In this document: one piece after another, positions 1 through 64,000 of the stretch
Numbering within the stretch: position 1 is the stretch's first letter
How the letters are laid out: every line of letters starts with the position of its first letter
Source: Sipunculus nudus
Taxonomy: Eukaryota; Annelida; Sipuncula; Golfingiida; Sipunculidae
Reading direction: 5' to 3'
Assembly (NCBI GenBank): GCA_026874595.1
Contig: CM049315.1
Coordinates: 72,897,416 to 72,961,415, forward strand
Length of the DNA: 64,000 nt
Notes under the pieces: model-generated
What the model was told of the DNA's origin: nothing
What the model saw: the letters and a program-made list of their open reading frames with translations, nothing else
Databases searched by the model: none
Translations under genes and position numbers: made by a program

Positions 1-1560
1 GGGAGAAAATCAGTAGCTTCTTTAGAAGCGCAAGATTTCCGCTGCCTCGGGAGCGTACTCTGTGGTCGATGTATGAGCCTGTTTAAAAACAAGTTGTTAG
101 TAAACAAAGCAATGAACTTTGGTTCATTTGACTTGCCACCAGATGTCCTTATTGAATGTGTTTATATTATTTTGACGGGCCCCCAAATACTGTAAACAAG
201 TGAATATATACAAAACGAACAGCCTGTGTATGGTTTGATCGGTGTTATCTTACCAAATTTTATGAAAGGTTCGAGGGATAACCTTTCGTTGACAGACGTC
301 AAATATCAGGTTAGGCCCCTTTAAATTGCAAGTGTAAAGTGTCCTATATTTGTTCAATACGGGTCCGTCATTCAAAAAAATATTGAAGGAGGACTCGCGT
401 TTCCACCATTTTCCCAGTTTTGACACCTCCGCTTGTAGGTTAGATTGACCTATTTCAGGGCCAGGACATGTCCGTAAATTTTGAGACCTCAAAACTGAAA
501 TTTCAAGGCACTATAAATATCTGAGGGTACATAAATTATTTGTAGCAGCTGGGTAAAAAGGGGAATTAAATAAATAGAACAATGGCATTGTTGGCCTTTT
601 TGTCTAATGTCTGATGTCGTTAATGTAAAAATGATTGACTGGTGGCGACATCTGTGGCAAGTATTAAAAGCTGCGCGAAAACGAGACACCTAGCCCCGTG
701 TTTCAAGGAAAAAGTGCAGGAGTTGAGCTTGAGTTTGCTGTACCGTGAAGCCAAAAATGGCGGTGGGGGGGGGGGGAGGGGGGGCTCGAATATGTGCATC
801 CCTATATGATAATATATGGTCCTGGAAAAGCATATTAGACATAACATGCGACACTACACGCGAGCCATTATGATATCACGATGGGAACGATCCCCGCTGT
901 CGTCACTCATTGTTGGCTCGAACAGATTCTGCACAAAGAGCTAACACAGTAATCAACATGTTATCAGCGATCAAACAACTTCTATATAATAGCTCATACC
1001 TGGTCGCACGTTTGATTTGAAGATCATTTTGGCATTGATGATTATACACAGCTACTTAATGTGCACAAAGTAAGAGCCCGGACACGGAAACCTCATCAAC
1101 GATAACAGTTAATACATTTAAACCAAGTAGGACCCGTAAAATCCCTGTTCATATCTACGATCTCTCAAGGTATGGTCTGTTTTAAAGTTTGATATAAACG
1201 CACTGATATTCAAGATGATTCAATTTCTATTGACGGACACCTGTTGTATCATACCTATTTCAATTTAAAGAAAGGCAGAATTAAAATGGAAGTACGTTAC
1301 AGTTGCCGTGAAATTTCAGAATAATTCAGCCTTTCTAAAATGCGTGGTGGATTACAAAAGATTTTAATCCATTGTCCCACCTGTAGGTAAGGTAGATAAT
1401 AAAGCGTGTGTGGTTATGTCTGTTATAAAAAAAACACCATATAAAACATACTGTAATCTCTTCGCAGGGTATCATTTAAGCAACTCCCAAATTTTTATTC
1501 GTTCTTGAGGATTGTGTTTTCACAATCTCATCGTTCAGAAACCTATATATAATTGAATTA
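1..1560. other. Intergenic DNA, no gene recognised
   Basis: I see no exon, protein domain or RNA gene in this stretch. The short open frames are low-complexity or lack any recognisable domain; one proline-rich frame on the minus strand is only the translation of a poly-G run at about 765-784. The DNA is AT-rich and resembles the other intergenic stretches of the window. Confidence 0.5.
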
Positions 1561-1568
1561 GTGAATTA

Positions 1569-2454
1569 CAGTAGAACGCCTGTATTACGGTCACCATCGG
1601 GACTAGATGAAAGTGGCCTTAATACAGTAGTGGCCGTTATACAGGACTTGACCAGTATAGGGGGGTTAAAATGTAACATGAAACCAAGTTCAAATCTTTA
1701 TTACAATAAAAAGAAATAAACGTATATACAGAGTATTAGTATAATATCTGTTATCAATTAAAAAATAAAATATTTACAATCACGTCAAAGTGATTGGGAC
1801 AGAGTATGCGCAAAATTTTATACAAGTAACAATATTTATTTTGCATTCATTATTAATGTATGAGTAAATTTGCGATGTTTGCCGCACTGTTTTCGTTTGA
1901 TGTACGTGTTCACAAGGACATTAGAGAAAGTTAAAGATCCACAGTTTGCCAAACGTTTTCCTGATGACATAATCATCGGGACCCGCGTTGGTCATTCGTT
2001 AATTAAATGACAAACACCCTGATTAAAATCCGGCTCGCATGACTGATTCCGAAAACATACACGCAGGTGGGAACACATGATTTACTTTTGTGTATTCTAA
2101 TGAGGCTGAGTGAGGGAGTGCGACGCTGGCTACGTGTCAAACAACTCAGTCACGGTCGAGTGGTTACCTTTATTCAGGCACTCATTAACAGAGGAATATG
2201 TGAGCGCGGACACTTGTGTAATGATATTGAGGTCAGAATTGGCCGATCGATTTGTTGAGCCCATGTCACGGAGTCACTGCCCCTGACCGTAATTGAGGCG
2301 TTTCCCGGCCTGCGGGACCGAAAGACCTGGCCGTAATACGGAATAGAGGAGTGACCGTGATTGACAACAAAATGATTATGAAATATAACTGTCGAAAACT
2401 GGGAAATCTGACCGCAATAGACGTATTGACCGTTATTGACTAACGGCCACGCCT

Positions 2455-2455
<1 letters not shown>
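1569..2455. repeat. Candidate non-autonomous DNA element
   Basis: The left part begins CAGTAGAACGCCTGTATTAC directly after TTA, a form typical of pogo/Tigger-like terminal repeats. Variants of GACCGTAATTGA and GGCCGTTATACAG recur at both ends of the interval (about 1580-1655 and 2285-2450), partly inverted, around a centre without coding potential. The right terminus is not clean and merges with an AT microsatellite. Related sequences with a TAACGACCACC theme occur at 13891 and 18505. Assignment to a superfamily is inference. Confidence 0.35.

Positions 2456-2502
<47 letters not shown>
2456..2502. repeat. (AT)n microsatellite
   Basis: Uninterrupted AT dinucleotide run at the right edge of the candidate DNA element. 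Confidence 0.9.
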
Positions 2503-2505
<3 letters not shown>

Positions 2506-3265
2506 ATAGTTGATTATGTCAATCTTTTGACTTTTGACTATTGATAACTTATGCATGGATACCCTGTAAGAGTTGCCCAGAGTCCACTCTATTAACATAT
2601 TATTCAATTGCCTTTGCTTGAGGTCTTATTAACAACTCTTTCAATTCAACTTTACAATGATTATAAAATTGGACAACTTATGTAAAAATAAATGGTTTAA
2701 TATCTTCGTTATAAACATTTAGTGGACAACACCAGAGTCCAGTTTCTATACATATATTGTTGTCAGTGGAATCTCTAGGGTTCCTATCTTGTCTGACACC
2801 TCCCTGCTAAGTGACGTTATAGCAGATAAGAGTGACACAGGGCGTCTCTGTCCTCGCCCCGCTGTCTGAATGTCAATGTCCGCCTTGGTATATGACGCTT
2901 TGCTCACCGAGCGGTATACTTGGTTGTATCAGAGGTACTTAACTTTTTTAAAAGAATACAGATTTTCAACAAATGTTCAGAAATCAGATAATATAAAAAA
3001 ACATATTTGAATGATTATGTCTATCGTGCTTTTATGCAGGAAAAAAGAAAAGAGGTAACTTTATGTATGTATGGAATAACCGTGAGAAATAATGTGCATT
3101 TTGAACGATGAGCTGTTGCATATTGATAAAGCTAGACCAATCGTTCTGTATAGCTTCACAAACTTGCACAAATTTACTTATGTTTGTTCCTATGTTAACA
3201 GGATCTAAAAGTACGGAAAGGAAACGCCTGTGAAGGAAAGAACCTGGTAAACATTCTAGGTTGCC
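2503..3265. other. 5' flank of MCT copy 1
   Basis: No coding exon is visible. This is the presumed promoter and 5' UTR side of the first transporter copy; I could not identify a convincing TATA box or initiator. The first ATG of copy 1 lies in a good context (GCCATGG), which copies 2 and 4 share. Confidence 0.35.
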
Positions 3266-3335
3266 ATGGCAGCGGATGGGGGATGGGGATGGATGGTTGT
3301 GTTGGGCTGTGTTATGGTTCACATCGTACTTACAG
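3266..3335 (+). CDS. MCT copy 1 exon 1
   Basis: Starts at ATG in GCCATGG and encodes MAADGGWGWMVVLGC and onward, carrying the family's acidic-G-G-W-G-W signature at the start of TM1. It ends before GTAAAT. It is 70 bases long, leaving phase 1, the same length as exon 1 of copies 3 and 4. Confidence 0.85.
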
Positions 3336-3675
3336 GTAAATAAAAAAAGTTTTACTGCTTATTTTGAAATTTTAATAATCTAGCAGTATATGTCATCTAC
3401 ATTTTGTAAACACATCTTGAGACTTAAGTAACCATGGCAATGGTTTGCTTTCCAAGACCGTTATCAAGCATTTTGGGATATTGAAAATTTTCTAGACCCA
3501 CGATTGAACCAACAATCGGTTAACTGAAACCCAGCCCAGCCCTTGTCTATAGCTGAGACATCTGCTCTCTTGTCGAATTGTGGATAACAGGTACATGTTT
3601 GACTTGACGCCTTACGCATCTACGTGATCTTCCGTCCCTGGATTATAATTTTTGTATATATAATTATTTTTTCAG

Positions 3676-3789
3676 GCATTACGTGTTCGTTTGGGGTGAT
3701 ATACCTAGAACTGGTGGACAGATTTTACGCAGGTGCTACCGAGGCAAGCCTGGTCCTAGCTACGTTAAACTTCGCACAGAATTGCTTTG
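3676..3789 (+). CDS. MCT copy 1 exon 2
   Basis: Bounded by TTTTTTCAG and GTAAGT; 114 bases, phase 1 in and out. It encodes the rest of TM1 and the start of TM2 (SFGVIYLELVDRF, then GATEASLVLATL). No lesion is seen. Confidence 0.85.
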
Positions 3790-4223
3790 GTAAGTGACAC
3801 TTTTCCAAACGACAGCATTACGTTTTCGATTACATCTAAATGTCAAGTCCACGTTCCCAATTCGTACATTAGACAAATGATGACTCATACTTTATCATGA
3901 CATCTTTTGTCGGATGGCTCTTACAAGAACAAAAAATGGAAATCAACTCATTGGTTCGAGAGTAGACACCAGACGGCGCTGACTACTGGTCGAGGCACCT
4001 TTTATCACAATACATATGGCACTCCGGTCAATAATGCAATAAAGCGTATCTCATCAATATAATGACATTTCACTTGTGAATTGTTCATATTAAATTAAAT
4101 AAAATGACATATAAGTTCATAAGTTCTTTTAGTCTGTGTTTTATACGAATTTGCTGTTCATGTCCTTATAAATAATTTTTAAAAATTTTATTGATTTTGT
4201 TTTAATTTTGTGTTTATCTTTAG

Positions 4224-4366
4224 GGCCTCTTGCCAGTTGGTTGGCGAAGAAATACGGATGTCGGGTGTCGTGATAACAGGCAGTTTGATCATGACGGCAG
4301 GGTGTATTGCCTCGGCGTGTGTGTCTAGCCTTTATGCCCTCTATGTTACATTTGGAAAAGTAGTGG
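4224..4366 (+). pseudogene. MCT copy 1 exon 3 with one-base deletion
   Basis: Acceptor ATCTTTAG, donor GTAAGT. It encodes PLASWLAKKYGCR and then, after one missing G, a TM3-4 segment readable only in the shifted frame (VITGSLIMTAGCIASACV). As it stands TCG is followed by TGA. Length 143 against the expected 144 supports a single-base loss after the GCR codons (copy 3 keeps the G). Confidence 0.8.
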
Positions 4367-5043
4367 GTAAGTAAATCTTATGTTTCAACGACGGGCAATA
4401 GTTTACATTAATATCTTTCTTTTTGGTAATTGCTGGCGATTTTTTATCTATTTATATTTGTGCATTAACCACTTTACTTAATTCATCTTAAAAATATGTG
4501 TATGCCAAGCATGCTAAATCAAGATTTGTTGCATAGAGAAATAGGGTTTTTGCCTTTTGCGAACTCATATCAAAACAAACACTTCTCAGTATCCGAGAAA
4601 CGGAGGTAAAGTCGTTAGACAAGCATTAAGTTGCCTGACATTTTGTGAAACCGAATTTTTGTAAGAATCCCTATCGCAAGCTTAAGACCAATACCGAGAG
4701 GAAATAAGAACCTCCAAATCAAAACACTGGCCAGCATGAACTGGTCTCACGACTGGTATTAAATACCATTGCAAAATATTGTAGCTGACATACACACAAC
4801 ATTCAATTTCGACAATGGTTAGGGATATCCCGAACGATATCCCATGAAGTCCTATGAAATAGGATACATGCTAAAATATACGCACAGCATGCGTTATATA
4901 TACATGATCAGGGTCTGGGCGAGAAAACCACACACACTTGATTTAATTTTTAATGTCAATCTTATTTATTTTTTTTAATGATGTGATTACCTCATCATGG
5001 TCCAGTGTCGAATATTAACCCACATTCGTACTATTTTATTCAG

Positions 5044-5998
5044 GTTTTGGATCTTGTCTGACATATGCGCCCTCTATGATCATAGTGAGTCATTACTTTG
5101 TCAGGAGACGATCTTTAGCAATGGCGCTCAGCACGTTCGGTAACGGCATCAGTTATATTGCTATGCCTCCATTCCTTGTATGGATTCTGGATGACTACTC
5201 ACTCCCCAGAGCATTTTTGATCTGTGCCGGTCTATCCTTTAATCTGTGTGTCGTTGGCACCCTTTATCGTCCATTACGAGAACGCCGACTGGACAGCGCA
5301 GAATCACTGGTGAAGGACACTGAGAGGCAAGCAAGTGATGGGACAAACACAAAGGGAGATAATCAAACAGAGAATAAAATACATTACTTGAATTCACCTG
5401 TTAATCAGAAAGATGAATCAGACCCGCGACTGGAGACTACAGAAGATAAGATGTCACAAACAAGAGATCAAAGTTCAAAAAGTTCCTCGAGGAATATGCC
5501 CTCAGATTTCAGGAAATTCAAAATTCCAAAGGGTGGCCGTTTTGAAAAACCTATCATTTATTGTTTATGCGTTGACTATCTTCTCAATGCCAATAAACAG
5601 CATGAGTTTTTACACATTCCTCCCAGCACTTTTAAAGAGCGCAGGCGCATCTGAAGCGGAAGTGGCAATCGTCTACGCAACTTCCGGTGCTTGTGACATC
5701 ATAGGACGGTTTTCATTTGGTTTCCTCTTTGACTTAAAGCCCGTCAAGAGGTATCGGGTGTTGTTACAAGGTACAGCGGGCGTTATGACAGGTCTCGTGA
5801 CGCTTGTTATACCTCACGTGACCAGTCACGTATGGATTACGATCATGTGCTGCTTGCTAACCATCGTGATGAGCGGGTTTAATGCTCAACGCGTCACTGT
5901 GATGGCTGATCTCATACCCGTCCACCAGGTGGCGCCCGGTGTCGGAATCCTTCTGTTTTTCCAAGGTATGGGAAGCAGCATGGGTTTTGTAGTATCAG
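5044..5998 (+). pseudogene. MCT copy 1 exon 4 (large exon, one frameshift)
   Basis: Acceptor TTATTCAG, donor GTAAGA. It encodes TM4-TM10. The first half reads GFGSCLTYAPSMIIVSHYF, then RRRSLAMALSTFG, to a hydrophilic loop. The second half, one frame on, reads VAVLKNLSFIVYAL, then CDIIGRFSFGFLFD and ADLIPVHQVAPGVG. The frame change lies in the variable loop, about 5515-5530, where copy 2 supplies the homologous VAILKNLSFIIYAL in a continuous frame. At 955 bases the exon is one base over a multiple of three, consistent with one inserted base. Confidence 0.8.
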
Positions 5999-6449
5999 GT
6001 AAGATTATGTACCAACCTACATGGATTTTCTATTTTCATCATCAAATAGGTTTTATTTATCTGTAATTCATAATAACGGTCCGTCCCTTTTTTTTTCGGA
6101 TCTGTCTTACATGTTTGTCGTGTTTTTATTTTAACTATTCATAATCTAAATGTGTACTGATCACATTTGTATTATATCGCTATATTAAAATTTTTATTTA
6201 TTAGTTGTTGTTAGGTATTAATTGTTTACAGTTGTCTATGAGTGCCACCTGGTGTTCATTCAGTGAAGCATGTTTACTCCATTAAAACTGAAGTTCCGCT
6301 TTAAAGCTTAATAAAAGACGCAGTAAATTTCAAATGAGGTATCATTGTTTATACAAAATAAGGTAAATTAAGTTTCATTTGTAATGTGAAGAGGAAATAG
6401 AACCACCATTGGGGTTGGCTTTTGTTCGGGAAGGTTTCAAATTCAATAT

Positions 6450-6845
6450 ATTAAAGGGAAATTATCGCGAAAATAAAACCTTCGTGAATAAGACGACACA
6501 TCTACACAGGTAAACGGTAACTTGTTCTATAGCTTCAAGGCATCTCACGTATATTGTGCCAATAGCGTCACTATTGACATACATCTTATGTCATCCGTAA
6601 TTAAAAATTAATTATATAAATAAGATCAATACTTTAGTATATCTGCCACTATTGCATGAAGAAATTCCACGTGTTTGATTTCTCTAGTGAAAATGTTAGG
6701 ATAGATAATTGATATAATAATTTTATGTACAATGTGTAAGTAACGGTTTGATCATTCGCGAAATAAGACCTACGCGAATCAGGAAAGAGGTTAAAATCGC
6801 GAATATTTAACCTCGCGGATATAAAGTCAACCACATTCATATAGT
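6450..6845. repeat. Dispersed repeat with CGCGAA motifs in intron 4 of MCT copy 1
   Basis: Several CGCGAAAATAAAACC or TTCGCGAAATAAGACC-like motifs sit at the two edges of this intronic stretch. The same type of sequence recurs at 28280-28740 and 61270-61720 and, as one half only, at 37560-37690. There is no coding potential. Probably a non-autonomous element; superfamily unknown. Confidence 0.4.
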
Positions 6846-6899
6846 CAGACGGCACTGATAAACATCGTTGATAACCGGAGGTGTTTTTTTTTATTTCAG

Positions 6900-7087
6900 G
6901 TGTGCTTAAGGACGTTCTACATTCGCTGAGCATGCCGTTTCATTATGGAGGTCTAACCATGGCTGGTTTCTGTCTGATATACACATGTCATGATCGATGG
7001 AGTCAAGTTCGTCAGATCACGGAACACTTCGGAAAATACGACCGGGAAAGCAACCGAAAAACTATAATAGTGTCAAGGATCACTTAA
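6900..7087 (+). CDS. MCT copy 1 exon 5 (last coding exon)
   Basis: Acceptor TTATTTCAG. It encodes GVLKDVLHSL, then a hydrophobic segment (AGFCLIYTC) and a short basic cytoplasmic tail ending at TAA 7085-7087. This corresponds to TM11-12 and the C-terminus of SLC16 proteins. The final helix is short for the family, so the C-terminal half may itself be reduced. Confidence 0.75.
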
Positions 7088-7216
7088 TTAATTTTCTCTG
7101 AGTTAAAACAAACTAGAAAATCACTGGGAAGGCGCAGACCTCCGCCTAAATCTCGGTTTTAAACAAGTGTGGATAACAAACCGCAGCCGGCTTGATGGGT
7201 GCCAAACGTCAGCACA

Positions 7217-7287
<71 letters not shown>

Positions 7288-7690
7288 AGGTTGCCGTTCC
7301 AGGATCAAAGTGTATCAAAATACCTTACAAGTAGAGCTGTTATGAGTTCATAAAATGCAATGCATTATTGGCACTATCCCCAGGTTTCTTATCAACACTT
7401 ATCAACTCTGATCAACCAAGGAGGCCAGTGATTACGCAAATAAACATATACGGTGATGAGCACGAGGGTTTTTGCATAATCAAAAGTAATATGTAGGCAT
7501 GTCTGTTTAAGGCCTCAGGTGTAACGACACGTGAAGGCTGATGGCCTGTTAGGATAGCATGCTCATAGAGTGTAGCGAACGTGAGTGTAGACTCTCTAGG
7601 CTTAGGTTTCACTACAGTTTTCCATGATTTGCTATATATATATATATAATTCACGGAAGTGCTGTTCGTGGTATCTGTTCTATATGACAA
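7088..7690. other. 3' flank of MCT copy 1
   Basis: Bases 7108-7220 match the 3' flank of copy 2 (about 20213-20346): both hold AAAATCACT, ACCTCCGCC and a GATGGGTGCCAAACGT / GACGGGTGTCAAACGT block. An AT microsatellite follows at 7219-7284. No gene is seen. Confidence 0.55.
7219..7284. repeat. (AT)n microsatellite
   Basis: Uninterrupted AT repeat in the 3' flank of MCT copy 1. Confidence 0.9.
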
Positions 7691-7699
7691 AGTGATAAT

Positions 7700-7960
7700 C
7701 TATTGTTTTTTATACACATCTGCATGCACATCCAGATTTGCAAATATCTTGGCAAGAGCAGACGTTATCAAGCTTACGCGCTGTTTGGTCGACATTCCTA
7801 AGTGTGCATTTCCGGACTGTACAGTTAGAGCTCGCATGTTAGCCATGCGATGAGTCCATTGTCCGGAGGCATGCCTCTCCCCTAAGGTGCCTCCCCAAGC
7901 CAGATGGGAGGCATCGGTTGCATCTGTACGGGTCGTACTTGTACAGGACAGACATTCCAT
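7700..7960 (-). pseudogene. RNase H-like fragment of the same retroelement
   Basis: Encodes DASHLAWGGTLGERHASGQW, matching the first catalytic Asp strand of DIRS-type RNase H. Then comes a degenerate stretch whose end resembles pieces found again at 27400-27560 and 60250-60400 (SLITSALAKIF against RLMSSALVKMF). Frame-shifted relative to the RT fragment it overlaps. Confidence 0.55.
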
Positions 7961-8447
7961 TCTGACGTAACTCAGCCACCACTGCAGCTCCTGTTAAACC
8001 TCTTGACCGAGGTGCAGCAGGGATTCCCAAGTCCTTCTCGGACGTAATAGACGGTATGAGCCCCTGAGCAGCAGTTTTGCTGGCATCACTTGTGCCATTG
8101 GAACACATTGGCCAGCAATGGATGCAAGCCGTCTGGCGGTAGGTGAAGGGGCTGATAATGCTTGGCGGATCGAGCGCCGAAGCTTGCGGATTCGCTCTCT
8201 TGTGATTGATATTTCTGAGAAACCTGATTTTCCATGCGACCTGGTTGTTCCCCAAGTGTTTCACCTCTTTCTTTTGCATAAGCGACGATTTTTCTGAATT
8301 TACTGTCCATCCTAATTCCGATAATGTTTGAATCAGTTGATCTAAATGGTCTGTGAAACAGACGGGTCTGCTCATAAGGATGGAGTCATCAGCACATAAT
8401 ACAATCCTTAAAAACAATGACCTCAAATAAGCTACTACAGGTCTCAA
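7839..8447 (-). pseudogene. Reverse transcriptase fragment, DIRS-like
   Basis: Open frame of about 200 codons carrying the catalytic palm (CADDSILMS, a Y-x-D-D variant whose tyrosine is Cys) and the thumb-side LGWTVNSEKSSL motif, followed by a connection region. The N-terminal half of RT lies upstream on the same strand (8465-8790) beyond a stop and a 27-base tandem duplication. The downstream RNase H portion is in a different frame (7700-7960), so this is not a working polymerase. Confidence 0.7.
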
Positions 8448-8467
8448 AAGTTTAATAATACGGGCTT

Positions 8468-8521
8468 AAAGCTAATCCAAAAGGCAATTTCTTTAAAGCT
8501 AATCCAAAAGGCAATTTCTTT
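8468..8521. repeat. 27-base tandem duplication inside RT
   Basis: Two adjacent copies of a 27-base unit. On the minus strand they encode the KLPFGLAL motif of RT twice. Because 27 is a multiple of three the duplication keeps frame. Confidence 0.85.
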
Positions 8522-9910
8522 TACCTGTAATAATATCCTTCCCATTGAAATCCAAGCAAATCACGATACTCTTGCTTCATAGGTTCATGCAGGAACTCAT
8601 CCTTTAAATCAACTGTGGCTAATTCATCATCTCTTTGTATTAATGATTTTACGGTATGGTAGGCTTCATAGGCACATTTAGGCGTATCACTCTCTTGGTT
8701 AAGATACCGCTAGTCTATGACCAGACGAAACTTATTCTGTTTCGTATCGACAACGTTAATGGGGCTAGCACACTTCGGCTTGTAAGAACATGGTTCAATT
8801 GCATCCAGCAACAATTATCGACTAATTTCCTAAAAATGCACACTGAGTAACTGAAAACCGAGGATTCTGCAAATTAAAACTGAAATGATCTTCTGATAGT
8901 TCAATAGATACACCATTCTTAACCTAATTGATAATATGAGTTGAAGCGCCAATAATTTCCCATGCATTAGAGAATAATACCATGTTACCATGACAAGCCG
9001 TATTAAATGTATTTAAAGCAAAATGTGAAATTAATGCTCAAGTCCCAGCAGTGCATTTATACAGTCAAGGAACCTCTTAATATTCTTAATCAAACCACCA
9101 ATCTGGATACCATGGTAAAATATGGTTCCCCATGAACGTCATTTCAATCTAAACAATATTGAAAATATATGTTTGTAAACAAAAATGTCAAATATTAATC
9201 TAGGATCAAGCAGGATCCAATACCCATAAACAAACATGGAATGTACTTTCAAAGTTTGTCTCTTTTTGGGGCGCTCACCCCGTTAAATTATACACTGCAT
9301 GGTGAGCATTATTCTGGCCCTCACAAATTCTGATCATTTACTTGTTGGCCTCCAGGTTGTGTTTTCCTGTAGAACTGCCGATTAGCTGTGTCGTGCGTTT
9401 AATAATCCTGATTTATGCGATCCTTGTAGAATCCGCCTCTCTGGCCTCTGTTTATCGACCACGGCCTCTGGTCCCAGACGGATACTGTCTGGCACCGGCT
9501 GCAGCAATAAAGGCAGCGCTCTTGAGATTGTCTAGTGTCTCTGCCGTGAAAAGAGAAGTGTTATTATGGATGTTCTTGAACAATTTAGTAGTAGGAGCAT
9601 CAAACTGTCCCTAGACTACAAGACTCGCCAGCTCATCTTGCAGGTATTTAACTGCGAATATTGTACCGTTAAGATTTTCAGCAGCTTAACCTCAGCAGGA
9701 CTGTCAGTATGTCCAGACAGAGAAATCAGCAATTTGAATGTAGTCTCAGCATATTTTGTACTGTTAGTCGCGATGGCGTGAGCGGTGCGGGTCTCTTCAG
9801 TTATGCCTTGTGTTCCCTTTGGCAAAATACAGTAAGGCAGTAAATGGCTCTTCTTTCTGCAAAGAATCAGCAATAGAGCTGTGAAAGCACTATGTTTAGC
9901 TCTCACCTCA

Positions 9911-11440
9911 GTCTGTTGATCCCTAGCAACAGGACAGTCAGAATTACTGGTTGAGGTATTTATTTTTTAAGTATATTAATGTGCCAAATTCACTGTATAA
10001 AAATACAATAGCTCTAAGGCACTGGACACAGTAAAATGCATTTAGATGATTAAAAGACAGAGACAGATAAAAAAATAAAATGCAGAAAACTGGGTGCGTC
10101 AGACCTGTGACGGGGGTCGTGGGCGATATTAGCCACAGTTGTTGCCTGATGGGTATCAAGGGTTTGCTCATCTTCAAGTGATTTAAATTGGCTTTTCAAA
10201 ATACTTAGCTTTGCAAGTATGTCCGCCTTTGTTTTTTTCCCTAGCCTGGCATTATAGTCCTACAGGATTTATTCAAATTCTGCTTTGTCTAACTTATTCA
10301 TGAACCGTTGAAATAAAAACCGTGTTCCCACGATTAACACTGGGAATAGACTGACTGGCCATCGTTGGCTATACAGCCAACAGATGGCGCTACCTGCTAA
10401 AGGGTTTGGGCTGACGCTATTATTTATACTACTGCTAGCACACTTCTATTTCATGCATGTATGAAGCTTTATGGAATTTAATCATTTAGTTTAACTAAGC
10501 GGATACGTCTTTTACGATACGAGTTTCTTTGGTAACAATTCTCCTTTCATAGTAAACTCATAAATGGAACCAAAGTCTATAATTATATTTATTTATATAC
10601 ATTGTATTTCATTTGAAATGTACAAATATTATTCTCAGAATAGGGGGGAGAATGATTACATTGACCATCCCCCCTTGCCAAAAAGTGGGAGGATATATAC
10701 CCTCATCCCCCCCCCCCCCATATTGACGCCCCTGTGGATGCTCGCTATAGAGGCTGAAAAAATTCACTAAATGTCCTTACAAAATTGAAGATATGACGAA
10801 ATTAGCATGATTGCGAAAAAAATCTGAGGATGGTGCACCTTAATTTACATTTTTTATTTTTTAAATATTTTTTTTTTTGGTGGAGGTAACCGCCTCCATT
10901 TATTAATGATAACTTTTCTGTATGTGATGAAATTACACCATAAAGCCACCGCTGAGACAAAGCTATCATGTGTGTACGAACGATCCCGAAGCCAGTACAT
11001 TTAACCATTTCCCTGACATAAAAAAAATATGGCCACGCCTGTTTCCCAGATTTTTTATGGTGACAAGAATATTGGGACTATATTTTCTGTCATTCTTTCA
11101 TTTTTACACCAGTAACACTATGACAATATAATTAACCGCAATATCCAGATCGGCAGGATTTCCCTGATATACAACAAAAGGCACAAAGATGTACATCCTC
11201 GTAGTGATGCTAGAAGAGGACGATGAACGCCACGGCATAAGATAAAGGAACAGCTCAAATGTAAACAGAAAATATCTGAATCTATGTGTATTGTGTGTAT
11301 TGTGACACTTGGAAGCCAGTCCTTGAGCTGAGGCACAACAGTTAGTACCAGTCACCAAATAAATTGTCAGTTGTCAAAATTCACTGTTTTTTTTTATATT
11401 ATTATATTTTGTTGGAGGTAACCGGCTCCATGATTTTAAT
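9911..11440. other. Intergenic DNA, no gene recognised
   Basis: No domain-bearing frame is seen. A poly-C tract sits at about 10709-10721, next to GACGCCCCTG-like sequence that often marks the end of a DNA transposon. Poly-T/A runs occur at about 10860-10880. Confidence 0.45.
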
Positions 11441-11469
11441 GCCAGCCTCAACAAGTACGTAAATCTGCA

Positions 11470-11650
11470 GGAATCCATTCCGGTTCCGGACTATGTGACC
11501 GGGCAGAAGCACACGCTTCCTCTCATTTTATATCCTGGCGTTAACCAGGCCCAGTGACTACTACACCCTGGGTGCCTGATCATCCCCATTGCTTAGTCTT
11601 ACCACCGAGGTTCCCCCGAAAGGCGCACTCGTTTGTTGGGCACGATCTTT
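11470..11650 (-). mobile_element. SINE fragment, minus strand
   Basis: Shares blocks with the SINE at 30745-30990 and, in reverse complement, with that at 60690-61035: ATTCCGGTTCCGGACT, CCTGGCGTTAACCAGG, CCCCATTGCT, then GAGGTTCCCCCGAAAGGC. The tRNA-like head is missing, so this is a body or tail fragment. Confidence 0.55.
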
Positions 11651-11660
11651 CCATTTAACC

Positions 11661-12351
11661 TGCAGACAACATATTTTTTTGTTTGTTTTAAACTCGAAAA
11701 GTTGACAGTTTAGAACTCAGCATGCGACGCATGTGCCTGCATACTGGCTTTATCGTAGGTTGTCCTGGGATATATATTTATCTACATACACCACTCTGCT
11801 AAATATCAAATGATTATCACTGGACTTGACGCAACAGGACCGATCATATCAAGGTGGACCTCAGACGCTACGACGTACATATCATTGTCATTCTTCGACC
11901 AGCTCTCACTTTGGGCTATCAACCTCTACACGGGACGCTAATGCAGTTTGAACATGGAGACTTTAATATAAAGAGGGCAATGGAAAAAAATCGAAACACC
12001 AAAGCCACACTAGCTGTGAGCGATATATTGCCAGCACATTAAAGACTTAAGAATAAATGTACAGCTCAACCGTGCAGTGCTTGGTTCGTGTGAACAATGT
12101 CGGGGAATAGAAAGGAAGCGATCAGGTGCTTGTAAAAGAAAATGAGGTCATGCTGCGGTGTTACAATCACCACAGTCTGTTAGGTCATTTGATGTGAATG
12201 AATGGAGCTGATACACCGAGTAAGATAAACTGTTTTAGTCATCTATTGATTAAGCATTTGCAACTATTCGGGGTAAAAGTCAGTGGCCTACAACTGCAGG
12301 TCTTGTATAGTATGGAATAATGGGCCCAACCGTCAACGAATTTTGGAAGAA
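11661..12351. other. Intergenic DNA, no gene recognised
   Basis: AT-rich, with one short open frame of 62 codons at 11854-12042 that has no recognisable domain and no splice context. I see nothing else. Confidence 0.4.
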
Positions 12352-12817
12352 CATGTACAGTGATGTAGTCGGACATCCGAGTCCGAGTACAAGTCCAGAA
12401 CAATCGAGCCATAGTCCGGGTCCTCGAGGTTCGAGTCAAAGCCCACCTTCTTAGAGTCCGAGTCGTGTGGACCCGAATCGAAGTCCGAGTCAGATAAGAT
12501 CTTCTAACTGAAAGAAAGTCATAAATTAACCATAGGTAAAATGGTAATAATAACTAGTATTTTTATTCCAGTTTAGATATGGTTTACTTGAATGTTTAAT
12601 TACATTTAGCTACAAATGCTCAGCTTAATTTTGTATATATATTTTTGGTGATATCCTTTTGTTAGTTTGCCCATGTATATGAAAGTCATATAGTATGTGA
12701 TAGAGCTTTCTTTTTACTGTACTCGAGATGGACTCGGCCTAACTACTCGAGTCTTTACCTCCGAGTCCAAGTGCAAGTTCGAGTCTAAGAGCCTTGAGTC
12801 CTTCGTCACTGCATGTA
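12352..12817. mobile_element. hAT-like MITE with target duplication
   Basis: A 454-base element at 12358-12811 starts CAGTGATG and ends CGTCACTG (terminal inverted repeats), flanked on both sides by the 6-base duplication CATGTA. Both ends carry many GAGTCCGAGT and GACTCGAG motifs, giving subterminal repeats. There is no coding capacity. A related but divergent copy starts at 31367. CA-start termini and subterminal repeats suggest hAT; six-base duplications occur in some hAT lineages. Confidence 0.7.
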
Positions 12818-12969
12818 AACCCAAATCGAAGTAACTTTTTCGAAGTAACAAGCAAATATATAACATTAATTTACTCGATAACATGTTTATTATTACATCT
12901 AAATCAGCAGGAAATAAGGAGAGCAATCGTCTGCCAGGGAAGGAGGTCACATGACCTTCACATGTTGCC

Positions 12970-13041
12970 ATGGCACCGGAAGGAGTATGGAGATGGATGG
13001 TTGTGATGGGCTCTGCCATATAGTTAACGTCGTATGTACAG
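12970..13041 (+). pseudogene. MCT copy 2 exon 1
   Basis: MAPEGVWRWMVVMGSAI, then a stop. It is 72 bases instead of 70; the two extra bases (TA) precede the GTT codon shared with copies 3 and 4. The donor GTAAAC is preserved. Confidence 0.8.
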
Positions 13042-13336
13042 GTAAACAGGAAACACAAATTTCCCAGTTTTGATCCGTGAAAGTAATTTTATTATGGAAA
13101 AAAATGTTTATCATAGTAGTGTCTATTGCTATCAGCCTCTCGCAGACCAGAGACCGGTAGTAGTGGGATTAATGATCCTGGCTTCTGAATACTAGATATG
13201 TTCAAAGTCAAAGCTGAAATACCGAAACAGGAAATAGCTAACAGTCTCACATATAAGATGTAAAATTGACATTGTGCGAGACCGGGTAGGCTGAATGAAT
13301 CTTACGTGAATTGTGTTCCCTATAGAAAGCAATTCA

Positions 13337-13650
13337 TCATTAAAAAAAAAAATCTGCATTCACTTATTCGGCCCAACATGTTTGGCCCATATTCCCAGGT
13401 TGATTCGTGCAGAAGTGACTCTATATGTGTGAATATACTTGATGTAGTTCCTAAATCCGGATCATGTTCCGGATCCACACCAAAATCTAATTGATTCTTT
13501 ATTTGGTCATTCTCAGAATGCCCTAAAATTTTATTAGATCCCGTTCATGATGGGGTCAGTTAAGTTTTGAACAAACACACACACGCATGGAAACGCACAC
13601 AAATATACTCACGAACAGGGATCAACGCAAATACTCCTGGCGGAAGAAAA
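13337..13650 (-). repeat. Dispersed repeat family R1, minus orientation, in copy 2 intron
   Basis: Reverse complement of sequence also found at 25325-25570, 36785-36935 and 58168-58400 (+), and parallel to 33655-33965 (-). Shared blocks include GCATTCACTTATTCGGCCC, CCTAAATCCGGATCA and ATGCCCT, with a CA-rich stretch at one end. It shows no open frame with domains and is probably a non-autonomous element or SINE-like repeat. Confidence 0.55.
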
Positions 13651-13749
13651 AAAAGCTTTCAGTGTGTTACTAGGTTAAGAGTCACATTATTATAACATTA
13701 TGTATCACATATATTTCCCATTCTTTAATAACATGTTTATCTTTTATAG

Positions 13750-13862
13750 GCTTACAGTGCTCTTTCTGAGTTTTGTATCTTTCCCTGGTGGACAGATTTT
13801 CTTCTGGTGCCACCGAGACCAGTTTGGTGCTGGTTATATTCAACTTCATACATTTTTGTTTG
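13750..13862 (+). pseudogene. MCT copy 2 exon 2
   Basis: Acceptor TTTTATAG, donor GTATGT. It keeps LVDRFSSGATETSLVLVIF, the TM1-2 region, but has TGA where the other copies have GGA. It is 113 bases, one short of the 114 in copies 1 and 3. Confidence 0.8.
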
Positions 13863-13890
13863 GTATGTGATATATAATCTTATGTACAGT

Positions 13891-14010
13891 AAAATCCCGG
13901 TTAACTACCACCTCTATTAGGGGACCACCTAAAAAATAACGACCACTTTATCAAGGTCCATTGGTGGTCGTCATATCCAGGCTTTACTTTACTTCTGGGT
14001 ATGCAGACCA
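13891..14010. repeat. DNA-transposon terminus-like repeat
   Basis: Begins CAGTAAAATCCCGGTTAAC and contains TAACGACCACT and GGTGGTCGTCATA. A related stretch is at 18505-18680. Resembles pogo/Tigger-like termini; the other end was not found. Confidence 0.35.
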
Positions 14011-16230
14011 ACCTACTGCCCTTGATTTATAATCATGTTAACACTTAAAAGCGATCACACCAGTAAAATACTCCATAGAAGAAATTAAAGTCTGTTACTC
14101 TCCCTCTGACTAGCAAAGAGTACTATATCGTAACGTATTATAAAAAAACAGTTTAACTACTAGTTTAAATCCAAAATCCAACATTTTAAGGTGATCAACC
14201 AAGGAATTTAAAAATATTCTGAACAACATAGGTGGCAAGGGTCCCATGTCCTACTCTACTAAACTACGTCGACCCATTCAGTTTCCATCTGATCATTTAG
14301 ACGTAAATCAACTTTGTGTCACGTATAAATTGATTTGGTAGCCTTAAAGATTTTACCGTCAATACTGCACTACATTAATGAATATTAAACCAAATTTCTA
14401 TTTATCCAGTCGAAAGCCTCTTCCATGTCCACCATGGCAATAAACGTTTCTTCGTCCTTTACCAATCAATTTTTTGTTATATTTCTTAACATTAAAATAT
14501 GATCGATACAAGACCAGCCACTTTGTCGAAAACAATGTCCCCCACCTGCTGTCAATCAGAAAAATTCACAGTAAGGCCAAAATAAAAAAAGGTATGGTTC
14601 TCAGTAACTTTTTTCATAAATCAATGCGGGCGGGCGTTTTTTTTTTTATTTTCAATTTTTTGGTATGTTTAAATAAAAATGTCAAACGAAAAGGGAAAAT
14701 CATAATAATAACATATTTATTATGCTGGACAAGTAAAAGCTTAATTTATCTGGACATATATCATATGATGTTTCCACATTTAATTGTCTTGTACCGAATA
14801 TCAAGGAGTTTCTAAATTCCTTTTGAAAGTCATCGGTACCTTTCGACTTTTCCCGTTTCAGATTATTAACTGCATGTTTAACCTATTCAAAAGACATAGG
14901 TAGATTTAACATCAAATAATTTTCATATACATATAGAATTCTCAAGTTTGAACAAGTTTACTCACGTATCCCAGAAAACATCAGATTGAATATACTGCCT
15001 ACTATCGCGCCCTAACTTCTTTCAAACTTTGTCAAAATTGTTCTATCACAATAATACTATTTACATTTACAATTCGTCTTTAAAGATTTTTTGTATATAT
15101 GCCATTTTTTTTCCATATGCCGAGAATTGTATTGGTGGCACTTTGATATTTGTTTTATTGCCAATAATTTTGACCTTTTACATACGCTTTCTTTTTACGT
15201 ATTGATTTATTAATAGTATAATTTCATCCTTGTATGCTTTCCCCAGTGGTGTCACATACGGAGTATTAGTTGGTCCGTGAACATTGTCTTTACAATAATA
15301 TTTTTTTACAAGTTCCTATTTTGTAAATGGTCATTTCATAGTTTTGAGATAAGAATAATCACTAAATTAATGTATCATACTGGTTATTATGAAAAACTAG
15401 CTGCACCCGTGGAAAACCGACAGCTCTGTCTGACGCATAGTTTTGTAGTGAGCTGATAGGAACTAAACGACGCATATTTTAATCCTAACGTTTTGCAGGA
15501 ACTTTTTTCATGTGTTTCACTCATATGATATAAAGATTACTTCTGCTAGAATTCTCCAGGAACGCCCTCCCCTCAAATATCAACATGGAAAGAAAATTTA
15601 TTCTATTCCAGAAATCACACAAAAATAAATTTTGGAAAAAGACGTGAGTTATACAGGATGTAAAAAATTTTTAAGTGAGAAGTTTTTTCCGATAATCAAC
15701 ATAGGTCCTACAGCTTCATTGCTTGGGAAATATAGTAGATATAACGATTGAATAAAGAAGCATTCCACCGTGAAATTATATGAAAGATGCTTTGTATTAC
15801 TTGAAGCTCAGACGACATCGTGAAACACGATGTTTATTTAGTGTAGTCAGTTGAGGGTATCGTCTAAGGCAAGTTAACAGACACATGTGTTATTTGTATA
15901 CACATGCATATGTCGTTGAAGTCTCTTGTACGCGAAACGAATAACTTCCAATGTGAAAAAGGTAGGCCCAGAAAAAAATATTCCAACAGTATTAAATATT
16001 TGGTTTAGGTACTTTAAATTGCCATGGAATGAGCAGGTCTGATGCAAAATTGATAACTCTCTCAGAAAAAAAGAAAGCAGGTTGATATATTTCGATGAAA
16101 GCATTTAATTAGCAAAGAAACCACTTCAGCCTTGGTTCGTTGCATTGTCTTTCAGCAAATTAACGCACAATGTAATATATAGATTTTGCTGAAAATTTAT
16201 ATAGGGGTAGAGTAAAACTGCATCCGTAAT
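14011..16230. other. Intron-equivalent of MCT copy 2, no gene recognised
   Basis: AT-rich DNA without a recognisable domain or exon. The expected position of exon 3 falls in the 13863-19111 interval, but I find no match to its PLASWLAKKYGCR coding sequence. Confidence 0.45.
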
Positions 16231-16239
16231 CCATTACAT

Positions 16240-18245
16240 TTTTGGAGGTAATCGGAATCACCATAATATATTTTTTCTTCAGTGCCATAATCACAATTCC
16301 ACAAAGGAATAATTATAAGGGGCTATTCCTTTGTCCCCGAGTAGAAGCCGCCCATTCGTATGCAGTTGTTCTGCCACTCGCCTGGTGAACCCAAGTTTCT
16401 GAACCATGACATTGTTTTACTTGAAACGTGCACGTATGAACGAACGACTGGTTAGTAGATTCTGGCGGGGGTATCGAAGTCCCCAAGAGATTGAGGACCC
16501 TAAGAACTGTGTGCAATCCCTGGGCTTCCTTTTGAAAAAAGTTTTTATCAAACAACCCATAAATCGGATGAACTATTAAAACCATTGTTATCATGGAAAG
16601 ATACTTCTGAATATAAAAAAAAATCAACATATCTGTCAACCTGTAAAACGGTGATCGTGTAAAGGGTCTAAGCTCTTTGTGTCCACTCAACGGAATAGTG
16701 CTCCCTATTAAAAAATTCATGTGGACTGCGCTTGAATTTAAAATATTGAGTTCCTTTTGACAGAGTAAAATTCCTTAACAGACGATAAAATGAAAATGGG
16801 GTTTAGTAGGTATTACAGGTCGCCTCCTGAAAAAGCGTGACAAGCGAAAAATGTTTTGCTGAACATTTGTTGAGGATAAGTGTAAAGACATATCAATAGT
16901 CCATTTCATTTTGGAGGTAATAAGTATCACCACAATATATATTTTCTTATAAACCTTTATGACAAAGGACCATTCCTTTGTCCCCGTGTGGAAGCCACCC
17001 ATTCGTATTTATTTGTTCTACCACCCGCAAGGTTTCGTGTTATTGAAGCATGACAGTGTTCATATATGAAACGCATACACGTATACACATGATTGATATT
17101 AAGGAGATTGTGGTGAAGACTTGTACCCCGCCCTATTATGGCACCGCTGCTCTAGGCCAATCATAGAGACGGGCGTACAACGCCATCGTATGGACTCCCG
17201 GCAGACTGGTTCCAACTCCAGTATGTATTATATATGATAAAAATAAGCATTTTGTTTGCTCAGAGAAGTTACCAAAGTTTGTTGTACATTACGTGTTACA
17301 TTATTGATTAGAATAATAGATATTAGTAATAAATCAGCTACGCTCTGTGGAATATCAAAGATCCAGTATATCGTATTATCTATACATCCATCATTCATTT
17401 TTTTGTGCAACAACTCATTCTTCAATGTTTGAAAATTAGATATAACTAAAGAAAGTTATTTTATAAGAAATCTTCATGGATTATCAACCAGGATCGCGTG
17501 AACGTCCATGACAACCGGTATGAGCGTGCATACTGGTGTTGGAACCAGTCTAGGTAAGTCAGGAGTTGCAACTGGGAGTACTTAAGATGGCGTTGTACGT
17601 CTTGTCTCTGTGCTTGGCTGTGAGGGCCATAATAGAGCAGGGTACCAGTCTAATTGTGGTGGAAACAGATTCTAGTTTGTGTTATCAATTTAAAAACGTA
17701 CTGGTGATATTTGTTCATGTTTCAATGTCCCTACAGACAACGGATCTTAACAAATATATGTGAACCCCCCCACCTCCCAAGACCCCACCCTACCCGAATG
17801 AAAATTAAGTTGAGGGGCTTCTTTTTGAAAAAAAAACTTCATAAAACACATGACTTGGCCGAACTTTTGAAACCATGGTTATCATGGAAAGATATTTTTG
17901 AATGTATACAAATCAATATACCTGTAACCCATGAAAATTTGTCAAACGGTAGTCACATCACTGGACTCAGTGCCCAGTGTTGACCAAACTGAAAAGCCCT
18001 CGCATTGAAAGCGGAGTCATGTGGTCTTTGGATTAAAAACCTTGACTTCCTTTTGAGAAAGAAAATTCCTTAAGAGGCGTTACAATGGATATGGGGATCA
18101 ATGGGGACAATATAGATCCGCATGACAGCCTATTTCACGGAAATGCCTTTTGGGCAGGACATGCGCTCTGACCATGGACTTAACAGGCCAGTGAAAATAC
18201 CCGTGGCGCCTCCTGATAAAGCGTCACAGGCTCGGAGGACCTTGA
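16240..18245. repeat. Locally duplicated repeat blocks
   Basis: Block a (16240-16450) recurs at 16910-17090: GGAGGTAAT, ATTCCTTTGTCCCCG, GAAGCC(A/G)CCCATTCGTA. Block b (about 16530-16840) recurs at 17815-18230: TTATCATGGAAAGATA, GAGTTCCTTTTGA or GACTTCCTTTTGA, AAATTCCTTAA, then CGCCTCCTGA(A/T)AAAGCGT. The hairpin element at 17105-17662 lies between them. No coding potential. Confidence 0.6.
17105..17662. mobile_element. Long hairpin (inverted-repeat) element
   Basis: The left arm, about 17105-17231, and right arm, about 17522-17662, are imperfect inverted copies. Examples are TTGGAACCAGTCT against AGACTGGTTCCAA, GATGGCGTTGTACG against CGTACAACGCCATC, and TTGTGGTGG against the start of the left arm. 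The AT-rich centre is about 290 bases. Typical of a foldback or MITE; no gene inside. Confidence 0.6.
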
Positions 18246-18504
18246 AGCACAAAAGAAATAGGGGCACCTTATGGGGAAATATTAAAATTATTAATTATTC
18301 AGCTTGGGGGCATAATACCGCAAAATAAAACAAACTTGTCTTAGAGCTCACCACCGATACGTATGCCGAATTTGTGGAGTTAAATCAGAACGAAAGCAGG
18401 TAAACCATGGTCCAGAAAAACCCAGCTCCGTATTAATTATATAGATAATACCTTACCCACATGTATACATGTGTATCTCAATTAAAAATAAAGCAGTATA
18501 TGCA

Positions 18505-18680
18505 GAATAAAACCTCGACTTACGATCTCCTCAGTTTAACGACCATCTCAAAATAATGACCACTCTTTCACGGTCCCAGCTCTTTTTTTGCTCTTTATAC
18601 AGACCTCACTTACGACCATCACGCAAACGTGACCAAGTTATCGAGGTCCCGTCGGTGGTCGTACCTCTGTGCAAGCAAGG
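18505..18680. repeat. DNA-transposon terminus-like repeat
   Basis: Contains AAAACCTCGACTTACGA, TTAACGACCATC, AATAATGACCACT and GGTGGTCGTAC; related to 13891-14010. Non-coding. Confidence 0.35.
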
Positions 18681-19111
18681 AAAACGCATTAATTCATTTA
18701 GTCTACTAAACCAAGACATCGCATCAAATGAATACAAATATACGAGACAGATCTGTGCCTATTGATATTTTCCAGTATTGTTTTGAGTTGGCAGATCGAT
18801 TAAAACAGTAAAATGCACGGAAGAAAGGAGACAGAGGCTTAAGCAACTCAAATTCAGTTTTATTTATCTCATGATGTTCGATCATTCATTTCAGTGTTAA
18901 GCTGTGTGTTAATTAAGGTTTATATAAAAAGCGCCAAATCTCAGCAGGCACTGGTGGAACAGAATAGAAATTTAAAATGTATCCTTCTGAAAGACATTAA
19001 CTTTGGTTCTGTACATGTTTCAAGAGACCAGTTAAAGATATAAAAGTTTCATACAATTTATTTTGAATCAGAATTGTACATTAAAAAGCATTTGTATTTT
19101 ATTATTTTCAG

Positions 19112-19700
19112 GTTTTTGGTCCAGTCTAACGATGGCGCCATCTATGGTCATAGTGAGTCATTACTTTGTCAGAAGAAGATCAAAAGCCATGGCATTGAGT
19201 ACTTTTGGTAGCAGCATCAGTTATATGGCCATGTCTGCGTTCCTGGTCTTGATTCTCGATACCTACTCCTTTCCGGGAGCTTTGTTAAACTCTGCTTACC
19301 TCTCTTGTAACCTTTGTGTGTCTCAGGCCCTCTACCGGTAATTGCGAAAACTATATTTCACAGAAAATGGACAATCATTTGAGAATGATACAGAGAAGGA
19401 AAGTGATGGTACATGCAAAAGGGATCAAACATCTTCAGATACTTACAAATATAAGTCAGATTTACCAGATAATAAAGAGGGGGAGATAAAATCATTAATA
19501 TCCACTCAGGAATCCCACCCGATTGATCAGTGTAGAAACGAGGCAAATGAAGTATTGTCACATGAAAGAGAACTTAATCCAGAATGTTCCGCTGCGTATC
19601 TATCATCAGGTTTAAAGAAATCTTCAAAACAAAAAGACGAGGTTGCCATTTTAAAAAATCTATCGTTTATCATATATGCTTTGACCATTTATTCATACTT
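19112..19700 (+). pseudogene. MCT copy 2 exon 4 (5' part)
   Basis: Acceptor ATTATTTTCAG. It encodes GFWSSLTMAPSMVIVSHYF, then RRRSKAMALSTFG and onward through TM6. TAA at 19339 replaces the Pro codon of copies 1 and 3. After the stop the frame stays open through the hydrophilic loop to LKNLSFIIYALTIYSY, then becomes unrelated. The TM8-TM10 part is missing. Confidence 0.8.
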
Positions 19701-19785
19701 AATTTCATTTTGTCAGATTTTCTTTTTTATTCCCTAGTCCTTAAATTATTAAGTTAAGTATCGTTTATCACTACCCAACAAACGC

Positions 19786-19836
19786 CAACCCAGTATTGGC
19801 GCCCCTCTGTTCTCGAGTTCTGGATCCGCCACTGCT
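19786..19836 (-). mobile_element. DNA transposon end at the broken edge of copy 2 exon 4
   Basis: Reads GCGCCCCTCTGTTCTCGAG, then TTCTGGATCCGCCACTG on +. The reverse complement begins CAGTGGCGGATCCAGAA, a common DNA-transposon terminus. The opposite end was not found. It lies just after the point where exon 4 homology is lost, so an insertion with deletion may have removed the rest of the exon (inference). Confidence 0.45.
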
Positions 19837-20012
19837 ATGAAGCAACTTCATTTTTACGTTCGCGAGCAATATCATGAGGCTGAACTTTGACAATGTTGTT
19901 GGTAAACGATAGCTGTAATGTAGTACCAAGAATCGTATCATACATAAGCACAAGATGGCGCTGACTAACAACTGAGGTGTCACCGTTGGTAATTTTTTTT
20001 TATCAATTTCAG

Positions 20013-20122
20013 GTGTGCTGAAGGACGCTCTACATTCACTCTACATATGGACCATGGTTGGTTTCTGTCTGGTATACACATGTCACCAGGGAGTCAAATT
20101 CGTCAGAGTAAAAATCTGCTAA
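20013..20122 (+). pseudogene. MCT copy 2 exon 5
   Basis: Acceptor CAATTTCAG. It encodes GVLKDALHSLYIW, then TMVGFCLVYTCHQG and a short tail to TAA 20120-20122. It is homologous to exon 5 of copy 1 but lacks about seven residues between the two hydrophobic parts. Confidence 0.75.
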
Positions 20123-20685
20123 AAACACGGAAGGAAGAGTAACAGATAAAATTTAACATTTGTCATCCATATGCCACAGATATGATTAACTATCCGTTAT
20201 TTTTTAAAACATTCAAGAAAATCACTCGGAAAGTGCAAACCTCCGCCAAGGCACTGCCGTTTAATAGGTATTGTCATTATTTCAAAATCTCGGTTTTATG
20301 AGACAGCGGATAATATACCTTGACGGGTGTCAAACGTAAGCGCATAAAATCTATAAATTCAAGGCAAAAGATATTCGTACCACGATTCACCAACTACATG
20401 GTTCATTCACACACGAGGTCATGCTACGTTCATATAAGAATACTACGGACACTATCTGACCAAGCCTTCCCCATGTCACCAGTGTGCCAACTTGATGTCA
20501 ACTAAGCTCAGTTTGCATTAAAATTGGGAAATTCTTTCGGTAGTAACACTTTCAACATATTATTATTGTCCCACATGCGGGCGTTTATTTCCTTTGTTCT
20601 AGTTGTACATTCAAATCGACTTGAATTACAACAAGGTTTGGTGTAAGTCAACCTGCATGACAGTTGTCAAAATAAAAATGCACAA
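20123..20685. other. 3' flank of MCT copy 2
   Basis: Bases 20213-20346 match the 3' flank of copy 1, with one insertion of about 39 bases. Beyond that no gene is seen. Confidence 0.5.
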
Positions 20686-20687
20686 GG

Positions 20688-22320
20688 TTTGTGCTAATTA
20701 GGATAATCGTGCAAAATAACGGACGCATATTTCTCTCTCTCACAAATAATGCGCAACATTTCAATGAATTTTTACGCATGATAAAGTTTACGACTCGGCG
20801 CATCTAATGATATAATTTTTTGTATGTAACATATATATATATATTTTGCTACAAACTGTCGAAAAGGGGTAATTTGCCGAAAATACCTTAAATGACGTCG
20901 TGTCAAAGACGTTTTGAACCGACATAATGAATCAACAGTTACATACATATATACCATGTTAAATAAAAAGATGATTAAAAAATTACAGTCAATATATAAT
21001 ATTATGCATATACGATTATACTTTTTACCTGTATTTATCCACATTTTACTCGATGTACGTTCAAGGTGACGACGTGCTGCCGCCATCCCGTAAACGAATG
21101 TCGAGTGTTTGTGTATTCCGCTGTTCATGTCCCGTGACATGTTCTCTCCTGCTCAATCCTGCTCAATTCAACTTTGTATTTAATGTATGTTTTACTCATT
21201 CAAAATAAATACACACATTTAAAAAATTATTGTTTTTATTTTACATGGTATACACACTATATTTTATGAAGGCGCTTTATTTATTAATGTTTCACTCTCA
21301 AACTTCTGTATGTTTGAACTGTCATATGTCAACATCACTCATGAATGATATAGCACTTAATATCAGGAGACATGGGAGAAACACGTTCATCCACATTATG
21401 TTACAACATATTTTATTATACTCGCATAATAATATCCTTTATTTTTAATAAGATACTTTTAAAAAAATGTGACAACATTCATTAGGTATAATTAATGACA
21501 TTATCAAGGTGTGATCTCATTTGTTAATATTGATATACGGTGTGACCACATTTAAATATATACTTATATCATAATATTCCTAATTTTTATCTATATTAAA
21601 TCCTATTCCCCCCAACCAATTGACTATATTCATTACCAATTAAAATAGGTGTGACCACATTTTATTAGACCAGCCAATCAAGTTTGTATTATATATTTAA
21701 TATTATAAAATGTGGTCACATATGGTGTAACAACATTTTTTACCAATAAATATTGACAAGAATAAGGTGTGGCCACATTTAGTTTGACCAGCCATATAAG
21801 TTTGTATTATATATAACATTATATATCAAAAGTGGAAAAATGTGGTCACACCAAATGTGATCACATTTTATGATTTTAAATATAATACTTATTTAATTGG
21901 CTGGCCAAATAAAACTGGCGGCACGACGTTGTCAACTTGCTTTAAATCTTAGGAAATATGGCTATTTAGAGGTAAAATTGTCTTTCTATCTATGCATCAA
22001 AAGATATATTGACTGTAATGTTTTGTTAGACATCATCTTTTTTGTTTAATATGGTATGTTTGTACATTACTGTGGTTTCATGACGTTGGCTGAGAACGTC
22101 TTTGGCACGACTTCATTTGGGGTATTTTAGGAAAACTACCCTTTTCGAAAGTTTGTAGCAAATATATTTATATTTAACTCACAAAAAAATGATATAATTA
22201 GATGCGCCGGATCGTCAACTTTAACCTACGACATTTTTTTATTGAAATGTGGTCACACTTTTTTGTGAGACCATGGAATATGGATCCGTTACTTTGCACG
22301 ATACTTTGCACCCTAATGAG
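20688..22320. mobile_element. 1.6-kb foldback element with ~400-base arms
   Basis: The left arm, about 20688-21110, and right arm, about 21910-22320, are imperfect inverted copies. Shared blocks include GATATAATTAGATGCGCCG (right) with its complement on the left, TTGACTGTAAT, TTTAAT or TTTAAC then ATGGTAT, and CCGTTA(C/T)TTTGCACGAT. The ~800-base centre is AT-rich and carries inverted and direct copies of GTGTGACCACATTT. The minus strand of the left arm has a short ATGGCGGCAGCACGTCG frame followed by GTAAAA, which could be a relic exon. No transposase is seen. Confidence 0.6.
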
Positions 22321-23109
22321 TATAGTAACTCCATCTAACTGGCCATAGCTTACAAGGAGACCTATGGTAAATCATAGGCTGTTCGAGAGCCCTGGGAGTT
22401 TCTTTGCGACATTCGACTTAATGATAATGTTTTGATATCTCAAATAAAAGGTCGTTATCCTCATTATTCGAATTTTTTTACCGAAATCATATGTAAAATA
22501 CATTTCGCATTATTTTTCACTTAACATATCGTTTCATATAAGGACTGATCAGTGGTGATAAGTGGCAAACATATCTGCCCTGTGTTCTCCCCAAGCCACA
22601 TCGAGCCAGCAGCCTCTGGGGGTAAACTTGTTACAATGTATCACCTACCAACGTAGCGGGCAGCCTGCCAACCAAAGGGCTCGATTTTTTATTAACAGAA
22701 GACGTTGAGGTGGCAGTACAGGCTATAAGGTTCGGATCTATTGTAGTATAAGTAAATGTTCACGCCATTTCTAACAGTACTTTTTCAGTTTCATCTACTT
22801 GTCGGGCTTTCATTTTCCCCGAGGTAGGACGTTATACTGTTGGGGAAAAATGAATATTATATTCACGTTTGACTTACGTGTATTCGTGCAGCAGTTATTA
22901 ATAACGAGGCTGATTTTACTCGGACAGTTCGTCTTTTCGTCCGTCATGACGGCTTGACAGCGGAAACTGCGGTAGCCGAAACAGCTTCAAACTTTGATCA
23001 GTTCTCGCCGACCATGTAAGCATCAGATGTCAAATATTACCACACAGCAAATATTTTGAGCCGATCGGCCCTTAGGATGGGTGACTTGTATCATGACTCG
23101 CAGGCCCCT
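22321..23109. other. Intergenic DNA, no gene recognised
   Basis: Contains a GC-richer stretch (22560-22690) without an open frame of interest. I see no domain, RNA gene or clear repeat boundary. Confidence 0.4.
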
Positions 23110-24474
23110 ATCAGTTTATTTTAAAAAGGCTGGCATGTCATGTTGTCATAGCTACTGCCATGCATAACATTTCACTGAGTTATAACTAATATTCATTAGT
23201 AGACTACTTGTTCGTTATTCAGAATGATTTTTAAAAATGCCACTAGCTATCAACTGACAAAAGCTAGCAGCTGTTTCCCCGTAGGAATGGGGCGGAGGTT
23301 AAAAAGGACTGATGGGTTAATTCTAAATTGATACTGGGGTAGGGGTGGGGAGGGGGGAATCGATTACAATGTTTTCCTGTCCGTTTCTTCGCTGGATCAA
23401 ACTTATCCATTTTGCACATTATTAGTCCTAGGTTCAGTTGATCATTCATTATTTCCCCTAATATCGCTCAAATACGCCCCCTGAGTGATGATTGAAGTTT
23501 TAAATTTAAACAATATCAGACATTTAAGTTACTGAAACATTACCTAAAATATCATTTTTCAACATTTCAGGTGTAAAACATTAGAACAATACCACATTTC
23601 TATCGTCAAAGTACTTTAACCATGCTCCAATGTTCGTAACCATATAATAGGTACCGTGGCAAGGCTTTTCATTGGTCAAATGCAGAGTAATAACCGCCAT
23701 CTCCAACCCCCCCCCCCATGTATTTTCCTTCTTATTTTCTCTCTCTCTCTCTGGAAAAGGGAATCAATCATAAACCCTCAAGGACATGTCGACTGTCGGT
23801 TAAGGGATTTCCCTTTCATTGGGTGGCCGGCATTGGTGGCTGGTATCCAGTCACCCAGATTAACGTAAATATCTTTGATGCCGAGGTCGGTCGCATGCTT
23901 TAGGCGCCCAGGCGTGACAACTCCCGAATGACTTCGAAGGCCCGGGGAAGCCACGTAAGACCAGCCGTGTCATAAATGTCAAAAATCCGATTTGGCTTCT
24001 GCTATATTAAATTTCATGACATTTCCAGGTTGGCATTTATTTTCTTATTTTTTATAACTCAGGAATAGGTAGTATATTCGTCAGGTATGATATTGTATTA
24101 GTGAAGTTATTAATCATAGGAAGTGCCATTTTGACACGAAAACAGGACAACTGGGAAATATTCATATATATTTTACCACAGATCTAAATTTCCCAACTTT
24201 CCCATAATTACCATAACTTTACCTCTACCCCCCCCCCAACACACACACACACACGCCTCGGGACACACGCAAAGGCAAGTGACACCCCCCCCCCCCCCCA
24301 TGGGAAGAAAGCTATGTCCTGTATACGGATGAGGACATACATCAAGAAGACAGTCAGGTATCAATCGAAAAAAAGTTTCCATCTTTTTACCTGAAAGACC
24401 CGGGCGTCCTCGCGGGCTAAAAAGAGCTGACAGAAATGTAAAAGTAGGGCCTGTGCTGGACGTGGGGGACAGGG

Positions 24475-24690
24475 ATGCGAGGTACAGGTATTGTCAGTGT
24501 CTGCTGTTTAAACTTGATTGTCTTAGTATTTACTCTGATAACCACAGGATCGGTAAGAAGTCAAACATGGAGAGACAAGAGTCGGGATCACCAGAGTACG
24601 ACTCTGCTGCATGCATGGTTCGGGTTTGTGGGCTTCACATTCTGCAGCCCACAATGCACCGGGGCTTCTAACTACACCAGAGGCGTATAG
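24475..24690 (+). CDS. Possible small secreted peptide frame, unrecognised
   Basis: A 71-codon frame with a hydrophobic N-terminus (CLNLIVLVFTLITTG) resembling a signal peptide, followed by a short polar stretch and a few cysteines. A GTAAGA donor-like site lies inside it, directly after GGATCG, so only the first part might be an exon. A second frame downstream reads YRCNCNAEDN. There is no family match and no conserved second copy (unit B lacks this segment). Could be chance. Confidence 0.15.
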   Translation: MRGTGIVSVCCLNLIVLVFTLITTGSVRSQTWRDKSRDHQSTTLLHAWFGFVGFTFCSPQCTGASNYTRGV

Positions 24691-25324
24691 GTGTAACTGT
24701 AATGCAGAGGATAATGTAGTCCCTTCAAGTACGTTTAGAACGAATTGTTTTAAGGCATCTATACATAAACTTTGTTGTTTTTTTGCGGTAAGGACTTTAC
24801 CGAATAAGTAATATTTTGTTCGTATGCTCATGCGAAATTTAAACAGCTGTTGCCTTGAAATGTAACAAAATTTGACTTTAACATTGAGACAATTGGTCCC
24901 AATCCTTCTACAGTGCCCAACAGGAAGAGGTTCGTTTATTTGTGAGTAGAATTGGCCTTTAGCGGAATGTTGGAGCCAAGGTTCAACCCTACGTCGCCTA
25001 GCTTGACGTGCAGGAAATCCTTAAAAAGATTAATTAAAATGTAGTCAAGAGCTTATTTGGGCTGCCAGTCGCGGCACACTACCTATCGTACCTTTAACAC
25101 ACTACTCCCGGTGAATGATGCATACCGGGGCCGGTACCTCTTTTAAAAAGGCGCCCTAATGGTAAATCATGTAAGACCACGTGTGGCGGCTATCAGCGCA
25201 ACCTCCCGCGAAGAGACAAGATCTGTTGTTTAAATAGAACAGACCCTTCTTACGTTGATAGTTTTAAGTATGCTCGACCTGACTTTTGTACTATCAATAT
25301 TAGGAACACCGCTTATTGCCTCGG

Positions 25325-25570
25325 CCAGGAGGGTATGCGCTCATTCTCGTCAGTGTGTGTGTGTGTTTTTTGTGTTTGTTCACAACATTACTCACGCTGT
25401 CATGAACTGAATATCATGACATTTACAGGACATTTCCAGGAATGGGCCAGTAAATAATCGATTAGATTTAGGTTTGGATCCGGATTCATCAAAGAATTTT
25501 GACAAATGTACAGTCGCTTATGCACGAAGGAACCTGGGAATATGGGCCGAATAAGTGAATGCAAACACGC
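25325..25570 (+). repeat. Dispersed repeat R1, plus orientation
   Basis: Contains GTATGCGCTCATTCTCGTCA, a GT-rich run, TCATGACATTTACAGGAC, GGATCCGGATTC, and ends GAATAAGTGAATGCAAAC. Followed by a poly-C tract at about 25669-25681. The same unit is at 58168-58400 in segmental copy B. Confidence 0.6.
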
Positions 25571-27399
25571 TTATTGGCGCATCCCATAATACGGCCTTCT
25601 TATACGGTGGAGGATTGCATTCTTTAGAATGCAGAGTTGTAGTATCCTCCTGTTATATTTGTCCACAGCCCCCCCCCCCCCTTACCGGACCCCGCCAGCT
25701 CATACCTAACGTTGAAATGATCACAACACCTGTCACTGTATAATTATATTTACACCTTCAGCAATGCTCGAAACGCTTGTATCGCGGAACACATCACAAA
25801 TCAAGCACGTGAATAAGTTTTTTTTTATTTCTGACATTGGTGCATCACGGATTCTAAACCCCACAGTAGATTTAGACATTTGGCAAAATCTAAAACAATG
25901 AAATATTACTTATATTGAAATGAATATTGTCGATCCATGTTCTAGATCAATTTTGCACCATAAACGTAATGAGTGAACAATTTCATTCCCTATGCAAAAT
26001 ACCTCGATTTCTTCATAAAAGAATGCAATGCGCATGACCGCAGGGAGAGGTTTATCTTTGACATTATATCTGGATAAATCCTGTGTGGATAGTGTTCAAT
26101 GTGTACACGTGAATCATAAGACTGGCTCCAACCCCCCCCCCCCCCCCTCCCCCGTATTAACTACTTCAGGTCATAACACTTACATAAAACCCATGTACGG
26201 GTGTATGTGTGTCGGTTTGAACTGACAGAAGATACAGGTAATGCAATGTACACTTAATTTGTAGTCATAATAAGGCACTGGACTGTCATATTCCCGAAAA
26301 TCATTGAGTTCACATAGACCATATCAGTGATTTTCAGGATATTCGCCAGACGCTGAAGTCTTTTTTCTGAGTACTTGTATTTTGAGACTGTTGCGCTGCC
26401 AGCCTTTAAAGGGGTTAAATGGGATTAAAGCGCGAAACAATCTGTTTCCTTAGAAAGGAAATTGAATAGACGTAGTCTTGTAGGTTACAATAAATGATAT
26501 TAACATTAGATTTTATGTTGACAGGCCTTTAAACGTAGCCTATTATTCTGCAAAGCATAAATAAATGCTTATGAAGCATACTTTTTTTAAATATTTTTTT
26601 TGGTGAAGGTTACCTCCTCCATTTTGCATGCTCTCTTATCTAATTCTTTATCTAAGTTTAACAAGCCTATAAGCACTTTGGTTTTACCTTAAAATAGGCA
26701 AAAGGACATGTGAAGGTTTATCCACAGGCGCTTGAATTGCTATGAGTGTAGATTTCTGTTTAATTTGTTACTTTCCTGGTCATAATCTTTTAACTATTAC
26801 ATATCTGACATTTTCCTAGCATTTTTCACATTATATGGTCCATCTCTTTATAATGTACTTTATATTTGAGATAGGCATGTAAGATTACCCGTCGGTAAGT
26901 TCGACAGCGATGTGGTTCAGAGTTAGTAATCACATGATTCCCTCCGTAAAAGCATTTTGACAGGAAATTATTATTTTTTCTATCTTTTTCTTTCTAAATA
27001 CAACGATTCCTTGCACAAATAGCCACAATAACATGCCGTCAGCAGTGCTAAAGTTGAGCATTTCTTGATCTGTTACAAAAGGACGTCAGCCATGGCATAG
27101 CAAACGAGGACGCGTTTTCTGATTGGTTGATATATTTACTAATGGAGTCTTCAAATGGTGACACCGCTTACGTAACAACGGTTCAGCCAATCACGCCGTA
27201 CTTCACATTTAGCCCGAAACCGATGTAACATGGCTGAAGGACTTGTCGATGGGGCATTGCTGGTCGGGTGCAGCAGCTGGTCCGCAACAATAGCCAACTA
27301 TAAATTAATATGCATGTATTGTAAGCTTTTCTATCACTGAAGGTTTGCTGCACGGAAATTCTTGGCCCCGACGTCCGTTCCATGTGGTAAAGTGTAAAC

Positions 27400-27640
27400 C
27401 TATTGTATGTATAAACACTTGCGCGCATTTTTATCCGCGAATTTCATAAACATCTTAACAAGAGCGGACGACATCAAACGCGAGACCAGGGATTGTAGAA
27501 ACGATCCACCGCGGACAGGTACTCTTCGTAAGTCCAGGTATCCCCATGGTAATGGGCCAACATGCCTTGGGTCCATTCTGGTACCGGACAAATCCAGATT
27601 GTGTACCGAGACCTCACTTCTAATAATCAATATGATATAA
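27400..27640 (-). pseudogene. Degenerate retroelement fragment in duplication unit A
   Basis: The minus-strand frame contains LMSSALVKMFMKFADK, resembling LITSALAKIFANLDVH next to the RNase H-like piece at 7700-7960. The homologous stretch in unit B is at 60250-60490. Too short and decayed to classify; probably part of a DIRS-like body. Confidence 0.3.
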
Positions 27641-27814
27641 TCTGCTGAACTATTGAAGGTCTTATCTGCTCATAAAGTTTGAACAGTCGTTGAAGGCGGA
27701 GTGTCAGGAAATCGAATCCTCACTAAATTAAAACCACAAACCATCAATTGAAGTCCAACCAGCATGTTTCCTGCAACAGATCGACAGATGTGGCATTAAT
27801 TATAACACACCAGG

Positions 27815-28082
27815 CTTCGGAGTTCATTAGTATATCGGCTTCTGTGGTCTCGGGGGAAGCGCACAGGGCTCAAAGTTCGAGTTCGAATCTCAGCTGGGTC
27901 AGATTTTTCAAGCCCGGCCACCACCAAGGGTGAATAATCTGCAGTCTAAAAGTTAATGGCGAGACTATGCGAACAGTCGTGTTTCAATTAACAAAAGATT
28001 GCGGGAATTCTCGGTGTTACAACCCAGCAACACATGGCATGACACACACCCAGGGCAAGCAGGAGTGGTACCCCGAGCCAAA
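27815..28082 (+). mobile_element. tRNA-derived SINE, 3'-truncated
   Basis: The tRNA-like head has a B-box-like GAGTTCGAATCTC at about 27880, then CCGGCCACCACCAAGG and AGCAGGAGTGGTACCCCGAG. It stops at an A-rich stretch, where the copy in unit B (60690-61035) continues through the SINE tail. RNA polymerase III origin is inferred from the B box. Confidence 0.6.
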
Positions 28083-28279
28083 AAAAAAGAAAACTCTTTA
28101 TAAAAGTTTATCAGTATTTCTTTCATTCATATAGACAGCTTTATACAATCTATAGCTGAATTTCTGACATTGAAGTCTACGCAACACAATTTCAAACAAA
28201 CACACACTATGCACATGATAGTTTGTATATTTTGCAAGAATTATAGATTATGGAATAAAGATTATGTACCATATACTGT

Positions 28280-28740
28280 GCTTGTCATTTTGTTCGCGAG
28301 GGTTTAGATTTTGCGATATTCGCGAATAGGAAATAACCAAAAATATGACACCTGTGGGAATAAGTTGCCATACTGTTTCAGATGAATAATAGTGTATGAC
28401 GCATCTGCGCATATGGATTAGTTGTAACACTTCGGGAAACATGTTATGTTATTCAACATCCTGATCTGTGAATGTATGGTATCGGAATCGGCCAATGCAA
28501 ACAAGTATCAAATATTGTAAAACATGCGGAAATCACCGAATATATTAACTGTGACACAGGGCATAATACAATGACTGTAAAAGAAATGAATGAGGTTTGA
28601 GGATTATTCTTATCTAATAAAAAAATCCTGCTGCACTTAAATTTTATAGGTCCGGTTGTGATCATTAAAATGAAACCCTCGCAAAACGTTCAAATTTAAG
28701 ACTCGCGAAATTTCAGCCTCGCGAATATGAAGCCAACCTC
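28280..28740. repeat. Dispersed CGCGAA repeat (family R2), unit A copy
   Basis: Left part TTCGCGAGGGTTTAGATTT with GATATTCGCGAATAGG; right part AAACCCTCGCAAAACG, ACTCGCGAAATT and CTCGCGAATATGAAGCC. The same layout is at 61270-61720 and a divergent one at 6450-6845. Confidence 0.45.
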
Positions 28741-30346
28741 GGTCTTGTGCCGCAAAGGCTCCTAAGCCGCGTCATTGGATCATGGGAATAACTATAAAAG
28801 GAAAGAGAGTTACAAAACAATGCCCATTGTCCGCATTGTGACACTCGTAAGCTAAGCTTTGAGAAGAAATTCAATAGACGATGGATCGGCCAAAGTGCGA
28901 TGTCTGTTCATAAATCACTCATCAGCGTGTCCATAGAATAAACCATTATTTACTCACCTGGTTTGACAACTCTCTGCCATGTGACTACGACTGACTTCGA
29001 CACCACAAGAGCATGCATATCAAAGTGAACTCCATACAATCTGAGTATGATTATCAGTGTCACACCTGTCCAGTTGTGAATTTCAACGCTGTAAACATGA
29101 CGTGAATGTAGTCTGGACAGACATGAGGTTATAGCCCTGGAAGGTAATGTGCGAAATCGTTATTTTGCTTCACCACACTAGCGGCGTTTTGCCCATTCGA
29201 CATAAGAGGGTTAATCGAAATTTGAAATTTCGGGAACCGCATTGCAATGGATGTAAATAGTTTCGACATTTCTGAGAACGCCTCATCCTGTCACTAAGTA
29301 ATAAATCAGATCAATCTATTGAAACGTTTTTTGTACTTTCTTACACCACCTATCATGTACTAGAAAAAAATCCGTTTTGATTCAGCAAATTCGTAACCCC
29401 ACACAATGTGTGTTTAACTTCTGCCCGCGTGTATACTACACTTCTCGTACGGGTGCCCAGTTGACAGCCAACTTGCAAGCAGCACATGGAATAAATTGTT
29501 GCCATAGTGATGGATTTACAGTTTCGTTTGTGAGTTCACATATATTCTTTCTTGTAATCTAATGGTAAAATACCGGCTGTTTACTACGATATCAATGCAA
29601 TAGGATGGATGGCCGTTGTGGTGCGCTTCCCCGTATGACTTACATAGGTGGGGCATGGTTTGTGAGAGAAAGAAAGCAAAAGTAACTGGATGAAATTGAG
29701 ATTGTGGACTAAACGGGCACTGATATCACATCATAGACCAACCAGCTAGACTAACTGGGGTAATAGAAATAAAACACACCCGAATCTGAAGAACTGCTGA
29801 GAGAATAATAGGTGTTTCGGTTGAACAATTTACTGATTTACAGATATGCAAGAAAACCAAATGTTAACTCAGAAATGTAAAACACTCACTTTATTATTGT
29901 TTTCAGATGCTGCCATCTGAAAGACGCTTGAGATTAGTAGCAAATATTTTCAATTCTTCATGCTATTGCTAGCTATAATACTTAACGCAAATATTTATTT
30001 CATTTAACATTTTAAGTATCAAAATTCACTATAAAGTCTCACCTCACACTGATATGAAGTATCGGGTTTTATCAGTTTGATTCACTTTCGTTTAATGTCT
30101 TTGAGCATGTTGACCACAAGTAAGCTGTCAAATATTTTTATGGACTATATATATAATATATGAGCACACTACATATCTTACACTACAGATGTAATATATG
30201 GCTTCAGATATTCAGTTATTTTAAGTGATAAGCAAATACTTGCAAGCTGTTTACTTAAAACCCGAGTATTAATAGATTTTGTATATGTTTCGCCAGGTCC
30301 TTAGTTTGTCATGAAAAGCATTCGACTGGAGAAGGAAGGGGCCCTG

Positions 30347-30416
30347 ATGGCACCAGAAGGAGGATGGGGATGGATGGTTGTGCTGGGCTCTACCATAGTT
30401 CATGTCGTATGTACAG
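30347..30416 (+). CDS. MCT copy 3 exon 1
   Basis: MAPEGGWGWMVVLGSTIV and onward, 70 bases, donor GTACAT. An upstream in-frame ATG at 30311 would add twelve residues. I chose 30347 because copies 1, 2 and 4 all start at the ATG before Ala. The GCC before that ATG in the other copies is altered here. Confidence 0.8.
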
Positions 30417-30744
30417 GTACATAGGTAACTCAAAATCTAAAGTATGAAATTTATATTGATATTTTTATAGCCTTTGTATTGATAATATTTCGATTTTTTG
30501 TGTTTGCGATGTTTAAGTGTTTGTTTTTCGGACATAAGTTAGTGTCACGTGAACGTTGTCACTCCCTGATATTTGCATATTTCAACTTAACAGGACCGTT
30601 TAAGGACCTGGCGATTTCTTCGGTCTTAAAATGGTTGAGAGATTAATGAGACTGACGATTTTGAGCGATGTTGTCCTGTCCTGAGGTGTTTACGTTTAAG
30701 GCTTGCTTAACTAAGACGTACTTTAAGAATATGCAGACCTTCTT

Positions 30745-30990
30745 GACCACGTGACAGGGGCTTACACGCAATAATCCTGTTGTCAACCAGGCTCCACTTT
30801 TCTAATTCTAGGGCGTATGTGTCGTCCCCATTGCTAGGTCATAACACCGAGGAACCCCCGAAAGGCACTCTCATTTGTGAGTGAAATCTCCAAATAAATC
30901 TTGCATAGCGTCTCACCCTGCCTTAAAAAATCTCATCGCCTCGACTGAGATTCGAACACCCGATCTTCCACTTCTCTTAGACCATGGAAG
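30745..30990 (-). mobile_element. tRNA-derived SINE, minus strand
   Basis: Read on minus: a tRNA-like head with GGTCTAAGAGAAGTGGA (A-box region) and GTGTTCGAATCTCAGTCGA (B box), then GCCTTTCGGGGGTTCCTCGG and GTTGACAACAGGATTATTGC. Shares its body with 11470-11650 and 60690-61035. A further copy starts at the right edge of the window (about 63950). Confidence 0.65.
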
Positions 30991-31366
30991 CCGTTTCGTT
31001 TCAGGAGACTTTGTATGACAGGCTGTGTGATAAGCAACGCTGGTCTGACAGGAATGAACCGGTGGCATATTTAAATAAGAGTTTGCTGGCCCTTAAAAGA
31101 CTTCCACTTAGGCTTATTAAGATGATGTATGTAAGAGGAAGCCTGCTAACTATAGGAAACAAACCGTACGTATCATTCGCTCATGTCGAACTTTTCTTAT
31201 GAAAGCCAAACACGTACATGTAGATGCTTTAATGTTGACACGAGCGAAGTGAATTATGTTTTCAGAGTATCGACAGGAGTTGAGCGAATATTATAAAACA
31301 TGGCCTCGCCATTGGTTTGGACAAGTACGCAACCAACTGGAGTATCCCTTCAGTGTACATATTGCA

Positions 31367-31790
31367 GTGATGGTGGACTCGAGTACGGACTTGGACTCCA
31401 TTCATTTTCTTTAGGGACTCGGACTCTGAGAAATGTATGTATTTATATATAAATGCAAACTACAGTATACTACTAAAAAGGCGGTATATACCAAGCTTTA
31501 ATTTTGCATTGGGAGCTAAATAAAATGTTTTATAATAATAAATTATAAATATAAAAAGATATTATAAAAAGCATGTATAAACAAACATAAAAAGAATTGT
31601 TATAATCTCAAAGTTAAATTAAAAATTTTCATTGGTAAGGAGATATTTATTGGATTCAGACTTTGCTTCAGATACCAGATGACTAAGACCCGAAGAAGGT
31701 GGACTTGGACCTGAATCACAAGGACTCAGACCTTGACTCGAACTCGGGTGGGGTGAGCTCGCTCCAAAAACTGATAAATTGACACCTCAG
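31367..31790. mobile_element. Divergent relative of the hAT-like MITE
   Basis: Begins CAGTGATGGTGGACTCGAGTA and contains GACTTGGACTCC, GACTCGGACTCTG and, at 31685-31750, GACTCAGACCTTGACTCG. Same motif style as 12358-12811. The right terminus and target duplication are not clear. Confidence 0.45.
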
Positions 31791-31799
31791 TCGGCTTCG

Positions 31800-32629
31800 T
31801 ACTCAGTGTTGAGTGTCCAAGTACTACTTTGTGCCGATGTGCTGTTTTAACCCCTAAGTGTTCATCTCAGGCAGTCAAAACATGCGAAAGTTTTTTTTTT
31901 ATAATTTAGCTTTCATTGATACCATATATGTATGAATGCTTTGGAAAAAACACTAAGATAAAATATATTTATAGAACTAAATACAGTAATAAAAAGCTCG
32001 GTAGGGTAATTTTTTATATTGTTTTTACAACAAGTTGTTCAGTTCATTAAATAACTCTAACTATGTTTTGGTAGTTTTAATGTCCTTTTTCGGCCGGTGC
32101 CCGCCTGTCTTCGTGGTGTTTTTTTTTTGTATTTATTTTTCGGTCATAAAGGGATTTCCGAAATCTCTGCGTTCTTGGTGCAGTTTGTGTAGCATAACAA
32201 ACCGCCGGGCTTGTCTTCTGTGATACTCTCGCCATTGCGTTGTCAGGGTAACGTGCCGGGGCTATGCTGCAACGTCTTCCCTGATTGGTTAGCTGATGAA
32301 TGGGTGTTTGTTTGTGGGCACAGGTTAGTATTTTTTTTGTTCGCCGGTTACAAAGTGTTACACGCGGCATTTGTTGTTCCAAAATCAAATTATAATGAAC
32401 GATCCCTTCGGAACGTGTTTTTTTTTTTCAAAACGCCCATCCGGCGTCCGCCCCTCGGGTCACCCGTATCCGCGAAAGGACGCGCGGGGCTCGGGGCAAA
32501 ATATTAGGGCCGTCCCCACCAGCATACACGTTTTAGGTGAGGCTACTTTGTTACGGAACCTAATATAAACATATCACGTATGCGTGATGAACACAAATTT
32601 TGTAATGGAGATTTAAAAAAATCAGATTC
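31800..32629. other. Intronic DNA of MCT copy 3, no gene recognised
   Basis: Several overlapping short frames occur at 32035-32568 but none has a recognisable domain; they look like chance frames in GC-richer DNA. Confidence 0.4.
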
Positions 32630-33356
32630 TGTAACACTAGGCAGCGTGAAATGTCTAGGGGAATGAATAAAGAAGTCAGTGTTTTTTGTAAACAAATAAC
32701 TATAATTTATTCTTAAAACAACCCTAACAATACAAAACACTAAATCAATACAATTATACAGCACAACAGCGGTAAAGCAAAAAGTCAATACAATCTCACA
32801 GAAAATAATGTATGTGCACAGTACCTGGATACCAACACCATCACAACGATAAGTCCTTTAAATGTAAACTCCCGGAGAATGACAGTCCAGTGGAAAGTTC
32901 TTGCAACAACCAAGAAAGTAAACTGACGTCCAAATGCATAAAATCCAGGAGAAAGTCTTTGAAAATGTATAATTGCCGCATTCGTCGGATAAGGTCCTAG
33001 AATCTGACACACGCTTCTGCGGCCGCTGGAATCTGCTCTGCTGTCTCTCTCTGCCGTTTTTTAAACACAGCCCCTTTATATACCTTCAAATCTCAAGCCG
33101 AGAATTTTCCACTTCTCGAACAGTCTATAAGATCTTGCACAACACCCGTTTCAGGAATTCTCTAGAAAAACAGCGCTGTGTATCTCCACACACCACGCTC
33201 ATCACGTGACTCCGGCCAGGCGTGTAAACCCAACGCTCACATGACAACGAGAGCTCAACCAGTACGGATTAAACATAGAATGTAACACGCGGCCAGACAC
33301 GAGCGCCACAACAGGAGTTACGCCCGTGTCACTTAATAAAAAGAGCACCTGTAACA
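32630..33356 (-). mobile_element. Solo LTR of a retrotransposon, minus strand
   Basis: On minus it starts TGTTACAGGTGC and ends CCTAGTGTTACA, with TG...CA ends and inverted TGTTACA/TGTAACA termini typical of Ty3/gypsy LTRs. Inside on minus are TATATAAAGGGG (TATA box) followed by a plausible transcription start, and AAGAATAAATTA (polyadenylation signal) near the 3' end. No internal coding region, primer-binding site or second LTR is seen next to it. The flanking five bases (GATTC and ACTTC) do not form a clean duplication. Confidence 0.6.
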
Positions 33357-33654
33357 ACTTCTTTTGCACTTTTACCAAAAAAAAACTTTTGTTCAAGGTG
33401 TCCCGTTTATAGTAATGGTGATATCGATCATACAGCGGGATGTTATCTGAACGCCATTCCTTAATACAAAGGAAAGATACGGGCAGATCGAGCTAGGGCA
33501 TTGAGGCTAAAGTTCTAAAGATACCTTTCGCGATAACTGACTCCTTCATTAGTATGACAATACAAACACTAACGGAGTTGTTTGTGTGGAGATATTACAG
33601 CTGCTGCAAACACTGACAACGCAGTTCAAGAAACAGAACAGAACTCTTTATCCA

Positions 33655-33965
33655 ACTATAAATCTGCATTCTAAGGAATGCATGCCTCCGCCATGGGGGG
33701 GGGGGTTCTATTGTGGGTTGCTCCCAAAATTGCATTTGCATATTCCTGTTTTTTATGATGGCATTCCTAAATCCGGATCACGTGCCGGATCTACATCAAA
33801 ATTAAATTTATTCTTAAATAGCACATTCCCGAAATGCCCTGACAATTCCATAGGATTCCCTTCATGGTTGCTTGAGTTATGCTTTGGAAAAACACACACA
33901 AAAACAAAAACAAAAAATACCCACCCGAACGGGGATGAACGCATACTCTCTTGACGGAGGCAATC
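33655..33965 (-). repeat. Dispersed repeat R1, minus orientation
   Basis: Contains CTGCATTCTAAGGAATGCA, a poly-G tract, CCTAAATCCGGATCACGTGC, AAATGCCCTGACAATTCC and a CA-rich end. Related to 13337-13650 and to the reverse complement of 25325-25680. Confidence 0.55.
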
Positions 33966-34386
33966 AATTATAGCCGAAGCTGTGAATACACGACACAGTA
34001 GGCATTCATATTGTACCGTGTGGCTACTTGAATCTTAGCATACTCGCTGACGTCAAAGGGACAAATTCCGTTTATCTGACGTGAACCACTCATCCCACTA
34101 GTTAGTCTCGATTTAGATTATCAATGATTGGTCCGTTTTCTCATTAATATTGTTTTAACTAATTAAACAATTAAGAAAGCGACCATAAGCGGTTAAACAA
34201 ATTCCACCAGCCACCTGACGAAGAAGATCTAAGCTCCGAATGCTCCTGAAGAAAATAAAGTCTACACTAAGCCGTCTTTATCTTATTTGCTACATTGAGA
34301 GACTGAGACGGCTACACACTTTACATACATACGCGCACCGGATTAGGATGAATATTTTGCACCTCTCTGCTCTCTGTCCATGAAAA

Positions 34387-34390
<4 letters not shown>

Positions 34391-34449
<59 letters not shown>
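34391..34449. repeat. (TA)n microsatellite
   Basis: Uninterrupted TA run in intron 1 of MCT copy 3, preceded by a short stretch (34210-34290) rich in GAAGAAGATCTAAGCTCCGA that may be a retroelement 3' end. Confidence 0.85.
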
Positions 34450-34453
<4 letters not shown>

Positions 34454-34725
34454 CAAGTACAGAAAATATACTAATTTTATATATACAAGAGAGCCCTTTG
34501 CTGTGGGCTTTTTCCACAAATATTAGGTATTACCTGTACGCTGGATGAGGAAACCGGGAAGGCTCTAAAATCGCCGTATATGGCTCCCTACACACCTGTT
34601 ATTATATCACATTTTAGTTCCAACCGTCTCCGAGTCCATATACGTGTCCGGATAAGGGGAAACACAGCCTTAGAAAGATTTTTGGAAACCTTTATAATCT
34701 GTGAATTTTCTTTTCTTTTCTATAG

Positions 34726-34839
34726 GTTTGCAAGTCTCGTTCGGAGTGATATATCTTGACCTGGTGGACAGATTTTCCTCTGGTGCTACCGAAACAAGCC
34801 TCGTTCTGATTATTTTCAACTTAATCCACTTTTGCTTTG
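34726..34839 (+). CDS. MCT copy 3 exon 2
   Basis: Acceptor CTTTTCTATAG, donor GTATGT; 114 bases, no stop. Encodes SFGVIYLDLVDRFSSGATE and LVLIIFNLIHFCF. Confidence 0.85.
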
Positions 34840-35127
34840 GTATGTGAAATTTGACACCATAGAGCCCGAGACCACCACTAGCAGAGTTGATAGAAAACTT
34901 GAAACTAATTTTCCCATGGTTTAGGGCTTCTTTTCTGTCATATATTCGTAATACGAAATAAATTAAATCGAGACACGTTAAAGAAAACTGAGGGCGCTGA
35001 ATATTAATCGAGGTACCTTTTACTGTAAATAAGACTCCAATCTTGAGTATACTCTACGCCGTATATCAAATGGAATGCCAAGATTTGAATTTTGTATAAA
35101 TATTTTATCCTTGTATACTTTCCCAAG

Positions 35128-35256
35128 GACCCCTTGCCAGTTCGTTGGCGAAGAGATACGGATGTCGGGGTGTCGTTTAATCATGACGACAGGGTGTATT
35201 GCGTCGGCATGTGTCAAGCCTTTACGCCCTCTATGTGACATTGGGTGTACTAACAG
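35128..35256 (+). pseudogene. MCT copy 3 exon 3 with two deletions
   Basis: Starts after TCCCAAG and ends before GTCAGG. Encodes PLASSLAKRYGCRGVV, then TAA. Against copy 1 it lacks 13 bases in the ITGS codons and 2 bases near the ACVSS codons. Confidence 0.8.
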
Positions 35257-35819
35257 GTCAGGAATCTAATTTTAGCGTCCATGCTATTATAGAGGGAGAG
35301 AGATTTCCCAAATATATTCAGTAAATCTCTATGTCATCAGTGACACTTGAGAAATAATAGACTATGGAACAAAGGATGTCAATCAGTAATGAGTATACTG
35401 GATATCATGCAATGTAAGTTGTTCTACAACAGTGTCACACTGAAAAAAAAATGTTCCTAGTTGAGTAGCGTTCGAAGATGCGCTAATACCAGTTAATTGA
35501 AATAACAAGGAAATTGTAAGTTGCTATTAGATAAAATAAACATTCAATAAGTTAACCGAGTAACCAATCAAAGGAAAATATGATACCACGCCACCTGGCG
35601 GAGGTGCTATAAAATAAGTATACACAAGGATTTATACTTCTGAAAAAGTTGATAATAATATAGACTTCGCATTAAATGTACTTGTGACAAAACCTTTAAA
35701 GTGGTTTTGAACATGTTAAATCACATCTAGAAAGTCAATATATCAAATATTGAAGATTGTATGATATATTTTTGGGCTGGGTTTTCTCTTGATACGCATT
35801 TGTATTTTATTATTTTCAG

Positions 35820-36630
35820 GTTTTGGGTCCAGTCTAACGCTGGCTCCATCTTTGGTTATAGTGAGTCATTATTTTGTAAAAAGAAGATCTAAAGCCATGG
35901 TTCTGAGCACGTTTGACAGCAGCATCAGCTGTATAGCCATGGTTCCTTTTCTGTTATGGATTATTGATATCTACTCATTCCCGGGAGCAGCATTAATGTA
36001 TGCCGGTCTATCTTTTAACCTGTGCGTAGCCGGCGCCCTCTACCGTCCGCTGCAAACAATTTATTTCACAGATAATGTGGACTCCATTGAGAAGTACATA
36101 GTAAAACAAATTTGTGTTGGTACATGCGAAAATGGCCATATCCATTCTGAGAGTCAAATAGATCACTCTGATTAACCTAATGATACAGCAGTTGAGTTAA
36201 AAGCATTACAAACGACCCGTTTTATCCCATCTATCATATAAAGGTGAAGTAGAGATAGAAAAAGTGACGTCACCAATAAGAGCGCCAGATACGAAAGTAG
36301 CCATTGTCCTCACAACTGCCGGAGCAATTGAAATCATAGGACGATTTTCATTTGGTTTTCTCTCTGACTTGAAACTCATCAAGAGGTACCGGGTGTTGTT
36401 ACAAGGTACGGCGGGCGTTATGACAGGTCTCGTGACCCTTGCTATACCTCACGTGACCAGTCACGTGTGGATAACGATCATGTGCTGCTTGCGGAGTCTC
36501 GTGATGAGCGGGTTTAATGCTCAACGTATCACTGTGATGGCTGATCTCATTCCCGTCCACCAGGTAGCGCCAGGTGTAGGGATGGTTCTGTTTTCCCAAG
36601 GTATGGGAAGCGTTGCTTTCATTGTGGCAG
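35820..36630 (+). pseudogene. MCT copy 3 exon 4 with TM7 loss and frameshift
   Basis: GFGSSLTLAPSLVIVSHYF, then KRRSKAMVLSTF and onward through TM6, to TAA 36173-36175. The downstream part, in a different frame, holds VAIVLTTAGAIEIIGRFSFG, then ADLIPVHQVAPGVG and a GTAGGT donor. It is 811 bases against 955 in copy 1; the missing part covers the end of the loop and TM7. Confidence 0.8.
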
Positions 36631-36784
36631 GTAGGTGTATGACCTATCGTGTTTTCAGTGTCAGTTTTCTATTTTTCGTTTTTTAATAACTGAAATCGTT
36701 CAATATAGTTCGGTCATACTTATCATATATTGATCAATCCCATCGTTTTGGACAGAATCTTTTAAACTCGTTCATTCATGTTCA

Positions 36785-36933
36785 GGTTGTGTGTGTTTGT
36801 GTGTGTTGTTGTCAGGAACGGAATCTCATGACATGTTCATGGCATTTCGGGGATAGGTCAATGAAAAATCGATTAGACTTGAAAGTGGATCCGGCACATG
36901 ATCTAGATCCAGGAACCTCATCGAGGAAAATTC

Positions 36934-36973
<40 letters not shown>
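36785..36973 (+). repeat. Dispersed repeat R1, plus orientation, with AT tail
   Basis: GT-rich run, TCTCATGACATGTTCATGGC, GGATCCGGCACATGATC, then an AT microsatellite at about 36938-36973. It lies just after the last exon found for MCT copy 3. Confidence 0.5.
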
Positions 36974-36983
<10 letters not shown>

Positions 36984-38377
36984 CCCACACACATCTATTA
37001 TAATAATTCCTACAATAAAAATAATCCGATAAACATCCTTTAGCCATTTGGAACCATGCCTATTAAATCCATTAGATTTGACAGAATCCGAATTGATATA
37101 ATATGGATGTTTTACATATTTCGGTAAAGTAAAATTGGAGAAACATAATCTTAACCTGATTTCTGTTTAAAGAAACACACAAACGATTTAAACATCTAAA
37201 CGTTTATCTAACCATGATAAACTATATTTTTTCTGTTGGATTAACAGCTCCTGTTTCTTTTTCAATAAGAGTCCTATTTAAGCCTAAGCGTAATATGCTT
37301 TACCGCGATTATGGTTAGACACCGACTGCTTTTTAATCTTTTGTATATCAATCATCCATAGAACAAAAACCGTTCATTTGTGTATCAAAAGAAAATCTTA
37401 CTTTTTTATATACAAGATTTTATACAAATTTACGAGCCTTAGGAAGTGTACATACATATAAAATGCCATTGACAAGGATGAATTTTAAGTAAATGTATTT
37501 GCAATCAATAACCGTATGGTCATACTCTATTTGTAATAGATATAAAATGAAACATTCAAGGGGTTGCTTTAATATATTCATATGACATATACTGTGCTTG
37601 CCTTTATGTCGACGGGGCTGATTTTTTTGCGTTTTTTTTATTATTAACAGTTTCACGGGCTTCCTTTTTCGCGCTCTGTCATTAGTGTAGTATAATTTAT
37701 TTGTCAAATATGAAACTATAAACTGTAGTGACCAATTTGTTTCATGAATTCCCTTTTATCTAGGCCTACTATTTCTCTGACCGGATATCGCATGTTTGAA
37801 CAGTCACGGAAGGCTTAGCTCTCGCATGCGGGAAGCATTACCCCGCTTTACGCGTGTACATTTATCTCGAGGTGTTTTACCTATACTACTATCAGTGACC
37901 CTTATCGGATACATACGTCTGAAGTGTATGTGTGCCAAACTAGATGGCATCTAGTGGTGCTTTAAATGAACATTTAATAGAAAGTATCATTCACATTGTG
38001 TCGTATTCAGTAAATGAATAAAATTTGTTATCTCAAGTAGTGAACGTAGCCGCTTGGGTAGCGCCACCTTGTATCTATATAAAGGACTAATGCTGACGTC
38101 ATAACCGAAATCATATGACGCGCCGAATCATGTGTGATTGGCTAGTGATGATTAACGACGTGAATATTTGAATATATTCGAAAGGTCACAGTTCAAAATG
38201 GGGCCAAATACCGTGGAACAGTAGGATATAATGTTTGGCCTCAGATTTTAACTGCGAAAAATTGAAAAAGGCCCCTTCTTTCGCTCAAATGAAGTAGTTT
38301 GCAACTGTCAAATGGGTTCACCACTGAGAATTCCCTTGATATAGCCGGTAATGTACCGCTATGAATATTTAAACTGA
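36974..38377. other. Intergenic DNA, no gene recognised
   Basis: The expected exon 5 of MCT copy 3 was looked for here and not found. A half-copy of the R2 repeat is at about 37560-37690 (ACTGTGCTTGCCTTT, ending TTTTTCGCG). Otherwise nothing seen. Confidence 0.4.
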
Positions 38378-38912
38378 CACTTAAAGATGAGACCAATGAA
38401 CAAAGTCTGGTATTGGAGGAACCCAGTGATTTGTTACACTGCGCATGTATGTCAACTATGATTTAAGTATAATGTAACACATACGTGTATAATAAGGGAA
38501 TATACTGTTGCAAAACCAGTTTTATTTTACTCATATTTGTCGCAAAGCATTATATTATAAATGCAAAACATAATAACCCGAAATTATTATTTATTTATTT
38601 AAACCGGGTGGGTGGGAGTGGAATTTGACATGAACGGAACCTACACCAGACCGCCTCCTGTGCGTGCACGTACCTAATGAGCAGACGATGCCCACGCCCC
38701 TCTGGATTTTTCTTTTTACAAATGAAACGGAGAGAACCAGGCCCCCCCCCCCCCCACCACCCACCTATGGTCCAGTCCACTTTCCTCACTTTAAATGCCT
38801 TTAAGATTAAAGGCGACTTAAAGATGAGATCAATGAACAAGCCTGGTATTGGAGGAACCAAGTGATTTATTACATGAATAAATTCACAGATGTGCATGTA
38901 TGTCATCTAAAG
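38378..38912. repeat. Local direct duplication
   Basis: About 90 bases at 38378-38466 recur at 38812-38910: ACTTAAAGATGAGA(C/T)CAATG, GGTATTGGAGGAACC, GTGATTT(A/G)TTACA, then GCATGTATGTCA. The stretch between holds a poly-C tract (38741-38754). Confidence 0.6.
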
Positions 38913-39078
38913 ACTAAAGAGTCCTTCAAAACCAAACATTGTTCAAATACATATAATCAAAGTACATCTGTATGACATACAGGTATGTCTTACATTTGTC
39001 TCCACCGTAAAAAATAGTTACGAAAAATAAGGTTTCGAATGATACATGTATTTTATGAATTTTGCTCTGTCCAAGGTA

Positions 39079-39276
39079 CTATTGCACATCGAGATAGTCC
39101 AGATACGACAATAATATCCAGTCTCCTTCAGCTTTAATGATCTCTGTGGGTACATGAGGGCAAAGGTTATGCATGGCCCTTCCGCAGCGAAAGGAATGTC
39201 TTGAATAAAGATGTCTGGGCAAGTGTAAATGCTCAAGAACAAGCCTCAGTTTGATGAAAAATTGGTTGTATGTCAT
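39079..39276 (-). pseudogene. Tyrosine recombinase C-terminal fragment
   Basis: Carries the His-x-x-Arg box (SRHSFRCGRA) and the terminal Tyr region (SYLDYLDV) of the catalytic domain. The upstream N-terminal part of the same domain is at 39508-39741 in a separate frame. Residues needed for catalysis look present, but the gene is split by stops. Confidence 0.75.
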
Positions 39277-39507
39277 GCCGTAAGCCTGTCCACCTGACCG
39301 TTAGTTGAATACGAAACTATCCGGATGTTTCAAACCAGCCAACATGGCAGCTCGGAGGATTGCTCTAGCTGGGCATATTATAGTCCAACACCTATGCCTG
39401 GCGCTCTTGACACTTGAATGGAATAACTGAAATACATAACAAGTCCCAAAGATTTTAGTACGCCATGTTTATGCATGACGCGTCTGCTAATTGTTGAAGG
39501 TAACAAG

Positions 39508-39741
39508 CTACCTGAACACACTGTAAAAAGCAACCAAACATGCAGCTTGAAAGGTTGAGTCTACCGACTGTTCAAGCCTAAGGACAGACCACAACTTAAA
39601 CAACATGTGTACTTTGACCCTTGAACTTTTAATGCGCTTAATGTCATTCACGCGTGACCTGAGAGAATGGGCTATCCAATCGTCACTGCCTAACGGGTTT
39701 GAAAAGCCAATTTCGACATGCAACAGTCGTACTACATTCAA
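39508..39741 (-). pseudogene. Tyrosine recombinase N-terminal fragment
   Basis: Encodes IKRIKSSRVKVHMLFKLW and FQAACLVAFYSVFR, matching the helical core of DIRS/Ngaro recombinases, in which AF-x-VAF-x-x-x-LRKS is typical. It ends in a stop before the catalytic boxes at 39079-39276. Confidence 0.65.
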
Positions 39742-40763
39742 ATACAGTTTTATTGAATTAGAACTGTGATTGTTTGCTAAGTATGCTACATAGCGTAATA
39801 AAGCCTGACTACTGACTTTTACCGATGGAAACTGAAACTGGTGGCAAAAGCCAAGTGATGTACGTAACTGGCTTCGATAGGTGGGATTTGTGGTCTCAGC
39901 GTAACCGCTCGTCGAAACTTCTCTACGTCCCTGTTCAGCGCTTCCGGAGCTTCTGCCAGTGCGTCACCTGTTTAAATATAGTACACAGCGCCTTTAACAA
40001 CATGTGATTACATAAACTGATCGCGGCAAATATTTCCGCCTTTCAGTTTTGACACAGATGCCAGGCGTTTATAAAGACATTCAACTGCAGAAGCCTGCCT
40101 GCCATTTAAATATCGACGACGAACGACAAAATTATATTTTACGGATACCCAACACATTTTCGTTAGAAGAACCAGAAAACGATTGCTGCGACAGGAACAT
40201 TTGATGATGATTGCTGCTGTAAATGTATTGTCTGTATAGATGTATCTGGTCTTATTACAAAATAAAAGTCCCCACTTTATAACTGCAAAAGCGGCAATAC
40301 GACCTCTTTATAATATATATGCAAATCAGCAAATTAGGGAAAATCAATGCCCGAGTTAATGTACCACTGGTCCCCCCCCCCCCCCGTAGAAAGCACCAGC
40401 TCCTGTTTTAAGGAATCCGTCATAGAAGTTTCATGGGGACTTTCCTCAATGAAGGAGACAACACCATTAAACTGCCGCATGAATTTATGCCACAACATGA
40501 CATCTTGCTTTACCGCACCCTACAGTTTTGCCTTATGGTATATTTGCTTCATCTTGGCGATGCAATTAAGCAATCTTCGGAAAATCCTTGCGCTTTTCCT
40601 AATCCTCGCTGCAAAGTTCAGTTTGCCTGACAAGGACTTAAACTGCCGTTTTGTTGCACAAGCAGTTTCACAATATTTCCAAAAGTGCATTGATATCCTG
40701 CAATTTATCCTCAGGTAAGGTTAATTTACAGGCGAGTGTATTTCTTCCAATACCAAGAAACAC

Positions 40764-40997
40764 TTAACAGGTACAAGGCGCTACAAGTTTATCTCTGTTC
40801 ACTTCAAGGTCCACAGGTAATAAAAGTTTTATTATAGCTACCCAGGATTCGTAAGATTCCAAAACTACCAGGTAGTCATCCTGGTAGGCGACCACACTGT
40901 GCCCCTGTCGCTCCATCATCCGTTTTAAGCACTGTGAAATCGTATAAAAATGGGTTGGAATTGCCCTGGCTCCAAAAGGCAATTTGACGTCATACAT
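40764..40997 (-). pseudogene. Reverse transcriptase palm fragment
   Basis: A 77-codon frame with LPFGAR, the catalytic YQDD and the following hydrophobic VV, then DLEVNRDKLVAP. The frame changes just upstream, where KMDIKS is read from another frame. Confidence 0.75.
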
Positions 40998-41089
40998 TTA
41001 CCTTGTCTTGCCATGTTCAAACGTCCACTCCAGACTCCGATTGACTTGATGTCCATTTTATCTGCAAAAATAACCATAAATAAATTATA

Positions 41090-41584
41090 TCTCTGTTTCA
41101 AGTTTGAGGCCTTCAGGAAATACCCTTGATCATTGACAATATCTTTAATCCTCTTTATAACAGACTTATACCGGTGGTTGTAAAGTATACTTGTTTTAAG
41201 AATAGTGATAAATGGATTGTGATATTATTTCCTGTTTTATGTCCGTAATGTTTGTTGAAGGGACTAGGATTCTGCTACAGCATTAATAATGGCCATATAA
41301 AACGGTGGGTTGATGGGTGGGAGTATGAGGCTACAACGACTAAGAAATAGATCTATTAGCTTTCATTTCCAAGATATATCATTCTCCAAAAATAACATCC
41401 TGGGACGAATCCTGTTTAGTTAGGATGTACTAATTTTGTTATTATGGTTTTAGTCTATTTTAAAGTGCCTTGGCTATAATCTTATTACCAACAGGAAGCA
41501 AGGAAATAGGCCACAATTTGTTTGGTTGTTTCAAGTCTTAATCTTTTTTTGTCTAGTTGGAATATTATTACTCGTTTTTGTTCG

Positions 41585-41626
<42 letters not shown>

Positions 41627-42990
41627 AACAACATAAGAGTATTTTACACATTAAAAAAATATATCCGAAATATCGTAAAAAAACAAAGAGAACTCAGACA
41701 ATCTGACTTTTACTGAAATGATTATCATACTGTGATCAGATATAGCTGTTGCTTTTATAACAGAGGATTCAATAATTAGCATTTAGTGTCTGAGAAAAGG
41801 AAATAGTCTAATCTAGATGCAGTATGCAGATTATATTGTACTCTTGTAAATCCGTTTTTATTTGGAATAAGGGCCCTCCAGGATAGACTAAATAATAATC
41901 CTTCATTACCCTAAGCAATTCGGAAGCCGACTGGCTTACTTTTTCATGGCAGGCACTCGTCTTACCAATTTTTGGATTCATGATAATATTCAAGTTACCT
42001 CAAATTATCCCCATTGGCCAATATATTGATTTAACTATTCTCGCAATGTTTGAATAAATTTTATTTGGTCTCTAAGGTGAACCCCTGTCTGGAAAATAAA
42101 CATCGATAAGTAAAGTTCGGTACCTTCATCAGAGTGAATTTGCCATTTAGATCTACAGTAGTATTTATGTTAGTTATATCGAGGTTCACTGTCCACTATA
42201 TGGCTACCCTTTTACTGTTTCCTGATATGTGGCAGTACCCCTTCATTAGACCATACATTTTCATCCTGAGGCTGACTATGTGTCTCTTGAAGAAAAGTGA
42301 TACGCGTTTTATAATCCCTCAATAAAGTAAATATATTTTTTTGCCTTTTAAGTCGACTCTGCTAGAATAAAGGAAGTGTTTGTAGAGGCGAAGATGTGTT
42401 TGTAAAGTGTCCCTCTCGAAAGAGCGGCGTGAAGCGTCAGGAGACCTGTTGCACCGATTGGCATATTTTAAAGGCAGGTATTGTTAAAAGATAGATGAAA
42501 GGAACACCATTTCTAAAGGTGTGAGCAAAAAAAGATAAACGTAAACAAAATAAAGAATGTTTTGGAAGTTCGGTTAACCCATACGAAAACCCGCCGTAAA
42601 ACAAAATAACAATTTTATGTAGTAGTAGTTTCTGCTTAGAAAAAAATCAATGCATAATTTATATTTTCATTTTGAGTATGAATATGAAAGCTTGCGTCAG
42701 ATTTACAACATATGTTCGGTTAAAAAAATGTTAGGATGAGCTATCACCGGACTCACGATTTGTGAATATTGTGTGTTGGGTGATGTTCTACGCCCCTCAG
42801 TCCTTTGCATTGTCAGCCGGATCCAGGATACTGGTCAACGCTTTTTGAACGGAATCTGTTGCCATTACATGAATTAAAAAATTGCGTGAACCTCCTAGAT
42901 TCTGTAGACAAATTGTCTTTAGTATTTATCCTGAACATGTTTCATTCCATCTCAATATGGCTGAATTTGTCCCAAAGAAAGTTACCCTTG
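41090..42990. other. Intergenic DNA, no gene recognised
   Basis: Contains an (AG)n microsatellite at 41586-41622. No domain or repeat boundary that I can support. Confidence 0.4.
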
Positions 42991-43009
42991 GGCTAAATAT
43001 CAGTCCTCA

Positions 43010-43143
43010 TTTCATTAGTCCATTCCATTTCCCCCTAATATCGCTTTTGAATTAATGATTAACGTTTAATTTACACAAGTGAAGGTATTATTTATAGGAA
43101 GTGCTCATTTTTATAAGAACAAAGGATACCTGGGAAGTATTTC

Positions 43144-43208
<65 letters not shown>

Positions 43209-44200
43209 CATAGATTTTACTTTCCTAACTTTACCTTCGATTTTTACCGGAGTCACAAATAAATCCCCTTTCCGTATTTTCCTTCATTACCTTAAGTGTC
43301 AATCGCAATAACATCAATCACTATTCACTTGGGTAAGTCCCCTGTTACGTGAATGCAATATATCATGAAGACCCTCCCCTCCCCGCTTTATTTAATTTAT
43401 ATTTAAGGTGTCCACGTCAGTATATATACCGGCCTTTATTGTTCATCTACCATTATCTTTCCTCCGAAAATGTAATTATTCGTTTAAACAATAAAATTTC
43501 TAATATAGCCGTCTCATTAAAGGTATCCCTGCTGAGAGAATCTCCGTAAATCTGAGCGGAGCCGACTGCTTTTCCCAATAAAGAAAATAAACTGGACTTG
43601 AATTATTAAAAATGTATAAAACTCTGATTTGATTGAAGATTGCACCTAATAATCATTCTAGAATATTGTCCATCCTAAACATGTGAAGAAAGATAAAAAA
43701 AAAAACTTGCCGCCATAACACTTCATGTCTATGTTTACATTAACAACGGCGCGTCACTGATATTAATCCGCAAAGTAGATTTAAATGCTTTGCAAAAAAA
43801 AAAAATAAATAAATAAAATATATAAAGTTAACGATGAAATGTTAATTATATTTGAATTAATGTTGTTAATGCATGTTCTATATTAATTTTGCACCATTTA
43901 CTTAATAAATGCCAATTTCAGTTTTTACGCGAAATAGCTCGATTTCATCACAAAAAAGTTCAAGGCGAACGACGGCAAGATGAGTTTTATCCTTAACAAT
44001 ATATCTGGATAAAGCCTCTGTGTGGAGAATGTCCCTGTGTACACGTTAATAGACTGACTCTAACCCCTACTCTGATATTAACTAAGGTCATAAAACTTAC
44101 ATAAAACCCATGTACGGGTGTAGGTGTGAGCTGTCAGAATCAAAAGGTAATGCAGAGAACACACCTAACTGGACACCCCTCTGTCCACCATAATAAGGCA
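43010..44200. repeat. Older remnant of the segmental duplication
   Basis: Matches parts of unit A in order: TTTCCCCCTAATATCGCT (A 23450), ATAGGAAGTGC (A 24117), the GCATGTTCTA and AATTTTGCACCAT block (A 25938), ATATATCTGGATAAA (A 26062), and TACATAAAACCCATGTACGGG (A 26183). An AT microsatellite (43149-43204) interrupts it. No MCT exon follows, so the transporter part was lost or never included. Confidence 0.65.
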
Positions 44201-44269
44201 CTGTTCACTAGCCGCAGACAGCGACGTTACAGTCTTTATATGTTATAACTGTTGAGACAAAAAAAAATA

Positions 44270-44900
44270 TGGGAAACATCAACCAGAACCCAAAATAGAT
44301 GTGTTGTTTTGCATTTTTATCCCATTTTTCTTGTTTATCGCTGCAGGGTATTAAATTATTTAATAATTTTAAAGTAAATTCTGCAATATGTCAAATGTTT
44401 TCTCTGTAAAATTGACAAATCATTTTTTTCATTATATATCGATAAATCATAGAAAGAAATGTTTATGTTTATTAGAGTTAACAATTTCAGTAAATATTGA
44501 TATTTCTTTTTAGTACTAAATTTGGTCTTTCCTACCACTATATTAATGTTTTTAAATGTCTTATTCAACACTTAAAAAAAAGAATGTTCAATAATCCAGT
44601 TTTTAGTATCTTTATATCTTCTCATAACTTCTTTCTCTGAAGTAAACTTTGAATTTATTATTAAAGCGTGAAGGTGTGTTATATTTTCGCTAACCCATAT
44701 TTTCAAACGAAGGTGTTTTCCTTTATATAAAAGGTGTTTATTTTCCAGAATGAACAGGTTAAATATTTTGCCCGATGTCATCTACTCAATGGAAGAAATC
44801 TTTGAAATTATTAGAACTTAAATTCATCTGTCAATAAAACAGAGGTATATAGGATATACAGTACATAGGATATACAACAGTGGCCGGGAGTTTAGACCTG
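44270..44900. other. Intergenic AT-rich DNA
   Basis: Two short minus-strand frames at 44356-44781 are AT-rich and lysine/isoleucine-rich with no recognisable domain. Nothing else is seen. Confidence 0.4.
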
Positions 44901-44901
44901 A

Positions 44902-45123
44902 TTAACTCTTCTTGAATCCACTCACTGCACTTTTTTCACTTCCAGCTCTGTCTGACATAATAAATGACAATTTCTCCAGAAGGACCAACATGAAGTTATC
45001 ATTTTTAACTCCATCAGCTGCAGCTGTACTATCCTGAGCAACTGTCATGATGTACCATCCATCATCAGCACTAACGTGATCACCACCTGACTCTTGGTGC
45101 ACGCGAGTTTCATTAATTTGCAC
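44902..45123 (-). pseudogene. Fragment with SDRAGSEK motif, transposon-type protein
   Basis: The frame ends LLEKLSFIMSDRAGSEKSAV and a stop. The MSDRA-x-E pattern recalls a motif of large transposon-associated proteins that are multi-copy in molluscs (recalled, not searched). Too short to classify. It lies directly downstream of the Merlin-like fragment on the same strand. Confidence 0.3.
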
Positions 45124-45437
45124 TAAAACATTTCAATAAAAGTACCATTTCTGAGACTGTATCATCTTCGGCAAGTGGTAGTCTGAAGGTGTGACAATCC
45201 GCGCGGCTTGCATCTTTCGTGATGTGTGCTGATCCTTTGGCAATATGTACAACTCTTACTAATTGCTATCAGTCCATGTCTTTGTGCATACTTAACCACA
45301 TCGGATGTGTTTGTGAAAATTGACAACAAAGATATAAAATCCATCGTGTAGATTGAGAACTGTTTCCTATATCCAGTGTATATTAGCAATACAAAAACGA
45401 CAACGTGAAATATATAAATCAGCGGTTTATTTGGCAT
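45110..45437 (-). pseudogene. Merlin-type (IS1016-like) transposase N-terminal fragment
   Basis: Encodes VVKYAQRHGLIAISKSCTYC, a zinc-ribbon-like first half, then CRR and, after a stop, YSLRNGTFIEMF in the frame that follows. This matches the zinc-ribbon and CRR-x-x-S-x-R-x-G-x-F-F boundary before the DDE core of Merlin transposases. The catalytic core is not found. Confidence 0.5.
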
Positions 45438-45438
45438 G

Positions 45439-46131
45439 AAGTTTATCTCTCCTTCTGTATATATGTTATGGGTTCACAAGAGATGAAGTATCATTACCGG
45501 GGAAATATATCGGGCGAGGGTACAGAAGGTCGGACGAACTGAATAAGTTATGTTCAAAACAATTCTGCTATACTCAAATTTAACTGACGTTAGATCACAA
45601 AAAAAAAGATCTTGTAATGTTACAAGTAATATGTGGTTCAGAAATGCAAAACAATATACCAGAATATTACAACATGTTGATCTGAACTGGTCTCTGTAGG
45701 CAAGATGTTTCATGAACTCGAGGGGGGCTCAGGTCAAAGCGGACTCTGCGTTTATGACGAAGGTTTAGAAGCTCTGCAGCATTCACTGATGGACCCCTAT
45801 TTCCCTTTATACATGGTGGTACCTCTGTAAAACCTGTGTATTAATAACTTGATAAATGACATAATTATATTTTAAAAGCTCTTCATTATAACAAAATTTC
45901 ATAAATATATATGAACACACAGACGCACACACAGACGCACACACAGTTTAATTTGCAAAAAGGCGTTGACTGATACACATGTACAATGAATGTCAATAAT
46001 GTTTATACAAACACCTTGTGTTCATTTGTACCTTCTGATAAACATTATCTGATTTTTTTTTGTCTTAAACAGTTTATTATTCATCACAAAAATTACAAAA
46101 TATTATTCACACTGATTCAATTACATGTAAC

Positions 46132-46197
<66 letters not shown>

Positions 46198-46229
46198 CAT
46201 TATTATCACTTATTCACAATTATTTTTAC
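45439..46229. other. Intergenic DNA with (TA)n run
   Basis: No recognisable exon between the Merlin-like and SWIM-like pieces; an uninterrupted TA microsatellite lies at about 46137-46194. Confidence 0.45.
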
Positions 46230-46505
46230 CTGGGAACATGTCAGTTCTGTGAGCACATGCCCATTTTCTTTGAAACATGTTGCAGCATATATCACACAAG
46301 CAGTTTGCCCCTTTCCAGCCGCACACTGTCACTGGGCCTCTCGGACTACACCATTCTTCTCGAGGCTGATATCAACCTTGTAGTGGATAGTCGCGCGCAT
46401 TTCAGCCAAAATTGCCATCAGGAAGTGCTGAGCTCCACAGACTGCTTGGGTGCTTCTGATGTATATCACATACCTGGAATCATCAATTTTGGCACTTATT
46501 AACAA
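46230..46505 (-). pseudogene. SWIM zinc-finger exon fragment
   Basis: Encodes KIDDSRYVIYIRSTQAV, then AEMRATIHYKVDISLEK and VVREAQ, a stop, QCAAGKG and YAATCFKENGHVLTEL, ending before a GTAAAA donor. The layout matches SWIM-type zinc-finger proteins (C-x-C-xn-C-x-H). Here the first Cys is TGA and the C-x-H end is changed, so the finger is broken. Such genes are multi-copy and mobile-like in molluscs (inference). Confidence 0.55.
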
Positions 46506-46519
46506 ACTAAACACAGTCT

Positions 46520-47165
46520 ATCAAATTCAAATATTATTTATTATCTATAGTAAAGTTATCTCATTTAAAGAGTATAATATAACAAATCACTTTGTTTTAT
46601 ATATATATATATGTTTTTAATCATATATCTTTTACATGCGTATTCCTTTCTTTATCAGGTTTTAATATATTTATAGTTTCATAAACTAGTGTTACTTTAT
46701 GTCACATACATATCTTTTAATCACGACGGTGACCGGCATTCGCATAAGACATATATATCATAATCAGACAGTGACCAACGGATGTCTTATTTTCTTGACT
46801 TTTTTACTAGGACTTCGACTTGTCAATCATATTTTACTGCGCGTTTCAATAAAGGCATGGACACGGCATCAGATGTTTAAATAAACACCTGGACACTGTA
46901 TCAGACTTTTAAATTTCACCATTTTTTTTTTCGCAACTGCTTAAGTAATTGCACAGCGAGATACCGCAGGAAAATAATGAAACAAGTGTATGTATGTGTC
47001 AGTGTTTGATAGGGACACGGAAATTCTTCATTTTCAAACTGAAAAGAGTATTGATATTTTTTTTTAAGAGCATTGTCAAAATTTGCATGGTATATGTGTA
47101 CATGTTAAAGGATAAACCTTCGGGGACCAGTTAGCTATTTCCTTATATAAGGGGACCAATTTTTA

Positions 47166-47200
<35 letters not shown>

Positions 47201-48181
47201 TACAATATTTCTATTGTTGTTGTTTGTAAACATTCAGAATTCCTTAAATATCTCTCAGTCCACTTTATTTTCTGGGATGCGTGTAGGGGATGACACATAC
47301 ATAAACTCTTTAGATTCTACTTGTATGTAAACCTTGAAAGCAGGATCGAGTAAACAAGACCAGCTGTGACACTGAAATGTACATGCCGAGTCCGGTGGGT
47401 GTTGTTAATTTCAATGCCCTGGAGGGAGAGTACACCCGTACTGGTGTGTGATCGTTTAAATTAACCATATAAAACTGGATCTTATTCTACACAATCCCAG
47501 CGCATGCACACATATAACTGGGCACGGCAACTAATTACAACCAATGCAGTGTTAAATTGTGTTCAGGTTTCCATAGCTTGCTTAATATGTATCCTTGACT
47601 TATACCTGACATTTGCATCACATTAGAAATTGTCAAATGTTCAAGGAATATTGGCGAAAAATTGTCAAGAGGTTTAGGAAGATTGGTGCAAATTCTATAT
47701 CAATAAATCAATAAAATGATACTTACATGCTGAGAACGGTAAACAAGATCATGAAAGATGAATCTCATCCCTTGTATGGACATTTAAAATGGTTGTTAAC
47801 AGGATAAGGTTAGCCTGGCCAGTAATCAGTACAAATTGCTTTAAGATTGCATCTGTATGTAAAGGAATCCGATTATTCAACCATGTGTAATCTCTAAACT
47901 ATAGTAAATTCGGAAAACCGGTTGCAACATAAAAGACCAAAAACACACTGGCGCGGGCGGCAGGCGTGCATCACGCGGGCGGCAAGCGTTCACACGGCAA
48001 GGTACGCTGCATTTTCAAAACAGACTAGCGCGGGCGGAATGCGACGAATCTCGTTGTAAAGCTGTAAAATATCGGGACTTTTCTGTGGACTTTTATATGT
48101 CTGTCTAGAAATATCCCCCTGTATAATGTAAATTTCATAAAAAAAGTAATCATATCATTCGGTCAACAATAATAATTATGA

Positions 48182-48225
<44 letters not shown>

Positions 48226-48599
48226 AATAACAATATGTTTCTGTGTGAATATATATGTTTGTAATTTACATATCATAGAATTATATATAGACGTGCATAT
48301 TTCTATAGCCATCCACAAAAAGATCCTGAAGTCATGTCATTTTACCCGAAGTTCACGTAGAGCCTATACCTGAAAATCGCTCCTGTGACGATTTTTGACG
48401 TATAAACGCATATACGCTGACGGACACATGCATGGAAATACCCCAGCAAAATCATATGAGCGATTTTTCACGCATATATACGCATATAAGTGCACATGGA
48501 AACTTCCCCTTAGCTATTAGAACAAGCAAAGTACAATCAGATAATTGGACAGTTATTTCATAACTGGTGACAATATATGCAGTATTTATTTGATATTTC
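46520..48599. other. Intergenic DNA with repeats, no gene recognised
   Basis: Holds (ATT)n at about 47167-47200 and (TA)n at 48187-48221. A GC-rich stretch, 47945-48050, repeats GGCGCGGGCGGCAGGCG-like units, and 48390-48500 repeats CGCATATACGC motifs. Together these resemble the two ends of an unclassified DNA transposon. No coding domain. Confidence 0.4.
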
Positions 48600-49017
48600 A
48601 GTGTTAAGTTAAGGTGATATGCTTATGCTTCTTGACGCGTATTGCACGACTAGCAGCACTTTTTTGTACATGTTGGAGTTTAGCAAGAGAAAGATGTGTA
48701 ATTCTTCAGAGATGACTATTGCAGTAGTCAATTCTGGAAGTAATAAAAGCAAGGACCAGCTTCTCCAGAAATATAATTCCTCCTCCATGCAATGTTCCAG
48801 AGGTAAAAATAAGCAGTTTTACAGTCAGCTTAGTATGCGGCTGAACACTGAACTCCTTGTTGAACTGAACACCAAGATTTTTAACAAGGACAGACTGTTG
48901 CACAGTTGAAACACAAAGGGAAAGGTTACTTAATGTAATGTCAGCAAAGTGACGCTTTCTACCGAGAACAATAAATTCATTTTTGTTGCAATTCAGTTTG
49001 AGCTTGTTTTTGGTCAT
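48600..49017 (-). mobile_element. LINE fragment (CR1/L2-like), RT C-terminal region
   Basis: On minus: MTKNKLKLNCNKNEFIVLG, then VLVKNLGVQFN, LVLAFITSRIDYCNSHL and, in another frame, LAKLQHVQKSAA. These are the conserved blocks after the RT active site in CR1/L2/Jockey-type elements. The 5' side (above 49017) is cut off by a tandem repeat array. Not functional. Confidence 0.75.
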
Positions 49018-49023
49018 CCAGGA

Positions 49024-49258
49024 TTAACCGATAATGTTACACAAACTGATAACGTAATGACAAATCAGCTGATAATGTAATACTAACTGATAACGTTATA
49101 AAAAATAAACGATAATGTTAAAGTTGCCAATAATGTAATACAAAATCAACCGATAACGCAACAACAAACCGGCAACGTGATACGAAAGTTTCCAATAATT
49201 TAACAAAGTTCCCTAACCGTTAATGTAACGTAAAAGAAAAATAACCGGTTATGTATTA
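49024..49258. repeat. Degenerate short tandem array, GATAAYGTAAT core
   Basis: About ten imperfect units with the core GATAA(C/T)GT(A/T)A spaced roughly 18-26 bases apart. It starts directly at the cut LINE edge and ends about 55 bases before the left end of the TTAA transposon. Confidence 0.65.
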
Positions 49259-49489
49259 ACACTTTATAGCGAGGGGCCGGTATCTCGAAGCTATCGTTGA
49301 GGTAACGAGCGCTTAAAGACCAAGTCTCAGCAGGGAGGTCGATTAGGTCATATGCTCGTTTTCTATGTATCAAAACACGATGTTATGGTCCATTTAACAT
49401 TAATCTAGCAATTTAATCAATTAAAACGACATTTGAAACTGACGCGCCGAATACACTCCGGAAAATGCCGAAAGCCAAGGGGGAAATCC

Positions 49490-49507
49490 GTGACGTCACG
49501 TGTGGCA
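49490..49507 (+). promoter_or_regulatory. Left subterminal CRE/E-box, likely promoter of the P2X7-type gene
   Basis: GTGACGTCACGTGTGGCA combines a CRE palindrome (TGACGTCA) with an overlapping E-box (CACGTG). It lies 122 bases before the ATG at 49629. The exact inverse occurs at 57242-57259. Confidence 0.5.
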
Positions 49508-49628
49508 GTCGTCTCACACAAGCATCATGGCGTGGCGGTGGTCGAAAGTAAACAATTCGTAAATACAATTCGTCAAATGACAACCAAGCGTCCACCGACT
49601 ATGGTTTAAATTAAGTTATTTCTGAAGT

Positions 49629-49816
49629 ATGTCAGAAAGTGATTGTAGTGATGTAGGATTTGAAAATCCTTGTGGTATTGAACCATTTCGATTTGAGCCA
49701 TTGGTTCGACGAGGCGAGATCGAAGGAGGGTGTACCGAGTGTGACAGTGACAGCCGTGTCAACACAGAATCCGATGAACCGTCTCAGGCGTCTAGTCGAG
49801 CAGGCACAAATGACTG
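49629..49816 (+). CDS. Exon 1 of a P2X7-intracellular-domain gene
   Basis: ATG at 49629 opens MSESDCSDVGFENP, then IEPFRFEPLVRRGE, an acidic Ser-rich stretch and RAGTNDW. The donor GTAATT at 49817 splits the Trp codon. In P2X7-intracellular-domain proteins of invertebrates an IEPYxFEP-like start leads to a DW that is followed at once by the C-x-C-G-x-C zinc-binding segment. That next exon was not found here. The family is a cysteine-rich domain first known from the C-terminus of the P2X7 receptor and widespread as a stand-alone protein. Confidence 0.55.
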
Positions 49817-50508
49817 GTAATTATTTTATTTTACTCGAACATTGAATACATCTCAAGTTTCTGTAATTCGGGCATGTTGATTTATTACACTGAAATAAAT
49901 ATCGCTAAACCAACGCATGAAGCACTGATTTTTTTTTTATGACAGTCATAGGTTTTCCTGGAAAGATGGGTCACAGCTAGCTCATTTCTGTGATTTATTA
50001 AAATGCCATTACTTATCAGTGAGTGGTCATATTTTGTGGATTTAAGAACTATATTGAATAAGATCCTGAAGCAAAAACCAATCTTGCAGTGTATTTCTTA
50101 TCTGAAAATCTTAATTTTGAAAAAAAAAAAATTACTGATATACCTAGCTACTATTAAAGCTGTCATTTGACAAGTGACTTGTGAATTCTCAACCTGGATG
50201 CCATTAAAAATTGAAAAATTATTTTCACAATACTAATTATGATAACATTAAAAAATGATAAATTTTTATAAAAATTTAAATTTCATTTTTATTCTTGCAC
50301 ATATTACATGCACACATATATAATTAATAATTATTTAAAGGCCTACTTCCACCCTCAGGGTGTTTTTGCATATATGAAAGGTATGAACCTACAAATAGAA
50401 TTGATGAAAAAATTACTGACATTGGGGAGCTACTATCCGTGATAGGAACGAATATGTGAACAGAGTCCTGGGAGCCCCCTGAAAAAGTTGAGACAGCCCT
50501 TGGGATGT

Positions 50509-50526
50509 GTGTGACGTCACAACCAG
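50509..50526 (+). promoter_or_regulatory. Left subterminal CRE-like palindrome of the nested element
   Basis: TGTGACGTCACAACCAGA; the inverse is at 53933-53950. No clear gene starts after it. Confidence 0.4.
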
Positions 50527-51047
50527 AACCCCGGTTGCGCGTCCACGTGGTTTCAGCAAGGCCGACGGGTCGATCTGATCAAGCGAGGCGGAGGAATCAT
50601 CGTAAGATGACAATGTCTGAGATACGTTAAAGGAGAATAAAGCGGCGAATTTAGATCTGTAAATTTATGGCAACTTCGACATTAACCCTCGTGTAATTTG
50701 TGGCCATGTATACGTTGTTAGAAACAGAAGTCGGCGACACAGACAGCGGCCGCTGCAAGCCAACACGCCAACAGGTTCGATTCCAGTGACAGGCTGTACA
50801 AAATCGAGGATGGAGTCTGTGGGAATTTTAAAGGATATTCTCAATCTGGTGATTATTATCAAAATAACGAGATCATTCAGTAATATAATATTTAGAGCAA
50901 GAAAATGTAGAGTAGTACAAGATGCCGATGGTGATTCTTGACTTGGTCGAGTTTGTTCAATATCGCCCGCGACGCTTTGCAACAAAGTTTGTTGTTGTGA
51001 TAACATTAACTGTGACAATGTTAACTGGTGACGTGGTGGTTCTGCAA

Positions 51048-51422
51048 AAATCAGCTGATAAGCAACTTGGTTTTGTCGTATGAATAAAGCGCTGGTCCTT
51101 TCTTTTTATCATAATTTTTACATACATGCTTCATAATCAGAAATGCAAAATTGTTGTTTTGACATTGATAAGCGCTTTTTTGTTTAGAAGTAGTATAACT
51201 ATATATACTTTTCGTAAAGCAAGTTTTTACTTGGCAGGCCTTACCTCATAAATACTTGTAACCTTATAGTACCACACACAAGGCTAGTCTTAAATGAAGC
51301 TGTAAACGTACCACAACATCCCGATGGATGGTGGTACTAATTTTAAGTACCCCCCCCCCGGCCCGACATCATTGAAATGATACATACATTTATTTATATA
51401 ATTTACACTCTTTCCTTATATA

Positions 51423-51464
<42 letters not shown>

Positions 51465-51838
51465 CAGCTGATAAGCAACTTGGTTTTGTCGTATGAATAA
51501 AGCGCTGGTCCTTTCTTTTTATCATAATTTTTACATACATGCTTCATAATCAGAAATGCAAAATTGTTGTTTTGACATTGATAAGCGCTTTTTTGTTTAG
51601 CAGTAGTATAACTATATATACTTTTCGTAAAGCAAGTTTTTACTTGGCAGGCCTTACCTCATAAATACTTGTAACCTTATAGTACCACACACAAGGCTAG
51701 TCTTAAATGAAGCTGTAAACGTACCACAACATCCCGATGGATGGTGGTACTAATTTTAAGTACCCCCCCCCCGGCCCGACATCATTGAAATGATACATAC
51801 ATTTATTTATATAATTTACACTCTTTCCTTATATAATT

Positions 51839-51908
<70 letters not shown>
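51048..51908. repeat. 413-base tandem duplication plus TA and AG microsatellites
   Basis: Units 51048-51460 and 51461 to about 51873 are almost identical over their length (single differences such as TAGAAGTAG against TAGCAGTAG), each ending in a TA run. The second continues into (AG)n to 51908. High similarity implies a recent event. Confidence 0.9.
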
Positions 51909-51909
<1 letters not shown>

Positions 51910-51913
<4 letters not shown>

Positions 51914-53930
51914 TTGAATTTGAAATATATAATACAAATCATGAAATTCACATTTTTTAATGAATTATGAAAGTGTCATGGTTATTATAAAAAAAATCAC
52001 ACACACAGTGACAATATAATTATACACAGTATATATATGTTTGATACAGTTCTGTATATAACACTCCACCAGACGGAAAGCCCCATTACTATTATTAATC
52101 TGTTTTATGTTGGCAATGTTATATATAAGTAAAGTTCTTGCCATACTGCCTCAGCTAGGCTTTACTTGTGCAAATAAAAATTTACAAGCAAGATTTTAAG
52201 AATGATTGCTCTGTTTTTGTATGGGCTGATGTAAAACCGTTTATCTGGATTTCAGGGTTACTTTTAGTATCCTCCAATTTAAGAATTGTGTAATATGAAA
52301 AAAAATGTGTCCAGAAACCATACATCCCAGTTATAATACTCTGCATGATAGCAGATTTAATTCCAAGAAAAGTACATTTACAATAAATTATCATTTAAAA
52401 TTATACAAAATAACCAATATGTTGTCTTTGGTAAGGTTGATCAGTATGTGTATAGGTATATTTGGCCTTAATGCATGGGTACTTCGGCCAGTGTATCATC
52501 TGAAGGTTCATGTATAACATCTTTGAGTGCAATATGGCAAATCATACTAACAAGGAAGGAGAGAGCCTGCTGAAACAGGTTTGGAGTTCTCTTTATGACT
52601 GACTGGGTAATTGATTTGATATTTTGTTATATACATACTACAAGTGTCTATCTTTATATATCTACACACACACACGCACACACACATATATATATATATC
52701 ATATTTACATATGTATAAACGTTATATATTAATATTTCATATACAAGTATTTCATACTTAAGTTTATATACTTATTACATTTAAAACACACCTCTTAAAT
52801 TAATATGTATGCGTGTGTGCTGACTTAGCATGCATTTTTTTTTATATAAAAAAGAGATAAAACATTGCTTATCACATTTTATACAACAAATACACATTTT
52901 TAAAACAATATAACATTTTATCATTACAGATACTTAAAAGAAAACTTTAAAAAAAATTCAAACAGTGAAAATATCCTCAACCCATATACAACACACACGT
53001 TTAATGTAAGAAAGTCATTACGAAGCCAATTTTTTTCATATTATTTGGGCACAGAATTCAAATATGCTGAAATGCATGGTATGATTTTTTAAATTGTTAA
53101 TTTTCTGATATTTCAAAAGATTTGAAATATTAAAATGAAATATTTTGATTATTGTCAACAATAAGGAGTAACGGTTTTTAACGTGGGTTTATTTTTTTTT
53201 AAGAATCCTATTAATTGTTTCTCCAATGTTAATGCCTTTGCTGAGGCACCATGCACCGAGCTTTACGTGTCCCCTTCGGTCATATGTGTCTTGAAACTTG
53301 TAAAAAAAAGTCCCAAAATAAAAAATAAAGTTTTTATCATTTACAAGCGTTCAAACACATTTAATAATAAATTAATTGATTTATCAGTTTGATATTATTA
53401 AACTTATACGATCAACAAGCAGCTATATGTTGGTTGTCATATAACATGTCCCTTGAAATCCTGATCCGGCGTCTGTGCAGACTGCGTGGTGCCAGCTCCC
53501 AACGTGTCAAGGCCGAGTCGGGGAATAACAGTTGCAAAGTTGAAGATTAAGAGATACAGGAGTCGTAAAGATGAATAGCAGCATCATTTCCTAGTTAGCA
53601 GCCTACGCATGTAACGGATATAGAGTGGCAACAAAAGTGGCAACAAAGGTGTCTAAATGTCAGGAAAAGTCCGTCCGCACCCTCATGTCAGTTGCCAAAC
53701 CTGGGGAATCCCCTTCCCAGATCATGCCCGGCCGGGTCCAGTTCGGCCTCTTCTGTAAAGGAAATCCTGTCCGTTTGGCACGAACATGTGGCTTATACAC
53801 TTGTTAAAATATTATTAAGCTCATACTATCACCCTTGATGTTACTACTCAACCCGACGACGCAATACTTTGGGATATTTTCCCCAGATCGTGTTAAACTC
53901 AACTGATGCCATTAAAATACCGCCCGATGT
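51910..53930. other. Interior of the nested element, no domain recognised
   Basis: AT-rich. A GC-richer stretch at 53460-53780 has a 60-codon frame (53625-53807) beginning MATKVATKVSKCQEKS with no family match. It may be remnant coding sequence of the element. Confidence 0.35.
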
Positions 53931-53932
53931 GG

Positions 53933-53950
53933 TCTGGTTGTGACGTCACA
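53933..53950 (-). promoter_or_regulatory. Right subterminal CRE-like palindrome of the nested element
   Basis: Complement of the left copy at 50509-50526 over 18 bases. Confidence 0.4.
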
Positions 53951-54970
53951 ATCGCCTTGGCCAGGACGCTTCTGTTTGGCTTGGGGCCCCTGAGTGGGGT
54001 GGATTACGGGTCTTTCGATTTAAATTTTAACGGTTGAGTGCGCAAAGCTTGATTTTATAATACCATAATTTATACATATACATGTAAATGAATAAACCTT
54101 CAGTAGTATTCCCTTTTTTTTAATGGAAGTAGGCCTTTAAAAAGAATAATTTTGCAAATACTAGATTTATACTAGTAATATTTACTGATCTTTTATCAAT
54201 TTCAATAACCTTGCAAGGGCTATTGTTTTCACTCAATTCTCTCTGTGTGTAGGGGTGTCAATAAAATATAAATATAAATATAAAATATATTAATTAACTG
54301 AATTGTATATTATATGAATTACTATGAAAAATTTCATATCTAAAATGATTTAGAATTAACATACAGACAGTAAAAGGTATATATATGCCTTTTTTTCTAA
54401 CTTTGATTACCCTCCCATGCCTGTCATCCACCGCCCCCCCCCCCCCCCCCCTTCCCTTGAAGCCACTGTGTCTGTGTGCAAGGTAATGTAATAGTTGCAT
54501 TACAGATGCTATTGCAATTTTACATATAGATCAGTACAGTGAAAATCTCAGGTGATTACATTTTGGTGTAAATTCAACTCTGGGGTGAAGGGTTTGTTTA
54601 CACCAGGGCATGTTTGACAAGATGAACCTATATATGGCCATCTTTGGAGAGTAGTCATGATGTCATTCCACATGCCATTTCCCTTAAAAGTGTCAGTAAA
54701 TCTTCATACAGCAAGGCAGACCAAGACTGATCTTCATTGTGTTTATAGCCAAGGGCAGCAATATCCCAATGTCCAGGGGTGATTTTCAAAATAATCTCAG
54801 TGGAAAAAAGTTTCCAGGAATAACATGGGTTAATTTACATTTCAGAACACCACCTCTGAACATAAACTTCCATACAGGATTTGCATCCCCAATCAGACAC
54901 TTTTTAATTTTTCTTTAATCATCCTTTGTGATACTGACATTACTTATGATACACAGATATCTTTTTGTAG

Positions 54971-55181
54971 GAAATACAGATACACCACATTCAGGCAGCA
55001 GGTTTGATGGAACTGGGGATTCCTTTGGAGACACATCAGGATACCACTACCAGCATGTGCAGTGAAAAGGATTGAGCAGGCATTTATGTCACATGATTGG
55101 ACACTTTACTTTATAAAGGGTTCAGATGCCCTAGATGGAACTGATGGGTGTACATCCTTGAGCACATTGATGAGAACTTAG
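54971..55181 (+). pseudogene. Last exon of the P2X7-intracellular-domain gene
   Basis: Acceptor TTTTTGTAG. Reads KYRYTTFRQQV, TGA, WNWGFLWRHIRIPLPACAV, KRIEQAF and onward to TAG 55179-55181. The pattern Y-R-x-x-x-x-RQF-x-x-W-x-W-G-x-L, then R-x-x-LP-x-C-x-V-x-x-I-R is the C-terminal half of the P2X7 intracellular domain. An in-frame TGA at 55005-55007 stands where Arg is usual, so this copy is inactivated. The cysteine-rich middle exon is missing. Confidence 0.6.
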
Positions 55182-55367
55182 TTGATAAGATGTATCAATG
55201 AACTTAATTATTTCAGTGCACAAGATCTTACACCACAATTTTTACAGCATATTAAATCAAATTGCACACATATCCTGCATAATAGCAATAATCAAGTATT
55301 TACAATTACAAGATGCAGTAATGGAGCCTTCTAGTCCATGTGCACAATTTTGTGTTTGAGCTGAAGT

Positions 55368-55628
55368 TTACCAGCAGGCATCTGGCGAATATGGTTGGTT
55401 CCGCCACTTCTTGTGCAGGTTACAGTTGTTGCATATCTCGCTTACCTGGACTGCAGTTTTCTTAATAAGAATCACCTGCTCATGTGTACAAGATGTGCTG
55501 TTTGGACAGAGGCTAATCAACTCCTTCAGTTGTGAGTGGAATACAATAAATTTGGGCTCTTGATCTTGGTGTATTTCTTCATCTAAGCTAATGCTTTTGG
55601 ACCATAAAAGGTCCTTAAACAGGACCAC
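55368..55628 (-). pseudogene. Middle region of a THAP-type (Kolobok-like) transposase
   Basis: Encodes PKFIVFHSQLKELISLCP, a Cys/His-rich stretch (CTHEQV, CNNCNLHKKW) and RNQP. The frame then shifts to QMPAGKLQL. In THAP-type transposases a zinc-ribbon with W-x-S-QP followed by K-MPAG-N-LLL precedes the DDE core. The catalytic part below 55368 is too decayed for me to recognise with confidence. Confidence 0.5.
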
Positions 55629-55865
55629 GCAGTCAAAATATCCTCAAAATCCCAGCCCTGTTGCCATATTGGATGTCACATTGGCCTGAAACTTACCACC
55701 CCAAATAACCTGAATGGGACCTATATTCAGAAAATTGTTAAAAGATTATTTAGATGAGGCATTAACAGGATCTTAAGGTACATGTATGTGCTTGGAAGCA
55801 GCGTTGAATTTGCATTTAAAGGATTGATGGATGGACCAAGGACTGATGGACAGACATCAAGGCAA

Positions 55866-56159
55866 TTATTCTTGAGCGGTGCCTGAATAAAAATCAGTCA
55901 GTATGAACAAACTGATATAAGAAAAATCTATAATAAATGTCAAATCTATAAAGATTAAATATTTAACAATAAGTTCATAGGAGGATGAATGGGTATCATA
56001 ATCTTCATCATCAGAAGTGAAGAATTCATCATCATCATTATCATCTGGTTCTTCTTCATCATTGAAGATGCTGCAATCTTCTGTATTTTGGCCAACCCAA
56101 GCTTCACCAATCAGTGAGCACTGGACACCAGCATTTTTTTTTATACATTCACTGGGCAA
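55866..56159 (-). pseudogene. Acidic linker region of the THAP-type transposase
   Basis: Contains NDEEEPDDNDDDEFFTSDDE, a strongly acidic linker of the kind found between the THAP domain and the zinc-ribbon in these transposases. Its position between the two recognised parts on the same strand supports the assignment. Confidence 0.4.
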
Positions 56160-56733
56160 CCCGAATTTTGAAACAATATGCCATTTTCAATGATTTCCAG
56201 GACAATTGAAAGATAACTATTTCATTTGTTATTTTAAAAAATATATATATACTAACATAACTTGTCATAAGATCTTATCACACAACAATCATAGTATTTA
56301 TGCTTTATTAAAATAAAATTGTGCATAATATGGAAATCTGAGGTTAAATAAGGCAAAATGTCACAACTGTTAGCATTAAATGATTATTTAATGAGTGGCC
56401 ACTGTAATTTGTTAACAAACAATTGGGGGTTATGGACACACCCTTTGGCGCACCCCTAATTTGCCGTCTAACTGCCTGGCAATTTGGCAGGAGTTGTGGG
56501 TGTTCATAGGTTTCCCTTGAACAAAAGGGCACAATCCCAGCTTAAAAAATGCAACAACTTTGCACTAGGCCTCGGAGTAGATTAAGCACAACAACCGTGT
56601 TTACATTGGCGATAATAAGGTATATTCAAATCACGTGACAATTTCTTATAATTTAAAATAAATAAATAACTTTCCCTTTTGGCAGTCAATTTCCTCACCG
56701 TTATAGAACCCTTTTCTTCTAATCTAGCGTGCT

Positions 56734-57203
56734 TCACACCTTTTCCCAGCGAGTACCTCGGGCGCTTGGCGGTGTTATCTTGCCCCGGCCCTTGATTGAA
56801 GTTGAAGCAAGGCTGGATCCACTCTCAGTCGGCCTTGAAGCGGGTTCTGGTGGATTTATACTCGGAATTGCCCCTCGTATCAGATTTAGTTGTTTCTTTT
56901 TATATATCCAGCTTCCCATTGCTGATAGTTTTAAAAATCGTCATGGATCCGGAATTGTGCCCCATAAATGAAACTGGAAAGTTTTGCCAGGAGTTCCCGA
57001 CCTCCAATCGGCTCGTCTCTGTCTGACAGGTCCCACCTTTTCCCTAAACGTACGACTTTCGGCCAATTGTGGACGTTCACACTATCCTTAATGGTATTAT
57101 TGCATCCACCAAGAACACCTCGTTTCGTGATTTTGATACTGTGCAAGATATAAATTGTTTGTCGAGGGGAAAAAACACAGCAGTCAAGGATGCAGACCGG
57201 CAA
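56734..57203 (-). pseudogene. THAP-domain exon(s) of the transposase, inactivated
   Basis: The first half reads KRGVLGGCNNTIKDSVNVHN and WPKVVRLGKRW. The second half reads AQFRIHDDF, stop, NYQQWEAG and, in another frame, LIRGAIPSI. These match the THAP fold (C-x4-C, H-x-WPK, C-x-x-HF, GA-x-PSI). Of the four zinc ligands only the second Cys remains: the first is Gly, the third Tyr and the His is Gln. DNA binding is therefore lost. Runs inward from the right end of the element. Confidence 0.6.
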
Positions 57204-57241
57204 GACGCGGCACGTTGACCCATGTGATGTTTACCCACCAG

Positions 57242-57259
57242 TGCCACACGTGACGTCAC
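57242..57259 (-). promoter_or_regulatory. Right subterminal CRE/E-box, likely promoter of the THAP gene
   Basis: Inverse of 49490-49507, identical over 18 bases. Lies just upstream (on minus) of the THAP exon. Confidence 0.5.
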
Positions 57260-57796
57260 TGAAGCCACGCCCACCGCGTATCACCGAGTGCACCTTTGCA
57301 CTCAGCAGCATGATTACCGTGATGTTTCACGGATAAAATGGTGCATTAATTCGATCTCGTTCAGCTTGAAACGGTGTTGGAAGCACTGTATTAACTTATT
57401 AAAAGGGTACATTACGCTTTTTTAACTTATAAAAGTGCATGAAACTTGGACTTTAAAGCATTGTCGGCAGCGCAGTGGCTGGAGTGTGGACTGTCTAGGG
57501 GTCTGACACTCCGCAGCCGACATTGTCGGCTGCCCAATCACTTCCTTATTTTAAAAAGGCCTGAATGTCCTGTTTTCATGCCTACTACCATGCATGATCC
57601 ACGCCTCGTAAAACTTAATGTGATACATACCATTTTACTGGGCTATTACTAATATTTATTATTAAAATACTTGTTCGTTATACAGTATGCTTTTCATATA
57701 TGCCACTAAGTATCAACTGACAAATGCCAGCAGCTGTTTCCCCGTAGGAATGTTTCCTTTGAAAAGGATTGATGTGTTATTTCTAAATCAATATTT

Positions 57797-57844
57797 GGGG
57801 GGGGGGGCGCTGGGTGGAGGGGGGGGGGGGGGGGGGGGGGGGGG
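57797..57844. repeat. Poly-G tract
   Basis: Nearly pure G with one CGCT and one T/A interruption; could form G-quadruplex structures and is prone to sequencing error. Confidence 0.8.
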
Positions 57845-58167
57845 CTCGGTTTCAATGTTTTCCTGCCCGTGTCTTCGCTAGATCAAACTTACCTTTGGGC
57901 ACAATATAAGTCCTAGATTAAGTTGGTCATTCCATTATTGGACTGTCGTGCCTTCAACACACACCCCAAGTAAATTATGCATACCGGTACCTCTTTTAAA
58001 AGGTATACCATGTAAGACCACGTGTGTCGCCTCCCAGCGCAACCTCCCGCGAAGAGACACGATCTGTTGTTTAAATAGAACAGACCCTTCTTACGTTGAT
58101 AGATTCAAGTATGCTCGACCTCACTTTTGTAATATCATTCAATATTGAGAACAACGCTTATTGCCTC

Positions 58168-58400
58168 GGGCAGGAGGGTATGCGCTCATTCTCGTCAGTG
58201 TGTGTGTGTGTGTTTTGTGTTTGTTCACAGCATTACTCACGCTGTCATGAACTGAATCTCATGACATTTACAGGACATTTCCGGAATGGGCTTGTGAAGA
58301 ATCGATTAATTTTAGGTTTAGATCCGGATTCCTCAAAGAATTTTGACAAATGTAGAGTCGCTTATGCACGAAGTTACCTGGGAATATGAACAGGATAAGT
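58168..58400 (+). repeat. Dispersed repeat R1 in unit B
   Basis: Homologous to 25325-25570: GTATGCGCTCATTCTCGTCA, a GT run, TTTAGATCCGGATTC, and an end at GTGAATGCAAAC. Followed by a poly-C tract at about 58507-58519. Confidence 0.6.
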
Positions 58401-60689
58401 GAATGCAAACAGACTTATTGGCGCATCCCATAATACGGCCTTCTCATACCGTGGAGGATTGCATTCTTTAGAATGCAGAGCAGAGTTCCAGTATCCTCCT
58501 GTTATACCCCCCCCCCCCCAACTTACCGGACCCCGCCAGCTCATGCCTAACGTTGAAATGATCACAACACCTGTCACTGTATAATTAAATTTACACCTTC
58601 AGCAATGCCTGAAACGCTTGTATCGCGGAACACATCACAAATCGAGCACGTGTATCAGTTCTTGTTTATTCTGACATTGGCGCATCACGGATTATAAACC
58701 CAACAGTAGATTTTGATATTTGGAAAAAAATCTAAAATACAGTTAACAATAACAATGAAATATTACTGATATTGAAATGAATGTCATGATGCATGTTCTA
58801 GATCAATTTTGCACCATAAACGTAATGAGTGAACAAATTCATTTCCTATGCAAAATACCACGATTTCTTAATGAAAGAATGCAATGCGCATGACCGCAGG
58901 GAGAGGTTTATCTTTGACGTTATATCTGGATTAATCCTCTGTGTGGAGAACGTTCCATGTGAATCATTGGACTGACTCCAGCCTCTACCCCGGTATTAAC
59001 TAAGGTCATAAAACTTACATAAAAGCCATGTACGGGTGTATTACTGTTGGTGTGAACTGACAGAAGTTATGTAATACACATCTAAATGGACACTTAATTT
59101 GGAGTCATAAAAAGGCACCGGACTCGTGTCATTTGCCCGAGAATCACTGAGTTCACATAGACCGTATAACAGTGGTTTTCAGGATATTCGCCAGCCGCAG
59201 AAGGCGACTCAAGAGTTTTTTTCTTAGTTCTTAATATTCCAAGACTGTTGCGTTGCCGACCTCCAAACGGGTTAAACGGGATTATAAAGCACAAAACTAT
59301 CTGTTATTCTTAGAAAGGAAATTGAATAAACCAAGTCTTGTAGGTTACAATAAAAAGTATTTACATTAGATTTAATGTTGAAAGGCCTTCAAACGTAGCC
59401 GACGATTCCACAAACCATACATAAATGCTCTTGAAGCATACTTTTTTAAATATTTATTTTTGGTGAAGGTAACAGCACCCATTTTTTATGATTTCTTATT
59501 TACTTCTTGATCTTAGTTTATCAAGCCTATAAGCACTTTGATTTTACCTTAAAATAGGCAAAAGGACACGTGAAGGCTCTCTACAGGCACTTGAATTGTT
59601 ATAAGAGTAGATTTCGGTTAAATTTGTTACTTTATTAGTCATAACCTTTTAACTATTACTTATCTGACATTTTCCTAGCGTTTTATCACATTATATGGTA
59701 AATCTCTTTATTATGTACTTTATATTTGAGAAAGGCATGTAAGATACCCCATCGGTAAGTCCGACAGCGATGTGGTTCAGGGTTAGTAATCACATGATTC
59801 CCTCCGTATCAGAATTTTGACAGCAAGTTATTAATTTTTTATCCCCTTCTTTCTAATTACAACGATTCCTTACACAAATAACTAAAATAACATGTAGCCA
59901 GCAGGTGCTAAAGTTGAGCAATTCTGATTCTGTTACAAAAAGACGTGAGCCATGGCATAGCAACCGACGATGCGCTTCCTGATTGGTTGATATGTTTACT
60001 AATGGAGTCTTCAGATGGTGACACCGCTGACGTAACAACGGTTCAGCCAATCACGCCGTACTTCACATTTAGCCCGAAACCGATGCGACATGGCTGTCGG
60101 ACTTGTCGACGGGGCATCGCTTGTCGGGTGCAGCAGCTGGTCTGCAACAATCGGCAACAATAAATTAATATGCATGTATTGTAGGCTTTCCTTTCACTGA
60201 AGGTTTGCTGCCAAGTACACGGAAATTCTTGGCCCCGACGTCCGTTCATTGTGGTATAGCGTTAATTTATTGTTTGTATAAACACCTGCGTGAATTTTTT
60301 ATCCGCGATATTCATAAACATCTTAAGAAGAGCAGACGACATCAAGCGCCAAGGATTGTGGGAACGATCCATCGCGGACACGTACTCATCGTTAGTCCAA
60401 GTATCGCTATGGAAATGGGCCAACATGCCTTGGAGTCCATCGCATTCTGGTACCGGACAAGTCCAGGTTGTATACTGAGACCTAACTTGTGATTATCAAT
60501 TAATATGATATCATCTCTTGAACTATTTAAGTATAATAGCTCGTACCTTCTCATGGAGTTTAGAATAGTCGTTGAAGGCGGAGTGTGAGGAAATCGAATC
60601 CTCGCTTAATTAAAAACACAATCCATCAGTTGAAGTCAAACCAGCATGTTTTCTGCAACAGAGCGACACGTGTTGCATTAACTTTAACA

Positions 60690-61035
60690 TACCAGGCCTC
60701 GGAGTTCATTAGTATACTGGCCTTTGGGGTCTCGGGGGAGGTGCACAGCACTCAAAGTTCGAGTTCGAATCTCGGCCGAAGTGGTCAGAATTTTTTAAGC
60801 CTGGCCACCACCCAAGGTGTATTATCTGCAGGCAAAAAATGATAGTAAGATCATGCGCACAGTCGTGTTTCAGTCAGGAATCGAGTGCGGGACTTCTCGG
60901 TGTCCAAACCCAGCAACGCATGACATGACACACACCCACCCAGGGCCAGCAGGAGTGGTACCCCGAGCCTGGTTGACGCCAGGATTGTCGCATGTAGGCC
61001 CCTGTCACGTATTCCGAAACCGGAACGGAATTCTT
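60690..61035 (+). mobile_element. tRNA-derived SINE, full-length-like copy
   Basis: A head with the B box (GAGTTCGAATCTC), GGCCACCACCCAAGG, then GGAGTGGTACCCCGAGCC, TGGTTGACGCCAGGATTGTC, AGGCCCCTGTCACGT and CCGAAACCGGAACGGAATTC. The tail is missing from the unit A copy. Best reference copy of the family in the window. Confidence 0.65.
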
Positions 61036-61269
61036 AAAGTACATATATACTATAAGTTAGCATTAAAAATGGATCCGGTCACCTCCACCAAAAAATCTTT
61101 AGAAAAGTTCGTTAGTATTTCATTTAGTCATATAGACAACTATATACAATTTATAGCTAAATTTCTGGCATTGCAGTTTACGCGACACATTATGAACAGA
61201 CACAAACTATGGACAAGTAAATTTGTATTCAGTAAGAATTATAGAATATGCAACAAATAATGTGCTTGT

Positions 61270-61720
61270 CTTTTTGTTCGAAAGGGTTTGATTTCGCGAT
61301 TATTCGCGAATTGGAAATAATCAAGAATATGAAACCCGCAGGAATAAGACGCCACACTAATTTAGATGAATAATAGGGTGTGACGCATCTGCGCATAAGG
61401 ATTAGTTATAACACTTCCGGAAACTTGTTATGTTATTCAACATCCTGATCTGTGAATGTATGGTATCGGAATCGGCCAATGCAAACAAGTATCAAATATT
61501 GTAAAACATACGGAAATCACCGAATATATTAACTGTGACACAGGGCATAATATAATGACTGTAAAAGAAATAAATGAGGTATTGTGGATAATTCTTACCT
61601 AATAAAAAATCCTGCTGCACTTAGATTTTATAGGGCCGGGTTCGATCACGAATATGAAACCCTCGCGAAAAGTTCAAATTTAAGACTCGCGAAATTACAG
61701 CCTCGCGAATATGAAGCCAA
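61270..61720. repeat. Dispersed CGCGAA repeat (R2), unit B copy
   Basis: Counterpart of 28280-28740, with GATTATTCGCGAATTGG at the left and ACTCGCGAAATTACAG and CTCGCGAATATGAAGCC at the right. Confidence 0.45.
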
Positions 61721-63559
61721 CCTCAGTCTTGTGCCGCAAAGGCTCCTAAGCCGCGTCATTGGATCATGGGAATAACTATATAAGGAAACAGAGTTACAAA
61801 ACAATGCCCATTGTCCGCATTTTGACACTCGTAAGCAAAGCTTTGAGAAGAAACTCAATAGACAGTGGATCGCCCAAGGTGCGGTGTCTGTGCATAAATC
61901 ACTCATCAGCGTGTCCATAGAATGAACAATTATTTGCTCACCTGGTTTAACAACTCTCTGCCATGTGACTACGACTGACCTCGACACCACACGAGCATGC
62001 ATATCAAAGTGAACTCTATACAATCTGAGTATGATTATCAGTGTCACACCTGTCAAGCTGTGAATTTCAACGCTGTAAACATGACGTGAATGTTGCCAGG
62101 ACAGACTAACAGTTAATTGCCGGAAAGGTAATTTTGGAATTCGTTATTTTACTACACCACACTAGCCGCGTTGGCTCAACTTTGGAAACCAGGCTACATT
62201 CAACCCATGCCTCATTAGGGTCAAACTGTATGTTGTTTTTTTTATTCAGCTATACCAGGATATTTCTTACCTAAAATATTGTCGTTCCTATTCGTTATCA
62301 GTATACTTTATCTGCTTGCACCTTATTGTTCCGTGTCCTTTACTTAGTTACTTTAACCAATATGAAGCCTGGATTCTAAAGTCGCTCCGCGGCGTTTTGC
62401 CCATTCGACACAAGAAAGTCAATAGTAATTTGTAATGTCGAGAACCGCATTGCAATGTATGTAAATATTTTCGACATTTTTGACGACGCCTCATCCTGTC
62501 ACTAAAAATCGTTAGATACGTTTGTGTACTTTCTAACACCACCTATCATGTGCTAGAAAAATTCCGTTTTGATTCAGCAAATTCGTAACCCCACCCAATG
62601 TGTGTTAAACTTCTGCCCGCGTGTATACAACACGTCTCGTACGGGTACCCGGATGATAGCCAACTTGCACGCAGCACATGAAATAAATTGTTGCCATAGT
62701 GATTGATTTACAATTTCGTTTGTGAGTTCACATATATTCTTTCTTGTACTATAATGGTAAAATACCTGCTGTTTACTACGATATCGATGCAATAGGATGG
62801 ATGGCCGTTGCGGTGCGCTTTCCCGTATGACTTACACAGGTGGGGCATGGTTAGTGAGAGAGAAAGCAAAAGTAACAGGTTGAAATTGAGATCATGGACT
62901 TAACGGGCACTGATATCACATTATAGACCAACCAGTTAAACTAACTGGGGTGATGGAACTAAAACACATCGGAATCTGAAGAACTGCTGAGAGAATAATT
63001 GGTGTTTCGGTTGAACAATTTACTGATTTACAGATATCCAAGAATATTACTCAGAAATGTAAAACACTCACTGTATAATTGTTTTCAGATGCTGCCATCT
63101 GATTTACGCTTGAGATTAGTTACAAGTAAAAGCTGTCGCATTTTTTAATTCTTCATGCTATTGCCAGCAATAATACTTAACGCAATATTTATAACACTTA
63201 ACATTTTAACTATCAAAATTCACTATCATGTCTCACTTCACACTGTTATGAAGTATCGGGTTTTATCAGTTTGATTCACTTTCGTTTAATGTCTTTGAGA
63301 TAGTTGACCACAAGTTACCTGTCCCATATTAATATGGACTATATATATAATATATAAGCACACTACTTATCTTACACTAGGGATGTAATATATGGCTTCA
63401 GATATTCAGTTATTTTAACTGATAAGCAAATACATGCAAGCTGTTTACTTAAAACCCGAGTATAAATAGATTTTGTATATGTTTCGCTAGGACCTTATTT
63501 TGTCACGGACAGCAATCGACTGGAGAAGGAAGAAGCCCGGATGACCGTTCCTAGTTGCC

Positions 63560-63629
63560 ATGGCACCGGAAGGAGGATGGGGATGGATGGTTGTGCTGGG
63601 CTCTGCCATAGTTCATGTCTTATGTACAG
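63560..63629 (+). CDS. MCT copy 4 exon 1
   Basis: ATG in GCCATGG opens MAPEGGWGWMVVLGSAIV and onward; 70 bases; donor GTAACC. No lesion. The remaining exons would lie to the right of the window, so whether this copy is functional cannot be judged. The downstream intron begins like that of copy 3. Confidence 0.8.
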
Positions 63630-63949
63630 GTAACCAGGGAAATCAAAATCTAAAGTTTGAAATTTTATATTAATATTTTTTAAAGCCTTTCTATTGATAA
63701 TATTTCGATTTTTTTGTGTTTGCGATGTTTAAGTGTTTGATTTTCGGACAGTTATTGTCAAGTGAACGTTGTCACTCCCTGATATTTGCATATTGGAATG
63801 TAACAGGGCCGTTGAAGGAACTGGCGATTTGTTCAGTCTTAAAATTGTTGAGAAGTTAATGTGGCTGACTAGGTTTGAGCGTAGTTGTCCTGTCTAGAGG
63901 TGTTTCCGTTTAAGAAGTACTTTAAGCATATGCAGACTTTCGGACAACG

Positions 63950-64000
63950 TAACAGGGGCTTACACGCGATAATCCTGGTGTTAACCAGACTGGATGTTAC
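63950..64000 (-). mobile_element. Start of a SINE copy at the window edge
   Basis: AACAGGGGCTTACACGCGAT and GGTGTTAACCAGACTGG match the SINE tail at 30745-30800, at the equivalent place in unit A. Cut by the window end. Confidence 0.5.

Follow-up and report, generated by a model that had tools for sequence, protein, structure and literature searches.

Structure of the locus

The window, by which we mean the whole 64,000-nucleotide stretch of Sipunculus nudus DNA analysed here, contains a DNA transposon with TTAA on either flank at 49313-57456 (the outer element). Remnants of a P2X7-type gene (KolX) are read from its left end and remnants of a THAP transposase gene from its right end, and a second element is nested inside it. 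The features are as follows, where relatives A and B are fuller elements found elsewhere in the same genome.

49313-49316, no strand: left TTAA target-site copy; TTAA plus end pattern found 94 times in the genome
49317-49329, plus strand: left terminal inverted repeat AGACCAAGTCTCA, identical to the right end at 11 of 13 bases
49490-49507, plus strand: left subterminal inverted repeat GTGACGTCACGTGTGGCA with TGACGTCA at +175; 18-base exact inverted match
49629-49817, plus strand: KolX exon 1, acidic N-terminus; weak match to relative A exon 1 (34 % over 50 amino acids, E 0.049)
50335-54140, no strand: nested Kolobok-type element with TTAA on each side, ends AGGCCTACTTCCA matching at 13 of 13 and TGACGTCA near both; its ends are shared by relatives A and B
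53720-53875, minus strand: THAP-exon remnant within the nested element; 52 % over 52 amino acids to the relative A THAP exon, one stop
54971-55103, plus strand: last KolX exon, covering the C-terminal portion of the P2X7 intracellular domain; 53 % over 45 amino acids to a relative's exon, E 6e-13
55389-55559, minus strand: zinc-ribbon exon of the transposase gene; 35 % over 57 amino acids to relative A, E 6e-9
55866-56186, minus strand: acidic stretch after THAP in the transposase gene, decayed; a reading frame, 62-89 % by pieces in copies L059-L061
56931-57131, minus strand: decayed THAP-domain exon of the transposase gene; tblastn match to relative A (56895-57131) at E 5.6e-4
57242-57259, minus strand: right partner of 49490-49507, a subterminal inverted repeat with TGACGTCA 195 bases inside the right end
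57440-57452, minus strand: right terminal inverted repeat, reading inward AGTCCAAGTTTCA; 11 of 13 to the left end
57453-57456, no strand: right TTAA target-site copy

The original prediction, made from the window sequence, described TTAA on both flanks, 13-base terminal repeats agreeing at 11 of 13 bases and an 18-base exact inverted subterminal match, and all three were reproduced at the positions above. When the window was shuffled and up to two mismatches were allowed, 3 of 100 shuffles reached two end matches, the pattern used being drawn from the outer-element ends themselves. From the window alone, the terminal-repeat match of the outer element could be due to chance.

KolX exon 1 begins with ATG, has an open frame ending at a donor-like GT and is 84-89 % identical to its counterparts in copies L059-L061. 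This ATG exon had been described as P2X7-intracellular-domain in style; the exon itself is present and gave no match to the Pfam domain. The last exon, also predicted, is present and preceded by an acceptor AG at 54969-54970. Pfam bore out the domain claims only in part: P2RX7_C matched the last exon weakly (E 0.098), and neither exon 1 nor the window THAP piece had any Pfam match. No match to KolX exon 2, which carries the zinc-binding cysteines, was found in the outer element by tblastn with relative A, and the window family retains KolX exons 1 and 3 only.

The last exon in the window carries an in-frame TGA at 55005-55007. The same position is seen in L059, L060 and L061, and an in-frame TGA is present in 28 of the best 29 of 81 last-exon matches (identity at least 91 %, with the window and its duplicate counted). 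The last exon is free of the stop in a close copy at C17:8746936 and in a more distant one (74 %) at C7:33687255, whose left end lies 8.1 kb off and near which KolX exon 2 was not found in the 1.6 kb examined. At locus L044 (C16) the last KolX exon is nearer to that of the window (63 % over 43 amino acids), and no window-type ends surround it in the 9.9 kb examined.

The minus-strand THAP and zinc-ribbon region predicted from the right is likewise present, with both exons decayed. The zinc-ribbon frame is open in the window and gives a sub-threshold Pfam match to zf-NPL4 (E 0.0019), the THAP exon is 91 % identical in copies L059 and L060, and the acidic stretch at 55866-56186 has no Pfam match. 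The DDD/E catalytic core with its C/DxxH signature is missing from the window copy, and tblastn with the DDE exons of relative A found no match anywhere in the 64-kb window.

Copies of the family across the genome

The 94 exact ends in the host genome compare with 2 for a reversed control, and we therefore consider the end match genuine rather than a chance resemblance. The boundaries are equally sharp: 38 of the 40 scored left-end copies (best 40 of 100 candidates) start at base 49317 and 37 of the 40 scored right-end copies (best 40 of 64 candidates) reach base 57452; for 30 of the 40 scored left ends (best 40 of 100 and of 64 candidates) there is a right end of matching orientation. Facing end-pairs number 37 in the genome, 28 of them sized 4428-4887 bp, and the last exon of the P2X7-type gene has a match inside 36 of the 37. 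The longest pairs lie at C6:28107086-28123330, C5:12522607-12532166 and C2:29743233-29751393. Among the matches listed, 26 of the 40 scored left-end copies have, within 9 kb, both a right-end match and a middle match, defined as the stretch from the last exon to the zinc ribbon. None of the THAP, P2RX7_C or DDE matches of the genome search falls inside the 37 end-pairs. Coding remnants were inspected directly in three copies (L059, L060 and L061) and were present in all three; their flanks differ and all have TTAA target sites. The window family is a mobile family with copies at unrelated sites. A further copy at C10:73.65 Mb is a segmental duplicate of the window locus with matching flanks.

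If a host P2X7-domain gene merely happened to lie beside an unrelated THAP transposon, the TTAA ends being accidental, the only mildly unusual end match in the window (3 of 100 shuffles) would be accounted for. However, neither the excess of exact ends over controls nor the last-exon matches in nearly all end-pairs fits such a juxtaposition, nor do the remnants in every fetched copy and the relatives that carry both genes between shared ends. We reject this explanation on the genome copies and regard it as scarcely conceivable. The original prediction had looked to further copies with the same termini and both gene parts as support and to the lack of any second such copy as grounds for refutation; the end-pairs and the remnants in L059-L061 decide in its favour.

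All 40 scored copies read without a break over the site of the DDE deletion. They are the best 40 of 89 candidates, a list that leans towards deleted copies because a copy retaining the DDE exons would match the deletion-spanning query as two pieces and rank lower. No autonomous element bearing exactly the window-family ends was found in the genome. A recently active autonomous element with both genes working and some exons missed in the search could explain the open exon 1 with its donor-like GT and the open zinc-ribbon frame. Against this, tblastn with relative A matched neither KolX exon 2 within the outer element nor the DDE exons anywhere in the window, the last exon holds a stop and the scored copies share the deletion, so that we reject an intact autonomous copy as very improbable. 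The KolX gene of the window copy is a fossil, since the family is non-autonomous and this member has lost internal parts of the element.

The site of the nested element is empty in all three fetched copies of the outer family, and its insertion at 50335-54140 makes the window copy longer than other family copies.

Fuller relatives carry both genes

Relative A (9522 bp, contig C3) and relative B (9770 bp, contig C2) have different flanks. They are 96-98 % identical in three main aligned blocks, and both have TTAA and 13-base ends. In each, a P2X7-intracellular-domain gene (KolX) lies tail to tail with a THAP/zinc-ribbon/DDE transposase gene between shared ends. Pfam recognizes P2RX7_C in the KolX of relative A (E 4.2e-13) and THAP in its transposase (E 2.9e-15). 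The stretches GDARCDSPG, TDRH and DVWH follow in order in relative A (catalytic residues assigned by eye), and after DVWH comes a Cys/His-containing exon that may hold an H2CH-type zinc finger; relative B matches the DDE pieces at 97-100 %. Pfam matches to the relative A DDE region are limited to MULE and ISL3, both sub-threshold. In a phmmer search of PDB the KolX of relative A had no match at E 0.001, and a single-exon class II protein matched P2X7 (E 2.5e-26).

The pairing extends beyond these two elements. Among 30 P2RX7_C matches in the genome, 18 lie within 10 kb of a Kolobok DDE match, where 0.013 would be expected, and all 18 are tail to tail; 10 of the 30 lie 3.6-7.0 kb from a THAP match, again all tail to tail. 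Together with the gene plan of relatives A and B, this upholds the earlier proposal that the P2X7-type gene belongs to the transposon.

Separately, we observed a third family (L053+L049 and L054+L050) that begins with TTAAAGGTTATAGG and whose two copies cease aligning at the THAP start; its right end was not found.

Assignment to Kolobok

The ends of the outer element are AG...CT, that is 5'-RR...YY-3', as are those of the nested element and of relatives A and B. The TTAA sites, these ends, the THAP and zinc-ribbon exons, and the DDE-type exons with DVWH in the fuller relatives uphold the predicted Kolobok assignment, and the absence of the DDE core makes the window copy a non-autonomous derivative, not an autonomous member.

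TTAA is common to piggyBac and Kolobok, and proteins of piggyBac elements are mentioned in the same literature (PMC9587614), which would allow a piggyBac-like outer element. The RR...YY ends, however, set Kolobok apart from piggyBac (PMC9587614), relative A has a THAP domain, a zinc ribbon and a DxxH (DVWH) stretch, and its KolX retains, by eye, a Cys-rich part that is mostly absent from the KolX-related piggyBac proteins described there (PMC9587614). We reject piggyBac membership on these three points and give it very little credence.

Proposed origin of the window copy

We conclude that the stretch 49313-57456 is very probably a single member of a non-autonomous, high-copy family of Kolobok transposons that descends from a Kol0-type element with two genes. 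The fuller relatives in this genome show the gene order: KolX runs inward from the left end, the THAP-zinc ribbon-DDE transposase runs inward from the right, and the two genes meet tail to tail. On the line to the window family the DDE exons and the zinc-binding exon of KolX were lost, and a stop stands in the last KolX exon of most copies. The deleted family then multiplied, presumably moved in trans by a transposase that a related element supplied and that used the ends still present. We infer for this movement that THAP would bind the subterminal repeats, DDE would cut at TTAA and KolX would assist. At a later step a member of the AGGCCTACTTCC family inserted at a TTAA inside the window copy, and a duplicate of the whole locus, with the nested element, arose about 0.7 Mb away.

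In two Kolobok families whose end sequences are unrelated, the palindrome TGACGTCA lies 174-175 bases inside the left end and 189-198 bases inside the right. This nearly constant subterminal spacing in both end-families may not have been described before. One speculative possibility, which we consider rather unlikely as a whole, is that TGACGTCA works as a cis element that even non-autonomous copies have retained, where either KolX or the THAP transposase docks or where a CREB/ATF promoter site taken from the host serves the two opposed genes, and that KolX, the ancestor of the P2X7 tail, is a transposition cofactor acting there. A fifth TGACGTCAC site in the window is located at 36264, inside a stretch that by eye resembles a host transporter gene.

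The window copy itself is ordinary, an inactive member of a common cut-and-paste family. The 1.43-Gb assembly gives independent support to published work in which P2X7 intracellular domains standing alone are assigned to transposons. With two fuller two-gene elements at hand, it becomes easier to test whether an immune-receptor domain arose from an accessory protein of a transposon, as has been proposed. For annotation, the result is a warning that invertebrate genes named "P2X purinoceptor 7-like" may be transposon parts.

Comparison with known systems

The pairing of a transposase with a P2X7-type gene is already published: KolX is the second protein of Kol0 Kolobok elements, from which P2X7 is reported to derive (Kojima & Bao 2022, PMC9587614), and the Kol0 lineage is reported in vertebrates, annelids, cnidarians and sponges (PMC9587614). 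Kol0 elements of the Kolobok-1_XT type and the present elements have in common TTAA, RR...YY ends and a transposase accompanied by a homologue of the P2X7 cytoplasmic ballast (PMC9587614). Unlike Kol0 as described there, the window copy is internally deleted and has neither a DDE core nor the zinc-binding exon of KolX.

Xenopus Kolobok (XKol) and the T2-MITEs are alike in their TTAA, AG ends and non-autonomous relatives (PMC6004289). The XKol transposase combines THAP, DDE and H2CH in full-length elements of 6.8-13.9 kb (PMC6004289), whereas its end sequences differ from ours and the main text of that report does not mention KolX.

The stand-alone P2X7 ballast/ZCD proteins, reported from sponges, cnidarians, molluscs, arthropods and others, represent the same protein domain as KolX (Rump et al. 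2020, PMC7016195). There, in contrast, they are treated as genes with synteny, and the string "transpos" does not occur in the main text (PMC7016195).

Ends and architecture of the element

The original prediction placed TTAA boundaries, 13-base ends agreeing at 11 positions and an 18-base exact inverted match, all of which we find in place. The outer element also contains a nested one, and two fuller two-gene elements of the same genome, relatives A and B, serve for comparison.

Features of the outer and nested elements, and location of relatives A and B (C2 and C3 are contigs of the host assembly)
49313 and 57453: TTAA target sites flanking both ends of the outer element
Terminal repeats of the outer element: 13 bp, AGACCAAGTCTCA / AGTCCAAGTTTCA, agreement 11/13
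49490 and 57242: subterminal 18-bp exact inverted repeat of the outer element
50335-54140: nested element, 3.8 kb, TTAA on both sides, ends 13/13 identical (AGGCCTACTTCCA)
49490-49498, 50511-50519, 53940-53948 and 57250-57258: TGACGTCA palindromes near the ends of the outer and nested elements
C3, 52238471-52247992: relative A, 9522 bp
C2, 78975539-78985308: relative B, 9770 bp

The empty site of the nested element is a single uninterrupted TTAA in all three outer-family copies fetched, with ungapped agreement around it of 79/84 bases in L061 and of 54 and 57/84 in L059 and L060, two copies that differ slightly in length to the left of the site. Because it has the ends of the A/B family and a THAP remnant recognizable by comparison with A, the nested element is a shorter member of that family. 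Inside it, adjoining TA runs, lies an identical 300-bp direct repeat (51047-51346 and 51460-51759, spacing 413 bp).

Copies in the genome

The search for further copies called for by the prediction was productive. The exact TTAA plus end pattern occurs 94 times in the genome versus 2 for the reversed control, and these ends form 37 facing pairs: 28 at 4428-4887 bp, one at 3.1 kb and eight at 5.2-16.2 kb. A left-type end is joined to a right-type end in 36 of the 37, the other being two left-type ends, and all but the 3.1-kb pair enclose a match to the last exon of KolX, the P2X7-intracellular-domain gene. With the leftmost 1018 bases as query, the match starts at the terminal base in 38 of 40 copies scored (100 candidates), and a same-strand right end accompanies 30 of these 40; with the rightmost 1053 bases, 37 of 40 scored copies reach the terminal base (64 candidates).

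The copy at C10:73654804-73662871, about 0.7 Mb away, is a segmental duplicate of the window locus, since it has both nested-element ends and its flanks match those of the locus at 99.6 % (left, 504 bases) and 97.8 % (right, 538 bases). Elsewhere, three window-family copies at C9:57427918-57540034 are regularly spaced by about 53-54 kb and six nested-family ends at C17:55371676-55605927 by about 46-48 kb, which suggests large tandem segmental duplications.

The P2X7-domain gene as a transposon part

Relatives A and B align in three main blocks at 96-98 % identity, two of which are separated by diverged sequence; both have TTAA and AGGCCTACTTCCA at each end and their flanks differ. From the left, three exons of A, joined by eye, encode a P2X7-intracellular-domain protein (Pfam P2RX7_C, E 4.2e-13) that has no PDB match at E 0.001. 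From the right come a THAP exon (E 2.9e-15), an acidic exon, a zinc-ribbon exon, the GDARCDSPG, TDRH and DVWH exons and a Cys/His-containing exon. The genes thus run towards each other, tail to tail, and B carries the same pieces as A at 93-100 %.

The P2RX7_C profile gives 30 matches in the genome at 28 loci, two of which have two matches each; several are near-identical copies. In 14 control genomes it gives no match. A DDE neighbor within 10 kb (among 32 matches to A's first DDE exon) accompanies 18 of the 30, always tail to tail, against an expectation of 0.013 for independent and uniformly distributed places. Ten of the 30 have a neighbor among the 124 THAP matches at 3.6-7.0 kb, again all tail to tail. 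For two further matches (L043, L045), other pieces of a Kolobok transposase lie on the strand opposite; of the remaining ten, one has a THAP neighbor, and in some the flank is too short to judge. The predicted membership of the P2X7-type gene in the transposon is upheld by these 18 tail-to-tail DDE neighbors and by A and B, which carry both genes.

Other loci (L009-L011, L012 and others) encode single-exon, class II, proteins nearer P2X7 (Pfam E 5.6e-40; PDB P2X7 chains 2.5e-26). At the two examined (L055+L010+L056, C10:28195000-28210534; L058+L020+L057) the gene is arranged tail to tail with one for a Kolobok-like DDE protein, and none of the genome's THAP matches is within 10 kb. L009, L010 and L011 share 99-100 % identity across 3.4 kb. 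At the L010 locus a Cys-rich exon, not recognized by Pfam, precedes the DDE transposase.

Decay of the window family

Compared with A, the outer element retains a weak match to KolX exon 1 (E 0.049), exon 3 at 53 % with one TGA (E 6e-13), a zinc-ribbon exon (E 6e-9) and a THAP exon (E 5.6e-4). Nothing in the window matches the DDE exons of A. Of KolX exon 2, which encodes the zinc-binding cysteines, the window has only an 11-residue match (52467-52499, E 0.38). This match falls within the nested element, where it may have arisen by chance or be left over from the gene of the nested element itself.

An 801-bp stretch, where A has some 4 kb that include the DDE exons, is uninterrupted in each of the 40 copies scored (89 candidates; 41 rows, one copy giving two, in a ranking that favors deletion-bearing copies). 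No THAP, P2RX7_C or DDE genome match falls inside the 37 end-pairs. In the last KolX exon, an in-frame TGA is present in 28 of the first 29 of 81 rows (identity at least 91 %; C17:8746936 is the exception), a count that includes the window and its duplicate and disregards stop position; the position is identical in the window, L059, L060 and L061. Another group of last-exon copies gives split matches that look like frameshifts near residue 14-20; in many of them the first piece contains the TGA. Judged from these sequences, the window family multiplied largely after loss of both genes. It presumably moved in trans, which we infer rather than trace to a source because no autonomous element with exactly the window-family ends was found.

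A subterminal palindrome

TGACGTCA is found at +174/175 from the left end of the window element, of the nested element and of A, and 189-198 from the right end of each; terminal sequences and palindrome flanks differ between the two families sharing this spacing. In the AGGCCTACTTCC family, to which the nested element belongs, 66 ends have TGACGTCA at the set spacing versus 0 for the reversed control, counting palindrome-bearing ends only, all copies of one family and not independent. The left end of a third family (L053+L049, L054+L050) is followed by more than 700 bases free of TGACGTCA, also when one mismatch is allowed. An exact site stands in one of the family's two copies, 111 bases past the THAP-side limit of the aligned block; it may be the right-hand site or lie outside the element. 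In L046, which has KolX exons, the palindrome occurs at 1799 and 9511, the former 208 bases from a candidate TTAA end. TGACGTCA is thus not demonstrated as universal. It could possibly be a transposase or CREB/ATF site.

Comparison with known Kolobok elements

The near-fixed spacing of TGACGTCA in two end-families may be a new feature. Among the papers searched, none has the word Kolobok together with TGACGTCA, a result that speaks only to the literal printed string. The usual Kolobok transposase has THAP, DDE and H2CH, in elements with TTAA and AG ends, as described in PMC6004289. A full-text search for a KolX, P2X7-Kolobok or ballast domain-transposon link beyond PMC9587614 returned only a review with P2X7 and Kolobok once each. 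The prediction had left open whether the gene pairing was catalogued, and it is: according to Kojima & Bao 2022 (PMC9587614), Kol0 Kolobok families encode a transposase plus KolX, residues 476-595 of human P2X7 resemble KolX, and P2X7 originated by fusion with KolX. Since it is described there, the KolX-transposase pairing is already known, and the window family is a new non-autonomous member.
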